A DNA stretch of 64,000 nt, taken from positions 1 through 64,000 of the forward strand of contig QQUF01000005.1 of the NCBI GenBank assembly GCA_008501735.1, given 5' to 3'. Under the pieces are notes generated by a model that saw only the letters and a program-made list of their open reading frames with translations, did not search any database and was not told the origin of the DNA. Of this stretch, positions 1 to 64,000 are shown one piece after another. The position numbers were made by a program, and so were the translations under genes. The DNA comes from Calditrichota bacterium (GTDB lineage Bacteria > CLD3). Each line of letters opens with the position of its first letter. The first letter of the stretch is position 1.

Positions 1-2
1 CT

Positions 3-62
3 CAGAATGACAAATTTTAAAAATTCTTAAGTCAATGCCCTTGGGCTTTGAGCCATCGGATA
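3..62. repeat. Intergenic repeat, left copy flanking the BNR gene
   Basis: About 60 bases starting CAGAATGACAAATTTT and ending GAGCCATCGGAT. A diverged copy in the same orientation lies at 2493-2552, so the two flank the 78-2306 gene. The right part belongs to the 'GATGG..TCAAAGCCATC' palindrome family also seen at 2325, 15289 and 15912. Seen by eye; the family has no name here. Confidence 0.7.
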
Positions 63-77
63 GAAAAGATTGGGAAT

Positions 78-2306
78 TTACCGAAGTAACAACATTTTTT
101 TAGTTAATTGAGATTCGCCTGATTTTAGTCTGTAAAAATAAATTCCACTTGAAACTTGTTTTCCAATTGAGTTTGTTCCATTCCAAACCACCGAACCTTT
201 TGTTTCGAGCAAATCGAACTCTTTCACCTTTTCACCCAAAATATTAAAGATTGTCAATTTTGCATTTTCGTAATTCGTAATTGGTAACTCGTAATTTATC
301 AAAGTCGTCGGATTAAAAGGATTTGGATAATTCTGACTTAATTGAAACCCATCTATCAAATTATTTTCTTCTTCAACAGAAACTACAATTAAGCCAGTAA
401 CATTAATTTCTTTTATCGGAACTACAGGTTCACTTGTGTGAATAAATAATGTTTTATTAAAGAACCCAAGATTAGATGAGTTGAAAGATAAATCAAAAGT
501 AAAAGAGGAATCAGGCTGAATTGTTATTGGTAATTGGCTTTGAGAAGAAAATTCAGGTGGGAAATCAAATTGATTCATTTCTAAGTTTCTATTCCCTTGG
601 TTAGTGATTGTTATACTTGTATCAATTGCTATATTTGAAGGTGTTAACCCATAATTAATTGATTTATGAGATGAAGAAAACAAGCCGTAGTGATAAAAAC
701 CTCGTCTTAGATTTAACTTGATATCGCCACTAGCTCCGTCAATACTAGTAAAAACGGAATAAATCAATGAATCTTTTACACTTATTGAGATTTCTCTATC
801 TATCCCAATAAATAATGGGTCTATCTCAGAGACTAAAGAGGGTTGAGACCAATTGTATCCATTATCTCGGGAGAACCTGAGCATTAATCTATCTTCTGGG
901 TAATTTATTTCATCTTGCCATAGGGTAAAAACATTATTTCCTTTTGAAGAAACTCTTTGCCCGACATCTGCGTGACAATCAGGTATTCCACTACATAAAG
1001 TTATGTGAGAAGTAAATGTATTTCCAAAATCATCACTGCGGTTGTAAACTACTCCACCACCATTTTGTACCAAATGAAAAGCTCCTTCATCATACCAAGA
1101 GTGTGGAAACTGAGTATCAATATCTATTGGGGTTACAAGATGTTGAGGTAACCAATTGTTTCCTTTATTGAATGATCTGTAAGCATAAATGCTTGTTACA
1201 GTGCTGTCACTTCCTGTTCTAAAGTAAAGTATTGAGTTTCCTCCAATCGAAATAGTTGGGCGTTGGATAGAAGCTAAAAAAGGCCCTCCAATCAATGAAT
1301 AAGGAGAAAAACTTTGACCTGAATTATAGCTTATTGCTTGAAATCCTCCTCCCTGTGAAGGAGATTCTTGATAGTCATAAACTGTGTCCTCAATTGCTGA
1401 AATATTTGAATGAGTTGCAAAAGAATATTCAATCACAGGATTCCAATTGGCTCCTTTATCAGGACTAACAAGAAGTTGCAGTTTAGGGTTTGGATGAAAA
1501 ATTGATTCTATTGCATAAACATAAACAAAATCTCCTGTGGAAATTATTCTATAAACTCCGGGTATTGTGTCCTCTAAAACAACTTCTAGTTCAAAAGTTA
1601 CTCCGTAATCGGTACTGCGAAAATACCGTAATAAATCATCCTCTTTTACTGTAATTACGTGAACTAAACCTGAATCACCAACAGCAACTCTTCCGTGCAT
1701 ATACGCTCCTCCGGGAAGAACATTATTTGTCAAAAGGACTTGAGTTGTATCCCATAAAATTGTATCCCAAACAGTAGGAGCGTCAGGTGGCAAATCATAA
1801 ATCTGATTTGTGTATTTATTTGAATCAAAATTTAAAAACTCCAAACTGTTTTCAATCTCTTTTACACTTTCTTGAAATTCTAAAACAGACTTCGGTTTCG
1901 GCATTTCACTTTTTTGAAAGAAATTACCTCCGTCTCGACTAAAGAAAATTCCTTCTTTGCTCAAAACATAAATTGTGTTTTCAAATCGTTCACTCAGTAA
2001 AATCTCTTCAACAGGTAAATCAAAAAAATGAGCATCGTTTTTACTAAGAGTTTCCCACTCAATCAATGGATTGTGTCCAATTGTTGCTTGAAAAAGTGTA
2101 GGTTCTCCAAGAGTTTCCTTAAATCCGTAAATGACTCTTGTTTGATTCTCTTTTAAATCATTGAACTTAATTAGAACATTTTCAGAATTTCTAAGTTCTT
2201 TTTCAAGCTCTTTATAGGTTTGTGGTGGAACATTTATTCCAAACAGATTGCTTAAACTCAGAAGCAAAACAAAAATTGTAATTGAATTTTTCATAACCTT
2301 CTCCAT
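78..2306 (-). CDS. T9SS-exported BNR/sialidase-like repeat protein
   Basis: Secreted or surface protein of unknown substrate, 742 aa. An N-terminal hydrophobic segment (about residues 8-23, start Met at MKNSIT or four residues upstream) acts as a signal peptide. The body carries repeated strands of BNR/Asp-box style such as STDYGVTFE, SPDKGANW, SFNKGNNW and SRDNGYNW, spaced like blades of a beta-propeller. An immunoglobulin-like stretch (about 545-640) resembles HYDIN/ASH-type domains with NQGNRNLEM. The last ~80 residues are a T9SS type A sorting domain: LSQNYPNPFNPTT, then GEKVKEF, GKQVSSGIYFYRL and KKMLLLR. No active-site residues of a true sialidase were assigned, so a binding or structural role is as likely as catalysis. 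It stands alone, bounded by repeats on both sides. Confidence 0.88.
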   Translation of the reverse strand: MEKVMKNSITIFVLLLSLSNLFGINVPPQTYKELEKELRNSENVLIKFNDLKENQTRVIYGFKETLGEPTLFQATIGHNPLIEWETLSKNDAHFFDLPVEEILLSERFENTIYVLSKEGIFFSRDGGNFFQKSEMPKPKSVLEFQESVKEIENSLEFLNFDSNKYTNQIYDLPPDAPTVWDTILWDTTQVLLTNNVLPGGAYMHGRVAVGDSGLVHVITVKEDDLLRYFRSTDYGVTFELEVVLEDTIPGVYRIISTGDFVYVYAIESIFHPNPKLQLLVSPDKGANWNPVIEYSFATHSNISAIEDTVYDYQESPSQGGGFQAISYNSGQSFSPYSLIGGPFLASIQRPTISIGGNSILYFRTGSDSTVTSIYAYRSFNKGNNWLPQHLVTPIDIDTQFPHSWYDEGAFHLVQNGGGVVYNRSDDFGNTFTSHITLCSGIPDCHADVGQRVSSKGNNVFTLWQDEINYPEDRLMLRFSRDNGYNWSQPSLVSEIDPLFIGIDREISISVKDSLIYSVFTSIDGASGDIKLNLRRGFYHYGLFSSSHKSINYGLTPSNIAIDTSITITNQGNRNLEMNQFDFPPEFSSQSQLPITIQPDSSFTFDLSFNSSNLGFFNKTLFIHTSEPVVPIKEINVTGLIVVSVEEENNLIDGFQLSQNYPNPFNPTTLINYELPITNYENAKLTIFNILGEKVKEFDLLETKGSVVWNGTNSIGKQVSSGIYFYRLKSGESQLTKKMLLLR

Positions 2307-2324
2307 TTTTCAAGACTAAAACAA

Positions 2325-2394
2325 CTTATCAGATGGGCTTGAAACCATTGGATAAGAACTTTTTTCCATAGAATAGCTCCAAGCTATCCTATGG
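2325..2394. repeat. Two adjacent hairpin repeats
   Basis: First hairpin 2325-2356 (CTTATCAGATGG ... CCATTGGATAAG), second 2366-2394 (CCATAG.ATAGCT ... AGCTAT.CTATGG). The first belongs to the same family as 15289 and 15912. They sit upstream of the BNR gene on the minus strand, so they are not its terminator. Confidence 0.75.
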
Positions 2395-2426
2395 ATTTTT
2401 AAAATTTGTAAATCTAAACTGTAACT

Positions 2427-2501
2427 GTCATTCTGAACGGAGTGAAGAATCTCTTAGAAAGTGCCTCTGTTGTCGGGATTCTTCATTTCATTCAGAATGA
2501 C
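2427..2501. repeat. Long imperfect palindrome with GTCATTCTGAA ends
   Basis: Arms of about 28 bases: the left begins GTCATTCTGAACGGAGTGAA and the right ends TTCATTCAGAATGAC; 24 of 28 positions match as inverted repeats. Similar 'GTCATTCTGAA..GAAGAATC' palindromes are common intergenic repeats in FCB genomes (general knowledge). It fills most of the gap between the BNR gene and the hydroxylase gene. Confidence 0.8.
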
Positions 2502-2552
2502 AAATTTCTAAAAATCCTTAAGTCAACGTCATTGAACTTGAAGCCATCGGAT
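2493..2552. repeat. Intergenic repeat, right copy flanking the BNR gene
   Basis: Begins CAGAATGACAAATTTC and ends GAAGCCATCGGAT, parallel to the 3-62 copy with scattered substitutions. Its left end overlaps the right arm of the 2427-2501 palindrome. Confidence 0.7.
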
Positions 2553-2566
2553 GTAAAATTAGACAT

Positions 2567-3349
2567 TTATTTTAATTTAAGGAATGGAAATAAATGTTGA
2601 GTAAAAAAGTTTTTTGGGAAATTCTCAATTCCGTTAAAAGCTAATCGTTTTGGAGGTCTGTTCTCAGGTAAAAAAGCAGTTCCAAAAATCCAATCCCAAA
2701 GGCTTAAATTAATTGCAAAATTTTTGTTAAATGATTTCTCACCAAAGTAATCGTGATGCCAAATGTGCATTTGTGGCGAGTTGAAAAAATATTTCAAAAC
2801 TCCAATGTCAAGTCTGAAATTTGAATGATTGAAGTGTCCCATAAAAACATCAAAACCTGCGAGGTAAAAAAAGATTTTGTTGTCAAATCCAAGAAATGCA
2901 ATCGGCAAGTAGAGTAGAGTTTTGTAAAAAACAATTTCTGCCCAATGAAATCTCATCGAACCAATCCAATCCATTGTTTCGATGCTGTGGTGAACTTTGT
3001 GAAATTTCCAAAGAAAAGGAACTCTATGAAGCAAGTTGTGAACGCACCAACGCAGAAAATCTAAAATAAAAAATGCAATCCCAAATTGGATAAAAATATT
3101 CAAATCCGAAAGTGCATTGAAGTAAACTAAATCTTTAAGTCCAATTGTTTGTACCCAATTATCAAAGTAAGTTAAGAACCAAATGGAAAGTCCATAAATC
3201 CAAACTCCAAAGTAGTGTCCGTTAAAAATGAAGTGTAGTAAATCCGTGAAAATTCCTTTGCGTAATAATTCTTGTTTCCTTTGTGGAAAGACTTTTTCAA
3301 GAATTACAAAACAAACTGAAATTCCTATGTAAATGAAAATGAAATCCAT
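2567..3349 (-). CDS. Sterol desaturase / fatty acid hydroxylase family membrane protein
   Basis: Integral-membrane di-iron oxygenase of 260 aa, the usual length for the family. Histidine boxes are in the expected order: HNLLHR (about 104-109), HKVHHS (about 118-123), HFNHSN (about 173) and HIWHHD (about 196-201). Hydrophobic segments near residues 1-16, 40-60, 85-100 and 140-165 provide the membrane spans. Family members hydroxylate or desaturate sterols, carotenoids, fatty acids or alkylglycerols; the substrate cannot be told from this sequence. It is transcribed away from fhs and shares no operon with its neighbours. Confidence 0.88.
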   Translation of the reverse strand: MDFIFIYIGISVCFVILEKVFPQRKQELLRKGIFTDLLHFIFNGHYFGVWIYGLSIWFLTYFDNWVQTIGLKDLVYFNALSDLNIFIQFGIAFFILDFLRWCVHNLLHRVPFLWKFHKVHHSIETMDWIGSMRFHWAEIVFYKTLLYLPIAFLGFDNKIFFYLAGFDVFMGHFNHSNFRLDIGVLKYFFNSPQMHIWHHDYFGEKSFNKNFAINLSLWDWIFGTAFLPENRPPKRLAFNGIENFPKNFFTQHLFPFLKLK

Positions 3350-3488
3350 CTGTACCTTTTAGAAAATTAGTCTTTTTACTTACGAAATTTAACCAAACGA
3401 ACTAATTTTTATTCAATTTACTTTTAAGGTTTTTTCAAGGTATTTCTTATCTTTTCGCAAAACTAACCAAACCAAGAGGTTCATAAAA

Positions 3489-5174
3489 ATGACGAAATAT
3501 CTTTCTGACATTGAGATTGCTCAAAAAGCAAAATTATTACCAATAAAAGAAGTCGCAAAATCAATTGGATTTGAAGATTCAGATTTGATTCCTTACGGCG
3601 AATACAAAGCAAAAATAAAAATTTCAACAATTAATAGAATCTTTGCTGAAAAGAAAAAAGATGCGAAATTAATTTTAGTAAGTGCAATAACTCCAACTCC
3701 TGCAGGAGAAGGAAAAACAACAGTTAGCATTGGTTTAACTCAAGCACTCAAACAAATCGGAAAAAATGTAAACGTAGCTTTGAGAGAGCCTTCTCTTGGA
3801 CCTTGTCTTGGAATGAAAGGTGGAGCAACAGGAGGCGGTTATTCGCAAGTTTTGCCAATGGAAGACATAAATCTACATTTCACTGGCGATTTACACGCAA
3901 TCACAACAGCTAACAATTTAATCAGTGCGGCTTTAGACAACAGCCTCCATTTCAAAAGTGATTTAAACATCAATCCTCGCGATGTTTCTTGGAAGCGAGT
4001 TATGGATATGAATGAAAGAGCTTTGAGAGATATTGTGCTTGGACTTGGTGGAAAAGGAAACAGTGTTCCAAGAGAATCAGGATTTGACATCACAGCGGCT
4101 TCTGAAATTATGGCGATTCTTTGTCTTTCAAACAGTTACTCGGAACTCAAAGAGAAAATTAGTAACATTCTTCTCGGCTTCACAAATGACAACAAACCAG
4201 TTTTGGTTAAAGATTTGAATGTTGAAGGTGCAGTAACAGCTTTGCTAAAAGAAGCACTTTTACCAAACTTAGTTCAGACAACAGAAAATGGAGCAGCATT
4301 CATTCACGGAGGTCCTTTTGCAAATATTGCTCAAGGTGCAAACTCGATTATGGCAACGAAACTTGCAATGAAATGTGCAGATTACACAGTAACGGAAGCA
4401 GGTTTTGGTTTTGACCTTGGAGCAGAAAAATTCTTCGACATTGTTTGTCATTACGGAAAATTTAAACCTTCTGCGGTTGTGATTGTTGCAACAATTCGAG
4501 CTTTGAAAATGCACGGAGGAATTGCTAAAAAAGATTTAGGCGAACCAAATGCAAAAGCTGTCTTAGAAGGTCGTGGAAACTTAGAAAAACATTTGGACAG
4601 TGCAAAAAGATTTGGAATGAAACCAATTGTTGCGATTAATAAATTTGTAACTGACACAGAAGAAGAGATAAATGCCGTTAAAGAAATTTGCGAGAAAAAC
4701 GATGCTGAGTTTGCAGTTGCAAATATTTGGGAAGAGGGCGGAAAAGGTGGAGTAGAATTGGCTCAAAAAGTCGCTGAAATGGCTGATTCTGACAAATGTA
4801 ATTACCAAAGACTTTATGATTTGGATTCAACCGTTGAAGAGAAAATTGAAAAAGTTGCAAGAGAAGTTTACGGTGCAAATGGAATCGAACTTCACGCTCA
4901 AGCGAAAAAAGATTTGCGAAAAATCAAAAAATTAGGCTACGACAAGTTGCCAATTTGCATTGCAAAAACTCAAAATTCACTTTCTGACAATAAAGCATTA
5001 ATCGGAAGACCGACAGATTTTACAATTAATGTTCGTGAAATATTAATTTCAGCCGGAGCAGGATTTTTAGTTCCTTTGACAGGAGAAATTATGAGAATGC
5101 CAGGACTTCCAAGAATTCCTGCGGCAGAACAAATTGACATTGATGACGATGGAAATATTTCAGGTTTATTTTAA
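3489..5174 (+). CDS. fhs: Formate--tetrahydrofolate ligase
   Basis: Cytosolic enzyme making 10-formyl-THF from formate, ATP and THF. At 561 aa it has normal family length. The P-loop TPTPAGEGKTT lies at about residues 63-73, followed by LREPSLGPCLGMKGGATGGG and the FTGDLHAI segment near 131, all typical of Fhs. The C-terminal PLTGEIMRMPGLPRIPAA is also diagnostic. The ATG at 3489 follows a stretch without a strong Shine-Dalgarno. Product feeds purine synthesis; purN, a user of 10-formyl-THF, lies at 53.9 kb. A perfect hairpin closes the gene at 5180. Confidence 0.98.
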   Translation: MTKYLSDIEIAQKAKLLPIKEVAKSIGFEDSDLIPYGEYKAKIKISTINRIFAEKKKDAKLILVSAITPTPAGEGKTTVSIGLTQALKQIGKNVNVALREPSLGPCLGMKGGATGGGYSQVLPMEDINLHFTGDLHAITTANNLISAALDNSLHFKSDLNINPRDVSWKRVMDMNERALRDIVLGLGGKGNSVPRESGFDITAASEIMAILCLSNSYSELKEKISNILLGFTNDNKPVLVKDLNVEGAVTALLKEALLPNLVQTTENGAAFIHGGPFANIAQGANSIMATKLAMKCADYTVTEAGFGFDLGAEKFFDIVCHYGKFKPSAVVIVATIRALKMHGGIAKKDLGEPNAKAVLEGRGNLEKHLDSAKRFGMKPIVAINKFVTDTEEEINAVKEICEKNDAEFAVANIWEEGGKGGVELAQKVAEMADSDKCNYQRLYDLDSTVEEKIEKVAREVYGANGIELHAQAKKDLRKIKKLGYDKLPICIAKTQNSLSDNKALIGRPTDFTINVREILISAGAGFLVPLTGEIMRMPGLPRIPAAEQIDIDDDGNISGLF

Positions 5175-5179
5175 ATTTG

Positions 5180-5207
5180 GTAGAGACGCAAAATCTTGCG
5201 TCTCTAC
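5180..5207 (+). terminator. Perfect 12-bp hairpin after fhs
   Basis: GTAGAGACGCAA (5180-5191), a 4-base loop, then TTGCGTCTCTAC (5196-5207), followed by GGTTTTATTTT. A related half-copy GTAGAGACGCAC appears at 50326, so it is both a repeat-family hairpin and a plausible rho-independent terminator. Confidence 0.8.
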
Positions 5208-5313
5208 TGGTTTTATTTTAAATCGGATTTACTTGCACTTTAGTTTCGGTAGGCTTAAATTTGGTGCTTGAAAAATTGAAAAAACGAAACACTTTTTAAC
5301 AAAGGAAAAATTA

Positions 5314-5772
5314 ATGGAAACTCCATTTGAAATAATTTTACGAGTTTTGCACGTAATGGGAGCAGCAATTTGGTTAGGATTGGGAATGAGCCTTCCAAGT
5401 CGAGTTAGCGAAGCATTTAATAACGGTCAAGATTACGCAAAAAATGCAGTAAAAGGAATTAACCGTTCCGCAAACATAGTGTTAATTTCAGCAATTGCAA
5501 CAGTTGGGACAGGTTTTGGTTTGATTTTTGTGGCTTACGGTGGATTTAAAGGTTTGCCAAAAAGTATTCACGTTGGTTTAAGTCTTACAATTCTTGCTTT
5601 TATTCTTTCATTTGTTTTGATTCGTCCTGCTTACAGTAAATTTGTAAATGCAGTTCAAAATGATTTTTCTCAAGCTGAAGGTTTTAAGAAAAAATATGCA
5701 ATGTTTAGCGGAATCGAACACGCAATCATTTCTCTTGTTTTGATTACAATGATTTGGCGAACAATGATTTAA
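5314..5772 (+). CDS. Four-helix integral membrane protein
   Basis: 152-aa protein with four predicted membrane helices (about residues 8-27, 48-75, 87-107 and 131-150). The first helix carries LHVMGAAIWLG, a histidine-containing pattern similar to CopD/DUF2269-type membrane proteins, where such histidines may bind heme or metal. The function is unknown. Its stop is 21 bp before the penicillin-binding protein start, so the two are probably co-transcribed. Confidence 0.75.
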   Translation: METPFEIILRVLHVMGAAIWLGLGMSLPSRVSEAFNNGQDYAKNAVKGINRSANIVLISAIATVGTGFGLIFVAYGGFKGLPKSIHVGLSLTILAFILSFVLIRPAYSKFVNAVQNDFSQAEGFKKKYAMFSGIEHAIISLVLITMIWRTMI

Positions 5773-5793
5773 ATGCCAAAAAGGCTTGTGTGA

Positions 5794-7782
5794 ATGTTGA
5801 ACTTTAAAAAAATTGCGATAATTTTTACAATTTCAATTCTTGTAATTCCGCCAACAATTTTTATGATTTTGTTGGCGATTTACTCTGGTGAATTACCAAA
5901 ACTTCCTGAAAAATTAAACGAAATTGTCCTTTCTCCTCCAACCGAAATTTACGATTCAAGAGGGAAACTACTAACAACTCTTGGTGGTCGCAAACTTGTT
6001 TCAATCGAAAGAATTTCTCAAAATTTCCAAAAAGCAATTCTGACAGTTGAGGACTCAAGATTTGTAGAGCACCACGGAATTGACAAATTCGGAATCCTTC
6101 GTGCAATTTTTATGAACATTTTTTCAAGTCGTTCACAAGGTGCAAGTACGATTACTCAGCAACTTGCAAAAAATTTGTTCTTTAGCTTTGAAAAGAAATT
6201 TGATAGAAAAATTTCAGAAATGTTTTTGGCTTTTCAAATTGAAAGTCAGTATTCAAAATTAGAAATTTTAGAGGCTTACTGTAACCAAGTTTATTTTGGG
6301 TCAGGAGCTTTTGGAATCGAAAAAGCAGCCGAGACTTACTTTGCAAAATCCGCTTCACAACTCAACATTGCTGAGTCGGCAATGCTTGCAGGAATCCCAA
6401 AATGGCCAAGTAAATACAATCCTTACGTTAATTTCAAAGTCTCAAAAAGTCGCCAAGAATTAATCTTGAAAATGATGTACGATAACAAAGTCATTGACGC
6501 AAAAGAATTTAAGGAAGCTGTTGCATTTGAAATTGAGCTAAAGCGTTTAGTCAATACGAGTGAAATAGCACCTTACTTTGTTAATCACGTCAAAAATGAA
6601 GCGACAGAAGTTTTTGTTGAGAAATACAATTTGGAACCTGAAAAGGCTGAGCAAATGCTTTATTACGGCGGTTTGAAAATTTATACGACTTTGGAATTTG
6701 ATGTTCACCAAATGGCTCAAAGAGCGATTCAGCGACAAATCATTGAATTAGATGAAAAATTAGGTTTCAAAGATTACGAAGAGTCTGACAAAAAAATAAA
6801 ATATTTACAAGCGTCATTAGTTGCAATCGAACCACAATCAGGAAGAATTTTGACTTTAATTGGTGGAAGAGACCACAATATTAGTCAGTACAACAGAGCT
6901 ACAAAATCGGTTCGTCAAGCAGGTTCAGGATTCAAACCTTTTGTTTACCTAACAGCTTTACAAAGTGGAAAATACACTCCAAAGACTGTAATTGAAGACA
7001 AAAAATTAGAACTTGTTTGGAAGAAGCAAAAACCTTGGAGACCAAAGAATTTTGGAAACAAATACTACGGAAATTTGATTTTGAAAAAGGCTTTGATGAA
7101 ATCTTTAAACTCAGTTGCTGCACAATTAATTTATGATGTAACTCCAGAAGAAGTTATTAAAACTGCAAGTAAGTTTGGGATAAGAACAGATTTAAAACCT
7201 TACTTGAGTCTTTCACTTGGAGCTCAAGGAGTTTCACCTTTGGAAATGGCTTCTGCTTACGGAGTTTTTGCGACAGAAGGAGTTTATGCAAAACCATTTG
7301 CAATTATTAGAATTGATGATTACTTAGGTAGAAGTTTGATTGAGAACTTTGTGAAATCGGAAGTAGTTTTTACACCACAAGAAATTTTCCCGTTAGTCGA
7401 TATGCTTCAAGGAGTTGTTGATGGAGGAACAGGAGTGAAAATTCGTTCGAGCGGAATTTCAAGACCAATCGGAGGTAAAACAGGTACAACAAACGAATCA
7501 GTTGACGCTTGGTTTAATGGTTTTATGCCTGATTTGGCTTGTTCTGTTTGGGTTGGTTTTGACAATAATTCTCCAATGAAGTCCAAAAAAACAAGAGGTT
7601 TAACAGGAGCTTCTGGAGCTTTGCCGATTTGGATAGACTTTATCAAGCAAGTTACAGATGGGAAATCTGCAAAACATTTCCCAATTCCCGCAGGAATCGA
7701 ATTTGAAAATGTTGACTCTGAAACAGGAAATCCTCCAACAGAATCAACAATCGAAGTTCTTAAAGTTGCTTTGGTGAAGTAA
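5794..7782 (+). CDS. Class A penicillin-binding protein (PBP1A family)
   Basis: Bifunctional peptidoglycan glycosyltransferase/transpeptidase, 662 aa, anchored by one N-terminal helix (about 6-30). The glycosyltransferase domain shows EDSRFVEHHG (catalytic Glu) and GASTITQQLAKN. The transpeptidase domain shows SGFK as the SxxK motif (about residue 379), SLNS as SxN and GKTGTT as KTG. It builds and crosslinks the cell wall in the periplasm. It starts 21 bp after the small membrane protein gene. The C-terminus is short and lacks extra PASTA or Fn3 modules. Confidence 0.96.
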   Translation: MLNFKKIAIIFTISILVIPPTIFMILLAIYSGELPKLPEKLNEIVLSPPTEIYDSRGKLLTTLGGRKLVSIERISQNFQKAILTVEDSRFVEHHGIDKFGILRAIFMNIFSSRSQGASTITQQLAKNLFFSFEKKFDRKISEMFLAFQIESQYSKLEILEAYCNQVYFGSGAFGIEKAAETYFAKSASQLNIAESAMLAGIPKWPSKYNPYVNFKVSKSRQELILKMMYDNKVIDAKEFKEAVAFEIELKRLVNTSEIAPYFVNHVKNEATEVFVEKYNLEPEKAEQMLYYGGLKIYTTLEFDVHQMAQRAIQRQIIELDEKLGFKDYEESDKKIKYLQASLVAIEPQSGRILTLIGGRDHNISQYNRATKSVRQAGSGFKPFVYLTALQSGKYTPKTVIEDKKLELVWKKQKPWRPKNFGNKYYGNLILKKALMKSLNSVAAQLIYDVTPEEVIKTASKFGIRTDLKPYLSLSLGAQGVSPLEMASAYGVFATEGVYAKPFAIIRIDDYLGRSLIENFVKSEVVFTPQEIFPLVDMLQGVVDGGTGVKIRSSGISRPIGGKTGTTNESVDAWFNGFMPDLACSVWVGFDNNSPMKSKKTRGLTGASGALPIWIDFIKQVTDGKSAKHFPIPAGIEFENVDSETGNPPTESTIEVLKVALVK

Positions 7783-7797
7783 AAGAGGAACTTAATA

Positions 7798-8226
7798 ATG
7801 CTAATTTATCTTGATAATTGTTGTTTTAATTGTCCTTTCGACGACCAATCTCAATTAAAAATTAGACTTGAAACAGAAGCAAAGTTGGACATTCAAGAAA
7901 AAGTAAAACTCGGTGAATTTTCACTTTGTTAGTCATACATTCTTGATTATGAAAATGGATTAAATCCAAACTCTGAAAGAAAACAAGAAATTCAACGATG
8001 GAAGAAATTGTCAAGTTCGTTTACTTTAGAAACTTTTGAGGTTTTAGAAAAAATGAATAAAATTGTTTCTTTAGGTGTAAAGCCTTTAGATGCTTTGCAT
8101 ATTTCTTGTGCAATCTTTATGAATTGTGATTATTTTCTTACAGTTGATAACGGAATTCTAAAAAAGATGGATGATTTTCAAGAAATCAAAGTTATAAATC
8201 CTGTAAACTTTGTAGTAAATAGGTAA
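7798..8226 (+). pseudogene. PIN-domain toxin-like gene with in-frame TAG
   Basis: The reading frame starts MLIYLDNCCFNCPFDDQ, the N-terminus of a PIN-domain ribonuclease of the VapC type with the first acidic residue in YLDNC. It continues to codon 44, meets TAG at 7930-7932 (after EFSLC), then continues in the same frame as SYILDYENGLNP and on to LDALHISCA and DYFLTVDN, the second half of a PIN fold. Only this one stop interrupts 142 codons; family members usually have a Trp here (TGG), so a single G-to-A change explains it. Expected product is a dead toxin, unless the stop is read through. A 72-aa piece from 8008 is all that a simple ORF caller would keep. Confidence 0.85.
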
Positions 8227-8232
8227 ATAAAA

Positions 8233-8436
8233 ATGATTAGTGATTCTGAAATAAAAACTTTAGGCTTAGACATTTTAAGTAAAAATTTAGGGGTTGTTGA
8301 AGCTGAAAGGTTCGTCGCCCTTATTCAGAGAGATAATTTTGATTATACAAAGTGGAGGAGGAACTTGCTAAAAGAAGAATGTGGAGAGGAAATAAGTAAA
8401 AAAGCTATGGAGTTTCAGAAAAAACTCAAATTATAA
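8233..8436 (+). CDS. Small protein paired with the PIN gene, putative antitoxin
   Basis: 67 aa, charged and without membrane segments: begins MISDSEIKTLGLDILSKNLG and contains FDYTKWRRNLL and EEISKKAMEFQKK. Proteins of this type are commonly found next to PIN-domain genes, which is why an antitoxin role is inferred; no DNA-binding motif was recognised. It starts 7 bp after the PIN reading frame, unusual in that most vap antitoxin genes come first. With the toxin gene interrupted it may be a relic still intact. Confidence 0.65.
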   Translation: MISDSEIKTLGLDILSKNLGVVEAERFVALIQRDNFDYTKWRRNLLKEECGEEISKKAMEFQKKLKL

Positions 8437-8471
8437 AAATTTATTAACCTTTAAAAAGAATTTGAAATCAA

Positions 8472-9524
8472 ATGTTAACTACCAATGAAATTCAAGATTT
8501 AGTCCAAGGTTATGGACAACGAGTAAACGAGGGAAGAACAATTAAACAAATTGTTGAAGATGGAGATTTACCACGTCTAAAAGGCTCAACCATTTTAGAA
8601 GGTAAAGTTTCAGATTCTGTATTCGGAGACAGATTAAAAACAAAAAACGGAATTTCTATTAGGTTAATGTTCAGAGGGAATAGGATTTCAACTCACGACC
8701 AAAATCGTGGAGCAATTCCTTTTAAAGACCAAGTTCTTGCAATGAATCACGCTCATATGCTTGGGTTAGTTAAAGATGTTCTTGGTTCGTCACAGTTTGA
8801 AGTTCCTGACTTAGAGCCAAGTTCAACAGTGATTCCGGCAGAAAATTTAGATTTAATTATGCTCGAAAATGTTTTGAGAATGTTTAATGCAAAAAGTTCA
8901 ACTTCTACTTCTTTGTACCAACATTGGCTACAAGCTAAAGAAGATGGACTTGAAAAATTCAATTATGCTGGTCACGAAATTATTACTAATGAACTTAGCA
9001 CAAACGGTAAGTTAAGTTACTTAATGGACACTCCTTCGACTAAAGATAAAATTGATAAGACAATTGACCCTCAATTTTTATTTGATAACGGAGTTTGTAC
9101 ACCTTCACAATATTCTCAGATTAGAAATTCTTCCACAATGGCTTTTGGAATTGTAACGGAATATTTGAGAAATAAAGGAATGGTTTTAGTTGATACCAAA
9201 ACAGAACACGGAATTAATGCGAAAGGGCAAATTGTTGCTGCTGACGAATTATACACAATGGATTCTTCAAGATTTTGGAAACTCAACGATGACGGTTCTT
9301 TAATGACAAAAGACGGAAGTCCTGTGTCTTTTTCAAAAGAATTTGCAAGAGGAATGGTAAAAGAAAAAGGTCAACAATTTACAGCAGAGCAATCAAACCA
9401 AATTGCAATCAGATATATTGACGGAGTTCAAAACTTGACAGGACAAGAATTCAAACCTGATTTAAGACCAAGAGACGAAAGAATTATCGAATCCACAAAT
9501 ATGATTTTGGATTATTTGGTTTAA
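8472..9524 (+). CDS. purC: Phosphoribosylaminoimidazole-succinocarboxamide synthase
   Basis: SAICAR synthetase of de novo purine synthesis, joining CAIR and aspartate with ATP. 350 aa, in the long (~300-350 aa) class. Signatures: LEGKVSDSVFGD near 42-53, STHDQNRGAIPFKDQ near 73-87, LVDTKTEHGINAKG near 238 and DELYTMDSSRFW near 256. It lies 36 bp after the putative antitoxin gene. Its last 82 bp (9443-9524) are repeated at 11330-11411 with four substitutions, all synonymous. Confidence 0.95.
   Translation: MLTTNEIQDLVQGYGQRVNEGRTIKQIVEDGDLPRLKGSTILEGKVSDSVFGDRLKTKNGISIRLMFRGNRISTHDQNRGAIPFKDQVLAMNHAHMLGLVKDVLGSSQFEVPDLEPSSTVIPAENLDLIMLENVLRMFNAKSSTSTSLYQHWLQAKEDGLEKFNYAGHEIITNELSTNGKLSYLMDTPSTKDKIDKTIDPQFLFDNGVCTPSQYSQIRNSSTMAFGIVTEYLRNKGMVLVDTKTEHGINAKGQIVAADELYTMDSSRFWKLNDDGSLMTKDGSPVSFSKEFARGMVKEKGQQFTAEQSNQIAIRYIDGVQNLTGQEFKPDLRPRDERIIESTNMILDYLV
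9443..9524 (+). repeat. purC 3' end, copy 1 of an 82-bp direct repeat
   Basis: Begins ACAAGAATTCAAACC and ends with the purC stop codon. It matches 11330-11411 at 78 of 82 positions. The mismatches change GAT/GAC, ATC/ATT, TCC/TCA and ACA/ACC, so the encoded peptide is identical in both copies. Homology ends exactly at the stop codon on the right. Confidence 0.95.
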
Positions 9525-9531
9525 AGTTCCT

Positions 9532-9573
9532 GTTATACTCAGACCTTATCAAATAGTAAGGTCTGAGTATAAC
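9532..9573. terminator. Perfect 17-bp hairpin between convergent genes
   Basis: GTTATACTCAGACCTTA (9532-9548), 8-base loop, TAAGGTCTGAGTATAAC (9557-9573). It separates purC (+) from the GNAT gene (-) and can act in both directions. There is no T-run on the plus side. It also marks the left edge of the accessory block. Confidence 0.75.
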
Positions 9574-9585
9574 GATTGATGCACT

Positions 9586-10149
9586 TTATCTTAGTTGTTT
9601 TCGCATTACATAATAATTATCATACTCTTTATTTATCTCGAAATCGTATCTTTTGTATAATTCCAACGGTCCTTTGAAATTACTTGCACAGGATAACTCT
9701 CCTTTCCTTGGATACGCTTCAATATAATCATAGTCTTTATTTGAATAATCCGTAATAATCTTTTCAAGAATCTTTTGAGCAATTCCTTGTCTTCTATAAT
9801 CAGGATGAATTAAAAAACAAACAATTGAACAAACCTTATCATCAGGATTATCAATGTAATCATAGTCTTTTAATAATCTTTGATAATTTAACCTGTTATT
9901 TGCATTACACCATCCGATTGGTTTATCATTATCAAATACCAAATAACCTGTCATCTTATTTTCATTGATAAGTTTGATTACGCCAGAACGGTTTGAATCA
10001 CGAGTACAGGTTGTTATATCTCCAATAAAATGATAGTCGATACAATAACAACTTGACCAATCAGGGTTTTCTTTGAAAATCATATTGTCAAAGAAAAACA
10101 GATAATCATCTTTTAAATCTTTAGTCAATGGTCTTATTTCAATATTCAT
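9586..10149 (-). CDS. GNAT family N-acetyltransferase
   Basis: 187-aa soluble acetyltransferase. The acetyl-CoA loop is HPDYRRQGIAQKIL (about residues 114-127), preceded by the strand VCSIVCFLI. The N-terminus holds several cysteines and aromatic residues (NPDWSSCYCIDYHF), a pattern seen in GNATs that modify small molecules or drugs. The substrate is unknown. It lies with the hydrolase gene inside the segment bounded by the two purC ends, which suggests later acquisition. Confidence 0.85.
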   Translation of the reverse strand: MNIEIRPLTKDLKDDYLFFFDNMIFKENPDWSSCYCIDYHFIGDITTCTRDSNRSGVIKLINENKMTGYLVFDNDKPIGWCNANNRLNYQRLLKDYDYIDNPDDKVCSIVCFLIHPDYRRQGIAQKILEKIITDYSNKDYDYIEAYPRKGELSCASNFKGPLELYKRYDFEINKEYDNYYVMRKQLR

Positions 10150-10185
10150 TTTATTCCTTCTTTTTAATTCTAAAAAATAAAAGAA

Positions 10186-11187
10186 TTACTCGTTCATAAA
10201 TTTTATTAGTGGTTTGATGAAACTTTCAAATTTTTCAATATGTGGTAAATGACCAACATTTTTTATTTCAACCAATTGAGCATTCGGAATACTTTTTTGT
10301 GTTTTTTTACCTAATTCGCCATAAAGTCCCATTGTTTTTCTAACTTCTTCGGAGACTAATGGTTTTCCAAGTGCTGTTCTGTCTCTTGTACCGATTATTA
10401 GTAAGGTCGGAACTTTGATGTTTCCAAACTCATAAACAACAGGCTGTGTGAAAATCATATCGTAAGTTAGTGCAGCATTCCAAGCAATTCTTTTGTAGTC
10501 TGAATTTAAAGTCCAACCAGCTAATAAATTCACCCATTGGTCGTACTCATTTTTCCATTTGTTGTCGTAGTAGCTTTCAAGTTGATATTTTTTTATACCT
10601 TCATAACTTTTTTTAAGTTCATTTTGATACCACCATTCTACAGGTTTGTATGGAACTATTATTTTCCAATCTTCAAGACCAATTGGGTTTTCCAAGACTA
10701 ATTTTTGAGTTGTATTCGGATACATTAAAGTAAAACGAGTAGCGAGCATTCCACCCATTGAATGTCCTAAAACAGAAGTTTCTTTAACTTCCAAAAAATC
10801 TAGTAAAGTTTTCGTATTCTTTGCTAATTGCTGAAAAGTGTAATGAAAATTTGCAGGTTTTGAGGATTTCCCAAAACCGATTTGGTCGGGAACAATTACT
10901 CTAATTCCTTCTTTGGTTAATGCTTCAATCGTTGTTTCCCAGTAAGCACCATTAAAATTTTTTCCGTGAAAAAGCACAATGTTTTTTCCATTGTAATTTT
11001 CGGGTTTAATATCCATATACGCCATTTTCAAATTTTGCTCTTGAATATTTAATTTTAAAAATGAAACAGGATAAGGATATTCGTAATTTGATAATTCAAT
11101 ATCAAGCCATTGTAATTTATTGGTTTGAGCGATAGAAAATTGAATTGCTAAGATTATTAATAGTGCTGTTGCAAAATATTTTTTCAT
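10186..11187 (-). CDS. Secreted alpha/beta hydrolase
   Basis: 333 aa with an N-terminal signal peptide (MKKYFATALLIILAIQFSIA, cleavage near AQT). The catalytic triad can be seen: nucleophile Ser in GHSMGGM (about 141-147), Asp in IIGTRDRTA (about 268) and His in NVGHLPHIE (about 312). The oxyanion region is VLFHGKNFNG. It is probably a periplasmic esterase, lipase or C-C hydrolase of the epoxide-hydrolase/haloalkane dehalogenase-like group; the substrate is unknown. 36 bp from the GNAT start on the same strand, so likely co-transcribed. Confidence 0.88.
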   Translation of the reverse strand: MKKYFATALLIILAIQFSIAQTNKLQWLDIELSNYEYPYPVSFLKLNIQEQNLKMAYMDIKPENYNGKNIVLFHGKNFNGAYWETTIEALTKEGIRVIVPDQIGFGKSSKPANFHYTFQQLAKNTKTLLDFLEVKETSVLGHSMGGMLATRFTLMYPNTTQKLVLENPIGLEDWKIIVPYKPVEWWYQNELKKSYEGIKKYQLESYYDNKWKNEYDQWVNLLAGWTLNSDYKRIAWNAALTYDMIFTQPVVYEFGNIKVPTLLIIGTRDRTALGKPLVSEEVRKTMGLYGELGKKTQKSIPNAQLVEIKNVGHLPHIEKFESFIKPLIKFMNE

Positions 11188-11329
11188 TTTTTCCTTGTTG
11201 GTTATTGTTTTACACTAAGTGATTTGATTATTAACTGATTTTACGCAAAGTAGTAAAAGTTATTTATTTACAATTGTTCCAAAGTTAATTTGTTTTTCGA
11301 AGTTTTAAGATGTATTTCTTAAAATTATT

Positions 11330-11411
11330 ACAAGAATTCAAACCTGACTTAAGACCAAGAGACGAAAGAATTATTGAATCAACCAATATGATTTTGGATT
11401 ATTTGGTTTAA
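11330..11411 (+). repeat. purC 3' end remnant, copy 2 of the 82-bp direct repeat
   Basis: Encodes the same C-terminal peptide as purC (QEFKPDLRPRDERIIESTNM ... DYLV, stop) but has no upstream part of the gene: homology starts abruptly at 11330. Four differences, all synonymous, imply that this end was part of a functional purC allele until recently. It abuts the attC-like site, overlapping it by the GTTTAA bases. Confidence 0.93.
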
Positions 11412-11536
11412 CGGTTTCGGCTATGCGTAGTGTGGGATTTCAAGGCACTTACCTTTCAATTTAGCACTTAGTTTCTTTAATGTAATTAATTTCATATTAG
11501 CACTTTAGCCCACATTACGTATAGCCATTGTTGGGC
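11406..11536. repeat. attC-like integron recombination site (putative)
   Basis: 131 bp bounded by GTTTAAC (11406-11412, fits RYYYAAC) and GTTGGGC (11530-11536, fits GTTRRRY), which are the outer core sites of an attC. Inside, GGCTATGCGTAGTGTGGG (11419-11436) pairs with CCCACATTACGTATAGCC (11509-11526) over 18 bp with two G-T wobbles. Unequal spacers of 6 and 3 bases separate outer and inner arms, as in attC folded structures, and the loop is about 72 bases. Total length is within the known attC range. No integron integrase gene lies in the window, so the identity rests on structure alone. Confidence 0.6.
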
Positions 11537-11541
11537 GTTCG

Positions 11542-13605
11542 TTATTCTTTTTCAGCATATTTTATCGTCAGTTCGTCTTCTGAATCAAATATTGTCAATG
11601 CGTGTTTTATCTTCTCAAATTTTCCAATATTGTCAATGTTTCCTTCAATGAAATAAGTGTCGTTTATTGCAACTGCTTGTCTCGGATTTCCTTCTTTTGG
11701 GTTTTTGGTTAATGTTATTTTCTCAGCCAAGTCTGTTGTGAAAAATGTCTCTGGCTGTAAGTCAAAAAGTTGCTTAAATACTTCTACATACAATTTAGCG
11801 ACTTGATTAACTTCTATTTTTTGGTCGAAGAAAATAGCGTACTCTAATTTTTTATGTTTTGGGTCTTCTGCTTCAAAAATGTTCACTTCGTTGTTTTCGT
11901 CTCTTTCATCTAATTCGATTTGTGGCATTTGCCAAATTTTCAAAAATCGTTCTGCAAGAAGGTCAAAGCGTCTTTCTATTTCTGCTTTATCCCATTTGTC
12001 TGCAATTGACAAATATTTATTAAGCCACAAGCGACTGTCTTTATAGCCTGCATTTTCTAAATCTCTTTTAAACACAAATGGTTTGTTTCCAAGTTTTCCA
12101 TTGTTACCCGATAATGTCAAATTACCAATTGTGTTCAAATAGGTTTCTTTGATTAAGTTGTATTCATCTGCTCCTAAATCCACTTTCCATTTAGGGTCAG
12201 GGTTTTGTGGAAAAATATGTTCTATGGTTATATCTGCATTTCCTTCAATTATTACTGGTTCGTTATTTTCAAAATTCTCAAGTCGTTCAAGTAGGTAAGT
12301 TCTGTTTTTGGATTTTATGTTGTAAACATCTTTTAGTTTCAGGCTTTCAACAACTTCTTTGTTTTTTGGAAAACGTTGTGAGCCTGGTCTTTTTAGTAAC
12401 CATTTTTGCAGGGACAATAAATAATCGTTTTTATCCACTTTTTCGTAAAGTGTCATAAATATTTTATTCAGTGCGTTTGTAGGCAAACCAACAATAAATC
12501 TTCTCCAAGCAAAGGATTGTATGAAATCCAAAACTTTTATAAATGTTGCTTTATCAATTACGTTTTCTGAATAGTCTTCATAAACTTTCATTAAAAACGG
12601 ATAAGCCACATTTATTTCAAGTCTGTTTATGTATTCAAGTTGTAATCTTATGTCTTTGTCCGTCTCGTTTTTTGGATTTAGTAGTTTATTATAAAACTTA
12701 ACAAGCGATTTTATTGGTGCAAGGTTGGTTTCTAATTCTTGTAAGTCAGTTGTTGGAAACTTTGCTTTAAACTCCAAATAAACTTTGCTTTTATTTGGGA
12801 TTTTATTGTTTACTAAAGTCAAATAATCTCTAATAAAATCAGAAACTTTGCTTGTATTCAAGGTTTCATCTTTTGCGAGTTTCTCAATGATTTCCCAATA
12901 GTTGTTATAAATCTTATTTTGGTCTCTACGATTGAGACCCATTAAAATATAGTTTCTAATTAAGTCTGCTTGTGATAATTCAAGACCTGTTGAGTTTAAA
13001 CTTTCAAAAATTCTTTGAGGGTCGTCTTTTTCTCTATCAAGCGAAATTTCTACAAACATCAGTTTTGAAAGCCCTTTCAATACGAACTCAAAATTTTCTT
13101 CAGTTATCCTGCTTTTAAAATAGTTGAAGTTGTCAATTACTTTCGAGAAGTCACTAAACTCTTCATCTTTATCGCTTCTTAAAAGGTATTTTATTGCTTT
13201 GTCGTTATTTTCAGTTGGTCGAAGTTTTAATTTTTCTTCTTCGGGTGCAAACTTATTTGTGAGATATGTTTCTGAAATTTCGGCTTCAAGTCCTTTATCT
13301 CCAATTTCAATTGCCAAACGATAAAGAGCCAAATAAATTAAAGTCAAAGTAGTCAATCTTTGCTGTCCGTCAATTACAGTCAGTTCTTTAATTCGTGAAG
13401 AAGTGTAAACGTCATCGTGAACATAAACAACACTACCGATGAAATGTGCATTCATTTTATTACTCGTTCCAACTTCCAAAATATCATCTAAAAGTTGTTT
13501 GCATTGACTTGTCGACCAATCATAATTTCTTTGGTAAACTGGAATTACAAATTGTGTCTTATTTGAAGATAAAAAGTCTTCTACTTTCGTTTCGTTTGCT
13601 TTCAT
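11542..13605 (-). CDS. GmrSD-like DUF262/DUF1524 protein, putative type IV restriction enzyme
   Basis: 687 aa, fused GmrS+GmrD architecture. N-terminal DUF262 domain: VYQRNYDW (about 22-29) and IDGQQRLTTLTLIY (about 79-92), the ParB-like nucleotide-binding motifs; FESLNSTGLELSQADLIRNY (about 204-223) follows. DUF1524 (His-Me finger nuclease) domain: IEHIFPQNPDP (HxxP near 460) and LNTIGNLTLSGNNGKLGN. A further ~110-residue C-terminal domain (about 575-687) is not assigned. Relatives cleave modified phage DNA with NTP hydrolysis. The gene is alone, with attC-like sequences at both ends and no partner gene, which suggests a self-contained anti-phage cassette; the defence role is inferred from the family. 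Confidence 0.88.
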   Translation of the reverse strand: MKANETKVEDFLSSNKTQFVIPVYQRNYDWSTSQCKQLLDDILEVGTSNKMNAHFIGSVVYVHDDVYTSSRIKELTVIDGQQRLTTLTLIYLALYRLAIEIGDKGLEAEISETYLTNKFAPEEEKLKLRPTENNDKAIKYLLRSDKDEEFSDFSKVIDNFNYFKSRITEENFEFVLKGLSKLMFVEISLDREKDDPQRIFESLNSTGLELSQADLIRNYILMGLNRRDQNKIYNNYWEIIEKLAKDETLNTSKVSDFIRDYLTLVNNKIPNKSKVYLEFKAKFPTTDLQELETNLAPIKSLVKFYNKLLNPKNETDKDIRLQLEYINRLEINVAYPFLMKVYEDYSENVIDKATFIKVLDFIQSFAWRRFIVGLPTNALNKIFMTLYEKVDKNDYLLSLQKWLLKRPGSQRFPKNKEVVESLKLKDVYNIKSKNRTYLLERLENFENNEPVIIEGNADITIEHIFPQNPDPKWKVDLGADEYNLIKETYLNTIGNLTLSGNNGKLGNKPFVFKRDLENAGYKDSRLWLNKYLSIADKWDKAEIERRFDLLAERFLKIWQMPQIELDERDENNEVNIFEAEDPKHKKLEYAIFFDQKIEVNQVAKLYVEVFKQLFDLQPETFFTTDLAEKITLTKNPKEGNPRQAVAINDTYFIEGNIDNIGKFEKIKHALTIFDSEDELTIKYAEKE

Positions 13606-13647
13606 TTATTCAATTCAGTTCAATGTTTGTTCGGGTTTTCTAATGAC

Positions 13648-13731
13648 GCCCAACATCTTAATAAACGCATTGCGTTTATCGGGACTATAACTTGAGTTTT
13701 TATTCGTTTATTACGCAACATTGTTTTTAAC
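13648..13731. repeat. Second attC-like hairpin region (weak)
   Basis: Starts with GCCCAAC (13648-13654), which reads GTTGGGC on the minus strand and mirrors the 11530 site at the other end of the DUF262 gene. TAATAAACG (13659-13667) recurs inverted as CGTTTATTA (13705-13713), a 9-bp stem; an internal palindrome ATAAACGCATTGCGTTTAT lies at 13660-13678. The opposite core box is degenerate, so this is a weaker candidate than 11406-11536. Confidence 0.35.
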
Positions 13732-13877
13732 ATATGTTTGTTTTTCAATTAATTCTAAACTAAAATTTTACTAACGGAAAACAAATTGAAATTTTATTTC
13801 CTTCAAAAATTAATTCTGAATAATTTAAATTGCACAACGTTTAGCTTCCCAAACTTTTAACTTTATCGGAAAAATCA

Positions 13878-15278
13878 ATGAAAAAATTATTAGCAATTTT
13901 ACTCTTAGGACTTACAATTCCACTCTTTGCACAAACCTCATTAAATATGACAATGCTTTCTAACTTAACTCTTGCACCTTACATTCACGGAAATACAAGA
14001 AGTGGAACTGCTGATGTTTGGTATGACAACGGATTTTGTTTTGTTGCTCAAAGAGATTCAGGTTTTGTAATTATTGATGTTAGTAGCCCAACAAACCCAC
14101 AAATTGTTTTTACTTTTAATCCTGGTGATTCCTATGTCCAAGATGTGAAGACATTAAACAACTTACTTTTTGCTACAAACGAATCTAATAATGGAATCGG
14201 TTTTTACATTTTTGACATTACAAACCCGACAAATCCAATTGAATTACAGCCTTTCAGCTATACAGGAAAAGGATTTCACAACGTTTGGATTGAACCAAAT
14301 GCACTTTATGGAGCTTCAAATGTCTCTAAAGAAATTGAGATTTACGACTACTCAAATATAAATTCTTTAACACTGATTGGAACGGTAAACGGCAATCCGT
14401 CAATTAACGGTGAAATTCACGATTTGGTAGTTGTTGACGACAAACTTTACGGTGCTTTTATTGTTGCAAATGGAGGTTTCGTTGTGGCTGATGTTTCTGA
14501 CCCAACAAATCCGGTGAATGAAATTGTTGTAGGTTATCCGAATTCTTTTACTCACAATGTTTTTCCTTCACAAGATGGAAACTACATTTTTACTACTGAT
14601 GAAAATGCTCCAAATTCTACACAACCTGCAGGTTTTATGCGAGTTTGGGACATTAGCGATCCAAATAACATTTCTCAAGTTGCTCAGTATTCGGCGGATT
14701 CAACAGTTGTGATTCACAACGTAATTATCAAAAATAATTTTGCGATAATTTCACACTACCAAGAAGGAGTTAGAATTCTTGACGTTACGAATCCTGTGCA
14801 GCCTCAAGAAATTGCATTTTACGATACTTTCCCAATAAATAATTTGCCTGCAATTAACGATGTCTTTAATGGCTGTTGGGGAGTTTACCCGAATGGAAAT
14901 TTGATTTATGCTTCTGATATTCAGAATGGATTTTTCGTATTACAAGCAGATTCAATCACAACTTCCGTTCAAGAGTCGAATAATTTTGCAGTTAAGAAAA
15001 AGACTTTTGAACTTAGTCAAAATTACCCGAATCCATTTAACCCGACAACGGTTTTTCCTTTAGAGTTAAAAGAAAAATCAAATGTTAAACTCACGATTTT
15101 TGATGTTAAGGGTAGAGTAGTTTCGGAAATTGAAAATTCTGTTTTAAGTGCAGGAGATTACGACTTTTCTTGGAACGGAACTGATAGATTTGGCAAACAA
15201 GTTTCAAGTGGAACTTACTTTTTGAATGCAGAAGTGAATGGGTTTTTGCAAGTAATGAAAGTAACACTTTTAAAATAA
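13878..15278 (+). CDS. LVIVD-repeat surface protein with T9SS sorting domain
   Basis: 466 aa with a signal peptide (about 1-18, ending LFAQ). Residues 30-370 contain LVIVD-type repeats: SGFVIIDVSSPTNPQIV, IGFYIFDITNPTNPIEL, GGFVVADVSDPTNPVNE, GFMRVWDISDPNNIS, GVRILDVTNPVQPQE, likely a beta-propeller. Related proteins ('choice-of-anchor B') are exported and of unknown function. The C-terminus is a sorting domain with LSQNYPNPFNPTT, but the end reads GTYFLNAEVNGFLQVMKVTLLK, less like the KKMLLLK consensus. Followed by a hairpin repeat at 15289. Confidence 0.88.
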   Translation: MKKLLAILLLGLTIPLFAQTSLNMTMLSNLTLAPYIHGNTRSGTADVWYDNGFCFVAQRDSGFVIIDVSSPTNPQIVFTFNPGDSYVQDVKTLNNLLFATNESNNGIGFYIFDITNPTNPIELQPFSYTGKGFHNVWIEPNALYGASNVSKEIEIYDYSNINSLTLIGTVNGNPSINGEIHDLVVVDDKLYGAFIVANGGFVVADVSDPTNPVNEIVVGYPNSFTHNVFPSQDGNYIFTTDENAPNSTQPAGFMRVWDISDPNNISQVAQYSADSTVVIHNVIIKNNFAIISHYQEGVRILDVTNPVQPQEIAFYDTFPINNLPAINDVFNGCWGVYPNGNLIYASDIQNGFFVLQADSITTSVQESNNFAVKKKTFELSQNYPNPFNPTTVFPLELKEKSNVKLTIFDVKGRVVSEIENSVLSAGDYDFSWNGTDRFGKQVSSGTYFLNAEVNGFLQVMKVTLLK

Positions 15279-15288
15279 ATTTCCTATA

Positions 15289-15319
15289 CCTATCAGATGG
15301 CTCAAAGCCATCAGATAGG
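15289..15319 (+). terminator. Hairpin repeat CCTATCAGATGG/CCATCAGATAGG
   Basis: CCTATCAGATGGCT, loop, AGCCATCAGATAGG, followed by TTTTAAAAATAAA. One central A-A mismatch breaks the stem. Nearly identical to 15912-15942 (one loop base differs), so each of two consecutive plus-strand genes ends with a copy. Confidence 0.75.
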
Positions 15320-15339
15320 TTTTAAAAATAAAAAAATCA

Positions 15340-15900
15340 ATGACTAAAAATTTTACAAAAATTGCTTTTACTGAAAGTGTAAAGAAGGTTCAAGAAAAGT
15401 TTGGTTCAAGAGATGCTTACTCAAGGTTTGAGGAAGTTGAAAAATTTGAACTAACTCAAAATGAGAAATTTTTTATTGCCGAAAGAGACAGTTTTTACTT
15501 GGCAACAGTTGGCGAAAACGGATTTCCTTATTTACAACATCGAGGAGGTCCAAAAGGCTTTTTGAAAATCCTCGACGATTCAACAATCGGATTCGCAGAC
15601 TTCAGTGGAAACAAACAATTCATAAGTGTTGGGAATATCATTTCAACTAAAAAAGCGACTTTGTTTTTGATGGATTACCGTTCAAAAACTCGTCTCAAAA
15701 TTTGGGCTGAGTCCTCAATCTTAGAACTTAGTGAAAATCCTGAGCTTTTGGAAAAACTTAGACCTAAAGATTACAAAGCGAATGTTGAACGAATGATTAT
15801 TTTTAGAATTGTTGGCTACGACTGGAATTGTCCTCAGCACATTACTGAACGATATTCTTTAGAGGAATTAGAAATGCTTGGTAAAAAATTTGAAAAGTAG
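15340..15900 (+). CDS. Pyridoxamine 5'-phosphate oxidase-fold flavoprotein
   Basis: 186 aa. The central region (about 45-125) has the FMN-binding split-barrel pattern: FYLATVGENGFPYLQHRGGPKGFLKI style segment, then IGFADFSGNKQF and ATLFLMDYRSKTRLKIWA. The C-terminal WNCPQHIT (about 167-174) is found in the PNPOx-like subgroup that includes uncharacterised flavin reductases and PhzG-like proteins. It may reduce or oxidise small molecules or bind F420/FMN/heme; substrate unknown. Independent transcription unit between two hairpin repeats. Confidence 0.85.
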   Translation: MTKNFTKIAFTESVKKVQEKFGSRDAYSRFEEVEKFELTQNEKFFIAERDSFYLATVGENGFPYLQHRGGPKGFLKILDDSTIGFADFSGNKQFISVGNIISTKKATLFLMDYRSKTRLKIWAESSILELSENPELLEKLRPKDYKANVERMIIFRIVGYDWNCPQHITERYSLEELEMLGKKFEK

Positions 15901-15911
15901 AATTTTTCTTA

Positions 15912-15942
15912 CCTATCAGATGGTTCAAAGCCATCAGATAGG
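15912..15942 (+). terminator. Hairpin repeat, second copy
   Basis: CCTATCAGATGGTT, loop, AGCCATCAGATAGG, then TTTTAATTAA. Same family as 15289-15319. Confidence 0.75.
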
Positions 15943-16030
15943 TTTTAATTAACGAATTTATTTTCGCATTAGATTAGCCGTTCAACTTTAGTAAATTGTT
16001 TCGATTTAAAACTTAAATAAGAAACAAAAC

Positions 16031-17794
16031 TTGAAAATTCCTGAACAAAAAATAGATGACATTCGACTTGGCAACGAAATTGTAGATGTCGTTAGTGAGT
16101 ACGTAATGCTCAAGAAAAAAGGCAAAAACTTTTGGGGAAATTGTCCTTTTCACCAAGAGAAAACACCTTCTTTTTCCGTAAATCCCGAAAAACAAATTTT
16201 TCATTGTTTTGGTTGCCACGTTGGTGGAAACGTTTTTACTTTCATTATGCAGCACGAAAAAATTGGTTTTGTTGATTCGGTTTTACTTTTGGCTGATAGA
16301 GCAGGAATTGATGTTCCCAAAAGTAATGTGAATTTTGAACCTGATTCCGAAACCGAAGTTCTTTACAGAGCTAACCAAATGGCTGGTGAGTTTTTTATAA
16401 ACAATTTAAAAAATCTTCCAAATCCGGCTTTTGATTACATCAAATCAAGAGAAATTGACCCAAAATTTATTGAAAAATTTGGACTTGGTTATTCTCCTGA
16501 TAAATGGGACGGATTTTTGAATTTTTCTAAAATTAATCCCGAAAAATTAGAAAATTCTGGTTTAGCAATAAAAAGTGAAAGAGGTAGTTTTTACGACAGA
16601 TTTCGTGGAAGATTGATGTTTCCGATTTATAATCTTTCAAGTAGAATTATTGGATTTACTGCAAGGCAACTTACTGACGATAAAAATTCTCCAAAATACA
16701 TTAACACACCTGAAACTGATATTTACAACAAAAGAAGCGTTCTTTATGGGTTAAACTTTGCGAAAGAATCAATTCGTTCTAAAGACAATGTTTACTTAGT
16801 TGAAGGAAATATGGATTTTGTGAGGCTTTTCAGTGAAGGAATTGAAAACACTGTTGCAGGTTCGGGAACTGCTTTGACAGAAAATCAAGTTCAGCTTTTG
16901 AGCAGATTTACAAAAAATGTAACGATTGTTTACGATGGCGATTCGGCAGGTTCAAAGGCAACAATTCGTGGAGCAGAAGTTTTGGTTTCACAAGGTTTTG
17001 ATGTAAAAGTTATGACAATGCCCGAAGGTGAAGACCCAGATTCTTACGTAAGAACAAAAGGAACTGACGCTTTTTATCTACTTGAAGCAAAATCACTTAG
17101 CTTAATTGATTTTTTGATTGCGAGTTTCAAAAATGCAGGATTCTTTGAAAACGAAAGAAAGAAATTTGAAGCTGTAAAATATATTTTGGAAGTCGTAACA
17201 AAAATCCCAGAACACACGACAAGGAATTTCTTTCTTAATTCAATTGCTCAAAAAATGGAAGTTGATGAAAATGATTTGCGGAAAGATTACCAAAATATTT
17301 TGGCAGGAGTTTTTCGTTATCAAAAGAAGAGTGAACCGAAGCCAGTCGGGAAAAACTTAGTTCTTGGAACTTTGGTTCCAATTGAAAGAAATATCGCTTT
17401 TGCAATGTTGCTTTCGACTGATGCTGTAAAATTTGTTTCAAAAAATCTTGACGAATTGGAACTTGAAGACAAAATTTCTAATACAATCATTCATAAAATT
17501 TTAGACCATTACGATGATTTTGGTGAAGTTAATTTTGAAAAATTGATTTCTCAAGTCCAAGATGCGGAAGCAGCAGCTTTTATCACAGAAGCAGCTAACA
17601 CACAATTGGACGAAGACACAAATGCGTTGAAGACAGTTGAAGATACAATTACGAAAATTAGAAAAAAACATCTACAAGATTCTCTTACGAAATTAATTGT
17701 ACAGCAAAAAAATATTCCAATGAGCGATTTTACTGCTCAAATCGAACTCCAAAAAGAAATTATGGAAGTTCAAAAAACGTTAAAAGATTTTTAG
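16031..17794 (+). CDS. dnaG: DNA primase
   Basis: Synthesises RNA primers at the replication fork; 587 aa. The N-terminal CHC2 zinc finger is CPFHQEKTPSFSVNP with FHCFGCHVGG (about residues 38-66). The TOPRIM domain follows with VYLVEGNMDF (about 255), GSGTALTENQ and VYDGDSAGSKA (about 301). The C-terminal part is helical and binds the DnaB helicase in relatives. Start is a TTG at 16031 giving MKIPEQKIDDIR, matching the family N-terminus. No rpoD or rpsU follows, unlike the classic macromolecular synthesis operon. Confidence 0.96.
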   Translation: MKIPEQKIDDIRLGNEIVDVVSEYVMLKKKGKNFWGNCPFHQEKTPSFSVNPEKQIFHCFGCHVGGNVFTFIMQHEKIGFVDSVLLLADRAGIDVPKSNVNFEPDSETEVLYRANQMAGEFFINNLKNLPNPAFDYIKSREIDPKFIEKFGLGYSPDKWDGFLNFSKINPEKLENSGLAIKSERGSFYDRFRGRLMFPIYNLSSRIIGFTARQLTDDKNSPKYINTPETDIYNKRSVLYGLNFAKESIRSKDNVYLVEGNMDFVRLFSEGIENTVAGSGTALTENQVQLLSRFTKNVTIVYDGDSAGSKATIRGAEVLVSQGFDVKVMTMPEGEDPDSYVRTKGTDAFYLLEAKSLSLIDFLIASFKNAGFFENERKKFEAVKYILEVVTKIPEHTTRNFFLNSIAQKMEVDENDLRKDYQNILAGVFRYQKKSEPKPVGKNLVLGTLVPIERNIAFAMLLSTDAVKFVSKNLDELELEDKISNTIIHKILDHYDDFGEVNFEKLISQVQDAEAAAFITEAANTQLDEDTNALKTVEDTITKIRKKHLQDSLTKLIVQQKNIPMSDFTAQIELQKEIMEVQKTLKDF

Positions 17795-18092
17795 AGAGAA
17801 TTAATTTTGAAACAAAAAATAATTCTTTAAGTTTTAGCTAATTCAAACAAATCAGTTTAATCAAAATCAGTGGAGAACAAAATATGCTTGTAAATGAAAT
17901 CAAAATCTTAAGGGTTGTCATTTAATTTTGGCTGATTAAATTCTCAAAAAACTTCTCAATTTTTTCCCACCAACTTTTTTTACAATCCTTTCCAAAAACA
18001 CCAATAAAATTATCGAAGAGCATTTTTAGCTCTTAACAAAATTTTTGCACTCATTTTAGAAAAACGTGAGTTCGAGAAATAATTTTTCCTTT

Positions 18093-18124
18093 AAAGAGCT
18101 TCTACAAGCATTTAGAAGCTCTTT
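18093..18124 (+). terminator. 12-bp hairpin terminator of an unannotated short transcript
   Basis: AAAGAGCTTCTA (18093-18104), 8-base loop, TAGAAGCTCTTT (18113-18124), then TTC. It is about 300 bases past dnaG and upstream of rsgA, so it would end either a long dnaG 3' UTR or a short transcript starting near 17860. Confidence 0.75.
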
Positions 18125-18143
18125 TTCAAAGGGGAACCAGAGA

Positions 18144-18227
18144 ACATCTCCCTAAATCCCTCTTCAAAGAGGGACTTAGATTGTGGCAACTTTTAAATTC
18201 CTCCTTTGAAGGAGGTTAGGAGGATGT
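18144..18227. repeat. Palindromic repeat with two GGAGG-type hairpins
   Basis: ACATCTCCCTAAATCCC ... and ... GGAGGTTAGGAGGATGT are diverged inverted copies of one unit; each half also folds on itself (CCCTCTTCAAAGAGGG and CCTCCTTTGAAGGAGG). Resembles dispersed REP/MITE-like elements of FCB genomes. Confidence 0.7.
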
Positions 18228-18259
18228 TTTTCCCGAACTCATTTTAGAAATTTAATTTA

Positions 18260-19294
18260 ATGGAGATTTCAACAATGGATTTAATCCGTTTAGGTTGGAA
18301 CGAATTTTTCAAAAAAGAAAGCACTGGAAGCAATACTTTTTATGGTAGAATTTCAGTGGAACATAAAAGCCTTTACAAAATATTTACCGAGTTCGGCGAA
18401 ATGAAAGCCGTAGTTACAGGAAAAATGAAATTTAATTCCCAAAGTTCTGTTGATTTACCTGTTGTTGGAGATTGGGTAGTTTTTACAAAAGAAAATGACT
18501 TGGCAGTAATTCAAGAAGTCTTGCCAAGAAAGAGTAAATTCTCAAGAAAAGTCGCAGGAATCGAAACTTCTGAACAAATTGTTGCTTCAAACATTGACCA
18601 CCTTTTCATAGTTACTTCTTTAAATCAAGACTTGAATTTGAGAAGGTTAGAAAGATATTTGACACTTGCTTGGGACGGAGGAGCGAATCCTGTCATAATT
18701 TTAAGTAAAGCAGACTTAGCCGATGATTTGGACGAAATAATTACTCAAGTTGAAACAGTTGCTTGGGGAGTTCCAATTCACGTAACTTCATCTTTAGACG
18801 ACATTGGCTTTGACGAGCTTGGTGAATACTTTGAAGGTAATAAAACGATTGCAGTTTTGGGTTCTTCAGGAGTTGGAAAGTCAACTTTGATAAATAAGTT
18901 GCTTGGAAACGAAGTTCTTAAAGTCAGTGAAATTGGTGAGTACAAAGACAAAGGGAAACACACTACAACACATCGTGAATTACTTTTACTCCCAAAAGGT
19001 GGAATCATCATTGATACTCCCGGAATGCGAGAAATTCAGATTTGGGAAGGTTCGGAAGGTCTGGAAAAGACTTTTGCTGATGTTGAAGAATTTGCAATGA
19101 ATTGTAAATTTTCAGATTGCAAACACGAATCTGAGCCGAATTGTGGAATTAATGAAGCGTTAAGAAATGGTAATTTAGATGAGGCTCGTTTGAAAAGTTA
19201 CAAAAAGTTGCAACGTGAAATCGCTTACCAAGAACGTAAGCAAAACGAAGGTTTACACAAAAATTCCAAGAATCGTTGGAAAGGAATTTGTTAA
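18260..19294 (+). CDS. rsgA: Ribosome small subunit-dependent GTPase A
   Basis: Circularly permuted GTPase that helps mature the 30S subunit; 344 aa. N-terminal OB fold (about 25-85). The G motifs come in permuted order: G4 ILSKAD (about 147), G1 P-loop GSSGVGKST (about 199-207), then G3 DTPGMRE. The C-terminal zinc site is CKFSDCKHESEPNC (about 280-293). ATG at 18260 is used, though MDLIRLGWN at 18275 is an equally good start. A strong hairpin follows. Confidence 0.95.
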   Translation: MEISTMDLIRLGWNEFFKKESTGSNTFYGRISVEHKSLYKIFTEFGEMKAVVTGKMKFNSQSSVDLPVVGDWVVFTKENDLAVIQEVLPRKSKFSRKVAGIETSEQIVASNIDHLFIVTSLNQDLNLRRLERYLTLAWDGGANPVIILSKADLADDLDEIITQVETVAWGVPIHVTSSLDDIGFDELGEYFEGNKTIAVLGSSGVGKSTLINKLLGNEVLKVSEIGEYKDKGKHTTTHRELLLLPKGGIIIDTPGMREIQIWEGSEGLEKTFADVEEFAMNCKFSDCKHESEPNCGINEALRNGNLDEARLKSYKKLQREIAYQERKQNEGLHKNSKNRWKGIC

Positions 19295-19301
19295 GGATTT
19301 G

Positions 19302-19329
19302 GTAGGGAACAAAGATTTTTGTTCCCTAC
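19302..19329. terminator. Bidirectional terminator between rsgA and the CotH-type gene
   Basis: GTAGGGAACAAA (19302-19313), 4-base loop, TTTGTTCCCTAC (19318-19329), followed by TTTTTTA. Perfect 12-bp stem between convergent genes. Confidence 0.9.
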
Positions 19330-19333
19330 TTTT

Positions 19334-22300
19334 TTATTTGAGCAGAAGCATTTTCCTAACCTCTGATTTTTTGCCGATTTCGACTTTGCAGAAGTAAACT
19401 CCACTTGAAACTTTAGCATCATTTTCATTTGTTCCATTCCATTCGACTGTGTGAAAACCTGCTTCTTTGGTTTGATTCAAAAGAGTTTTTACCTTTTGTC
19501 CAAGGATGTTAAAGATTGAAACTTTAATTTTAGTTTGACTTGGGATTTCAAAATTTATTCTTGTCGAAACATTAAATGGGTTTGGAAAGTTTTGGAAGAT
19601 TTTTATAGAATTTGGAAGAATAATTTCATTTTCAGTTCCTGGTGTTCCGTTCAAAGTAGAAGCTCTCCAACTGCTTGCTAAAGAATTGTCTAAGTCCGTA
19701 GAAATGAGTTCTAAGGTTTTACCACTTCCGTTTGCTTCTGTTGTCCAAGGGCTTGAAGTTTGGTAAAAAACAGAATCAACTGTCGTTCCTAAAGCATTCG
19801 AGAGTTTTAATCTTTCACCTTCATTACTTAGGTTAAAATTTAAACCTGTTATGAAATTTTGAACGTTAGGGAAATGAGAAGTGAATTTTTGTAAATCTGA
19901 AATTAAAACTAAATAGCTTTTTGCGTCTAAAATAGTTTGAGGCGGAAAAGTAAAAATATTATTTGAATCTGAATCCGTGAAAGTCCAATTAGAAATGTCA
20001 ACTTCAAAGTCCTGTGTGTTATAAAATTCAATCCATTCTCCAACATTAAAACTTTGCGAAGGATTGTAATTAATTTCATTAAAAATAATTAGTTCCGAAG
20101 TGTCCAAAAATGGAATTGCTCCAATGTCAATTCTTGTTCCGTCAACATCAAAAGGACTTTGTGGATTTCCAGAATTTATGCAAGGAGAAGTTGGTAAAAG
20201 TTGGAAATTATTTTGATTTGGCTCAATGAATTGAGGATTTGCAAAAATATTTCCAATTCCTTCTAATTCTTCCAAATCGCTTAAACTGTAGGAAAATTCA
20301 AATTCAGAAAGTCCGTCTTTGTAAAAAGTTAGTGAGTCAGAAAGCGAGAAAATTGAATTTTCAATTTTGGCAAATCCACCACCGAAACCAATATTTTTTT
20401 CGAAAGCTGAAAGTGAAATCGCATTTTTATAAAAGGTGTTGTTAGTAACTTTTATAACGGAACTGTCTTTTGTTGCACAACCAATTCCATTTCTTAAGAC
20501 TAAATTTCTTTCTAAAATCGCAGTAGATTTTTCGCCAATTGAGATTCCTTTGTCAAAACAATATTCGATGAAATTATTTTTGATTAAAATGTTTTCGGAA
20601 TTTTCTCCGATGTCGATTCCGTCATCTTTTGAGCCGTAAATTGAATTGTTTTCAATTAATCCATTTTCGATTCTGTCAAAATCAATCGCATCGCCGCTTT
20701 GAACAATTTGAAATTCACAATCTTTTATTACTGACCCAGTAGAGTTTTTGATATTTATAAATTCGCCAAAGTTTGTTGAATCAAAAACGCAGTTTGAAAT
20801 TTCGATTTGGCTTGAATTTGCGAAAACGGAATTAGCGTTGTTCTTGAAAGTGGAACTTGAAATTTGAACATTAGAACTTTGAATTGAGACAGCAGAAGGA
20901 GAAGTAAAAGCGTCTAAACCTAAGGAAGCATTTTCGATTTCAACAAAGTTAAAAGTTGAACTTTGAGAGTTGTTAAGTAAAATTGCTCCCCAGTTTTCAG
21001 AATTTAATTTATTGATTTTTATAGGTTTTTCAGGAGTTCCAGAAAAATGAATTTCACCTTCAACGATTAAATTTACTGACTCGTCAAAAAGCAAAGAAAC
21101 ACCTGCTTCAATGTTTAAAATTGCTCCTTCTTTTATTGTGATGTCTTGGTCTGAGATGTAAGGCGAATTTGCTTCACTAAAAGTTATATTCCCTTCAATT
21201 TCTTGCGGAATTTTTGTGCCTTCTTTGATAACAAAATCATTTCTTGTGTCAAAAGCTTTGATTGTATTTGTTCCGTCAGATGCGTATAAAGTCCAAAAAT
21301 AATCTCCAGCTTCAAGAGAGTCAGTAGAAAGCGTAAAGTTCGTCCCTTCAATGTTGTAAATGAATTTCACATCGCTTGTATAATTTCTCAAAGGACTGTA
21401 TTTCAAAGTGTAAGTTAATTCATCACCATTTGGGTCGGTTGAAGGAATCCAACTGAAATCAACTTGGTTTACATTTTCTTTAGTGATTTTATTTGCACGA
21501 AAAGGTCTTGGGTAGTTTGAAAATTGATTTTGAAGGAAATTGTATCTGTCATTAATAAAATTTTTGACGTTAGTTACTCCGTCATTCCAATCTGTAATAT
21601 TTTCAATCAAGTCAGTTGTGTCGTCCAAAATTGGTTGCTCAAAGGCAATTACCAAAGAATCGATAATTGGAAAAATGTGCTGAGAATTAAAAATCGTGGA
21701 TTGTAATTCGTTAATTCTATTTTGAATGTCAGAAAAGATTTGAGGATTAATTAATGCTCTTTGGTGCAGTGGATTATCAGATTCCCAAGTGTTTGAGCCG
21801 TGATTGTAAATAAGATTTGAACCATAAACATAAAAGGATTTGTCCATATCCCAAGGAAGCATAAACCATTTGTTTTCGGCTAAATTATGGTACAAATAAT
21901 AATTGTGATAGTAAGTGCTTCCATTTGCCAAAAGGATATTCATCGCAAAAATATTAATCATTTCATCGTAAAAAGTATTTTGAACAAAGAAGTTGTAAAA
22001 TTCGGAATCGGAAACAAGGTTTACGTCTGACATTAATTTTATCAAATCATCTCTAACTGCTTCGTCATTTGTTTTTTTCTCCCAATAGAGAAATGCGTCA
22101 TCGTAAATACTTAATGTTGCTCCATCTCTTGTTGCTTTGTAAAGATTGTCGTTTGGATTTAAAATGTTGGATTCCAAAAAATCGTTGTCAATATTTTCAA
22201 TTCTAATATAAAAGCCCAAATATTCGCCATTGAGATAAATCTTCGCAGGTTCAGCTTCAAAGCTAATTTGTCCTGATTCACGCATCAAAAGGCTTGAAAG

Positions 22301-23089
22301 AATACTATTCAAATAACTTTTATCTAAGTAATCTGCATTAAAATTTAACGTTTCTCTTCCATTGACAAAATTTTCGTTATTGAATTTTAGTTTTAAAGAT
22401 TTTTTGGGAAATTCTCTTGAACTGTCTCCACGAATTCTAATTCTTGTGTTGTTCCAAGTTTGACCTTCGTAAGTCAAAGTGCTTGAAATGTAAATGTCTT
22501 GACTGTAGTTTTCAGAAATATAAGCGAAACTGTCTGCGTTGCATTCAATGTGGTATTCTTTAATTTCAGTCAAAAAACTCAAATTACTTTTATTTGGTGA
22601 AGGCTCAGAAATGAAATTCCTAAATTCTTGACCGTCAACTAAACTTCCAAAAGAATTATTCGGAGCTTGTTGAGTAAATGAAATTGTGTCAATAACTGAA
22701 CCATTCGGAGCAAAAATTCCGATTTGTTCACCGCTTCCACTAAGTTTAAAATTTGCGTGTAAAATACCTTGTTCGGGTTGGTTGTCTAACCAAAAAACTA
22801 AAAAGCTATTCGGAGGAATTGTAGTTAGAGTAGAGTTGTTCTGTGGAATTTGAAATTTTGTTGGTGTTGTAAAATCATCGGTTAAATAAAATCCACCTAA
22901 ATCAATCGGGTTAGTCCCAAAATTATAAATTTCGACCCAATCTTCAAATTCACCAAATTCGTCAGTACAACAATTGTCGTTAATTGCAAGAAATTCATTA
23001 ATAACTAAAGTTTCGGTTTGAGCATTTACGATTTGAAAGGAAATTGCGAAAAGTAGAGATAAAAATTTTGAAACTTGAGGGATTCGCAT
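19334..23089 (-). CDS. CotH-kinase and lamin-tail surface protein with T9SS sorting domain
   Basis: Large exported protein, 1251 aa. Order: signal peptide (about 1-23), lamin-tail domain (about 25-165, NEFLAINDNCCTDEFGEFEDW), CotH domain (about 170-545, with RIRGDSSREFPKKSLKLKF, NADYLDKSYLN and the LPWDMDKSF loop), an Fn3-like segment, right-handed parallel beta-helix (about 640-970, many 'N..I..N' turns), a second lamin-tail domain (about 1000-1140, FNEINYNPS), and a T9SS sorting domain (FQNFPNPFN, SGVYFCKVEIG). CotH domains are atypical protein kinases or ligand-binding modules; activity here is untested. It follows the beta-helix lipoprotein gene by 4 bp. Confidence 0.9.
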   Translation of the reverse strand: MRIPQVSKFLSLLFAISFQIVNAQTETLVINEFLAINDNCCTDEFGEFEDWVEIYNFGTNPIDLGGFYLTDDFTTPTKFQIPQNNSTLTTIPPNSFLVFWLDNQPEQGILHANFKLSGSGEQIGIFAPNGSVIDTISFTQQAPNNSFGSLVDGQEFRNFISEPSPNKSNLSFLTEIKEYHIECNADSFAYISENYSQDIYISSTLTYEGQTWNNTRIRIRGDSSREFPKKSLKLKFNNENFVNGRETLNFNADYLDKSYLNSILSSLLMRESGQISFEAEPAKIYLNGEYLGFYIRIENIDNDFLESNILNPNDNLYKATRDGATLSIYDDAFLYWEKKTNDEAVRDDLIKLMSDVNLVSDSEFYNFFVQNTFYDEMINIFAMNILLANGSTYYHNYYLYHNLAENKWFMLPWDMDKSFYVYGSNLIYNHGSNTWESDNPLHQRALINPQIFSDIQNRINELQSTIFNSQHIFPIIDSLVIAFEQPILDDTTDLIENITDWNDGVTNVKNFINDRYNFLQNQFSNYPRPFRANKITKENVNQVDFSWIPSTDPNGDELTYTLKYSPLRNYTSDVKFIYNIEGTNFTLSTDSLEAGDYFWTLYASDGTNTIKAFDTRNDFVIKEGTKIPQEIEGNITFSEANSPYISDQDITIKEGAILNIEAGVSLLFDESVNLIVEGEIHFSGTPEKPIKINKLNSENWGAILLNNSQSSTFNFVEIENASLGLDAFTSPSAVSIQSSNVQISSSTFKNNANSVFANSSQIEISNCVFDSTNFGEFINIKNSTGSVIKDCEFQIVQSGDAIDFDRIENGLIENNSIYGSKDDGIDIGENSENILIKNNFIEYCFDKGISIGEKSTAILERNLVLRNGIGCATKDSSVIKVTNNTFYKNAISLSAFEKNIGFGGGFAKIENSIFSLSDSLTFYKDGLSEFEFSYSLSDLEELEGIGNIFANPQFIEPNQNNFQLLPTSPCINSGNPQSPFDVDGTRIDIGAIPFLDTSELIIFNEINYNPSQSFNVGEWIEFYNTQDFEVDISNWTFTDSDSNNIFTFPPQTILDAKSYLVLISDLQKFTSHFPNVQNFITGLNFNLSNEGERLKLSNALGTTVDSVFYQTSSPWTTEANGSGKTLELISTDLDNSLASSWRASTLNGTPGTENEIILPNSIKIFQNFPNPFNVSTRINFEIPSQTKIKVSIFNILGQKVKTLLNQTKEAGFHTVEWNGTNENDAKVSSGVYFCKVEIGKKSEVRKMLLLK

Positions 23090-23093
23090 TTTG

Positions 23094-24617
23094 CTAATTT
23101 GGAATTAAACCTAAATCTTTACCGTCATTTCCTGCGTTCTTTCCAATTGATTCAGGGAGTAAAAAGTAAGATTCATCAAAAATGGGCGTTTCTTCAAGAC
23201 AATTCGTACAGTCATTAAAATCGGTATCTTTTAAAATTGAGAAACTAACTTCAATTGCACCTTCGACAGGTTGCATCGAACCTAAGTCCAAATTTAAAAC
23301 ATTGTCTTTGTTGTCAATTATTATCGAATTAGTAACATTCATATGACCAAAATAACCCCAATCATAAGAATCACCAAATCTTAATCCAACATCATTTCCA
23401 ACAATCACACAGTGGTCAATTATAACATTTGGCTCATTGTAACCTGCTTCAATTCCTTGGTTACAACCTTTAACAACGGAGTTGAAAATTTTAATGTTAT
23501 TTCCTTGGGAACAAGCAATACCTTCGTGCATAAAACCTTCAATCCAACAATTGTTGATTTCTAAATTTGCCCAATTGTGGTCGATTCCATCATCACGCCC
23601 AATCATAAAAACAGAATTTTCTACTTTAGAATATTCATCAGAGTAGAAATGAGGTCGGTAAAAATAAAATCCATCATTGTCGTCATCGATAAATTTACCG
23701 TCATCAATTGGCATTTCAAGAATGTGAGAATTTGAAATTTTGGCTAAACTTTCTTTAAATTCTCCGCCTGTATCGCAACGAGTAACTAAACAATTATCAA
23801 TTGTAACTTTTGCTTTTTCAGCTCCAAATGCCTTACCAACATTGTCCATAAAAAAACAATTTTCAAAATTTGATTCTGCATTATCGCCTGTGTAAACAAC
23901 GGCTTGACTTAAAGAATGTCCAAAAACTTTATTAGGATGTCCACCACCACGAGTAAAAAAAGTATATTCAAAATTTGCTACTGAATTTTGGTTGTGGTAA
24001 GTAATTCCGCCCCAAGCGTTGTTCCAATTTGTTGAAGAAAAGTGAACAGGTTTCTCTAATGTTCCTAGAACTTCAATTTCCCCAAAAATTCGAATATTTA
24101 CTGTATCTGAAAGTAAAACCCTTGTTCCTTCTAAAATTGTAAGTTTTACGCCTTGTGGAATTGTTAGGCTCTTGGTGATAATTCTATCAAATTCAGAATC
24201 CCAAGTTTGAGACTCGGCTAAAGTTTCTTGGTATTCTTTTTGTGGGATTTCTGTCTTTAAAATAACAGTTCTGTTTCCTGTAAAATTCTCTAAACCAATT
24301 GTGAAATTCGAATCAGCTTGAACTCGTGTCATAATGCTTCCAACACCTTTTCTAATGCTAAAGAAATCACGATTTGCAAAAGCGTTTTCGAAATCCAAGT
24401 GGATATTTTTAGAGAAATTTTTATTTGTAGAACCATCAGAACTCTTCACTCGAATAACGATAGGTAGATTTTGGTCTGAAAGAGTTTGGGAAGGAGAAAT
24501 TACTTGGATTTCACCTTCAGTTAAATCTGGTTCTTCGATAATAATTTTTGAACCAGAATCGCCGCTACAACTAAACAGCAGTGAAAATGAAAATAAGAAA
24601 AGAAATCTAATCTTCAA
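23094..24617 (-). CDS. Beta-helix lipoprotein
   Basis: 507 aa. Starts with a lipoprotein signal (MKIRFLFLFSFSLLFSCSGD; lipobox ending in Cys near residue 17), so it is anchored in a membrane, probably the outer one. Residues about 145-490 form a right-handed parallel beta-helix with turns such as NCFFMDN, NNCWIEGF, NSVVKGCNQGIE and DHCVIVGNDVGL, like polysaccharide-processing or adhesin proteins. No catalytic residues were identified. No T9SS tail. It lies 2 bp after ccmE and 4 bp before the CotH gene; the latter also has a beta-helix, so the two may act together. Confidence 0.85.
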   Translation of the reverse strand: MKIRFLFLFSFSLLFSCSGDSGSKIIIEEPDLTEGEIQVISPSQTLSDQNLPIVIRVKSSDGSTNKNFSKNIHLDFENAFANRDFFSIRKGVGSIMTRVQADSNFTIGLENFTGNRTVILKTEIPQKEYQETLAESQTWDSEFDRIITKSLTIPQGVKLTILEGTRVLLSDTVNIRIFGEIEVLGTLEKPVHFSSTNWNNAWGGITYHNQNSVANFEYTFFTRGGGHPNKVFGHSLSQAVVYTGDNAESNFENCFFMDNVGKAFGAEKAKVTIDNCLVTRCDTGGEFKESLAKISNSHILEMPIDDGKFIDDDNDGFYFYRPHFYSDEYSKVENSVFMIGRDDGIDHNWANLEINNCWIEGFMHEGIACSQGNNIKIFNSVVKGCNQGIEAGYNEPNVIIDHCVIVGNDVGLRFGDSYDWGYFGHMNVTNSIIIDNKDNVLNLDLGSMQPVEGAIEVSFSILKDTDFNDCTNCLEETPIFDESYFLLPESIGKNAGNDGKDLGLIPN

Positions 24618-24619
24618 CT

Positions 24620-25039
24620 TTAGTATTCCATTGTCGTTGTCGTGTAATCGTTTTCATATTTTGAAGCACATTTTGCTTGAATGTGGTCAGCTTCAAAAAC
24701 TCCATTTCCAACATAATTCCCTGTTGCAACGACTTCTGCTTCTGTTGCATTGTGAAAAGTGTCAGGTAATGGGTGGTCTCCGACATATTTTACTCTCATA
24801 TTTTGTTCTGCAAAGGTGATTTTGAACTCAACTTGCTTGTTCACTTTTTTTATTGAATTTTCAACCAAATCACCTTTGACTTTGAGAGGAGTGTTTAGGA
24901 CAGTACTTCCTTTAGCATAAACTTCGTCAACTGTGTAGAAGTATTGTTTGTTTTCTGTGAAACTTGAAATTGCAAGACTAACCATTGAGATAACAATTAC
25001 TCCAACGGCAATCATAAATTTTATTTGTTTACTTTTCAT
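24620..25039 (-). CDS. ccmE: Cytochrome c maturation heme chaperone, Cys-type CcmE
   Basis: Periplasmic heme chaperone of system I cytochrome c biogenesis, 139 aa. One N-terminal anchor helix (about 8-25), then an OB fold: YYTVDEV, VLNTPLKVKGDLV, FKITFAEQNMRVKYVG and DTFHNATEAEVVATGNY. The heme-binding motif, HxxxY in E. coli, reads CASKY (about 127-131), that is CxxxY, as known for archaeal and some sulfate-reducer CcmE proteins. No other ccm genes lie in the window. The gene is 14 bp after acyP. Confidence 0.85.
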   Translation of the reverse strand: MKSKQIKFMIAVGVIVISMVSLAISSFTENKQYFYTVDEVYAKGSTVLNTPLKVKGDLVENSIKKVNKQVEFKITFAEQNMRVKYVGDHPLPDTFHNATEAEVVATGNYVGNGVFEADHIQAKCASKYENDYTTTTMEY

Positions 25040-25053
25040 TTAATTTTCCTTTG

Positions 25054-25323
25054 CTAATAAGCAATTTTAAAATCGTCAAAATCTTTTTCAATTGAGTCAA
25101 ATTCAATTTTTACATTTCTAACATCGGAAAACCTGTTTCCGACTTCTATCTCTTCAATAAACAAATTGAGTTTCGTTTGTGTTCCAATTGCTTCGATAAA
25201 AACATCACCGTTTTGTAAATTTTTTACAAATCCAGAAAGTCCGTAATGCAAAGCGGTTTTTTGGACGAAAAAACGAAATCCAACACCTTGAACAATACCT
25301 TGTACAGTTAATCTAACAAGCAT
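25054..25323 (-). CDS. acyP: Acylphosphatase
   Basis: 89-aa enzyme hydrolysing acyl phosphates. The active-site signature is VQGIVQGVGFRFFVQ (about 7-21), with catalytic Arg in GFR, and a second element LSGFVKNLQNGDVFIEA (about 29-45) with catalytic Asn. Length is typical. It sits between an NtrC-type regulator (39 bp) and ccmE (14 bp), probably in one transcript; no functional link is evident. Confidence 0.93.
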   Translation of the reverse strand: MLVRLTVQGIVQGVGFRFFVQKTALHYGLSGFVKNLQNGDVFIEAIGTQTKLNLFIEEIEVGNRFSDVRNVKIEFDSIEKDFDDFKIAY

Positions 25324-25362
25324 TTTTCAATGAACTTTCTTAAGTTAACTAAGTTAAAAGTT

Positions 25363-26736
25363 TTAATCAACACTTCTCGAAATACCATAAGTTTTCATCT
25401 TTTTATGTAAGTTTGTTCTTTCGATTCCAAGAATTTTCGATGCCTGTGAAATGTTCCAATCTGACTTTTCTAAAGTCGCCAAAATGTAGTCTTTTTCAAC
25501 TTTATTCTTCAAATCTTTTAATGAAGGTTCGTCGTCTAAAATCGGAGAAAATGAAGTTTGCGAAGTGTTTGCAGAGTTTGTGTGAATGTTTAAATCTGAA
25601 AGTCTGATAATTCCATTTGAATTGTCAACCATTACGACCAAACGCTCAACAACATTTTCCAATTCACGAACATTGCCTTTCCATTCGGCATTTGAAAGCT
25701 CGTTTACAACTTCTTCCGAAAATACTTTGACCTGTGTACCATTTTCTTCTGCATATTTTTCTGCAAAAAATTTGATGAGTAACGGAATGTCTTCTTTTCG
25801 TTCTCTTAAAGGAGGAAGGAAAATTGGAACAACATTCAAACGAAAATAAAGGTCTTCTCTAAACTTTCCTTCTTTGCATTCTTGTTGCAAATTTTTGTTT
25901 GTTGCGGCAATGACTCTTACGTCAACTTTTTCGATTTTTTCGCTACCGACTTTTTGAATTTCGCCTTCTTGCAAAACTCTAAGGACTTTTGCTTGAACTT
26001 TCAAACTCATATCACCGATTTCGTCAAGGAAAATTGTTCCGCCATTTGCAGCACTAAATTTGCCTTCTGTTTCACGAATCGAACCAGTGTAAGCTCCTTT
26101 AGTTGAACCGAAAAGTTCAGACTCAATTAAATTTTCGGGGATTGCGGCACAGTTTACTTTGACAAAAGGATTGTTTGAAATTTGGCTTTTTGAGTGAATA
26201 GCTTTTGCAATTAATTCTTTTCCCGTTCCGCTTTCACCCAAAACTAAAACTCGCGATTTCGTAGGAGCTACTTTGTTAATTTGGATTTGAATGCTTTGCA
26301 TTCCTTGACTTATGCCAATCATTTCCAAATTACCAACAGTGCTTTTTAGATTTTGGTTTTCTTTAATTAAATTAAATCTTTCGAGAGCGTGTTCTGCGAC
26401 GAGTAGGACTTTTTCCTTTGTAAAAGGTTTTTCAATGAAATCGTAAGCACCAAGTTTTGTGGATTCGACAGCGTGTTCGATTGTTCCGTGACCAGAAATC
26501 ATAACAACAGAACATTCAGGGTAGAGTTCTTTAATCTTTTGTAACGCCTCAATTCCGCTCATTCCACCCATTTTAATGTCTAAAAAAATTAAGTTTGGAA
26601 TTTCTTGAGTCAAAATTTCTAACGCTTCTTCACCTGATTCTGCTAAAAGAACATTGTTTCCTTGTCCTAAAAAAATCATTTGAAGAGAACGCCTGATATT
26701 TTTTTCGTCGTCAACAATTAAAATTTTTGGCTTCAT
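25363..26736 (-). CDS. NtrC-family sigma-54-dependent response regulator
   Basis: 457 aa, three domains: receiver (about 3-118, phosphoacceptor Asp in LIFLDIKMGG), AAA+ sigma-54 interaction domain (about 135-375, Walker A GESGTGKE, Walker B IFLDEIGDM) and a Fis-type helix-turn-helix (about 415-455, WNISQASKILGIERTNLHKKM). The GAFTGA loop that contacts sigma-54 reads GAYTGS. The cognate kinase may be the hybrid kinase two genes upstream (27516-29153), with clpP and its terminator between them; this pairing is a guess. Confidence 0.93.
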   Translation of the reverse strand: MKPKILIVDDEKNIRRSLQMIFLGQGNNVLLAESGEEALEILTQEIPNLIFLDIKMGGMSGIEALQKIKELYPECSVVMISGHGTIEHAVESTKLGAYDFIEKPFTKEKVLLVAEHALERFNLIKENQNLKSTVGNLEMIGISQGMQSIQIQINKVAPTKSRVLVLGESGTGKELIAKAIHSKSQISNNPFVKVNCAAIPENLIESELFGSTKGAYTGSIRETEGKFSAANGGTIFLDEIGDMSLKVQAKVLRVLQEGEIQKVGSEKIEKVDVRVIAATNKNLQQECKEGKFREDLYFRLNVVPIFLPPLRERKEDIPLLIKFFAEKYAEENGTQVKVFSEEVVNELSNAEWKGNVRELENVVERLVVMVDNSNGIIRLSDLNIHTNSANTSQTSFSPILDDEPSLKDLKNKVEKDYILATLEKSDWNISQASKILGIERTNLHKKMKTYGISRSVD

Positions 26737-26760
26737 TTTTAGAGTCTTTTTAAAAGAAAA

Positions 26761-26788
26761 AAAGTCTTCACTAAAAAGTAAAGACTTT
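26761..26788 (-). terminator. clpP terminator
   Basis: Read on the minus strand: AAAGTCTT, loop, AAGACTTT, then TTTTTC. It separates clpP from the regulator gene, so the latter probably has its own promoter. Confidence 0.8.
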
Positions 26789-26810
26789 GGTAGAAATTTG
26801 TTTTTAAAAT

Positions 26811-27425
26811 TTAGGCAATGTCGCTTCGGTTAGTAATAATTTTGTCAATCAAACCGTATTCGATAGATTCTTCAGGGCTTAACCAATAATCTCTTTCAGT
26901 GTCATCAACAACTCTTTCCATTGACTGACCTGTGTGAGTTGAAATTATTTGATTAATCTTTTCTTTAGCCATCATAATTTCATTTGCAGCAATTTCGAGG
27001 TCAGAAGCTTGACCATAAATTTGTCCGTGAACGCTTGGTTGGTGAATTAAAAGACGAGAGTTAGGAAAAGCAAATCGCTGACCTTTTTCACCACCAAGAA
27101 GAATGATAATTGCAATACTTGCACAAAGCCCTGCAGCAACTGTTCTTACTTTTGGTTGAACGAAATTCATTGTGTCAAAAATTGAAAATCCAGAAAAGAT
27201 TTCTCCTCCTGGTGAATTTATGAAAACAGTAATTTCTTTTTCTGGGTCTTCTTGTTCTAAAAACAATAATTGAGCATTTACTTCTTTTGCCAATTTGCTG
27301 TCAACCGCATCATTAATAGTAATGACTCTACTTTTTAATAATCTGTAATAAGGACTTTCGGGTGATTTTGATTTGTCTTTTGAGTTATTTTCGTCGTCGT
27401 TGTTAAAAATTTCAAATTTTGACAT
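26811..27425 (-). CDS. clpP: ATP-dependent Clp protease proteolytic subunit
   Basis: Serine protease barrel of the Clp complex, 204 aa. Oxyanion/strand region FINSPGGEIFSGFSIFD (about 67-83), catalytic Ser in GLCASIA (about 97-103), His in LLIHQP (about 125-130) and Asp in ERDYWLSPEE (about 176). The usual AAS before Ser is CAS. No clpX or tig next to it. An N-terminal acidic/lysine tail of about 25 residues precedes the fold. Confidence 0.95.
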   Translation of the reverse strand: MSKFEIFNNDDENNSKDKSKSPESPYYRLLKSRVITINDAVDSKLAKEVNAQLLFLEQEDPEKEITVFINSPGGEIFSGFSIFDTMNFVQPKVRTVAAGLCASIAIIILLGGEKGQRFAFPNSRLLIHQPSVHGQIYGQASDLEIAANEIMMAKEKINQIISTHTGQSMERVVDDTERDYWLSPEESIEYGLIDKIITNRSDIA

Positions 27426-27515
27426 TTTTTTCCTTTTTGTAAAACTAATTTCAAATTAAGGGCAAAATATAGATTTTTCCGATGCTTTTTCAAAATATAA
27501 AAAGTAAGTATTAAA

Positions 27516-29153
27516 CTATTCTAATGAAGTTTTAATGGCTTTCAATAATTCTCGCATATTATAAGGTTTAAAAAGGAATTTAGAACCTTTTTCCATTGAT
27601 AAATTTAATTTAAGATTTTCAGTCGTGTGTCCACTTGTAAATAAAATTTTAGAATTTGGCCTGAATGTCTGAATCTGTTTTCGTAGCTCTAAACCACTTT
27701 TCTTAGGTAGAACAATATCTGCAAAGATTAAATCAATTTTGTTAATATTTTGTAAAAATATTACAAGAGCTTCTTCTGCACTTTTTGCTTCTAAAGTTTT
27801 ATATCCATTTTCGGTAAGAATAATTTTTGCAATTTCTCTCACTTCGCTTTCATCTTCAACAATCAAAATTAATTCACCTTTTCCTTGAAAATCTTTAAAA
27901 ATGTAATTTTCGGATTTTGTAACCTTTGTGGTTAAAACTAAACTTGGAAAATAGATATTAAATTTTGTACCTTTATTTTTACTTGATATTACATTTACCC
28001 AACCATCGTGTTGTTTGATAATTCCATAAACAACTGATAATCCTAAACCTGTCCCATTTCCACTTTGTTTGGTTGAGAAAAATGGCTCAAAAATCTTTAG
28101 AGTAGTTTCCTCATCCATTCCAATTCCATTATCTTCGATTGAAAGACAAACGAATTCACCAGCTCTAGAATAAGGTATTTGAGAAGTTAGCTCCTTTGTC
28201 ACAGAAACATTTTTGGTTTGAATTGTAATTTTACCACCATTTGGAAGTGCATCTTTTGAATTCACTAGAAGTTGTAAAATTATTTGTTCAATTTGATTTT
28301 GGTCAGCTCGAATTTGTTTGATGTTAAAATCATAAATTGTGTTAATGAAAATGTTATTTCCAATAATTCTTTGGAAAAATTTTTCCATATTTACAATTGT
28401 CAAATTCAAATCGAAAACATCTTGAATTAAAATTTGCTTCCTACTAAATGCTAAAAGTTGTTCTGTCAGGTCATTTGCTTTTTTTGATGCAGATTGAATT
28501 TCAGATATTTTAATTAAAAGCTCTTTGCTTTCATTTAATTCTTTAGCTAGAACATCACTATTACCTAAAATTGTTGTTAAAAGATTTTTAAAGTCGTGAG
28601 CAATTCCTCCTGCTAAATCTCCAATTGCCTCTAATTTTTGAGATTGAAATAATTGTTTCTCTATCTTTCTTTTCTCAAAATTTTCCTTAAGTAATTCTTG
28701 ATTAATTCGTTTTAGCTTTGCAGTTCTTTTTTCAACGAGTTCCTCGAGCTGTTCGTGATATTTTTTAATAGATTCTGCTGATTCGACTTTTTGAGTAATG
28801 TCAGTTAAAAAAACTGTTAATCCAATTATTTCACTGTTTCTATTTTTAACAGGATTGTAAGTATTTTCAAAAAATAGACGGTTCGGAGGCTCTCCATATT
28901 TTTCTATAAGAGTAAACCGTTCACCAAGTAATGCCCTATCAAAATTTTTTTTAGCTTTTTTTCTATCTTCAATAATCTTAATTATTTTAAGCATATTCAT
29001 TCCAACTTCAATTTCAACACCCCAAATTTTATGAATTGTATCTTTGTGGTTTTGATTAAAAGCTAAGTACTCATAATTTTTGTTAAGTGCAAAAATTACA
29101 ATGTTTTTTGGGCTTTCGATTATTGCGGAAAGTAAATTTGTAGAATCTTTCAT
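27516..29153 (-). CDS. Hybrid sensor histidine kinase with PAS and receiver domains
   Basis: 545 aa, soluble (no membrane helix). PAS fold (about 10-120, with [10 protein letters not shown] at its end), coiled coil (about 125-170), dimerisation/phosphoacceptor domain with His in [12 protein letters not shown] (about 181-192), HATPase (N box [14 protein letters not shown] boxes EDNGIGMD and [14 protein letters not shown]), and a C-terminal receiver with Asp in [11 protein letters not shown] (about 476). It probably senses a cytosolic signal through PAS. Divergent from the ATP-grasp gene at 29297 with a 143-bp shared promoter region. Confidence 0.93.
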
Positions 29154-29296
29154 TTCAATATTTTTTTATTTTCAAAAGATAAGTGAGAAAATTAATTTAA
29201 TAAAATAAATTTGATTTAATATTTTTTGTATTGAATTTCCTATATTCTACTTTTATTTAGAATAAAAGTAAAATTTTAGTAGAAATAGTAGTTTTA

Positions 29297-30448
29297 ATGT
29301 CAAATTCAAATAGTATTTTCCAAATATTAATTGTTGTTTTTGATGATATGATAGGTCTTTCTAGATTACCTAAGACTCTCAAAAAATCGAATTGTGAAGT
29401 AACATTAATTTCTCCACCTGACCTACTTGTAACGAAATCAAAATACATTTCCAGTCGAATAGTTACTCCTAAAGATATCACAAAAACAGTCGAGACTTTG
29501 AAAGAACATTTGAATGAGAATTCTCAGAAATACGATTTTGTAATAGTAGGAGATGAATCATTATTAGGAGAATTTACTAAACTCAGAAATGAAGATTGGT
29601 TGAGAAAAGTGATTCCTGTTCCTGATATTGAAAAATTAGAAATTGTTAATTCTAAATTTAGATTTATTGAAGAAGCACAAAAAATTAACCTTATGATTCC
29701 TTTTGCTCACTTGTGTAAATCTTTAAAGGAAGTAAAAGAATATGCAACAAAAATTGGTTTCCCTTTAGTTATCAAAGAGGAAGTAAGTACTTGTGGGCAA
29801 GGTGTAAGAATTGTAAAATCAGAAGAAGAATTAGAAAAATTTTATTATCAACTCAAAGCTAGGACAGATATTTTAATACAAGAATTTGTTGATGGAAGAG
29901 TCGGAACAACAGAAGTTTTTTTCAACAAAGGTGTTCCAATTTGTTGGTTTTCTTCATTCAGCTTAGTTTGTTTACCGAGTGTTACAGGAATGTCTTGTAT
30001 GCGTGAAATTGGGGATTTTCCAGAAATTGAAAACCTTTTAAAGGGAGTCGGAAAACTAACAGGGTTTTCTGGTTTTGGTGGAATTGACTGGATTTTAGAT
30101 TCTAAGGATACTTATTTAAAATTGATAGAATTTAACCCGAGACCGACTCCTGCTTATCATTTCGGAGAAATTGCAGAAGTAAATTTTTCCAAAGCTCTTA
30201 GACAAACGCTTGAAAAACAGGAAACTCAAATACAAAGACCATATTTACCGCCAAGAACCAAAGATAGATTTTTATACTTATTTCCTCAAGATGTTCACAG
30301 AATTCTGAACGATAGAAAAATTATAAAATTGTTCCGTTGGATTCCTTTTAAAAAAACATCAAAGGATTTGCCATTAGATGATTTAGGTTTACTAATAACT
30401 CATTTATGGCGAATTTTAAAGCTTGGTTACAATATTTTGAAAAAGTAA
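29297..30448 (+). CDS. ATP-grasp ligase-like protein
   Basis: 383 aa. N-terminal Rossmann-like pre-ATP-grasp part (about 8-110), then the ATP-grasp fold: LVIKEEVSTCGQGVRIV (about 157-173), LIQEFVDGRVGTTEVF (about 194) and LIEFNPRPTPAYHF (about 275-288), the metal-binding Glu/Asn motif. Such enzymes activate a carboxylate as an acyl phosphate and join it to an amine. The C-terminal ~70 residues are basic. Substrate unknown. The next gene, 42 bp on, is an amino-acid decarboxylase-fold enzyme, so a two-step small-molecule route is possible. Confidence 0.8.
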   Translation: MSNSNSIFQILIVVFDDMIGLSRLPKTLKKSNCEVTLISPPDLLVTKSKYISSRIVTPKDITKTVETLKEHLNENSQKYDFVIVGDESLLGEFTKLRNEDWLRKVIPVPDIEKLEIVNSKFRFIEEAQKINLMIPFAHLCKSLKEVKEYATKIGFPLVIKEEVSTCGQGVRIVKSEEELEKFYYQLKARTDILIQEFVDGRVGTTEVFFNKGVPICWFSSFSLVCLPSVTGMSCMREIGDFPEIENLLKGVGKLTGFSGFGGIDWILDSKDTYLKLIEFNPRPTPAYHFGEIAEVNFSKALRQTLEKQETQIQRPYLPPRTKDRFLYLFPQDVHRILNDRKIIKLFRWIPFKKTSKDLPLDDLGLLITHLWRILKLGYNILKK

Positions 30449-30490
30449 AGTCAATTTAGTAGGATAGATTTTTAATAAAAAAGTAGCAAA

Positions 30491-31891
30491 ATGATTAAAA
30501 CAGGACTTAAAACAAAACTTAAAAGTTTTATTGAAGACAGGCAAAAAGAAAAGATTGAAGATTTTGGGCATCTTAATCCAAGTTTATGGAATTTGAAATT
30601 GGCTGATGGAGAATTGAGAACGAATAATTTTTCGTTTTCAGAAATTGAAAAAAGTTATGGCTCACCTCTTTTTATTGTTGATGAAACAAAAGTTCGTGAA
30701 AATGCAAAAATCTTCTTAAATGAGTTTCAAAAGCAAATTCCTGAAATCGAAACATTCTTTTCTTACAAAACAAATTCTGTTCCCGGAATGCTTAAAATTT
30801 TTCATAGTGAAGGATTCGGTGCAGAAGTTACTTCCGAATACGAACTTTGGCTTGCCCAAAAACTTGGAGTAAAACCTGAAAAAATAATTTTTGATGGAAG
30901 AGCAAAGTCAGTTGCAAGTCTTGAAAATGCAGTTAACTCTCAAATTCGCCTCATAAATATTGATACTTTCGAAGAGATTGAAAGATTAAAATCCGTAACT
31001 GAAAAACTTGGAAAATCAATTGATGTTGGAATCAGAATTCAAACTGGTGAAGGTTGGAAAGGACAATTTGGATTTTCAATCGCTAAAAATGAAGCCTTTG
31101 AAGCTGTAAAGAAAATCTCAGAAACAAAAAATCTCAATTTTATTGCTTTACATTTTCATCTTGGAACTCTTATAAAAAGGCTAAGTAAATACACAGTTGC
31201 TTTAGATTCTGCATTTTCATTTGCAGTTTCTTTGAAAGAAAAGTTAGGATTAGAAGTTAAAATTTTTGACATTGGAGGAGGTTATGGTGTTCCAACTGTG
31301 AAGCAAGTGTTGAATTCTGAGCAAGAACTTTCTGATAGAATAGGTGTTCCAGTTTTTCCACCTCAAGACGTAAATTTTCCTTCTTACAAAGATTTTGCCA
31401 ATGCAATTGGAGAAAAAAATCGAGAGCTTTCTAACAAATTTAGTTTTGCTCCCAAATTCTTTTGTGAGCCAGGTAGAATAGTAGCAAGTTCTGCACAAAG
31501 TTTGCTTTTGAAAGTTGTAGAAATCAAAGAACGTTCAGATTCCCCAACAATTGCAATTATGAATGGCGGAATGAACATTGCAAGTCCACTTCGAGGTGAG
31601 TACAAAGAAGCCTTTGCAGTAAATAAAATGGAAGAAACGGAAAGAATTAACTACAAAATTGTCGGTCCAACTTGTAACCCTGGTGATACACTTTATCCTG
31701 CAAAGTTTTTTCCAAAACTCAATGTTGGTGATTTGGTTCTAGTTGTTGATGCAGGAGCATATTTTACTTCTTACTCAAATAGTTTTTGTTTCCCAAAACC
31801 TGCGATAATTGTTGTGAATGACAAAAAACACTACCTTTCACGTAAAGCAGAAACATTCGATTACATTAACCAAAACGATTTAGAGTTTTAA
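30491..31891 (+). CDS. Fold-type III PLP-dependent decarboxylase (LysA/ornithine decarboxylase-like)
   Basis: 466 aa, PLP enzyme of the alanine racemase fold. PLP Lys in FFSYKTNSVPGML (about 94), HFHLGTL (about 227) and the glycine-rich FDIGGGYG (about 259) that holds the phosphate, CEPGRIVAS (about 326), and the active-site Cys in GPTCNPGDTL (about 397). Family members decarboxylate meso-DAP, ornithine or acyl-carrier-linked amino acids. It has an N-terminal extension of about 50 residues compared with short LysA. Pairing with the ATP-grasp gene rather than other lysine genes argues for a specialised substrate; LysA itself is not excluded. Confidence 0.82.
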   Translation: MIKTGLKTKLKSFIEDRQKEKIEDFGHLNPSLWNLKLADGELRTNNFSFSEIEKSYGSPLFIVDETKVRENAKIFLNEFQKQIPEIETFFSYKTNSVPGMLKIFHSEGFGAEVTSEYELWLAQKLGVKPEKIIFDGRAKSVASLENAVNSQIRLINIDTFEEIERLKSVTEKLGKSIDVGIRIQTGEGWKGQFGFSIAKNEAFEAVKKISETKNLNFIALHFHLGTLIKRLSKYTVALDSAFSFAVSLKEKLGLEVKIFDIGGGYGVPTVKQVLNSEQELSDRIGVPVFPPQDVNFPSYKDFANAIGEKNRELSNKFSFAPKFFCEPGRIVASSAQSLLLKVVEIKERSDSPTIAIMNGGMNIASPLRGEYKEAFAVNKMEETERINYKIVGPTCNPGDTLYPAKFFPKLNVGDLVLVVDAGAYFTSYSNSFCFPKPAIIVVNDKKHYLSRKAETFDYINQNDLEF

Positions 31892-32560
31892 TTCATTCTG
31901 AATTGGAAAGATGACAGAAGGATTGTCGTTAGCAGGAGAGTTAATTGAACTTGAAACTTGAAATGCTTTCATTTTTTCTGACTGAAAAGGCTGGAGAAAA
32001 CCGTTAAGTTCATTTGTCGTAAGTGAATTGTCTAACCAATCTTTTTCAATTTCTCTTGGCAAAATAACAGGCATTCGATTGTGAATTCCAGACATTAATT
32101 CATTTGGCTCGGTTGTAATTACTGTAAAACTTTTGATGAATTCGCCGCTTGGACTTTTCCAATTTTCCCAAAGTCCTGCAATGGCAAAAGGTTCTTCATT
32201 TTTAAGAGTAATTCTCATTGGAATTTTATTTTTACCAACTCTTTTCCACTCATAAAATCCGTCAGCTAAAACTAAACAACGTCTGTTTGTATAGGCATTT
32301 TTAAAACTTGGTTTTTCAGTAAGAGTTTCACCTCGTGCGTTGATTAATTTATTTCCGATTTTGATGTCTTTTGCCCAAAATGGAATCAAACCCCAACGGA
32401 AAAGATGAATTTCACTTGGATTTAGATTTGTGATAACTGGAAGATTTTGCGTCGGAGCAGCATTAAATCTTGGAAAAAGTGTTTCTTGTTCTGGAATAAT
32501 TACACCGAATCTTTTCTTTAAAATTTCTTCTTCAACAATAATTGAAAATCTACCGCACAT
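31880..32560 (-). CDS. SRAP domain protein (SOS response-associated, YedK/HMCES family)
   Basis: Forms a covalent crosslink with abasic sites in single-stranded DNA, protecting them. About 226 aa. The start is placed at 32560 so that the protein begins MCGRFS, because Cys2 is the catalytic residue after Met removal; an upstream ATG would add MEQK and block it. Other conserved residues: NARGET (Asn near 75), GFYEW (Glu near 105) and GIHNRMPVIL (His near 160). The last 12 bp overlap the end of the convergent decarboxylase gene. Confidence 0.93.
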   Translation of the reverse strand: MCGRFSIIVEEEILKKRFGVIIPEQETLFPRFNAAPTQNLPVITNLNPSEIHLFRWGLIPFWAKDIKIGNKLINARGETLTEKPSFKNAYTNRRCLVLADGFYEWKRVGKNKIPMRITLKNEEPFAIAGLWENWKSPSGEFIKSFTVITTEPNELMSGIHNRMPVILPREIEKDWLDNSLTTNELNGFLQPFQSEKMKAFQVSSSINSPANDNPSVIFPIQNELKL

Positions 32561-32653
32561 CTTTTGCTCCAAATTTTTTGTGTTTCCGAAAGTTTTATCT
32601 TTAATTTATTGACTTTAAAATAATTCACAAAATTATTTAAATGGAATTTAAAA

Positions 32654-33106
32654 ATGGAAATAAAAATTAAAAAAGCCACACAGGAAGATTCAAAAATTGT
32701 AATTCGGTTTTTAAAGGAGTTGTATTTAGAATTGGGTGAAGAAAAGGAGTCAATTGAATATTTAGACGAGGAATTTCTTTCCGATTTTTTTGCAACTGAA
32801 ACAACTAAAATATTTTTAGCGTTTTTCAATGAAATCCAAGTTGGGATAATTACTCTCACTGAATCACAAGCAATTTACACAGGTGGAAAATTTGGCTTAA
32901 TTGATGAACTATTTGTTTTACCTGAATTTCGTTCAATTCAAATTGGTCAGAAATTATTAGATTTTATTAAAGAAATTGGCAAACAGAATAATTGGAAAAG
33001 AATTGATGTTACAGCTCCTTCAGATTCAAAATTTGAAAGAACTGTCAATTTTTACAAAAGAAATGGCTTCGTTTTTACAGGTCCCAAATTAAAATTTAAG
33101 GTTTAA
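32654..33106 (+). CDS. GNAT family N-acetyltransferase
   Basis: 150 aa. Conserved A motif EFRSIQIGQKLLDFI (about 95-109) after DELFVLP, and a C-terminal FYKRNGF typical of GNATs. The substrate is unknown. It is 3 bp before the VOC gene, so they are co-transcribed. Confidence 0.85.
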   Translation: MEIKIKKATQEDSKIVIRFLKELYLELGEEKESIEYLDEEFLSDFFATETTKIFLAFFNEIQVGIITLTESQAIYTGGKFGLIDELFVLPEFRSIQIGQKLLDFIKEIGKQNNWKRIDVTAPSDSKFERTVNFYKRNGFVFTGPKLKFKV

Positions 33107-33109
33107 AAA

Positions 33110-33484
33110 ATGATTTTTAGAGTGGCAAGGCATACAAACGATTTTGAACCAATAATTAATTTCTACAATGAAATTCTCGGTTTGGAAATTCTTGGAAATT
33201 TTAAAAACCATAATGGTTATGATGGTATTTTCTTTGGTAAAGAAGGTTTAGATTGGCATTTGGAATTCACAAAATCCGAAACTAAAGCAGAACACAAATT
33301 TGACGATGACGATTTGTTGGTTTTTTATCCTAAGACAAAAGAAGAATTTGAAAAAATTATGAAAAATATTGAGTTAAATAGAATTGAAAAAATCTCACCA
33401 AAAAATCCCTATTGGAAGGAAAATGGTATTTTAATTTCTGACCCTGACGGATTCAAAGTAGTAATTTGTAAACAAGGATACTAG
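33110..33484 (+). CDS. VOC family (glyoxalase/bleomycin resistance-like) protein
   Basis: 124 aa, one VOC module. Pattern: RHTNDFEPIINFYNEILGLEILG at the start, LDWHLEFT in the middle and ISDPDGFKVVI at the end, the order of beta-alpha-beta-beta-beta repeats. Metal ligands may be His (near 7) and Glu. Function (isomerase, dioxygenase or drug binding) cannot be told. Confidence 0.83.
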   Translation: MIFRVARHTNDFEPIINFYNEILGLEILGNFKNHNGYDGIFFGKEGLDWHLEFTKSETKAEHKFDDDDLLVFYPKTKEEFEKIMKNIELNRIEKISPKNPYWKENGILISDPDGFKVVICKQGY

Positions 33485-33504
33485 TAATAAAATGGGAAAA
33501 AGGA

Positions 33505-33957
33505 TTGAAAAATATATTTGACAAAAAAGTAACGAATGAAATGGTTGAACGCATTGGCAAACTTCAGCCAAACTCAAAAGCTGTTTGGGGAAAAATGAAT
33601 ATTGCGCAAATGTTAGCTCATTGCAATGTTAGTTACGAATTGGTTTACGAGAATAAAATACCCAAACCAAGCGGAATCAAAAAGCTATTCCTAAAATTTG
33701 TGATTAAGCCTTTTGTGGTCGGAGAAAAGCCTTTTCGCAAAAATGGCAAAACTGCACCTGAATTTTTAATGGTTGATAAAAAAGATTTTGAATTTGAAAA
33801 GAAGAGATTGGTAGATTTTTTGTATAAAACACAAGAACTTGGAGAAGGGCACTTTCATAACAAAGAGTCTCATTCTTTCGGTGTTTTAACAAAAACAGAG
33901 TGGAATAATTTGTTTTATAAACATCTTGACCACCATTTACAACAATTTGGAGTTTAG
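33505..33957 (+). CDS. DUF1569 / DinB-like protein
   Basis: 150 aa, predicted four-helix bundle. WGKMNIAQMLAHCNVSYEL (about 29-47) and the C-terminal HLDHHLQQFGV (about 140-150) are characteristic; the histidines could bind a metal as in DinB/YfiT proteins. Start is TTG at 33505 following the VOC gene by 20 bp. Role unknown, possibly thiol-dependent transfer. Confidence 0.8.
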   Translation: MKNIFDKKVTNEMVERIGKLQPNSKAVWGKMNIAQMLAHCNVSYELVYENKIPKPSGIKKLFLKFVIKPFVVGEKPFRKNGKTAPEFLMVDKKDFEFEKKRLVDFLYKTQELGEGHFHNKESHSFGVLTKTEWNNLFYKHLDHHLQQFGV

Positions 33958-33961
33958 TGTT

Positions 33962-34789
33962 TTGAAAAATTATTTGTCAAAAAAACTAGATTGGCGAACA
34001 GCAGAAGTCACTTTTACTTACAGCGAAGTTTCACTTTGGTCTTCTCAATTTGGTAACTTAATGTTCGAGCATTTGCCGATTTCTAAGTTTAAAAATGTTC
34101 TTGATATTGGCTTTGGGGCAGGATTTCCACTTTTGGAAATTGCTCAAAGGTTTGGTAAAAACTCTAAAGTTTATGGAATTGACCCTTGGACAGAAGCAGT
34201 AAAAATTGCACGTAAAAAAGCTAAAATCTTGGGAATTGAAAATGTTGAAATTTTGGAATCAGATGCTTCAAATTTAGATTTTGAAAATGATTTTTTTGAT
34301 TTAGCTGTTTGCAATTTGGGAATTAATAATTTTGAAAATCCTGAAAAAGTGATGTCAGAAGTCCAGAGAACTTTAAAGCCAAATGCAAAATTTTGCACTA
34401 CTTCAAATCTTAGTGGTTCTTTTGAAGAGTTTTACCAAGTTTATGGTGAAACACTAAAAGAACTTGGTCTTGGGCATTTACAAAGTAAACTTGAAGAACA
34501 GAAAGCACATAGAGGAACAATTGAATCTTTTACAGAATTATTTGATAAAGCCGGATTGAAAATTACTAAAAAAGTCGAAGACAAATTCCACTGGAGATTC
34601 GCCGACGGAACTTCCCTTTTAAATTATGCATTTGTTTTAATTGGTTTTCTTGAAGGTTGGCGAGGAATTATAGAACCTGAAATTGAAGAGCAGGTTTTTG
34701 AAAAATTAGAATCAAATCTTAATAAACTGGCAGAGTCTAAAAGTGAATTGAGATTAACAATCCCAATGGTTTATTTTGAGTGTGAATAG
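33962..34789 (+). CDS. SAM-dependent methyltransferase
   Basis: About 275 aa, class I Rossmann methyltransferase. Motif I is VLDIGFGAGFPLLEIA (about 34-49), followed by VYGIDPW and the LAVCNLGINN (motif IV-like) strand. The TTG at 33962 lies just past the preceding stop; an in-frame TTG at 33926 would overlap that gene by 32 bp and is less likely. Substrate is unknown. Last of four tightly spaced genes (32654-34789). Confidence 0.85.
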   Translation: MKNYLSKKLDWRTAEVTFTYSEVSLWSSQFGNLMFEHLPISKFKNVLDIGFGAGFPLLEIAQRFGKNSKVYGIDPWTEAVKIARKKAKILGIENVEILESDASNLDFENDFFDLAVCNLGINNFENPEKVMSEVQRTLKPNAKFCTTSNLSGSFEEFYQVYGETLKELGLGHLQSKLEEQKAHRGTIESFTELFDKAGLKITKKVEDKFHWRFADGTSLLNYAFVLIGFLEGWRGIIEPEIEEQVFEKLESNLNKLAESKSELRLTIPMVYFECE

Positions 34790-34801
34790 TTTTAACAAAA
34801 G

Positions 34802-34830
34802 CCAATTTCCAAAAATTGAAAATTGGTTTA
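34802..34830 (+). terminator. Putative terminator after the methyltransferase gene
   Basis: CCAATTTC ... GAAAATTGG with a bulge, followed by TTTAAAT. Weak but well placed at the end of the four-gene run. Confidence 0.5.
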
Positions 34831-34952
34831 AATGAAAAGAGAATAAATTTATTAAACCCAACCAAACCTTAGTACGGTGAAATCAAATTTTAGGTAAGAA
34901 TTACATATTTTCTGTTGGTATTGTATGCAAATTGTATTTTTCGGGCTTTTAA

Positions 34953-35369
34953 CTAATCGTTCCAAGGATTGTACGAACCAAAGTTCCAAATGTAATCTTC
35001 AATATCTTTGCACGTATAACCTCTGCCACCGTATTCTTCATCTCTAATTTCTATAAGAATTTTTGCACCAGCAGCAACGGCTTTCTCATAATGTTCATCA
35101 ATTTTTTCGACTATGATATAAGATGCTTGAGTATTATTTCCATTGAGTTTTTTTGGTGTTCTTACCAAATTACCATATTCGTTTTCATTTTCAGAATTGA
35201 GCATAATCATAGAATTCCCATATGTCAATTGTGCGTGTACAATTGTATCATTTTCTCCTTGAACTATAAGGTGTTTTTCAAATCCGAATGCATTGCATAG
35301 CCATTCAATTGCTGTTGGTGCATTTTTATATTGCATTGTTGGGATAATGCAGGCTTTATTTTCTTTCAT
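34953..35369 (-). CDS. VOC family protein, PhnB-like
   Basis: 138 aa. The sequence IIPTMQYKNAPTAIEWLCN (about 8-26) and IVHAQLTYGNSMIMLNSE (about 43-60) followed by DIEDYIWNFGSYNPW (about 122-136) match PhnB/glyoxalase-like single-module VOC proteins. Only distantly similar to the 33110 VOC protein, so not a recent duplicate. Separate transcript on the minus strand; function unknown. Confidence 0.85.
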   Translation of the reverse strand: MKENKACIIPTMQYKNAPTAIEWLCNAFGFEKHLIVQGENDTIVHAQLTYGNSMIMLNSENENEYGNLVRTPKKLNGNNTQASYIIVEKIDEHYEKAVAAGAKILIEIRDEEYGGRGYTCKDIEDYIWNFGSYNPWND

Positions 35370-35441
35370 AGTTTAAGCGTGCCTAAAAAATTCTAATGAA
35401 GAACATTATTTTCTATTTTGAATATTGTCTAGCTGCCTTGT

Positions 35442-37574
35442 TTATGTATCTAATTTATCAATTTCGTGGGTCATATATTCTTGATATAATTTTGAAATTG
35501 ATTTAGGCTCGCCAAGTATGGTAAGAATATCATTATCCAACAAAATTGTTGAACCATTTGGAGTAAAGGTTTTATTATCCCTTTCAACCAAAGCAATTAA
35601 AACATCTTTGGGTAGCTGAATTTCTTTTAATTGAAGACCAACCATCGCCTCTTGCGGAGTTCCATTTAATAGTTTTATGCTCACAAAACGTTCATTTTGT
35701 AACAAATACTCTTTGATTTCTCGGTGACTATTCATATTGAGCAGAGTTTTCACGATATCTTCTCGTTCTAAAATATCAAGGAGCCTTGACAACATTCGTA
35801 ATTGTTGTTTAGGTTTTTCAACAGAATTAATTAAAAATACACAGATTTGTACTGGAGTTTTCAATTCGTTGTCTTTAATCGGAAAAGTGCCACCAATTGG
35901 TGTTTTGGAAATAAATATGTGTATTGAAGGATATAAAACATCTTTGAATTTCGCATGAAAAACCAAAACGTTTGGTAAGGTTATTAATGAATCATCGGAT
36001 TCAGAATGCATAAATTTTTGAATGTCTTCTTCTTTGCAAATGTTTAACTTGTTACAAAAATTATCGGAGACTTTATTTAAAATATTCTTAAAAATGGTTG
36101 GGGTTTTTAATATCGAAATTTTCGATTTTATAATCGTTTCGTCAAAAGGGTCGCCTTCGCGAAGACCTTTTTCTTTTAATATTGTCATTAACTCATTTTC
36201 AAGCTCATCGTATCGGTTTTGACCCAAATGTGCAAACCAATGAAAAATTGCCCCTTCTCGGATCACTTTTCCACGCGAATGGAAATGATACCAAAGTAAC
36301 CCAACGACAATGATTCCTGTGGCAAAAAGAAATGGCATCCAACCAAGATAAATAATTAATACACAAGAAATAACAATTCCTGCTATTTGCATATATGGAT
36401 AAAGTGGTGATAAATATCCTGGGTCGTATGATTCAATTTTGCTGTTTCTGAAAACAATAACAGAGAAATTGACAAAAATAAAAATAAGCAATTGGAATGT
36501 GCTTGCTAATTTTACGATTCCTTCTTCCGATAATACAAGAATGAATAAAATGATTATTGCAGTTGTAAACAATATTGCAATAACTGGGCTTCCATTCTTC
36601 CCTAATCTTGAAAAAATAGAAGGAAATAAATCGTCACGTGCCATTGCAAAGGGATATCGTGAAGAAGATAAAAGACCAGCATTTCCTGTTGAAGCAAAGG
36701 CGGCAAGAGCAGCTATTGACATTAACATTACTCCGGAATTTTCAGGCAACCATTTAAACATTTGTTTTGCTGCAGTGGCAGCCGGAGCCATATCATTTGC
36801 AAAGTCTGATTGAGGTATAACCGCAACCATAATAAAAACTCCCAAGCCATAAATAATACCTGTTACAATCAATGACAGAATCATTCCAAGAGGAATGTTT
36901 CTTTCTGGTTTTTTAATTTCTTCTGCAATACTTGCAATTTTGGTTAAACCAAGATACGAAACAAAAACAAAACCTATTGTTGTAAACATGCCTTCCATTC
37001 CATTAGAAAAGAATGGAGTTAAGTTAGCATCAATAGAATCCTTTTTGACGGATTCCAACCAAAAAATGGAGAAAAAACCATCGGCAATAAAAGTTATCAA
37101 AATTGCTGTTAAAAATACCACAAACACTTTTTGAAAAGCAGATGTTTTTTTCGCTCCTACTAGATTTACAGCCATAAAGAAAAGCGTTGTAATAATGGAA
37201 ACCGTTTTTATGGGAACTTCCCAGAAAATTGAGGCATAAGCACCAATACCGATGATTGCAAAAGCTGTTTTTAACATTAATGCAAAATAAGTTCCCAACC
37301 CTCCAATTGTACCCATTATTGGACCTAAACTTCTGTCTAAAAAGAAATATGCACCACCTGACTTGGGCAAAGCACTCGATATTTCAGCAATGCTGAACAT
37401 AGCCGGTAAAATTAAGATTCCTGCAAGCATATAAGCCAAAAACACAGATGGTCCTGTGTAATGAGATGCAATTCCGGGTAATAAAAAGAATCCTGAACTA
37501 AACATTGCCCCAGTGCTAATTGCAAAAACATCGAACAGTCCTAAGTCTTTTTTTAATTTATTTGTTTTAGCCAT
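35442..37574 (-). CDS. APC amino acid permease fused to PTS EIIA-like and TrkA-C domains
   Basis: 710 aa. N-terminal ~440 residues form an APC-family transporter with about 12 membrane helices; helix 1 holds STGAMFSSGFFLLPG (about 16-30), the substrate-binding turn. After a linker, residues about 490-640 resemble the PTS EIIA type 2 fold, with a conserved His in VLVFHAKF. The last ~70 residues (LKEIQLPKDVLIALVERDNK, DNDILTILGEP) match a TrkA-C/RCK-C domain, which binds nucleotides or ions. Probably an amino acid or cation-coupled permease under metabolic control. The domain boundaries are estimates by eye. Confidence 0.85.
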   Translation of the reverse strand: MAKTNKLKKDLGLFDVFAISTGAMFSSGFFLLPGIASHYTGPSVFLAYMLAGILILPAMFSIAEISSALPKSGGAYFFLDRSLGPIMGTIGGLGTYFALMLKTAFAIIGIGAYASIFWEVPIKTVSIITTLFFMAVNLVGAKKTSAFQKVFVVFLTAILITFIADGFFSIFWLESVKKDSIDANLTPFFSNGMEGMFTTIGFVFVSYLGLTKIASIAEEIKKPERNIPLGMILSLIVTGIIYGLGVFIMVAVIPQSDFANDMAPAATAAKQMFKWLPENSGVMLMSIAALAAFASTGNAGLLSSSRYPFAMARDDLFPSIFSRLGKNGSPVIAILFTTAIIILFILVLSEEGIVKLASTFQLLIFIFVNFSVIVFRNSKIESYDPGYLSPLYPYMQIAGIVISCVLIIYLGWMPFLFATGIIVVGLLWYHFHSRGKVIREGAIFHWFAHLGQNRYDELENELMTILKEKGLREGDPFDETIIKSKISILKTPTIFKNILNKVSDNFCNKLNICKEEDIQKFMHSESDDSLITLPNVLVFHAKFKDVLYPSIHIFISKTPIGGTFPIKDNELKTPVQICVFLINSVEKPKQQLRMLSRLLDILEREDIVKTLLNMNSHREIKEYLLQNERFVSIKLLNGTPQEAMVGLQLKEIQLPKDVLIALVERDNKTFTPNGSTILLDNDILTILGEPKSISKLYQEYMTHEIDKLDT

Positions 37575-37814
37575 ATTATTTCAATTATTTATTACAATGG
37601 TTTTGATAGTTTGAGACACTATATCTAAATTTAAACGTATTTCTTTTTTCGTTCGTTTATCACGAAATACAAAGTTAAAAAAATATTTGTTTTTAAAGTT
37701 TTTTAAGCAAAATCGTAATTTATTTATTAAGCAATTTAGATATAGGAGTTTGAAAAACCAAGAAAATTAGGAAAAGGGTTTTAAAAGTCTGAAAATTGAA
37801 AATTACAGTAAAAG

Positions 37815-37846
37815 GTTGTTTCCTGCCTTCGCAGGAATGACACAAC
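37815..37846. repeat. Dispersed hairpin repeat TTCCTGC..GCAGGAA
   Basis: Perfect 7-bp inverted repeat (37820-37826 and 37831-37837) with TGACACAACA to its right, resembling the widespread 'TTCCTGC-cttc-GCAGGAATGAC' intergenic repeat. Confidence 0.65.
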
Positions 37847-37865
37847 AAGAAGAGTGTAAATTAAA

Positions 37866-38157
37866 TTATCTATAAAAAGTGTAAGCAACGGCAATCAAAG
37901 TCGCTATGAGGTAACTCATAAATTCCGAATATTTGTAACCTGCTTTTTTTGAGATTTTTAAACTAATATTATAATTTTCTATTGTGATTTTTAAGTCTTT
38001 TCTTGCCTTAAAATATGTCCAATCGAAATGTAAAGACAAGCTACATCAATTGAATTTTCCTGCTTATTTGCTTTAAAAATTTCAAGACTTTTTGCAATTT
38101 TGCAAGTTCTTCTTCCAAAACAAGAATTTCGTTTAACTCAAGGTTAAAGTTATGCAT
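37866..38157 (-). pseudogene. Decayed TPR-type gene fragment
   Basis: On the minus strand, two protein pieces in different frames look like consecutive TPR repeats: CKIAKSLEIFKANKQENS followed by IDVACLYISIGHILRQEK, then IENYNISLKISKKAGYKYSE in another frame. The latter continues to a hydrophobic YLIATLIAVAYTFYR end. Stops and at least one frameshift separate them. A remnant of a TPR-containing regulator or sensor is the best reading; no full homolog was available for comparison. Confidence 0.45.
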
Positions 38158-38299
38158 AACAAAATCAAAAATTTATTGCAAGTAAGTTTAATAAAAACAA
38201 TTTTTTCGAGATTTTGCAAAAAAATATTTTTAATCTAATTTTAAGTTTGTATTAACTTAACCTTTTAATTTAAAACTTGAATCAAATTGTTAAAAAACA

Positions 38300-39439
38300 T
38301 TGTACACTTACCAAGAAGAAAATAGATTTTTTGCTCAAATCTCAACAGGACTTGAGGAATACGGAGCAGATGAGTTAAGGGAACTCGGAGCTGAAAATGT
38401 GAATCCTGTCTTTAGAGGAATTCATTTTGAAGCTAATTTAGAAACGATTTACAGAATAAATTATAACTCAAGACTTTTATCGAGAGTGCTTGCACCAATT
38501 AAAACTTTTAAATGCCATAGCACAAAGTATCTTTACAGAATTGTTCAAGGAATAGATTGGACTGAATTTCTTGATATTGATGGAACATTTGCTATCTTCG
38601 CACACACTTCAAACAGTAGCATTCGACATTCGCAATATGCAGCACTTTGTGTAAAAGATGCAATTGCAGACTTTTACAAAGATAAATTTGGAAGAAGACC
38701 AGACGTTGACAAATACAATCCTGATGTTTGGGTTAGTCTTCACATTGACAACGACAACGCAGTTTTGAGCATTGACACTTCAGGAGGTTCTTTGCACAAA
38801 AGAGGTTACAGAAGAGAAGCTCTCGAAGCTCCAATGATTGAGACTTTAGCAGCAGGAATTATCCGAGTCTCTGGTTGGAAAGGTGAAAAACCACTTTACG
38901 ACCCAATGTGCGGTTCGGGAACTTTGCTTTGTGAAGCAATTATGAGTTACTGCAAAATTCCAAGTGGATTTTTAAAAGATAGATTTGGCTTTGAATGCTT
39001 GCCAGATTTTGACAGAAGTGTTTGGGAAAAAGTTAAAAAAGAATCGGATTCCCAAATTCGTGAACTACCAGAAGGCTTAGTCTTTGGAAGTGATATTTCT
39101 TCAAAAGCGATTCGGCTGACAGAAAGAAATATCAGAGGAATTCTCCCTAACCACAATATTTCGCTTTTAGCAAAAGATTTCAATAGTATTGATGAAATTA
39201 AAGATTCTGTGATTGTTACAAATCCGCCTTACGGAATTAGAATGAATAATTCTGATGACCTTGGAGGTTTTTACAAAGAAATTGGTGACTTCTTTAAACA
39301 GAAATGCACAAACTCTATTGCCTTTGTTTATTTCGGTGAAAGAGAATATCTCAAAAGAATTGGATTAAGAACTTCAATGAAAATGCCACTTTCAAACGGT
39401 GGATTGGATGGAAGACTCGGGAAATTTGAGATTTATTAA
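38300..39439 (+). CDS. THUMP-domain class I RNA methyltransferase (RlmL/TrmN-like)
   Basis: 379 aa. N-terminal ferredoxin-like and THUMP part (about 10-155: ISTGLEEYGADELRELGAE and DAIADFYKDKFGRRPDVD), then the methyltransferase domain with GWKGEKPLYDPMCGSGTLLCEA (motif I, about 190-212), SDISSKAIRLTERN (about 262) and the catalytic NPPYG (about 307-311). It modifies a guanosine in 23S rRNA or tRNA as N2-methyl. TTG start at 38300. It lacks the RlmK half of the E. coli fusion. Confidence 0.9.
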   Translation: MYTYQEENRFFAQISTGLEEYGADELRELGAENVNPVFRGIHFEANLETIYRINYNSRLLSRVLAPIKTFKCHSTKYLYRIVQGIDWTEFLDIDGTFAIFAHTSNSSIRHSQYAALCVKDAIADFYKDKFGRRPDVDKYNPDVWVSLHIDNDNAVLSIDTSGGSLHKRGYRREALEAPMIETLAAGIIRVSGWKGEKPLYDPMCGSGTLLCEAIMSYCKIPSGFLKDRFGFECLPDFDRSVWEKVKKESDSQIRELPEGLVFGSDISSKAIRLTERNIRGILPNHNISLLAKDFNSIDEIKDSVIVTNPPYGIRMNNSDDLGGFYKEIGDFFKQKCTNSIAFVYFGEREYLKRIGLRTSMKMPLSNGGLDGRLGKFEIY

Positions 39440-39510
39440 TCAAATATTTCTGTCCACGAAACACACGGAAGACACGAAAGAAGCAAAACTAGAAAAGTGT
39501 AAAAAAGTAA

Positions 39511-39545
39511 AATAGGATTGAAGGCTTTTAGTCTGTTAAAAATGC
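39511..39545. repeat. AATAGGATTG repeat, copy A
   Basis: AATAGGATTGAAGGCTTTTAG followed by TCTGTTAAAAATGC. A related stretch with AATAGGATTGCGGACTTTAG lies at 53830-53893 inside the start of the sensor kinase gene. Short dispersed repeat; meaning unknown. Confidence 0.4.
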
Positions 39546-40184
39546 TTAATTTTCCAATTCACTTTTCAAGACTTGCCAAACATTTTCAGCAACAATTTTA
39601 TGTCCTTCAATGTTTGGGTGAATTCCGTCAGCAATGTTTAACTTCTTGTCACCCGCAACTCCGTCTAACAAAAATGGAATTAGTGGGATTTTGTTTTCTT
39701 CTGCAAGAGTAGGGAAGACTTGGGCAAATTCTTTTGCGTAATCAATTCCCAAATTCGGAGGAACTAACATTCCTGCGAGAATGATTTTCGTTTCAGGATT
39801 TTTTTCCAAAACATTGTCGATAATTTTTTGAAGATTTTGTTTAGTAACTTTAGGCGAAATTCCTCTCAAGCCGTCGTTTGCACCAAGTTCTAAAACGAAA
39901 ACATCAATTTTTCTTTTTAAAATCCAATTTATTCTTCTAAGTCCTCCAGCAGTTGTTTCTCCACTTAAACCTGCGTTTACAGCTTCGTAGTTTAGTTTGG
40001 AAGAATCAATTTTTGTTTGAATTAAATTTGGAAAAGCATTATCTGTTCCGATTCCGTAACCAGCTGTTAGGCTGTCACCAAAAAACAAAACTCTCTTTTT
40101 ATCTTCTTTATTTTCTGCAAAAACTGAAACGAATAAAATTAGTGAAATACAAAATCCGAAAAAAGTGTTTGTAAAAATCCGCAT
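39546..40184 (-). CDS. tesA: SGNH/GDSL arylesterase (TesA-like)
   Basis: Periplasmic esterase/lysophospholipase of 212 aa with a signal peptide (about 1-23). SGNH blocks: GDSLTAGYG (catalytic Ser, about 36-44), G in AGLSGETTAGG (about 75), N in LGANDGLRG (about 101-109) and IHPNIEGH (catalytic Asp-His, about 189). Divergent from the lolD-like gene, the same arrangement as tesA/ybbA in E. coli. Confidence 0.92.
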   Translation of the reverse strand: MRIFTNTFFGFCISLILFVSVFAENKEDKKRVLFFGDSLTAGYGIGTDNAFPNLIQTKIDSSKLNYEAVNAGLSGETTAGGLRRINWILKRKIDVFVLELGANDGLRGISPKVTKQNLQKIIDNVLEKNPETKIILAGMLVPPNLGIDYAKEFAQVFPTLAEENKIPLIPFLLDGVAGDKKLNIADGIHPNIEGHKIVAENVWQVLKSELEN

Positions 40185-40281
40185 TCTTTAATTCCTTTGC
40201 TACCTATTTAATTTTTAGAAACTTATTTCAAAGTTCTCTCGTTGATACTTTTTAACTAACTCAAAATAAGAAAATTGCTTA

Positions 40282-40959
40282 ATGAAATCTAATATTTTAC
40301 GTGTTGAAAACCTTACCAAAACTTATTCAAACTCAGATAGAATTCTCAAAGTTTTAAATAATGTTTCATTTGAAGTCGAAGAAGGAACAACTTGCTCAAT
40401 TGTTGGTGCTTCAGGAAGCGGAAAAACAACTTTGCTTGGACTTTGTGCAGGACTTGACAGAAGTTCATCAGGTTCAATTTCTCTAAACGGAAAAAAAATG
40501 GAAAACCTCGACGAAAATGAAAGAGCAAAAGTCAGAAACCAATTTGTAGGTTTTGTTTTCCAAAATTTCCAATTGATTCCAACTCTCACAGCTTTAGAAA
40601 ATGTAATGGTTCCTTTAGAACTTAGAGGTGAAAAAAATGTCGGTGATTTTGCAAAAGAATTGCTAAATAGAGTTGGGCTTGGAGATAGAGTAGAGCATTT
40701 TCCAACTCAACTTTCAGGAGGCGAGCAACAAAGAGTTGCGTTAGCGAGAGCTTTTATTAACAAACCGAAAATTTTGTTTGCAGACGAGCCAACAGGAAAT
40801 CTTGACGCAGAGACGAGCCACAAAGTCGAAGAATTGATTTTTGACCTAAACAAAGAGCAAGGAACTACTTTGGTTCTTGTAACTCACGACCCTGAACTTG
40901 CTCAAAGAACTCAAAAAATTGTGCGTTTAAAAGGTGGCGAAGTTTTGGCAGAAAATTAG
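40282..40959 (+). CDS. ABC transporter ATP-binding protein, LolD/YbbA-like
   Basis: 225 aa. Walker A GASGSGKTT (about 43-51), Q loop VFQNFQLIPTLTALENVMVP (about 92-111), signature LSGGEQQRVALARA (about 143-156), Walker B ILFADEPTGNLD (about 167) and H loop VTHD. Family members power lipoprotein release or MacB-type efflux together with a FtsX-like permease. No permease gene follows: the next gene is a convergent zinc-ribbon ORF, so the ATPase is orphaned here. Confidence 0.92.
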   Translation: MKSNILRVENLTKTYSNSDRILKVLNNVSFEVEEGTTCSIVGASGSGKTTLLGLCAGLDRSSSGSISLNGKKMENLDENERAKVRNQFVGFVFQNFQLIPTLTALENVMVPLELRGEKNVGDFAKELLNRVGLGDRVEHFPTQLSGGEQQRVALARAFINKPKILFADEPTGNLDAETSHKVEELIFDLNKEQGTTLVLVTHDPELAQRTQKIVRLKGGEVLAEN

Positions 40960-40964
40960 ATTTT

Positions 40965-41177
40965 CTAACGAAATTTTACTTTTCTGCCAAAAATCCTTAC
41001 TTCACTAAATTGCAAGAAAACTTCTTTTGCAACCCAAAGCAGTAAAACAAAAACAATTGCAGCGATTGAGCAACCGAGAGCATTATTTTGAGATTTTGTG
41101 GGACAACCACAGTGCGGACAAGACAACGCTTTTGTGCTAACTTCTTTTGCACATTCTTTACATTTTTTTAAAGCCAT
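40965..41177 (-). CDS. Zinc-ribbon small membrane protein
   Basis: 70 aa. N-terminal zinc ribbon CKECAKEVSTKALSCPHCG (about 6-24, CxxC..CxxC) followed by one membrane helix (about 33-51, SIAAIVFVLLLWVAKEVF). Common architecture of unknown function in many bacteria. It converges on the LolD-like gene with 5 bp between stops. Confidence 0.8.
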   Translation of the reverse strand: MALKKCKECAKEVSTKALSCPHCGCPTKSQNNALGCSIAAIVFVLLLWVAKEVFLQFSEVRIFGRKVKFR

Positions 41178-41277
41178 TCTGTAAATCTTTCAATTAAAAA
41201 TATTTTTTTATGCGACTGACAATATGTTGTCAAAGGTAATTTGTATTTTATTTAATTTAATTAAATAAGGAGTTCTT

Positions 41278-41643
41278 ATGAATTCAAAATTTACTAATCT
41301 CTTACTTACCATTTCAACTATTTTATCAATAGTTGGTATCTTTTCTATAATTGTATTTTACTGGATTGTAAAAAAGGAAGAAAAACTTCTTGGAGCACAA
41401 AATAGTACTGTGCCTAATAATTTGATTCACAATAACCTAGCAACAAGTGAAGAAATGCTAATTTCTGCTGCAAGTAAACTAGCTGTGGAAAAAGAGTCTA
41501 GAGGGAATAAGTTTAAAGATAGATTTATTGGCTCATCAATTATTAGTTTAATTCTAGCAGGTCTTGGTTACATTGCTGATAAATTTTTTGACTTTCTTTT
41601 AGAACCTACTTTAAAAGAAATTTTTGATTCTTACCTATTTTAG
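41278..41643 (+). CDS. Small membrane protein with two helices
   Basis: 121 aa, hydrophobic segments at about 8-30 and 86-110, linked by a polar stretch (KEEKLLGAQNSTVPNNLIHNN ... SKLAVEKESRGNKF). A leader of AAATAAGGAGTTCTT before the ATG gives a good Shine-Dalgarno (GGAG). Ends with FDSYLF, overlapping the stop of the convergent thioredoxin-like gene by 9 bp. Not recognised. Confidence 0.7.
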   Translation: MNSKFTNLLLTISTILSIVGIFSIIVFYWIVKKEEKLLGAQNSTVPNNLIHNNLATSEEMLISAASKLAVEKESRGNKFKDRFIGSSIISLILAGLGYIADKFFDFLLEPTLKEIFDSYLF

Positions 41644-42225
41644 CTCTAGTAATGGAATTATTTCTTGCTCAATTGCTTCACCTTTGTTCTTTGCGTACCA
41701 AAGGTGAAGTTTTGGATAGAATTCTTCTTTGCTTTTGCCTTGAACTTTTTCATTTTTTATTAATTCTGCCGCAGGTTTCGGTCTTGGTCCCCAAAGGAAA
41801 ATCTCATTTTGGTTTTTGTCAAAAGCTACGAGTTTTGGAATGCTTTCAGTTCCGTTTGTCAAGTATTGACTCATAATGTCAAGGTTTGTGTCTCTCAAAA
41901 TTATTCGAAAAGTGATGTTCGTATTTTCATTTGCAATTGCTGCGATGTAAGGCAAAATCTGAGCAGAATCTCCACACCAATTTTCAGTAATTACCATCCA
42001 AGTTTGAGATTCTGAAATGGAGTTCACAGCTTTTCTCATTTCTTCGCTAATTTTGTAAGTTTTGTGAACTCTTTGGGTTCTTTGTAAATTTAAAACGATG
42101 TACTGTGAAATTTCATCAGTCAAATTTTGTTCTTTTATTTCTTTTACTTTAGCTTCAAATTCACTTGTAAACTGTTCGTAAGTTATTCCATTGCGAATTT
42201 GGTTATTTTCAAATATTGATTTCAA
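41635..42225 (-). CDS. Thioredoxin-family protein, single-cysteine type
   Basis: 196 aa. The active-site region is MVITENWCGDSAQILPYIA (about 78-96), a thioredoxin-like WCGD in which the second cysteine of CxxC is replaced; a cis-Pro region ESIPKLVAFD follows (about 138). Proteins of this bacillithiol/thioredoxin-related family are often annotated as thiol reductases, but the lack of CxxC argues against classic disulfide exchange. Cytosolic, no signal peptide. Confidence 0.82.
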   Translation of the reverse strand: MKSIFENNQIRNGITYEQFTSEFEAKVKEIKEQNLTDEISQYIVLNLQRTQRVHKTYKISEEMRKAVNSISESQTWMVITENWCGDSAQILPYIAAIANENTNITFRIILRDTNLDIMSQYLTNGTESIPKLVAFDKNQNEIFLWGPRPKPAAELIKNEKVQGKSKEEFYPKLHLWYAKNKGEAIEQEIIPLLELK

Positions 42226-42337
42226 TTTTGTAATTCCTTTTTAAAAAGTTAAAAACCAATAAACTTTAGCAAAAATTTTGACTTTTTATTCCAAATTTCT
42301 TAGTAAATTTTAAGATTAATTTTAATTAGAGATATTA

Positions 42338-43309
42338 ATGAAATATAGTAACAGTGTTTTAGAACTTATTGGGAATACTCCTTTGATTCGTTTGAACAAA
42401 GTTGCAGACCCGAATGGTGCGATTGTGCTTGGAAAAGCAGAATTTATGAATCCTGGAAGTAGCATCAAAGACAGAATCGGTATCAAAATGATTGAAGCCG
42501 CTGAAAAAGATGGAACTTTAAAATCTGGTGGAACTATTGTAGAAGCAACCTCTGGAAATACTGGAGTTGGTTTGGCACTTGCAGCTTCAATTAAAAATTA
42601 CAAAATGATTATTGTAATTCCTGACAAAATGAGCAAAGAGAAAATCAGTTTGTTGAAAGCTTTTGGAGCAGAAGTAATTGTTGTTTCGGCAAAACATTCT
42701 CACGACCACCCAGATTATTATGTGAATTTTGCGAGAAGATTGGCAAAGGAAACTCCAAATTCACTTTTTGCAAACCAATTTTACAATCAAAATAATCCTT
42801 TGACCCATTACCAAACTACTGGTCCTGAAATTTGGGAACAAACAGAAGGAAAAATTTCTGCTTTTGTTGCAGGAATGGGAACAGGTGGGACAATAAGTGG
42901 TGTCGGTAAATTTCTTAAAGAAAAAAATCCAAATGTAAAAATTATCGGTGCAGACCCAATTGGCTCAGTAATAAAATCTTACAAAGAAAATATTACAAAT
43001 TTTGAAGGACAACCATATTTAGTTGAAGGAATTGGTGGTGACACCGTTCACGGAACTTTACACGCAGAGTTTATTGATGAAGTCATTAATGTTAGTGACA
43101 AAGACAGTTTTGCAATGTCAAGAAGACTTGCTCGTGAAGAAGGAATTTTTGTTGGTGGTTCAACAGGAACAATTGTTCACATAGCAACCCAAATTGCCTC
43201 CAATATGACTCCTAGTGAAGTTGTTGTTTGTATTCTTTGTGATACGGGTGAAAGGTATTTAAGTAAAAATCACTCGGAAGAATGGATGCAAGAAAACAAC
43301 TTCCTTTAA
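42338..43309 (+). CDS. cysK: Cysteine synthase A (O-acetylserine sulfhydrylase)
   Basis: PLP enzyme making cysteine from O-acetylserine and sulfide; 323 aa. The N-terminal LIGNTPLIRLNKV, PLP Lys in NPGSSIKDRIG (about 37-47), the TSGNTGVGLA loop (about 69-78) and GTGGTISGVGKFL (about 177-189) are all as expected, and GGSTGTI closes the PLP site. The next gene starts 20 bp downstream. No T-box or S-box leader was seen upstream. Confidence 0.95.
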   Translation: MKYSNSVLELIGNTPLIRLNKVADPNGAIVLGKAEFMNPGSSIKDRIGIKMIEAAEKDGTLKSGGTIVEATSGNTGVGLALAASIKNYKMIIVIPDKMSKEKISLLKAFGAEVIVVSAKHSHDHPDYYVNFARRLAKETPNSLFANQFYNQNNPLTHYQTTGPEIWEQTEGKISAFVAGMGTGGTISGVGKFLKEKNPNVKIIGADPIGSVIKSYKENITNFEGQPYLVEGIGGDTVHGTLHAEFIDEVINVSDKDSFAMSRRLAREEGIFVGGSTGTIVHIATQIASNMTPSEVVVCILCDTGERYLSKNHSEEWMQENNFL

Positions 43310-43329
43310 TCTTTAAATTCTAAAATCAT

Positions 43330-44838
43330 TTGATTGCTTACTCTCTTCTTTTCTGTGTAATTGTCATTGCTTCTTGCGGCTTGATTTATGAACTAATCGC
43401 AGCAACTTTAGCAAGTTACCTTCTTGGCGACAGTGTTACACAGTTCTCAACAATTATTGGAATTTACCTTTTTTCAATGGGAATAGGTTCTTACCTGTCC
43501 AAGTATTTTGATAAAAAACTTTTGGACAGGTTCATTGAAATTGAAATCGCAGTCGGTTTTTTCGGTGGAATCTTAGCAACCTGTTTGTTTTTTCTTTTTG
43601 AATTTGTTGACCAATTTAGAATCATTCTTTATTGTTTTGTAACTTTAATTGGAATTCTTGTTGGTTTAGAAATTCCGATATTACTTAGAATCTTAAAAGA
43701 CAAAATCGAATTTAAAGACTTAGTTTCAAAAGTTTTGGCGTTGGATTACATCGGTGGACTTTTCGCATCACTAGTTTTTCCTTTCTTTTTTGTCCCTAAT
43801 TTTGGTTTAATTAGCACTTCATTTTTATTTGGCTTACTAAATTCATTCGTTGCCTTTTGGGCAATTTGGATTTTTAGAGAACGTCTTGAAGATTTTAAAA
43901 AATTAATTTCAATGTGTTCTATTGTGATTTTAGTTTTATTAATTGGGTTGTTTTATTCAGAGAAAATTTCTGAAACTTTAGACAATAATTTTTACTCCGA
44001 CAAAATCATTTTTACCAAAAAATCACCTTACCAAAAGTTAGTTGTAACTTCAAGTCAAGCCGATGTAAAGTTGTTCATAAATGGGAATTTACAGTTTAGT
44101 TCATTAGACGAATATCGTTACCACGAAGCATTAGTTTTACCTGCTTTGAGTTTTGTGAAGAATCCGCAAAATATTTTGATTCTTGGAGGAGGCGATGGAC
44201 TCGCAATTCGAGAAATTTTAACTCATGTTGAAGACTTTGAAAAAATAACTTTAGTAGATTTAGACCCTGAAATGACTAAAACTTTTTCTGAAAATTTAGA
44301 TTTAGTTCGACTAAATGACGGCTCATTGTTAGAAGAAAAAGTTGAAATTTTTAATGAAGATGCTTTCATATGGACTAGAAATTGTGAGGTTAAATATGAT
44401 TTAATAATTTGTGATTTTCCTGACCCAAGTAATTACTCTTTGGGCAAATTATACTCAAATACCTTTTACAATTACATTTCTAATATTTTAAAAGATGAAG
44501 GAATTTTGACTGTTCAATCAACTTCTCCATTTTTTGCAAAAAAATCATTTTGGTGCATTGAAAACACGATTCGCAGTACAGGTTTTCAAACGAAACCTTA
44601 TCACATTTTTGTTCCAACTTTTGGCGAATGGGGTTTTGTTTTAGCTTCAAAGAAAGATTTCCAAAAACAAAATAAATTTGATTTAGATTCTCAATTTTTG
44701 AACAATGAAATCCTTAATTCAATGTTTAAATTTCCAAAAGATATTTCAGAAATTCCAACAGAAATAAACAAACTCAATAATCAAATTTTAATTCGCTACT
44801 ATTCCGAAGAAGAAGAAAGAGCTAATAAATCTTTTTAA
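43330..44838 (+). CDS. Membrane-bound polyamine aminopropyltransferase-like protein
   Basis: 502 aa. N-terminal ~210 residues hold about seven membrane helices; the C-terminal domain is a spermidine-synthase fold with ILILGGGDGLAIREIL (about 280-295), VDLDPEM (about 313-319) and IICDFPDPSN (about 356). The TTG at 43330 fixes the start close to cysK. Such fusions occur in bacteria and may make spermidine or use decarboxylated SAM with other amines. Linked to cysK by 20 bp, hinting at sulfur/SAM metabolism. Confidence 0.88.
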   Translation: MIAYSLLFCVIVIASCGLIYELIAATLASYLLGDSVTQFSTIIGIYLFSMGIGSYLSKYFDKKLLDRFIEIEIAVGFFGGILATCLFFLFEFVDQFRIILYCFVTLIGILVGLEIPILLRILKDKIEFKDLVSKVLALDYIGGLFASLVFPFFFVPNFGLISTSFLFGLLNSFVAFWAIWIFRERLEDFKKLISMCSIVILVLLIGLFYSEKISETLDNNFYSDKIIFTKKSPYQKLVVTSSQADVKLFINGNLQFSSLDEYRYHEALVLPALSFVKNPQNILILGGGDGLAIREILTHVEDFEKITLVDLDPEMTKTFSENLDLVRLNDGSLLEEKVEIFNEDAFIWTRNCEVKYDLIICDFPDPSNYSLGKLYSNTFYNYISNILKDEGILTVQSTSPFFAKKSFWCIENTIRSTGFQTKPYHIFVPTFGEWGFVLASKKDFQKQNKFDLDSQFLNNEILNSMFKFPKDISEIPTEINKLNNQILIRYYSEEEERANKSF

Positions 44839-44931
44839 CTCATTTCAATAAATGTGATATGAGTCAAAGACTTTCCATTTTTTTAATCTCATCTTAATGC
44901 AATGTTTAATCTTTAATCAGTGGAGAAAAAA

Positions 44932-45072
44932 ATGGAAATTCGAACCCAAAAAACAAATGAAGAAGCCTTAATTGAGAACAGAAGAAAGAAAACTGACAGA
45001 CGTAAGAAAGAAATTCCTGTAGATAATTTGTCTCACAAAGACAGAAGAAAAGATGAAAGAAGAAACTCTTAA
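44932..45072 (+). CDS. Small arginine/lysine-rich DRR protein
   Basis: 46 aa, too short for usual gene callers: begins MEIRTQKTNEEALIENRRKK, then TDRRKKEIPVDNLSHKDRRKDERRNS. Repeated DRR(K) motifs and no hydrophobic core suggest a disordered, basic protein. TCAGTGGAGAAAAAAATG gives a clear ribosome site 7-8 bases from the ATG, and a strong terminator follows at 45105, so it is a complete transcription unit. Function unknown. Confidence 0.75.
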   Translation: MEIRTQKTNEEALIENRRKKTDRRKKEIPVDNLSHKDRRKDERRNS

Positions 45073-45104
45073 AAAGATAAATTCACTTACTACTTCCCCC
45101 TACG

Positions 45105-45139
45105 AAAGATCAACTTATAAATCAGTTGGTCTTTTTTTT
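45105..45139 (+). terminator. Rho-independent terminator of the DRR gene
   Basis: AAAGATCAACT (45105-45115), loop, AGTTGGTCTTT (45124-45134), then TTTTT. One T-G wobble in an 11-bp stem. Confidence 0.9.
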
Positions 45140-45653
45140 ATGAAATTTTCAAAACATTTTTCAAAAATACCTCAAAAATATCTCCAATGTTTTTAAGCTC
45201 ACTTGTCAATCTGTGGTCACTATCCACTAAATGGAGTGTTATTTTATTCTCATTGGCATAAGAAATTACATTTTCAGTTGGTACAACTACGTCATTCCAA
45301 CCTTGAACAATTTCAATAATTTTTGCAGTTGGTTTAGGATTTTGAATTTCAAATCCTTCAAGGAAAACAGCAGGTGCAAGAACAAACAAACCATCAGGAT
45401 TCAGTTCTTTAGACGAAACTAAAGAGACATAACCTCCCATACTCGAACCAACTAAAACTAATTTGTTGATTGCTTGTGGCTTTTTTGCAAGTAGCATCTT
45501 TACTCTTTCGTTAGGATTCATCTCAGATGAATAATCTGGGCTCATAACATTAAATCCAAGTCTTTTAGCAATCGAGGCTAAATGCTTAATTTTTGTCCCC
45601 CAAGGTCCACTCTCTTTTCCGTGTGAAAAACACACTAAATTTATTGGTTTCAT
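45138..45653 (-). CDS. Small alpha/beta hydrolase
   Basis: 171 aa, similar in size to the RBBP9/YdeN and dienelactone-hydrolase-like groups. LVCFSHGKESGPWGTK (about 5-20), nucleophile Ser in LVGSSMGGYVSL (about 66-77), Asp in VQGWNDVVVP (about 115) and His in DSDHRLT (about 145). Cytosolic, no signal peptide. Substrate unknown. Confidence 0.83.
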   Translation of the reverse strand: MKPINLVCFSHGKESGPWGTKIKHLASIAKRLGFNVMSPDYSSEMNPNERVKMLLAKKPQAINKLVLVGSSMGGYVSLVSSKELNPDGLFVLAPAVFLEGFEIQNPKPTAKIIEIVQGWNDVVVPTENVISYANENKITLHLVDSDHRLTSELKNIGDIFEVFLKNVLKIS

Positions 45654-45742
45654 TTAAATTCCTATCTTTTTATACTCTAAATTTGGAGTAATTTATTAAA
45701 TTTTAGTATAAAATATTAACCCTAAAAATTGTTGTTTTAAAA

Positions 45743-46351
45743 ATGATTGTTAAAGTTGCAGAAGAAAAAGATTATGCGAGAATTAGTAAACTAAGAATAG
45801 AGGCTTATAAAAAAGCAACTGGAATGAAAATTTCCGACAACTCTTTTCTTTTTTTTGAAAATGATAAACGCCCTGGTATTGTACTTTTTGTTGAAGATGA
45901 AAGCGGAAATGCAATTTCTACTTTGAAAGGGGTTAAAGTTACAAATATTGAAGAATTGGAAAAGGTCTTTGATATTAAAATTCATTCAGATTTAGAATTT
46001 CCAGTTTTTGTTTTTGAAAAACTTGCTACTGCCTTTGAATTCCGTAGAAATGGGATTTCAAGAATATTAAGAATTATTTTTTTTGAGTATTGTTTGAAGT
46101 CTAAAATAAAAAATATCACTCTTACTGCTCAAGAAGATGCTTCAAGAATTAAATTATTAAAAAAAATGGGATACAAAATTGAAATTGCAGATATTAGTCA
46201 AAGGAAAATTACATCTTTTGACAATAGTAGTAGAGCGGTTTTTGCAGTTCTAAATTGTAACTCTTTTGAAAGAGCTATTGAAGTCAACAAACAGGATTTT
46301 GATTTGAAAAAGTTTGAGTTTGACGAGAGTGTCAAAACTCTTTTGAGTTAG
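45743..46351 (+). CDS. GNAT-fold acetyltransferase-like protein
   Basis: 202 aa. The central FEFRRNGISRILRIIFFEYCL (about 92-112) resembles the acetyl-CoA-binding A motif, and AQEDASRIKLLKKMGYKI is the usual C-terminal GNAT element; overall similarity is loose. The stop overlaps the convergent dehydrogenase gene end by 4 bp. Substrate unknown. Confidence 0.7.
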   Translation: MIVKVAEEKDYARISKLRIEAYKKATGMKISDNSFLFFENDKRPGIVLFVEDESGNAISTLKGVKVTNIEELEKVFDIKIHSDLEFPVFVFEKLATAFEFRRNGISRILRIIFFEYCLKSKIKNITLTAQEDASRIKLLKKMGYKIEIADISQRKITSFDNSSRAVFAVLNCNSFERAIEVNKQDFDLKKFEFDESVKTLLS

Positions 46352-47337
46352 TAACCTTCTTCCAAATCAACTAAATTCAACAAATCGGTTCTTCCTTTTG
46401 CCAATCGGTTAAAGTTCTCTACAACATCTTTCCAGTAATGAGGTTTATCTCTTGTTGGACCAGCTCTGTGAGGACTCATCAAAATATTTTCTAATTCTTG
46501 AAAAGGTAGGTTAAAGGGATAAGATTTCCCTTCTGTATTCTTTTCAACTCTGTATTTGTACCAAACGTCAATTCCTGCTCCACAAATTAGTTTTTCTTTT
46601 AAGGCGGTGAAAAGTGCCTTTTCATTTATTACTTCACCTCTCCCAACATTTACGATAAAACCTTTTCTCCCTAAAAGTCTAAGTTCTTTTTCGCTAATAA
46701 AATCTTTAGTTTTTTCTGTTAAAGGGAGAGTTACAATTACCGAATCAACTTCTTTGAAAAAATCAGATTTGTTCTTAATTGTATAAATTTTATCAAAGTT
46801 TGAAAGTTTAATTTGTGGCTTCGTACGTTTTAATCCGTAAACTGCTTTTACGAAAGGCTTAAGCATTTCTGCGACAAAGTTTCCAATTGCTCCTGTTCCA
46901 ATAACTCCGATAATTTTATCTTCAAAGTTATTGGTAAAGTGTAAATCCAGTCTGTTTTCCCACTTCCCTTCGTTTATCATTTGGTGAGCTTGTATTAAAT
47001 TATTGGTCAAACAAAGTAGCATTGCAACAGAATATTGTGCAGCAGATTTTGCATTTCCGTGATTGTTTGCCAAAAGCACATTCGGATATTTCTTCACAAT
47101 TTCAGTTACATTTTGAACACCAATCCAAGGGATTTGCACAAGTTTCACTTTTGGAGAACTCCTAAGTATTGTTTCCAAAAACCTTGGAGCAACAATAATT
47201 TCAGCATCTTTTGAAAGAGAAATTAGATTTTCTTCTTCAATGTTTTCAGGAAAAATAAATTCAACTTTTGGATTTACATTTTCGAGCAAGTAATCTTTAA
47301 TCTTTTCAGTAACCGTTGTAGTAAATACAGCTTTCAT
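46348..47337 (-). CDS. D-2-hydroxyacid dehydrogenase family protein
   Basis: 329 aa. NAD-binding fingerprint GVIGTGAIGNFVAEML (about 143-158), catalytic Arg in FIVNVGRGEVINEKAL (about 233), GAGIDVW with the Asp/Glu relay (about 256) and catalytic His in MSPHRAGPTRD (about 292). It could act on phosphoglycerate, glyoxylate or another 2-ketoacid; the AGPTR after the His departs from the usual HxG motif. Single-gene unit. Confidence 0.88.
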   Translation of the reverse strand: MKAVFTTTVTEKIKDYLLENVNPKVEFIFPENIEEENLISLSKDAEIIVAPRFLETILRSSPKVKLVQIPWIGVQNVTEIVKKYPNVLLANNHGNAKSAAQYSVAMLLCLTNNLIQAHQMINEGKWENRLDLHFTNNFEDKIIGVIGTGAIGNFVAEMLKPFVKAVYGLKRTKPQIKLSNFDKIYTIKNKSDFFKEVDSVIVTLPLTEKTKDFISEKELRLLGRKGFIVNVGRGEVINEKALFTALKEKLICGAGIDVWYKYRVEKNTEGKSYPFNLPFQELENILMSPHRAGPTRDKPHYWKDVVENFNRLAKGRTDLLNLVDLEEGY

Positions 47338-47602
47338 AAAACATATTCTTCATTTTTTGTAAAAATTCTGATTTAAACTAAAGAATTAACTCCTGATTCT
47401 AAAGTAATTTTATAAATCAATCTCACAAAAGACGAAATATCATCACCAAAACTTTTGCCCTTGTTACAAAAATTGTGAAAGTCATCACAAATGGCTGTTA
47501 AAGCTCCTAAAACTTTGATTTTAAAATTGGCATACGGTTTGAGTAAACCAAAGTGAAATCAATTTTGAAAACAATTAACAATTAATTTTTAGGAACAAAA
47601 AA

Positions 47603-49438
47603 ATGAAAACTTTAAAACTAAACTCAAAAAGATTTTCAAATCTCGTTACTTTAACAAGCCTCGCAACTGCATCAATTTTAACAGTTGGTTTATTAACAAG
47701 TGCACAAGCTCAAAGTTCAATTTCATTTCAAATCGATAACTTTTTTGGAAATCCTTCTTGTGGACCAGAAATGTTTACCGACCAAAACGGAATCTTAAAT
47801 CCTGACCCAACTTGCGACCCTTGTGGACCACTTACTTTTACAGCTTTTGAACAATTCGGTTACAACAACGGACTTGGTCCTCAAGGTGAAGCAGCAACAA
47901 CTTCAAGTGTTTCAAATAATAATATGCCAGTTGCAGCTTTAGCTCCAGCAGACGTTGGAAACGCTTCTTTAATTATTGACCAAACATTTGGACTTTCAAG
48001 TTTTGAACACACAGCTGACCAAAATGACCCTGCAACTTTCGGTTCTTGGGGAGATCACAGACAGTATGTTGGCGGACACGCTTACATAGTTGTTGACGGA
48101 GACACAGTTCTTGAAGTTGGAAGCATTACTTTTGACCTTTGGGTGAATTATCCAGCTCCTTTTGGACAAGGGAATATTTCTTCTGGCTTTGGAATGGGTT
48201 ATTTATACGGATTAGACGACGACCCAAATTGGGTTGCTGCTTTAGACCCACAAGGAACGGGGCAAATTAATTTTAACTTAAACTCAATGTCGCCAACTGC
48301 GATAGTTTTTCCACCTAACTCACCTTGTCAGACCCGTTATGGCTACTACGATGTAAATGTAACAATTAGCCCGAATGCAATTCCAAGAATTGTTGAGTTT
48401 GGAGAACTTCCTTTTGGAAATGGTGCTTTGAGTTTTCAAAATTCACAAGTCGATTTTAATTTTGAAATGGGAGTTGGTGGTGGAGAACAATTTAACCAAT
48501 TTGATGTGATGGCAATGAGAGTCGAAGATGCTCCAGACGGAAATTTACCCGAAGGAATTAATTCAATCGAACAAAATCACTTCTGGCACTTAGGCACAAC
48601 GATGGAAAGTTTTGAAACTGACGTAACTTTTGACCTTACTGACATTACTTTAGCAGGAAATCCTTCAAACTATAGAATCTTAAGAAAGCCTGATGGAAGT
48701 AATGATTGGCAAATTTTTGGAGACATTTCTCTTCTAAACGGTGGAACAGAATTACGTGCAAACAATGTTACAGGATTCAGTGATTGGGCAATCGGAGATG
48801 TTGGCGACGGAGCTTTACCTGTTGAATTGCAAAGTTTTGAAGCAAATGTTAACGGTAGAAATGTAGAACTTACTTGGACAACTGCAACTGAAACTGACAA
48901 TCAAGGATTTGTAGTCGAGCGTTCTTTAGACAGTGAAAATTTTATCGAAATCGCAAGTTACAAAACAAGCGTAGCTTTGATTGGAAGAGGAACTTCTGCT
49001 TCTGAAACTAATTACAAATACACAGATTCAAGAGTTTCAAATGGTTCAACTTACTACTACAGGCTCGTTGACGTTTCCTACGAAGGGATTAGAAATGAAA
49101 ACGAAATTATCAAAATTAGTGTCAGAAATGAGAATACTGAATCTGAAATCCTAAATCTTGACTACGAATTGAAACAAAATTTCCCTAATCCTTTCAATCC
49201 TTCAACTCAAATCAATTTCTCAATCGCAAGAGCTGGACAAGTAACTCTTAATGTTTACAACGTTTCAGGTCAATTGGTTAAGACTTTAGTAAACAACGCA
49301 TTTGACAAAGGAAATTACAATGTTGAGTGGAATGGGACAAACTCGAATGGTTCGCAAGTTTCAAGTGGAGTTTACCTTTACAAACTCACAACTTCAAACG
49401 GATTTTCAGCGACTAAAAAAATGTTCTTAATCAAATAA
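47603..49438 (+). CDS. T9SS-exported surface protein
   Basis: 611 aa. Signal peptide about 1-35 (SLATASILTVGLLTSAQAQS). Residues 36-395 form an unrecognised domain with cysteine pairs near 50 and 70 (NPSCGP, DPTCDPCGP). An Fn3-like domain follows (about 405-500: VELTWTTATETDNQGFVVER), similar to that in the 61348 protein, then a T9SS sorting domain with FPNPFNPSTQINFS and SSGVYLYKLTTSNG. No enzyme signature. Upstream 265 bp is AT-rich without a clear element. Confidence 0.88.
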   Translation: MKTLKLNSKRFSNLVTLTSLATASILTVGLLTSAQAQSSISFQIDNFFGNPSCGPEMFTDQNGILNPDPTCDPCGPLTFTAFEQFGYNNGLGPQGEAATTSSVSNNNMPVAALAPADVGNASLIIDQTFGLSSFEHTADQNDPATFGSWGDHRQYVGGHAYIVVDGDTVLEVGSITFDLWVNYPAPFGQGNISSGFGMGYLYGLDDDPNWVAALDPQGTGQINFNLNSMSPTAIVFPPNSPCQTRYGYYDVNVTISPNAIPRIVEFGELPFGNGALSFQNSQVDFNFEMGVGGGEQFNQFDVMAMRVEDAPDGNLPEGINSIEQNHFWHLGTTMESFETDVTFDLTDITLAGNPSNYRILRKPDGSNDWQIFGDISLLNGGTELRANNVTGFSDWAIGDVGDGALPVELQSFEANVNGRNVELTWTTATETDNQGFVVERSLDSENFIEIASYKTSVALIGRGTSASETNYKYTDSRVSNGSTYYYRLVDVSYEGIRNENEIIKISVRNENTESEILNLDYELKQNFPNPFNPSTQINFSIARAGQVTLNVYNVSGQLVKTLVNNAFDKGNYNVEWNGTNSNGSQVSSGVYLYKLTTSNGFSATKKMFLIK

Positions 49439-49503
49439 ATCCACATAGATTTTCACGAAAGCGGAAGCGAAAGTTTCCGCTTTTTTTATTTAGGAGAAAC
49501 AAA

Positions 49504-50322
49504 ATGCAATCGCAAATTTTTAAGATTTTAACAATAATTTTTCCAATGATTTTTCTGGGTTGTAGCCAAAAGGTTTTAAGCCAAACTTATTCAACAAAAT
49601 TAAAAGAAAATTCAACTTCCATTATGGAGGAAAATATTACTGAAAAGAAAATAAATGGAGTTTGGACAAAACAGAAAAAAGAGGTTTCCATCTTTGGCAG
49701 AAATGGAAAATTAGTGGATAAAATACATTTCAAATGGAAAAATGGGACTTGGACAAAGTCTGGAAAAACAAGTTTTACTTACTCAAATGGAAATCCGACA
49801 ACTAAATTTTATCGTTCAATTTTAACAAATGGCGACCTTGCTGAATCGAACAAAGAGGTGAACTTTTACGATTCCAAAAACAGGCTAATCAAAACTTCAA
49901 CTTACTTTTACTTAAATATAATTTCGGATTGGGTTTCGGAAGGCGAAACTAAGGTTGAGTACAATGCTTTTGGTAAAGTTAAAAGCAAAAATTTAGAGCA
50001 AGTTTTGGACAAAAATTCAAAAATTACTTCCAAAGAAATTTATACTTACGACTCAAAGAAAAGACTTGTAAAAATTCTGACTGAAAATTTTAATCACCAA
50101 AAAAAGTTAGAATCGAAATTTGAAAAGAAAATTAAATACAATTCAAAAGGTAAAATTTCAGTTGAAGAGGTTTGGAACAGTGGTTTATATTTTGCAAACG
50201 AGCCATTTTTAGAGGAAAAGACAGAATATTTTTACAACTCAAAAGGAAAATTAACTAAGAAAGTTTCTTCCAGAAAAGTTGGAAATCAGCTCAAAGAATC
50301 CACAAGAGAAATTTTAAAATAA
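49504..50322 (+). CDS. Lipoprotein with YD-like repeats
   Basis: 272 aa with a lipoprotein-type signal (IIFPMIFLGCSQK, lipobox Cys near 20). The rest repeats a Tyr/Asp pattern reminiscent of RHS/YD repeats: FYDSKNRLIKTSTYFY, YNAFGKVKSKN, YTYDSKKRLVKILTE, YNSKGKISVEEV and YNSKGKLTKKV. Probably cell-surface or periplasmic. Starts 65 bp after the T9SS gene and has a GGAG ribosome site (AGGAGAAACAAAATG). Confidence 0.8.
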   Translation: MQSQIFKILTIIFPMIFLGCSQKVLSQTYSTKLKENSTSIMEENITEKKINGVWTKQKKEVSIFGRNGKLVDKIHFKWKNGTWTKSGKTSFTYSNGNPTTKFYRSILTNGDLAESNKEVNFYDSKNRLIKTSTYFYLNIISDWVSEGETKVEYNAFGKVKSKNLEQVLDKNSKITSKEIYTYDSKKRLVKILTENFNHQKKLESKFEKKIKYNSKGKISVEEVWNSGLYFANEPFLEEKTEYFYNSKGKLTKKVSSRKVGNQLKESTREILK

Positions 50323-50352
50323 AAGTAGAGACGCACGGCTAGTGCACCTAAA

Positions 50353-50400
50353 GAGTTTCGTAGTAGTGAACAAAAATTTTTGTTCACTACTACGAAACTC
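50353..50400. terminator. Perfect 24-bp palindrome between convergent genes
   Basis: Left arm 50353-50376 and right arm 50377-50400 are exact reverse complements (GAGTTTCGTAGTAGTGAAC ... GTTCACTACTACGAAACTC) with an A/T-only centre. It covers the last codons and stop of holA. The position between the convergent lipoprotein gene and holA fits a bidirectional terminator. Confidence 0.85.
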
Positions 50401-51394
50401 CAGTAATAATTTTTACAAAAGCAGTTTCTAAAAGTAGTTTTTGGCTCGTTTGAATGGACTTGAATTCTAAGTCAAGTTTGAGCAAAATTGCAAAAACATT
50501 TTCAATTTCGTCAGTGGAGTAGAGTCTTGACATTTGAATTAATTCTTTTACAAAAAATTCTACTGGTGTGTCCAAAATTCTTTGTCTTGCAATTTCGTAA
50601 GTTGGTTTTGAAGCAATTTCGCGTGAGTGCAATTTCCATAAATTTGTAAAAAGGCTGTAAAGTTGAATTACAATCAAAATTCCTGCTTTGTTGTCTTGCT
50701 CAAAAATGTTATTGAGAATCTCGAATGATTTTTTCAAATCTTTTCTACCGACGGCATTCCTGAGTGCAAAAACATCAAAGTTTTTAGAATTTGCTGTAAC
50801 TTTTTCAATGTCTTCTTTAGAAATTTCGTCTTTACTTTTATCAAAAATTAATAATTTCTCAACTTCGTTTACGAGGTCGCGAATTGAACTTCCAACGTAA
50901 GTTGCAAGTATTCCAGCATTGGAAACATTGATTTTTTTGCCTCTTGAACGTACGTAGTTTACAACCCAATCAGGAATTTCATTGTCGTAAAGTTTTCTAA
51001 AATCAAAATTTGTGGAGTTTTTCAAAAGGTTTTTGTAAAAGGCTTTTGTCTTGTCGATTTTGCCCGAAGCTGCTAAAACCAAACAAGTTGTGTCGAAAGG
51101 CTTCTTGGAATAATCTTGAATTTGTTTTTTAGATTTTTGGTCAAATCTTTCGATGTTGCTAACGATTACCATTCTCTTTTCTGCAAAAACAGGAAAAGCT
51201 GAAACCGTCTCCAAAACTTTTGAAAAATTGACTTCTTCTGCATCAAATTTATTAAAGTTGAAATCGAAATCTTGCGGAGTCAAAACTGTCTCTTGTAGTT
51301 CTTCAATTGCAATTTTTTTTAAGTAATCATCTTCACCGTGAAAGAAAAAGACGGGAGAAATTGTTTGTGGGATTGTAAATTTTTTGTAAGCCAA
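50390..51394 (-). CDS. holA: DNA polymerase III delta subunit
   Basis: Clamp-loader subunit that opens the beta clamp; 334 aa. The N-terminus FFHGEDDYLKKIAIEELQE (about 17-35), RMVIVSNIERFD (about 72) and the middle LKNSTNFDFRKLYDNEIPDW (about 124) are family-like, and the later helices match the HolA C-terminal collar domain. There is no Walker ATP site, as expected for delta. Its final codons lie in the 48-bp palindrome. Last gene of the purN-LytS-LytTR-holA run, 20 bp after the regulator. Confidence 0.93.
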   Translation of the reverse strand: MAYKKFTIPQTISPVFFFHGEDDYLKKIAIEELQETVLTPQDFDFNFNKFDAEEVNFSKVLETVSAFPVFAEKRMVIVSNIERFDQKSKKQIQDYSKKPFDTTCLVLAASGKIDKTKAFYKNLLKNSTNFDFRKLYDNEIPDWVVNYVRSRGKKINVSNAGILATYVGSSIRDLVNEVEKLLIFDKSKDEISKEDIEKVTANSKNFDVFALRNAVGRKDLKKSFEILNNIFEQDNKAGILIVIQLYSLFTNLWKLHSREIASKPTYEIARQRILDTPVEFFVKELIQMSRLYSTDEIENVFAILLKLDLEFKSIQTSQKLLLETAFVKIITGVS

Positions 51395-51414
51395 TACTTG
51401 TTTTCCAACAATTT

Positions 51415-52116
51415 TTAGTGATTAAAGAGTTCGTGAAGTTCTTTGTATTTTTGGCGACTTAAAGGAAGACTTTCACCATTTTTGAGATTTACGCAGTAAG
51501 TTCCACCTCCAACGTGTTTGTAAGATTCAATTTCAGTGATTTCAACAAAGTAAGAACGGTGAATCCTAATGAAATTTGAGGGCAAAATCTGTCCGAGTCT
51601 GTCCATTGTTTTGTCTAAAAGTTCGATTCTTCCGTCTTTTAAATGAGCCTCAACATAAATTCCTGCTGCTTTGAAAAAGTAAATTTCTTCAATTTCCAAA
51701 AGAACATTTTCGTTGTTTTTTCTAACGGAAAGGTATTTTGTTGTGGAGTTTAATTCAACTCTTTCAAAGAATCGGTCGAAAGAATTTCTAAGTCTTCTTT
51801 CGTCAAAAGGCTTAGGAACAAAATCCAAAACTCCAAACTGAAATGCTTCGATTGCTCTGTCTGTATTAGCCGAAACAACAACTGTGTGAAAAGAGCCTGA
51901 AAGAGCTAATTTGAGCAAATCAAAACCATCTTTTCCATTCAAGTTTAAATCTAAAAGGCAAAGGTCAATTTGATTTTCAAAAAGGTAATTTGACGCATTT
52001 TCTAAAGTGTGTTTGATTTCAATTTCTAAAGCTTCTTGGTCGTGTAAAATCTTTTTACAACAACGTTCAATAAATTTTGCAATTGGTCTTTCGTCTTCAA
52101 CTATTAAAATTTTCAT
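51415..52116 (-). CDS. LytTR-family response regulator
   Basis: 233 aa. Receiver domain with phosphoacceptor Asp in LCLLDLNLNGKDG (about 53-65) and a C-terminal LytTR DNA-binding domain (about 130-232: RKNNENVLLEIEEIYFF, FIRIHRSYFVEI, LPLSRQKYKEL). Directly downstream (6 bp) of the LytS-type kinase, its likely partner. LytTR regulators usually bind imperfect 9-bp repeats in target promoters. Confidence 0.93.
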   Translation of the reverse strand: MKILIVEDERPIAKFIERCCKKILHDQEALEIEIKHTLENASNYLFENQIDLCLLDLNLNGKDGFDLLKLALSGSFHTVVVSANTDRAIEAFQFGVLDFVPKPFDERRLRNSFDRFFERVELNSTTKYLSVRKNNENVLLEIEEIYFFKAAGIYVEAHLKDGRIELLDKTMDRLGQILPSNFIRIHRSYFVEITEIESYKHVGGGTYCVNLKNGESLPLSRQKYKELHELFNH

Positions 52117-52122
52117 TTTTTC

Positions 52123-53910
52123 TTAAATTTTATTTTTTATCAAAATATTTACTTGCCAAAGTCCATCTTTTAAGCCGTAATTCATTTCCCATTTCTTAGG
52201 GTAACACTCTTCCAAACGAGTTTTTATGTAACGAATTCCCATTCCTTCGGAAATTTGTTCGTCGTTTGATTTTTCTAATTCTTTCAAAAGTGAGCCGTTG
52301 TTTACTAATTTAAAATGTGTGTTTCCATCTAATTTTTCACAACTCAAAGTAAAAGTTCCGTTTTCGCCAGATTCAAATGCGTGAGTCAAACCGTTCTCAA
52401 TTAAAGTATGAAAAATCATTGGAGGAACCATTTCCGATTCAGGCAAATTAATTTGTTCTAATTTGAATTTTGCATCTTTCCGCAGGCTCATCAATTCAAG
52501 GTGAGTTTCGCAGAGCTTGATTTCCTCAAAAAGTGGAATTTCTTTTTTGGAAGCGATTTTGTTTACCAAACGAAATTCGTCAGCTAAAGCCTGAATGAGT
52601 TCAACAGCTTTTTGCGGACTTTCCTCAATCCAACTAATAATTGAAAAAAGTGTGTTAGACAGAAAATGAGGTTGAATATTTTTTTTGAGCAAATCTGTTT
52701 CAAGTTTAGCAGAAAAAAGTCTTGAGGATTCGAGTTGTTCAGACTGCTCACGAATTTGGCGACTAATTGAAAGATTCACACAAAAAACAAGTGCGATAAT
52801 TCCAATTGTGTAACCAAAAGAAAGAATTCCAAATGCAAAGAGAAAGGCTAAAATTACTTGAGCTGTAATTCCAATGAAAATTGTAAAACTTCCTATCCTT
52901 CGTTTCTTTACCGCATAAATTGCTAATCCAATCGGATAAAAAGAGAGTAAGAAAATTGATTCTCTGCCGATTAATAGAAATAATAAAATTGATAAAGTTG
53001 CAATTATTCCAATGTGTAAATTTCTCTTTGGAATCTCAAAATTATTAATGAAAAAGACACTTAAAAGTATTAGGCTCAATGGGCTTACAATGTAGTAGAA
53101 ACTATCAAAATAAGGTAGCAAAGCAATATTAATGTTATTCTGTAAATTGTAAGTAGTGAATACTAAATCAATTAAACCAACAAAACAATAAATTGCAAAA
53201 AGTAAGTAAGCTCTGTGCCTTCCTCCTCCAAAAAACATTGCAAAATTGAAAAGCATTGCCAGAAAGAAAACTGTTCCGTTTAGAACCTGAATATTGAAAA
53301 AAGTCTCTAAAACGTCGTGAACTTCTTCGTGATACCCAATTTCGATTTGAGGATAAACGAAAGGCTCATTAGAGTTTTGGTTTGAAAGACGAATTGCAAT
53401 TGTGTGTTTCCCATTTGTAGTAATGTCTTTAGGCATTTTGGCAAGTTGAAAGACTTCACCAGCTATTTCATTTTCAAGTGAATTAGAAACACTTCCATTT
53501 TGCAAAATCAAATTACCGTCCCAATAAATTTCATAAGCAGATACGAGAGTTGAAGTATTCATTGCCAAAAAATCGAATTCTCTTAACTCTCCTTCAAGGT
53601 TAATACTTTGGCGATACCAACGAACTCCTTTGTAATTTTCTGAAAGGGATTCTAAACCTTGCCATTTTGAGTCGTCGAAATTTGGGTTTGCAAATTCAGG
53701 ATTATCTTCAAAAATAACTTTCCATTGCTGAATTAAATTAATACCACTTGAGTCAAGATTAAAAGTGATGTTTCCAAGTTCACTTTGTGCAAACAGATTA
53801 TTACACAAAAGGAAGATAAAAAGAACCAAAATAGGATTGCGGACTTTAGTCCGTTTTGAGTGAGAGCCTGACTTTTGAGTCAGACACTCACAATTTTTAA
53901 ATTTTAACAA
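52123..53910 (-). CDS. 7TM-DISM sensor histidine kinase, LytS type
   Basis: 595 aa. Signal-like segment (about 30-41), extracellular 7TMR-DISM sensor (about 45-185, including FDDSKWQGLE), seven membrane helices (about 200-390), then a His_kinase domain with His in KKNIQPHFLSNTLFSIISW (about 421) and an HATPase part ending PPMIFHTLIENGLTHAF and GMGIRYIKTRL. The first ~27 codons lie in the 53830-53893 hairpin repeat, so the true start may be later (a TTG at 53829 is one option). It overlaps purN by 7 bp. Confidence 0.88.
   Translation of the reverse strand: MLKFKNCECLTQKSGSHSKRTKVRNPILVLFIFLLCNNLFAQSELGNITFNLDSSGINLIQQWKVIFEDNPEFANPNFDDSKWQGLESLSENYKGVRWYRQSINLEGELREFDFLAMNTSTLVSAYEIYWDGNLILQNGSVSNSLENEIAGEVFQLAKMPKDITTNGKHTIAIRLSNQNSNEPFVYPQIEIGYHEEVHDVLETFFNIQVLNGTVFFLAMLFNFAMFFGGGRHRAYLLFAIYCFVGLIDLVFTTYNLQNNINIALLPYFDSFYYIVSPLSLILLSVFFINNFEIPKRNLHIGIIATLSILLFLLIGRESIFLLSFYPIGLAIYAVKKRRIGSFTIFIGITAQVILAFLFAFGILSFGYTIGIIALVFCVNLSISRQIREQSEQLESSRLFSAKLETDLLKKNIQPHFLSNTLFSIISWIEESPQKAVELIQALADEFRLVNKIASKKEIPLFEEIKLCETHLELMSLRKDAKFKLEQINLPESEMVPPMIFHTLIENGLTHAFESGENGTFTLSCEKLDGNTHFKLVNNGSLLKELEKSNDEQISEGMGIRYIKTRLEECYPKKWEMNYGLKDGLWQVNILIKNKI
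53830..53893. repeat. Repeat with two hairpins inside the kinase gene start
   Basis: GCGGACTTTAGTCCG and GTGAGAGCCTGACT ... AGTCAGACACTCAC, preceded by AATAGGATT. The same AATAGGATTG-type core appears at 39511-39545. Located in the first codons of the annotated sensor kinase ORF. Confidence 0.65.
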
Positions 53911-54503
53911 AATTTCACCCGTTTACCTTTGATTTCAAATTTTCCATTTATCACCAAGTCAAGTGCTTTAGCGAAGATTCTATGTTCAACTTCCAAAACT
54001 CTTTTTGCCAAGTCGTCAGTAGAATCTTCAAATAGGACAGGAACAGTTTCTTGCAAAATTATTGGACCTTCGTCGTAGTTTTCATTTACAAAATGAACTG
54101 TTGGACCTGAAAATTGAGTTCCAGATTTCAAAACCGCTTCGTGAATGTATTTTCCATACATTCCAATTCCGCCAAAAGAAGGAAGTAGAGCAGGGTGAAT
54201 GTTGATAATTTTGTTTGAATATTTTTGAATGATTGTTGCAGAAATTTTTCTTAAAAACCCTGCAAGGACAATTAATTCAATTCCATTTTCAAGAAGAAAA
54301 TCCAAAACAATATTTTCGTTTTCTTCTGAAAATTCTGACGACTTGAAAGCCTTTGTTTTGATTCCATTTTCAGAACCAAGTTCCAAAATCCTTGCATCTT
54401 TTTTGTTACTGATGACTAAGCTAAAGTCTGCATTCGGAATTTTTGCTCTCAAAAGTGCTTCAAAGTTAGAACCTCTTCCTGAGCCAAAAACTGCAATTTT
54501 CAT
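53904..54503 (-). CDS. purN: Phosphoribosylglycinamide formyltransferase
   Basis: Transfers the formyl group of 10-formyl-THF to GAR in purine synthesis; 199 aa. VFGSGRGSNFEALL (about 4-17), FLRKISATIIQKYSNKIINIHPALLPSF with catalytic Asn and His (about 84-111), and YDEGPIILQE (catalytic Asp near 143) are all as expected. The start ATG overlaps the stop of the upstream T9SS gene as ATGA, and the stop overlaps the sensor-kinase start by 7 bp. Confidence 0.95.
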   Translation of the reverse strand: MKIAVFGSGRGSNFEALLRAKIPNADFSLVISNKKDARILELGSENGIKTKAFKSSEFSEENENIVLDFLLENGIELIVLAGFLRKISATIIQKYSNKIINIHPALLPSFGGIGMYGKYIHEAVLKSGTQFSGPTVHFVNENYDEGPIILQETVPVLFEDSTDDLAKRVLEVEHRIFAKALDLVINGKFEIKGKRVKFC

Positions 54504-56047
54504 TTAATAAAAACCATTTTTTTAGTTTGACTAAATTTGTTTCCTGTTTCAATTCGGTAAAAAAAAACTCCACTTGCAACTTGTTTGTTACCAAAATTTG
54601 TTCCGTTCCAAACAACAGTTCCTTGTGGTTCTGTCAAAGTAAATTCATTGACCTTTTCACCGAGAATGTTAAAGATTACTAATTTACTTTCGTAATTCCA
54701 ATTTCCCAATTCGTAATTAATTAAAGTTTGTGGGTTGAATGGATTAGGATAGTTTTGTGAAAGTGAAAAAAGTTCTAGGAAAACAAATTCATTTTCTTCA
54801 ATTTTAGAAACTGCGTTAAACTCAAAAGCTCCAATGTCAGGTAAACTATCTCTTAAAAAACCTCGTTGGTCTGTCAATGGTGAATTAAGTTGTGAACCAT
54901 TGTTTATTGCAATGCTGTTTGGAGAAAGTCCAATTGTCTTAGAAAAACCTCCATTGTCTGCTAAAGGTAGAAGACCAACTGAAGGCAAAGATACATTGAA
55001 AAAATCTACGAAAGTTTGTCCTGTGAATGTAGAATTTAAGGAGTCTGAAATGATATTAAAACCACCAGAAATGAAATCACCGTAACAATTACTTGGAGCT
55101 ACTCCTCCAATACTATCCCAATGGTTATCTACAATTATTGAATTTTTGATTAACACATTTCCACCATCATTGTAAACTCCTCCTCCAAGTTGTCCTGTTG
55201 AAACCCAATTGTTTGTAATTGTACAATTTTCAATTGTTACATTTGTGCTATCAAAAATATAAATTCCACCTCCGAACTTATCCAAAGAATAATTAACATT
55301 TTCAGAAATTGTACAATTTCTTATCAATCCATTTTGCGAAGTCAGTCGAAGAGATGGATAAACGAATTCATTTGAGGCAATAAGACTATTTTTAAAAATT
55401 AAGGAATCTGCTCCTATTCCAATATGTCCTTCGTTATCTTTAAAAACTAGATTTTCGATAATTGCAAAATCTGAGCTGATACCAAAATTGTTATCATCAT
55501 TATTTTGGCATTTAATATTCTTTAAATCAACCTTTTCGCTTATTATGTGATAGTCACCAGTATTGTTATAGAAATTGGTATTTTTTATTCTTATGTAATT
55601 GTATGAAAACGACAAAAGAATTGTGTTGTTAGAACAATCTAAGATATTACAATTTTCAATAATTATGTTAAATCCTAAATTTTGAATCACAGTACTTGAA
55701 CTCCCCATACCATTTTTAAGTGATAAATTTAAAAAACTCATAGTATCGGTGAAAGTTGAATCAAGATTTAAAAGATAAAAAAAGCCTCCTGTTCCATTAG
55801 ACCTATTTATTATTACTTCATTGCTTCCACCATCAATTGTTAAGACTTTATCTTCTAATACATAAGGTTCCCCCGACAGCCAAATAGTATTAACATTACT
55901 ACTAAAAAGAATCGTATCTCCATTTGCAGATATTTCTATTTTTTCCCTTAGAGTTCCTATTCCCGAATCATTACTACTTGTTACAGTGTGAATTGCTCCA
56001 AAGACATTTGAAACTAAAAGAATTGTAAGAAAAATTAGAATTTTCAT
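54500..56047 (-). CDS. Beta-helix surface protein with T9SS sorting domain
   Basis: 515 aa. Signal peptide about 1-18 (MKILIFLTILLVSNVFGA). The middle is a parallel beta-helix with repeated turns (IENCNILDCSN, NSIIVDNHWDS, NCTITNNWVSTGQLGGGVYN), as in 'choice-of-anchor Q'-type proteins; SPLTDQRGFLRDSLPDIGAF is a typical end-cap. The sorting domain is LSQNYPNPFNPQ..KKMVFIK. Highly similar at both ends to the next gene (56109-57602), with a more diverged middle. TGA stop overlaps the purN start (ATGA). Confidence 0.92.
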   Translation of the reverse strand: MKILIFLTILLVSNVFGAIHTVTSSNDSGIGTLREKIEISANGDTILFSSNVNTIWLSGEPYVLEDKVLTIDGGSNEVIINRSNGTGGFFYLLNLDSTFTDTMSFLNLSLKNGMGSSSTVIQNLGFNIIIENCNILDCSNNTILLSFSYNYIRIKNTNFYNNTGDYHIISEKVDLKNIKCQNNDDNNFGISSDFAIIENLVFKDNEGHIGIGADSLIFKNSLIASNEFVYPSLRLTSQNGLIRNCTISENVNYSLDKFGGGIYIFDSTNVTIENCTITNNWVSTGQLGGGVYNDGGNVLIKNSIIVDNHWDSIGGVAPSNCYGDFISGGFNIISDSLNSTFTGQTFVDFFNVSLPSVGLLPLADNGGFSKTIGLSPNSIAINNGSQLNSPLTDQRGFLRDSLPDIGAFEFNAVSKIEENEFVFLELFSLSQNYPNPFNPQTLINYELGNWNYESKLVIFNILGEKVNEFTLTEPQGTVVWNGTNFGNKQVASGVFFYRIETGNKFSQTKKMVFIK

Positions 56048-56055
56048 TTTGACTC

Positions 56056-56108
56056 TCCTTTTTTTAAAGAGACCTGACAGGTTTTCAAAACCTGTCAGGT
56101 CTTTAACC
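56056..56108. repeat. Hairpin between tandem beta-helix genes
   Basis: AAAGAGACCTGACAGGTTTTC pairs with GAAAACCTGTCAGGTCTTT across a very short loop, followed on the plus strand by AACC. Possible terminator of the 56109-57602 gene when read on the minus strand. Confidence 0.6.
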
Positions 56109-57602
56109 CTATTTTATAAAAACCATTTTTTTAGTTTGACTAAATTTGTTTCCTGTTTCAATTCTATAAAAATAAACTCCACTTGAAACTTGTTTGTTAC
56201 CAAAATTTGTTCCGTTCCAAACAACAGTTCCTTGTGTTTCTGACAAAGTAAATTCTTTGACCTTTTCACCGAGAATGTTAAAGATTACTAATTTACTTTC
56301 GTAATTCCAATTTCCCAATTCGTAATTAATTAAAGTTTGTGGATTAAAAGGATTAGGAAAATTTTGTGAGAGTTGAAAGAGTTCAGGGGAAACAAATTCA
56401 TTTTCTTCAATTCTAGAAACTGCGTTAAACTCAAAAGCTCCAATGTCTGGCAAACTGTCTCTCAAAAATCCTCTTTGGTCTGTTAGTGGTGAATTAAGTT
56501 GTGAACCATTGTTAAATGCAATGCTGTTTGGAGAAAGTCCGATTGTTTCTGTAAAGCCTCCATTATCTGCTAATGGTAAAAGTCCAAGTGAAGTGGAATC
56601 TACGTTGTAAAAATCTACGAATGTTTGTCCTGTAATTGTTGATCCCGAAGTATCTGCAATTATGTTGAATCCACCTGAAACAAAATCACCTGATAAATTA
56701 CTTGGTGAGCCACCAGCCGTATTGTTTGCAATTATTGAGTTTCTGATTGTTACATTTCCACCTTCATTGTAGATTCCTCCTCCAAGTTGTCCTGATAAAA
56801 TAGAATTGTCTGTTATAGTGCAGTTTTGAATTTCTACATTGGAGCTGTCGAAGAAGTAAATCCCTGACCCATTATTGACCAAAGCTTCATTAGAATTTCC
56901 TGTTATCGTACTATTTTTAATCAATCCATTTTTTGTAAACAATATAAAACTTGAACTACTAGAAATATTACCTGTAATAAGACTTTTATTAAAATCTAAC
57001 GTATCTGAATCAATAATAAATGAACCATTATTGCTTTGAAATGAAATATTTTCAATTAGAACCGAACTTACAGCTAAAAAATAACAATCACCAGTATTGT
57101 TATGAAAGTTAGAATTTATAGCTTTCACATACTTAGTTCCCAAAATATGAAGAATACGTCCATTTATATAATTTAAGATGTCACAATTTTCTATTTCCAT
57201 ATTCATACCAATATTAAAAATAGCTGAGTCAGTATCTCCATCACCATTTATTAATGATAAGTTAGCAAAATAGGTTGTGTCAATAAAGGTTAAATCTTGA
57301 CTAAATAATTCAAAAAAACCACCTATTCCTGCAAATCTATTTATCGTTACTCCATTACTTCCACCATCAATTGTTAACGCTTTTTCATCTAATAAATAAG
57401 GTTCTCCTGAAAGCCAAACAGTATTCACATTGTTACTAAATAAAATAGTATCTCCATTTGCAGATATTTCTATCTTTTCCCTTAGAGTTCCTATTCCCGA
57501 ATCATTACTACTTGTTACAGTGTGAATTGCTCCAAAGACATTTGAAACTAAAAGAATTGTAAGAAAAATTAGAATTTTCATTTTGACTCTCCTTTTTTTC
57601 AA
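56109..57602 (-). CDS. Beta-helix surface protein with T9SS sorting domain (paralog)
   Basis: 497 aa. Same plan as the 54500 gene: signal peptide, beta-helix with N-I-x-N turns (IENCDILNYING, NSTITGNSN, NSIIANNTAGGS), SPLTDQRGFLRDSLPDIGAF cap and sorting domain ending KKMVFIK. The first ~50 residues match the paralog almost exactly, as does the last ~150, while the middle third is more different. The start could be MKILIF, 6 codons inside the annotated MKKRRVKMKILIF. Confidence 0.9.
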   Translation of the reverse strand: MKKRRVKMKILIFLTILLVSNVFGAIHTVTSSNDSGIGTLREKIEISANGDTILFSNNVNTVWLSGEPYLLDEKALTIDGGSNGVTINRFAGIGGFFELFSQDLTFIDTTYFANLSLINGDGDTDSAIFNIGMNMEIENCDILNYINGRILHILGTKYVKAINSNFHNNTGDCYFLAVSSVLIENISFQSNNGSFIIDSDTLDFNKSLITGNISSSSSFILFTKNGLIKNSTITGNSNEALVNNGSGIYFFDSSNVEIQNCTITDNSILSGQLGGGIYNEGGNVTIRNSIIANNTAGGSPSNLSGDFVSGGFNIIADTSGSTITGQTFVDFYNVDSTSLGLLPLADNGGFTETIGLSPNSIAFNNGSQLNSPLTDQRGFLRDSLPDIGAFEFNAVSRIEENEFVSPELFQLSQNFPNPFNPQTLINYELGNWNYESKLVIFNILGEKVKEFTLSETQGTVVWNGTNFGNKQVSSGVYFYRIETGNKFSQTKKMVFIK

Positions 57603-57607
57603 GAGAC

Positions 57608-60511
57608 CTATTTAATAAAAACCATTTTTTTAGTTTGACTAAATTTATTTCCTGTTTCAATTCGGTAGAAATAAACGCCACTCGAAACTTGTTTGTTACC
57701 AAAATTTGTTCCGTTCCAAACAACAGTTCCTTGTGGTTTTGTAAGTTCAAATTCTTTAACTGTCTCACCCAAAACGTTAAAAATTACCAACCTACTTTTC
57801 TCGTAATTCGTAATTCGTAATTCGTAATTAATCGAAGTCGTTGGGTTAAAAGGGTTTGGATAATTTTGAGAAAGTGAAAATGTTTTTGGAATTGAGTTTT
57901 GGTGTTCAGAAACTGAAACTGTTTGCCCAAATTCGGACAAGATTTTTTTCAAAAGTTGCAAGTTTGTTGTTGTTGCCAAAGTGTCGTCAGATTGAACAGA
58001 AGCTAAATCAAAGCCCATTAAAATTGCTTTCCAATTTGTGCCGTTTGTTTGTGAAATCGCAACTCCTTCGTTTCCGAGTTCGCCGTAAGCACCAAGTGGA
58101 ATCGCATTTCCACTCAAACTTAAAATGTCTTTTGAGGTTTGGAAGTTGTCGTAGTTTGCACCTTTTGTTCTCATTAATTTATTTTGCAAAAGTCCTTCAC
58201 CTTTAACAAAGTCGTTTGAATTTGAGTGATTTCCGTTTGCAGAAACTTCGAGCAAATTCATCAAAGTTCCACCATTTTCACTTTGAACGATGTTTTGTCC
58301 GGTGAGTAGCAAATTTCCACCAGAATTCAAGTAATCCACCAAAAACTGTTCTTGTGAATTTGACAAAACGTCTCCACTTTTTGAATCCGAATACCAAACA
58401 ACAACGGAAGGTTGAGCGAGTAAACTAAGTTCTGAAATTTGTGGCAAGGTTGGAGTTTCATCTAAATCCCAAAGCACAAAATCCAAGTCAGTTTCAAACA
58501 TTAAGTTTTTGTAAACCGAATCAACAGCCGAAGAATTGTCTGCTCCAAAAAGTAAAACCGAAGCCTCTGAACCACTGTAATCCAAAATCAAATTTTGCCC
58601 TGAGTTTACAGAAATTTGAGTCAATTCTTTTTGTAGAAATGGAAATTCGGGCAAAAATTCGATTCTGTAATTTTCTTCGGGAAGTGTTAAACTGTAGTTT
58701 CCGTTTGCGTCAGTTGTTGTGAAATCAAACTCAAACTCACCAAATTCAGTTTCAGCATAAACTACGACTTCGCCTAGAATTGAATTTCCCAAATCATCGG
58801 TAAAAGTTCCTGAAATTGTTCCCGTTGAATTTGGAATCAAAGAAATATTTTGCGTAAAAGGAGTTCCGACCGAAAGTTGTGGAATGTTTGAAATTATCGT
58901 TGGTTGGTAGCCAAACGCTTTTACTTCCAAAGTGATTGTGTCCAAAATTGGTTTTGCTGTAAAACTTCCATCAATTGCAGATTCAAAAACTTGTTCAGTT
59001 TCAACGACTTTTACAACTGCAAAAGGAATCGGATTTCCATTTGAATTGTCGGAAATGTCGCCGACAATAAAGTAAGGTGAAACTTCACCAGCAGCAGCGA
59101 GAACGTCAATTCTTCCTGTTCCATAAGCATTGTCGTCTCCGGGAGAACCAAAGTCAGTTGCAGTGTTTAGCAAAGAAGATTTTGCTTGAGAAACTGTAAT
59201 CAAAGGGTCAATTTGTCTTAAAAGTGCAATTGTTGCAGCAGCGACAGGAGCAGAGTAGGAAGTTCCTGAAACAGGTTTTGTTCCGCCTCCTTGCAATGCG
59301 TTTGCAGCTGCGATTAAATTATAACCTTGAACAACAACTTCAGGTTTGATTTTGTAAATTGATTGATGAGGAGGTGGAACAATTACTCCACTTGCACAAC
59401 CCGAAGGTCCACGAGAACTAAATCCTGAAATTGTTGTTTGGTCAGGGTGGAGTGAACCAATGCAAAAAACTTGAACTTCCGAAATTGCTCCTGCTCCGTA
59501 TTGTCCGATTGTTTTTGGTTCTGGTCCGTCGTTTCCTGCTGACCAAATTGCTGAAACTCCGATTGATTCGATTGATTGAATTGTCTGAAAAGCTGAAAGA
59601 GGAGCACAACCACCATAATTTCCGTTGTAAGAATTGTTAATTACATCGAGTTTATTCAAAACATTTGCAGGTAAACCCGAAACCCAAGTGAAAGCTGAAA
59701 ATGGATTTTGCAAACCGTTCACGATTCCGTCTTCGTGTTTTGAAGAAATCCACCAAGCTCCAGGAGCAGTTCCAATTGTGTCAGTTGCTGTTCTTCCGCA
59801 CATTAAACTGATTGTTGAAGTCCCGTGAGTCGAAGTGTCCAAATCTTCTGGAAAAGTCGAACCTTGTCCGACAGCATCAAACCAAGCATTTTGAGGCAAA
59901 ACATTTGGTTGTAAACCGTACCAACTCGAAGCCAAATGAGTGTGGTTTCCATCAACTCCTGAATCAATGTTCATCACAATTCTGCCTGTTCCATCAATTC
60001 CGAGTTTCCAAAGTTTAGTGGCTTTAATTGCGTGGAAAACATCGGAAGAAGTGTCAATTTGTGCAGGAGAATATTTTGTGTGGATTGGTTTTTCGTAAGT
60101 TGGTTCTTCGTAAAGTTCAATTTCTTGAATTTCGGCAAAAGACTCTAATTCGTAAATTAATTCTGGTTTTGGATTTTTGATAAAAATAGAATTTGTAAGA
60201 AAAAGAGATTCGTAATTTTCATAATTTCGATTTTGAATTTCCAAAAAACTGATGACATTTTTTTGAGTTCTGTTTGCAAGTTCTTTGAGCTTAGGAACTA
60301 AAATGTCTCTTCTTTGTGAGTTTGTAAGTCTTGCATTTTTGTAGATTTCGTTGAAATTTTGTAAATCAAATTGTTCTTCAAAGAAGAGGTAAACTGAAAC
60401 ATCTTCGCTTTTTCTTAACTTTGAAGCTAAGTTTTCAGAAATTGTGGCGAATGCAAAACTGATAGAAATAGTTAGTGAAAGGAAAGTTAACAGAATAGAT
60501 TTGAAGGTCAT
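57608..60511 (-). CDS. Subtilisin-like serine protease with T9SS sorting domain
   Basis: Exported S8 peptidase, 967 aa. Signal peptide about 1-22. The catalytic triad is visible: Asp in IDSGVDGNHTH (about 183), His in HGTSTISLMCG (about 230) and Ser in GTSYSAPVAAA (about 418). Two carboxypeptidase-regulatory-like (CnaB/peptidase-associated) domains follow (about 480-650), then a Rossmann-like class I amidotransferase-type domain (about 655-780), and the sorting domain with LSQNYPNPFNPTT. The sorting tail matches that of the two beta-helix genes beside it. 6 bp from the next gene. Confidence 0.93.
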   Translation of the reverse strand: MTFKSILLTFLSLTISISFAFATISENLASKLRKSEDVSVYLFFEEQFDLQNFNEIYKNARLTNSQRRDILVPKLKELANRTQKNVISFLEIQNRNYENYESLFLTNSIFIKNPKPELIYELESFAEIQEIELYEEPTYEKPIHTKYSPAQIDTSSDVFHAIKATKLWKLGIDGTGRIVMNIDSGVDGNHTHLASSWYGLQPNVLPQNAWFDAVGQGSTFPEDLDTSTHGTSTISLMCGRTATDTIGTAPGAWWISSKHEDGIVNGLQNPFSAFTWVSGLPANVLNKLDVINNSYNGNYGGCAPLSAFQTIQSIESIGVSAIWSAGNDGPEPKTIGQYGAGAISEVQVFCIGSLHPDQTTISGFSSRGPSGCASGVIVPPPHQSIYKIKPEVVVQGYNLIAAANALQGGGTKPVSGTSYSAPVAAATIALLRQIDPLITVSQAKSSLLNTATDFGSPGDDNAYGTGRIDVLAAAGEVSPYFIVGDISDNSNGNPIPFAVVKVVETEQVFESAIDGSFTAKPILDTITLEVKAFGYQPTIISNIPQLSVGTPFTQNISLIPNSTGTISGTFTDDLGNSILGEVVVYAETEFGEFEFDFTTTDANGNYSLTLPEENYRIEFLPEFPFLQKELTQISVNSGQNLILDYSGSEASVLLFGADNSSAVDSVYKNLMFETDLDFVLWDLDETPTLPQISELSLLAQPSVVVWYSDSKSGDVLSNSQEQFLVDYLNSGGNLLLTGQNIVQSENGGTLMNLLEVSANGNHSNSNDFVKGEGLLQNKLMRTKGANYDNFQTSKDILSLSGNAIPLGAYGELGNEGVAISQTNGTNWKAILMGFDLASVQSDDTLATTTNLQLLKKILSEFGQTVSVSEHQNSIPKTFSLSQNYPNPFNPTTSINYELRITNYEKSRLVIFNVLGETVKEFELTKPQGTVVWNGTNFGNKQVSSGVYFYRIETGNKFSQTKKMVFIK
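57801..57828 (-). repeat. Four tandem 7-bp repeats inside the protease sorting domain
   Basis: TCGTAAT x4, exact, in the coding region of NYELRITNYEKS. A 7-bp unit is not a multiple of three, so gain or loss of a copy would shift the frame. Homologous 28-bp stretches with a degraded heptad register occur at 268-295, 54690-54717 and 56299-56326. Confidence 0.85.
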
Positions 60512-60698
60512 TTTTCTCTCGCTTCTTTGGTTAAGGTTGTTTCAATTTAAAAAGATTTGTGGTTTTTAACCATAAATTATTTATTGTCAAAATAACTATT
60601 TGGCTTCAAAATCTTTTAACTAAAAAATTGCTTTAGCGAATTGTAAAATGTGATTAACTTTGGCTGGGCGTTTAAAAAAACATTTTCAGGAAAAAACA

Positions 60699-61292
60699 AT
60701 GTCGAATGACAACAAAAATTTTTTGTCAATTTTAGGTGGAGTTGCGTTAGTTGCTGATTTGGTAACTTTGGGACAATTCATTGTAAGTGGTAGAATTTTG
60801 AACTTTTGGAATGTTCAATGGATAATCGGAATTGTGTTTGTGGTTGGATTGCTTGTTGTTGGTTTTGGCTTGCTTTCGATGGCAAAAGCAAAAGAACTTT
60901 CTTCCAAAATTGAACCCGTTCTCGGTGGTATTTTCGGACTTCTTACGATGTCAATTTATCTTTATTTTGGCTATTTCCAAGTTTTTGAAGGAAATGGAAT
61001 TTCAAGCTATTTGGGCTATTTGTTTTTATTTATAATTTTTTCATTAATCACTTTAACGTGCTTCTTAGACGTTCCAACTCGTAAAATAAAATATCCACTT
61101 TACATAAATTACACTTCTTATGGATTTGCAGTTTGTAATTTGATTTTCATATTTTTCCTAATTTACAAATACATTTTTAGTAGCTCAGTTTTTACAATCT
61201 TTTCATTATTTGGTGAATTGACAATTTTGGTTCTTGGTGCCGTATTTTTCCTTTTCTTTTTTAATTTAAATTCTAAAAATTCAGAAGCATAA
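60699..61292 (+). CDS. Six-helix integral membrane protein
   Basis: About 197 aa from the ATG at 60699 (an in-frame TTG at 60660 would add 13 residues but lacks a ribosome site, while CAGGAAAAAACA precedes the ATG). Six hydrophobic segments spread along the whole length. No family recognised; function unknown. It is flanked by minus-strand genes on both sides. Confidence 0.65.
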   Translation: MSNDNKNFLSILGGVALVADLVTLGQFIVSGRILNFWNVQWIIGIVFVVGLLVVGFGLLSMAKAKELSSKIEPVLGGIFGLLTMSIYLYFGYFQVFEGNGISSYLGYLFLFIIFSLITLTCFLDVPTRKIKYPLYINYTSYGFAVCNLIFIFFLIYKYIFSSSVFTIFSLFGELTILVLGAVFFLFFFNLNSKNSEA

Positions 61293-61347
61293 AAAAACCC
61301 AACAAAATTAATTGTCAGGCTTTTTAATTGTAAGAGAGAGTAAAAAA

Positions 61348-63687
61348 TTATTTGAGTAAAATCATTTTGTTTGTTTTAGTGAAAGTTCCTGCTTGGAGTT
61401 TGTAAAAATAAGTTCCATTTGAAACAGACTTTCCATTTTCGTCTGTTCCGTTCCAAACAACATTGTGTGAACCTTCTTTTTGGAGTCCACTTGTTAGTTC
61501 TTTTACAAATTCACCTTTTATGTTGTAAATCTTAAGATTAACTCTTGTGTCTTTAGCAATTTGGTAAGAAATTGTTGTGCTTGGGTTGAATGGATTGGGG
61601 AAGTTTTGAGCTAATTTGTATTCTTTCTTAGAAATTACTTCTTCTTCACCAAGAACAAATTTTACAGCTTGGGATTGAGTTTCGTGTTTAGTTTCAAGCC
61701 CATTAGTTTCAACATCAGAAATGTAGTAAGTGTAAGTTTCGCCATTACGAAATTCTGAATTATCAACAAACGAGTAGTTGTTTTGGAAGGTTGAGTTTCC
61801 TTGTCCTAAAAGTTTATTATGACTTTTGTAAGAAGCGATTTGAATGAAGTTTCCGTTACCTGTTTTTCTATAAACATTAAAGCCTTCATTTTCAGTTTCA
61901 GAAGCAGTTGTCCAAGTAAGTTGAATTGAGTTTTCAATTTGATGAGCAGAGAAAGAATCAAGTTCAATTGCAAGAGGAGCATCTGAATTTCCCGATGCAA
62001 TTGTGTTTAAAATTAAGTTGTCGTGGTAACCATCGCTATTACCTCCTGCATCTTTTCTACTTTGCATTCTGATTCTAATTGTTCTTGTTCCGACTGGAGC
62101 AAGTCTTGTATCTGTAATTTGAGTCCAAGTTTGTCCTGGGTGTAAGAAACCAGAGTCGTAAGTATCAAGAACTGTTGTATTTGTTGCATCTCTGTATTCA
62201 AGAATAATTTTAGATTCATCAGACCCATTAAAGTCAGCTACATAACTGCTCCAATAAAAAGTTGCAGTTCCAGCATCAATTGAATCACTGAATTCGGAGA
62301 CATCAATATCTTGTTGTAGCTCGGCAGTCCCTGTAGTTGCACCAGCATAAAAGTAATTAGAGCCAGTTTGAGCAGAAGGATTTGAGGTTCTTTGAGTCCA
62401 GTTTGTTCCACTAATTTCAGTCCAACTTGGAATCTCTCCACCAACAAGAGCATCTTCACAACCTCCGTTTGAAACTAAATTTTTAGTCAAATAAATATAA
62501 GCTGAACCTGATGCACTTCCTGCATCATCATCTCCTTGAGCTCCAGTAATTGCATAGTTTCCACTAATTGAAACTGAAAAACCAAATCTATCACTTGAAG
62601 CATCATCATTTGCAGTCAATTTAGATTGTTGACTCCAAGATGTTCCACTTCTATTAAAAATATAAGCAGAACCTGAATTACTTCCTGCATCATCATCTCC
62701 TTGAGCTCCAACAATCGCATAATCTCCACTTATTGAAACGGACCAACCGAATTGGTCAGCTGTTGCCGCATCACTTGCAGTTAACTTTGTTTGTTGTGAC
62801 CAACTTACTCCACTTCTATTAAAAATGTAGGCTGCACCTGAAGAGCTTCCTGCATCATCATCTTCTCGAGCTCCAACAACTGCATAATCTCCACTAATTG
62901 AAACGGACCAACCAAAAAAGTCAGCTGCCGCCGCATCACTTGCAGTAAGTTTTGCTTGTTGGCTCCAAGATGTTCCTGTTCTGTGAAAGATATAAGCAGA
63001 ACCTGAACCATTTCCTCCATCATCATCTCCAGAAGCTCCAATAATTACATAATCGCCACTTATAGAAACTGATTGACCAAAATTATCACCTGAAGTCGCA
63101 TCATTTGCGTTGAATTTAGCTTGCTGTGTCCAAGAAGTTCCGCTTCTATGAAAAATGTAAACTGAACCACCTATTATTCCATTAAGAATGGTGCTTATAA
63201 CTGCGTAATCTCCATCTATTGAAACCGAATAACCAAATTGGTCATTTTCTTCAGCATCGCTCGCATTTAGTTTTGCTTGTTGTGTCCAAGAAGTTCCGCT
63301 TCTATGAAAAATGTAAGCTGAGCCTGTTAAATCTGCCCCATCATCATCTTGAATTGCTGAAACAATCGCATAATCTCCGCTTATAGATACTGAATATCCA
63401 AAAGTATCTTCAATAGCTGCATCATTTGCAGTCAATTTTGTTTGCTGACTCCATGAGTTTCCATTGCGGAAGTAAATGTAAGCTGAGCCTGAGGCATTTC
63501 CAGCATCATCATCAAAACGAGCTCCAACAACTGCATAATTTCCAGATACAGAAACTGAATTACCAAAAGAGTCACCAGCTGCTGCATCATTAGAAACAAT
63601 TTTTTCTTCGTATTCTGCAAAGCAATTCGTGAAAATCCCGAAGCTAAGTGCTAAGGTTGGTAAAAGTGTTTTAGTTAGTTTTTTCAT
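61348..63687 (-). CDS. Seven-repeat FG-GAP beta-propeller protein with T9SS sorting domain
   Basis: 779 aa. Signal peptide about 1-24. Seven repeats of ~55 residues (about 33-410), each with a core 'D.FG.SVSISGDYA..GA..DDDAG..SGSAYIF.R', fit a seven-bladed propeller with Ca-binding DDD loops, as in integrin-alpha FG-GAP repeats. Repeat 3 lacks DDD (STILNGIIGG). A jelly-roll-like domain (about 415-570), an Fn3-like segment (LTWTTASETENEGFNVYR) and the sorting domain (FPNPFNPSTTISYQ ... KMILLK) follow. Adhesive or binding role is inferred from the architecture. Confidence 0.92.
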   Translation of the reverse strand: MKKLTKTLLPTLALSFGIFTNCFAEYEEKIVSNDAAAGDSFGNSVSVSGNYAVVGARFDDDAGNASGSAYIYFRNGNSWSQQTKLTANDAAIEDTFGYSVSISGDYAIVSAIQDDDGADLTGSAYIFHRSGTSWTQQAKLNASDAEENDQFGYSVSIDGDYAVISTILNGIIGGSVYIFHRSGTSWTQQAKFNANDATSGDNFGQSVSISGDYVIIGASGDDDGGNGSGSAYIFHRTGTSWSQQAKLTASDAAAADFFGWSVSISGDYAVVGAREDDDAGSSSGAAYIFNRSGVSWSQQTKLTASDAATADQFGWSVSISGDYAIVGAQGDDDAGSNSGSAYIFNRSGTSWSQQSKLTANDDASSDRFGFSVSISGNYAITGAQGDDDAGSASGSAYIYLTKNLVSNGGCEDALVGGEIPSWTEISGTNWTQRTSNPSAQTGSNYFYAGATTGTAELQQDIDVSEFSDSIDAGTATFYWSSYVADFNGSDESKIILEYRDATNTTVLDTYDSGFLHPGQTWTQITDTRLAPVGTRTIRIRMQSRKDAGGNSDGYHDNLILNTIASGNSDAPLAIELDSFSAHQIENSIQLTWTTASETENEGFNVYRKTGNGNFIQIASYKSHNKLLGQGNSTFQNNYSFVDNSEFRNGETYTYYISDVETNGLETKHETQSQAVKFVLGEEEVISKKEYKLAQNFPNPFNPSTTISYQIAKDTRVNLKIYNIKGEFVKELTSGLQKEGSHNVVWNGTDENGKSVSNGTYFYKLQAGTFTKTNKMILLK

Positions 63688-63725
63688 TTTTATTTCCTAA
63701 AGTTTTAATTTTTTTGTAAAAGAGA

Positions 63726-63756
63726 GCGGAAAACACACTGAATGTGTGAATTCCGC
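63726..63756 (-). terminator. Hairpin downstream of the partial T9SS gene
   Basis: GCGGAA..CACAC, loop, GTGTG..TTCCGC, with TCTCTTTTAC on the minus-strand exit side. Ends the 63779 gene. Confidence 0.65.
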
Positions 63757-63778
63757 AAGGGAGTGTTTGTCAGGGAAA

Positions 63779-64000
63779 TTATTTGAGTAAAATCATTTTG
63801 TTAGTTTGGGTGAAAGTTCCAGATGTGAGTTTGTAGAAGTAAGTTCCACTTGAAACTTGATTTCCAAAGCTGTCTGTTCCGTTCCAAACTACATTGTGTG
63901 AGCCTTCGTAACGGAAACCATTTGTCAGTTCTTTGACAAATTCGCCTTTTTCATTGTAAATTTTGAGGATAACTTTTGCGTCATTTGCTAAATTGTAAGA
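63779..64000 (-). CDS. T9SS cargo protein, C-terminal part only (cut by window edge)
   Basis: The last ~73 codons of a gene running in from the right. The peptide contains NEKGEFVKELTNG, EGSHNVVWNGTD, GNQVSSGTYFYKL and ends KMILLK, a T9SS sorting domain closest to that of the 61348 protein next door. What the missing part does cannot be seen. 91 bp separate its stop from the start of the 61348-63687 gene, with a hairpin between. Confidence 0.85.
   Translation of the reverse strand, partial: SYNLANDAKVILKIYNEKGEFVKELTNGFRYEGSHNVVWNGTDSFGNQVSSGTYFYKLTSGTFTQTNKMILLK

Follow-up and report, generated by a model that had tools for sequence, protein, structure and literature searches.

A duplicated purC-like gene end, two passenger genes and a lone predicted GmrSD integron cassette at one locus of a Calditrichota bacterium

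The window analysed here comprises 64,000 nucleotides of a Calditrichota bacterium genome (contig QQUF01000005.1, positions 1 to 64,000) and contains a complete purC-like gene (8472-9524, plus strand) for a protein of 350 amino acids. Despite its match to the Pfam family SAICAR_synt (1.4e-23), the protein stays below all NCBIfam PurC cut-offs. A canonical purC, encoding 234 amino acids, adjoins purB elsewhere in the same genome (contig G000:C5, locus L078), and the gene in the window is therefore a second, divergent, extra PurC-family gene. The preliminary description named it purC, but the canonical gene is the one beside purB. Relatives of the protein with 66-75% identity occur in records labelled Calditrichota, Planctomycetota, Verrucomicrobiota, Gammaproteobacteria and others, and this patchy scatter over phyla suggests horizontal spread. 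Just upstream of the gene (7798-8437) lie the remnant of a PIN-domain toxin with an in-frame stop codon and a small antitoxin-like ORF; the region thus gains accessory genes on both sides of the purC-like gene.

The last 82 bp of this gene (copy 1, 9443-9524, plus strand) recur in direct orientation at a spacing of 1887 bp (copy 2, 11330-11411, plus strand), with 78 of 82 positions identical. All four differences (T/C, C/T, C/A and A/C) are synonymous, and both copies translate to QEFKPDLRPRDERIIESTNMILDYLV followed by the stop codon. Four random changes in the frame of the repeat would all be synonymous with a probability of 0.001-0.006, or of 0.01-0.04 if copy 1 was constrained and copy 2 neutral or free. 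The contig has no second local direct repeat with a length of 60 bp or more and an identity of 85% or more, which places this one far above chance expectation. Copy 1 is the end of the complete ORF of 350 amino acids, while copy 2 lies within no ORF of at least 80 amino acids and has the form of an orphan 3' end of a displaced allele. The earlier observation that 82 bp at the end of the gene recur with only synonymous differences is hence borne out, and this pattern of divergence, which indicates a formerly coding sequence, supports the accompanying proposal that copy 2 was once under selection, likely as the original local end of the gene.

An in-place tandem duplication of the gene end, followed by insertion or deletion and later divergence, would also leave two copies close together and in direct orientation. 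A free copy should, however, have gained amino acid changes, and four synonymous differences remain improbable even if copy 2 alone was free. In addition, the flanks of the two copies differ on both sides, leaving this explanation with very little credibility. Copy 2 probably survives from an older purC-like gene whose place was taken by a newer one that brought two passenger genes.

These passengers occupy the 1805-bp insert between the copies (9525-11329) and are its sole ORFs: a GNAT acetyltransferase of 187 amino acids (9586-10149, minus strand; Pfam Acetyltransf_1, 5.9e-9) and an alpha/beta hydrolase of 333 amino acids with an apparent signal peptide (10186-11187, minus strand; Pfam Abhydrolase_1, 2.2e-25), which has plasmid homologues with up to 53% identity. 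Directly after the stop codon of the purC-like gene, a perfect 17-bp inverted repeat (9532-9573), without a T run, could serve as a shared terminator. As stated in the preliminary description, the insert has no integrase; neither a tyrosine nor a serine recombinase is encoded between the repeats, and the window contains no tRNA as an insertion target. As in genomic islands that tyrosine recombinases insert at gene 3' ends, the target is intact and its 3' end is found at both borders of the insert. Unlike integrase-borne islands, the insert is only 1.8 kb long and carries no integrase or sign of mobility genes. A viral origin was considered and rejected, as IMG/VR holds no relatives of the purC-like gene, the GNAT gene or the hairpin described below, and no attC match was found in phages.

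The hairpin follows copy 2 directly 3' of its stop codon. In BLAST searches it matches plasmids of Persicobacter (Bacteroidota) with 73.7% identity over 132 bp, and eight places in a single plasmid, pPP2, where the matches sit between co-oriented small genes of a long array. The intergenic sites of pPP2 have an attC-like form of about 130 bp, in which a palindrome is enclosed by RYYYAAC and GTTRRRY boxes; a simple scan detected 24 of them, compared with one on the opposite strand and none on the reversed strand as controls. A covariance model built from 12 of the pPP2 attC sites only (R1) matches the window at full length at 11406-11536 on the minus strand (110.9 bits, E 1.9e-22). Over the whole 4.14-Mb genome, R1 finds no second convincing attC site, the next match reaching 18.8 bits (E 0.9). 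The boxes of the window site conform to the RYYYAAC and GTTRRRY forms, with R'' GCCCAAC at 11530-11536 and R' GTTAAAC, in which the crossover G|TT is predicted at 11412|11411. DNA folding predicts a stem of roughly 18 bp; in the strand expected to recombine, extrahelical bases do not show up as clear bulges. Other identities of the hairpin were discarded: it matches no known RNA family, and it is present in a single copy rather than as a genome-wide repeat. A second hairpin, at 13648-13740, is not matched by R1 and is read as part of the presumed flank of the displaced purC-like allele (purC-2). Outside this genome, a weaker BLAST match of the hairpin query lies between blaOXA-209 and estT in the Riemerella anatipestifer plasmid pRA0726 (about 4935-5125). 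This stretch reads as an attC-like RYYYAAC-GTTRRRY palindrome, R1 reported no site there, and blaOXA-209 and estT may be carried on cassettes of a related type.

The attC site ends a predicted gene cassette with a single gene (11542-13605, minus strand), which encodes a GmrSD/DUF262 type IV restriction-like defence protein of 687 amino acids (PADLOC Orf5, 1e-145). GmrSD_N (4.4e-40) and GmrSD_C (1e-22) both exceed their Pfam gathering scores in this one protein. The combination of both domains in one protein is shared with GmrSD/DUF262 type IV restriction systems, whereas carriage on an integron cassette distinguishes the present gene from the other systems. The gene lies in the coding sense of the attC site at the 3' end of the cassette. 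The first bases of an integron cassette pair with its own R'' box. Here, TTGGGC, starting at 13653, is complementary to GCCCAA of R''; it belongs to a GTTGGGC heptamer 48 nt before the GmrSD start codon, and this heptamer and its complement occur only five times in the 64 kb. This complementarity and the attC end delimit a predicted cassette of 2242 bp (11412-13653, minus strand). At the other side, the host G at 13654 begins the presumed original 3' flank of purC-2 (13654-13680), which contains the palindrome ATAAACGCATTGCGTTTAT at 13661-13679. When the flanks are joined on the minus strand, ..TTATTAAGATG|TTAAACCAAATAATCC.. forms a perfect GTTRRRY box, GTTAAAC, and the stop codon of purC-2 falls within its TTAAAC half.

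The cassette end at 11411|11412 coincides with the exact end of homology between the two copies. The right edge of homology, which the preliminary description had placed at the stop codon, does fall there, but it is also the predicted crossover point of an integron integrase (G|TTAAAC), which that description missed. Its suggestion that an inserted element ended at this point loses support, since a separate cassette insertion and the unrelated 3' flanks would account for the edge. For the same reason, the string GTTTAACGGTTTCGG, which that description proposed as a diagnostic for the native arrangement downstream of the gene, is better read as the product of the junction that cassette insertion made between purC-2 and attC. 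Copy 1 continues 3' into AGTTCCTGTTATACTC.. and copy 2, after reconstruction, into CATCTTAATAAACGC.., two unrelated flanks, whereas the coding ends share 95% identity without any amino acid change. This combination fits two functional alleles from related lineages and supports the earlier idea that recombination had joined two alleles of the gene. The predicted cassette boundaries place the orphan tail in direct contact, to the base, with one defence-gene cassette of the integron kind.

The enzyme expected to move such a cassette is not recognisable in the genome. No match to TIGR02249 exceeds the 265-bit cut-off for an integron integrase, and the best match to the array-type integrase described below scores only 114 bits, compared with 229-826 bits in most class relatives. 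A complete integron, with intI beside attI and an array, was likewise not found in the genome. The integrase would therefore have acted in trans, have been lost, or be encoded in an unassembled part of the genome. No attC site was detected near three plasmid homologues of the GmrSD gene (48-56% identity). For IntI1, GNT is reported to be sufficient at secondary sites and to be extendable to GTTRRRY (PMC10127599), and cassette insertion into genomic attG sites is summarised in PMC12901181. The predicted cassette shares with those at secondary or attG sites the RYYYAAC-GTTRRRY attC at its 3' end, a gene in the sense of attC, the G|TT crossover, first bases complementary to R'' and the GTTRRRY target. 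It differs in standing alone, in a genome where no integron integrase is detected, in having the stop codon of a purC-like gene as its target, and in the Bacteroidota-type family of its attC site.

The locus was compared with those of 33 relatives of the purC-like protein (66-75% amino acid identity). A duplicated 3' end is present at none of the 33 loci, and no attC of the window type is found near any of them. Neither a donor nor a recipient in the state before the event is seen among them. Nor is either of the two outcomes observed that the preliminary description named as refuting it, an arrangement shared by all relatives or a tandem duplication longer than the repeat. The single genome of the same family consists of contigs too short to reveal synteny with the locus.

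Within the genome itself, a scan for orphan gene tails, covering about 2.3 Mb (56%), revealed two more scars that resemble the one at the purC-like gene, i.e., an intact gene, new DNA downstream and the orphan 3' end of a second allele. In the first, a HicA toxin gene (Pfam, 2.3e-20) on the opposite strand and an antitoxin-like ORF lie behind hypD (G000:C46:70586-71680); beyond this insert, which contains no recombinase, comes a 79-bp orphan hypD tail with 90% identity and amino acid changes (locus G000:C46:70586-72304). In the second, the next ORF after polA (G000:C32:37083-39821, minus strand; a name based on the C-terminal sequence) encodes 218 amino acids on the opposite strand, and beyond it about 220 bp of the polA 3' end persist as a remnant with a broken reading frame. 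Several toxin-antitoxin-like and GNAT fragments are also seen beyond the polA remnant (G000:C32:35600-39821). Repeats of T9SS C-terminal domains, a repeat at a GNAT 5' end and antisense ORFs, which the scan also returned, were set aside as unrelated. The scars at the purC-like gene, hypD and polA form a series from fresh to decayed.

This series bears on the possibility that the arrangement is an assembly chimera, in which two co-occurring strains, one with purC-GNAT-hydrolase and the other with purC-attC-GmrSD, were joined at 11329|11330. In that case, the scar would be an artefact, but a genuine attC cassette would still lie at the stop codon of purC-2. The two copies indeed differ in the way alleles of related strains do, and the genome, in 59 contigs, is apparently metagenome-derived. 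Estimated contamination is low (0.67), however, and the joining of living strains could not produce the decayed scars that share this architecture at hypD and polA, so the process appears to be real in this genome. The other two scars therefore argue against a chimera as a general explanation, even if an assembly junction might still underlie the purC scar; overall, a chimera is considered improbable.

The two best scars are nearly equal in length (82 and 79 bp), which freely placed illegitimate joints would not predict. Such similar lengths suit a Campbell-type integration, in which a small circle with the last ~80 bp of purC, the GNAT gene and the hydrolase gene would be integrated by one crossover in the shared stretch, through RecA or a tyrosine recombinase acting in trans. 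The repeat would then be an att-like direct repeat from which the insert can pop out again, and such an event would produce exactly the observed arrangement, in which the gene is whole and a direct repeat has its end at the stop codon. The absence of a recombinase from both the purC and the hypD inserts speaks against this route, as do the greater length of the third scar at polA and the failure to find a circular form or a free module. Integration of this kind is therefore judged unlikely.

The preferred reading, with a probability of about 0.6, is that the locus gained accessory DNA twice in succession at the 3' end of one gene, by cassette insertion and by allele displacement. In the cassette step, an integron integrase that the genome no longer has would have acted in trans and used the attC site to insert the single GmrSD cassette at a non-classical position, the genomic GTTAAAC box overlapping the stop codon of the resident purC allele, creating the junctions 11411|11412 and 13653|13654. 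In the displacement step, DNA from a related lineage, consisting of its own purC allele followed by the convergent GNAT-hydrolase pair, would have entered by a homologous crossover, within purC or upstream of it, on one side and by an illegitimate crossover at 11329|11330, 82 bp before the resident stop codon, on the other. No diagnostic signature is seen at the illegitimate joint. As an outcome, the incoming purC would be the working gene, followed by the passengers, and the resident allele would be reduced to a scar of its final 82 bp; the sequence does not fix the order of the two steps. In this reconstruction, in which the recombination routes and the donor are inferred, the predicted ancestral form has a purC ending in ..GGATTATTTGGTTTAACATCTTAATAAACGCATTGCG and lacks the cassette, and in the predicted donor purC is followed by AGTTCCTGTTATACTCAGACC and the GNAT-hydrolase pair.

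A precedent for the displacement step is provided by the T6SS effector-immunity arrays of Vibrio, in which displaced effector 3' ends were proposed to arise from homology-facilitated illegitimate recombination (PMC5361080). In both cases, an incoming allele takes over the gene and adds downstream genes, while the old 3' end is orphaned. In contrast to Vibrio, the host genes here are metabolic or housekeeping genes (the purC-like gene, hypD and polA), and the passengers are convergent to the host gene and not cognate to it. The locus unites in an unusual way two phenomena that are each known, namely an integron cassette on its own at a GTTRRRY box of the genome and the scar left when a gene end is displaced.

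The R1 model also leads to a particular type of integrase. Clusters of attC sites matching R1 are present in the class relatives G002, G004 and G006, and in G002 and G004 a tyrosine recombinase stands at the head of the array and in its orientation. Integrases of this type also lead the attC arrays of Persicobacter pPP2, of two plasmids of Persicobacter JZB09 and of a plasmid of Chryseobacterium SNU WT5, and one is found beside a single weak attC site in Rufibacter. At each of these seven loci, attC-like sites follow downstream of the integrase in the same orientation; apart from the training array of pPP2, all 16 attC matches with E <=0.01 are downstream of the integrase and on its strand. 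The array integrases match TIGR02249 in two parts, with profile positions ~180-238 missing, and the G002 integrase aligned with IntI4 (2a3v) has 17 residues, compared with 59, in the region of the IntI-specific additional domain. The two array integrases that were scanned fit the XerA model instead, and no match in five plasmid records exceeds the IntI cut-off. The additional domain (I2 region) is held to be needed for attC recombination. Surveys have used this domain to recognise IntI (PMC2426708; PMC9668308), and an integrase type without I2 would therefore be missed. From these sequence comparisons, the cassette beside the purC-like gene can be assigned tentatively, at slightly less than even odds, to an integron lineage that occurs in class relatives and in plasmids of Bacteroidota and in which the integrase at the head of the array is without the additional domain specific to IntI.

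A putative integron type with an I2-less integrase has apparently been overlooked so far. If such an integrase moves these cassettes, it would represent a non-canonical integron type that is filtered out by searches requiring the IntI domain. At the locus itself, the predicted boundaries provide evidence at base resolution that a defence gene moved on its own, in the form of an integron cassette, to a genomic site at the stop codon of a metabolic gene, although no integron integrase is recognised in this genome. The ends of housekeeping genes can also be repeated entry points for small accessory modules, leaving scars of different age.
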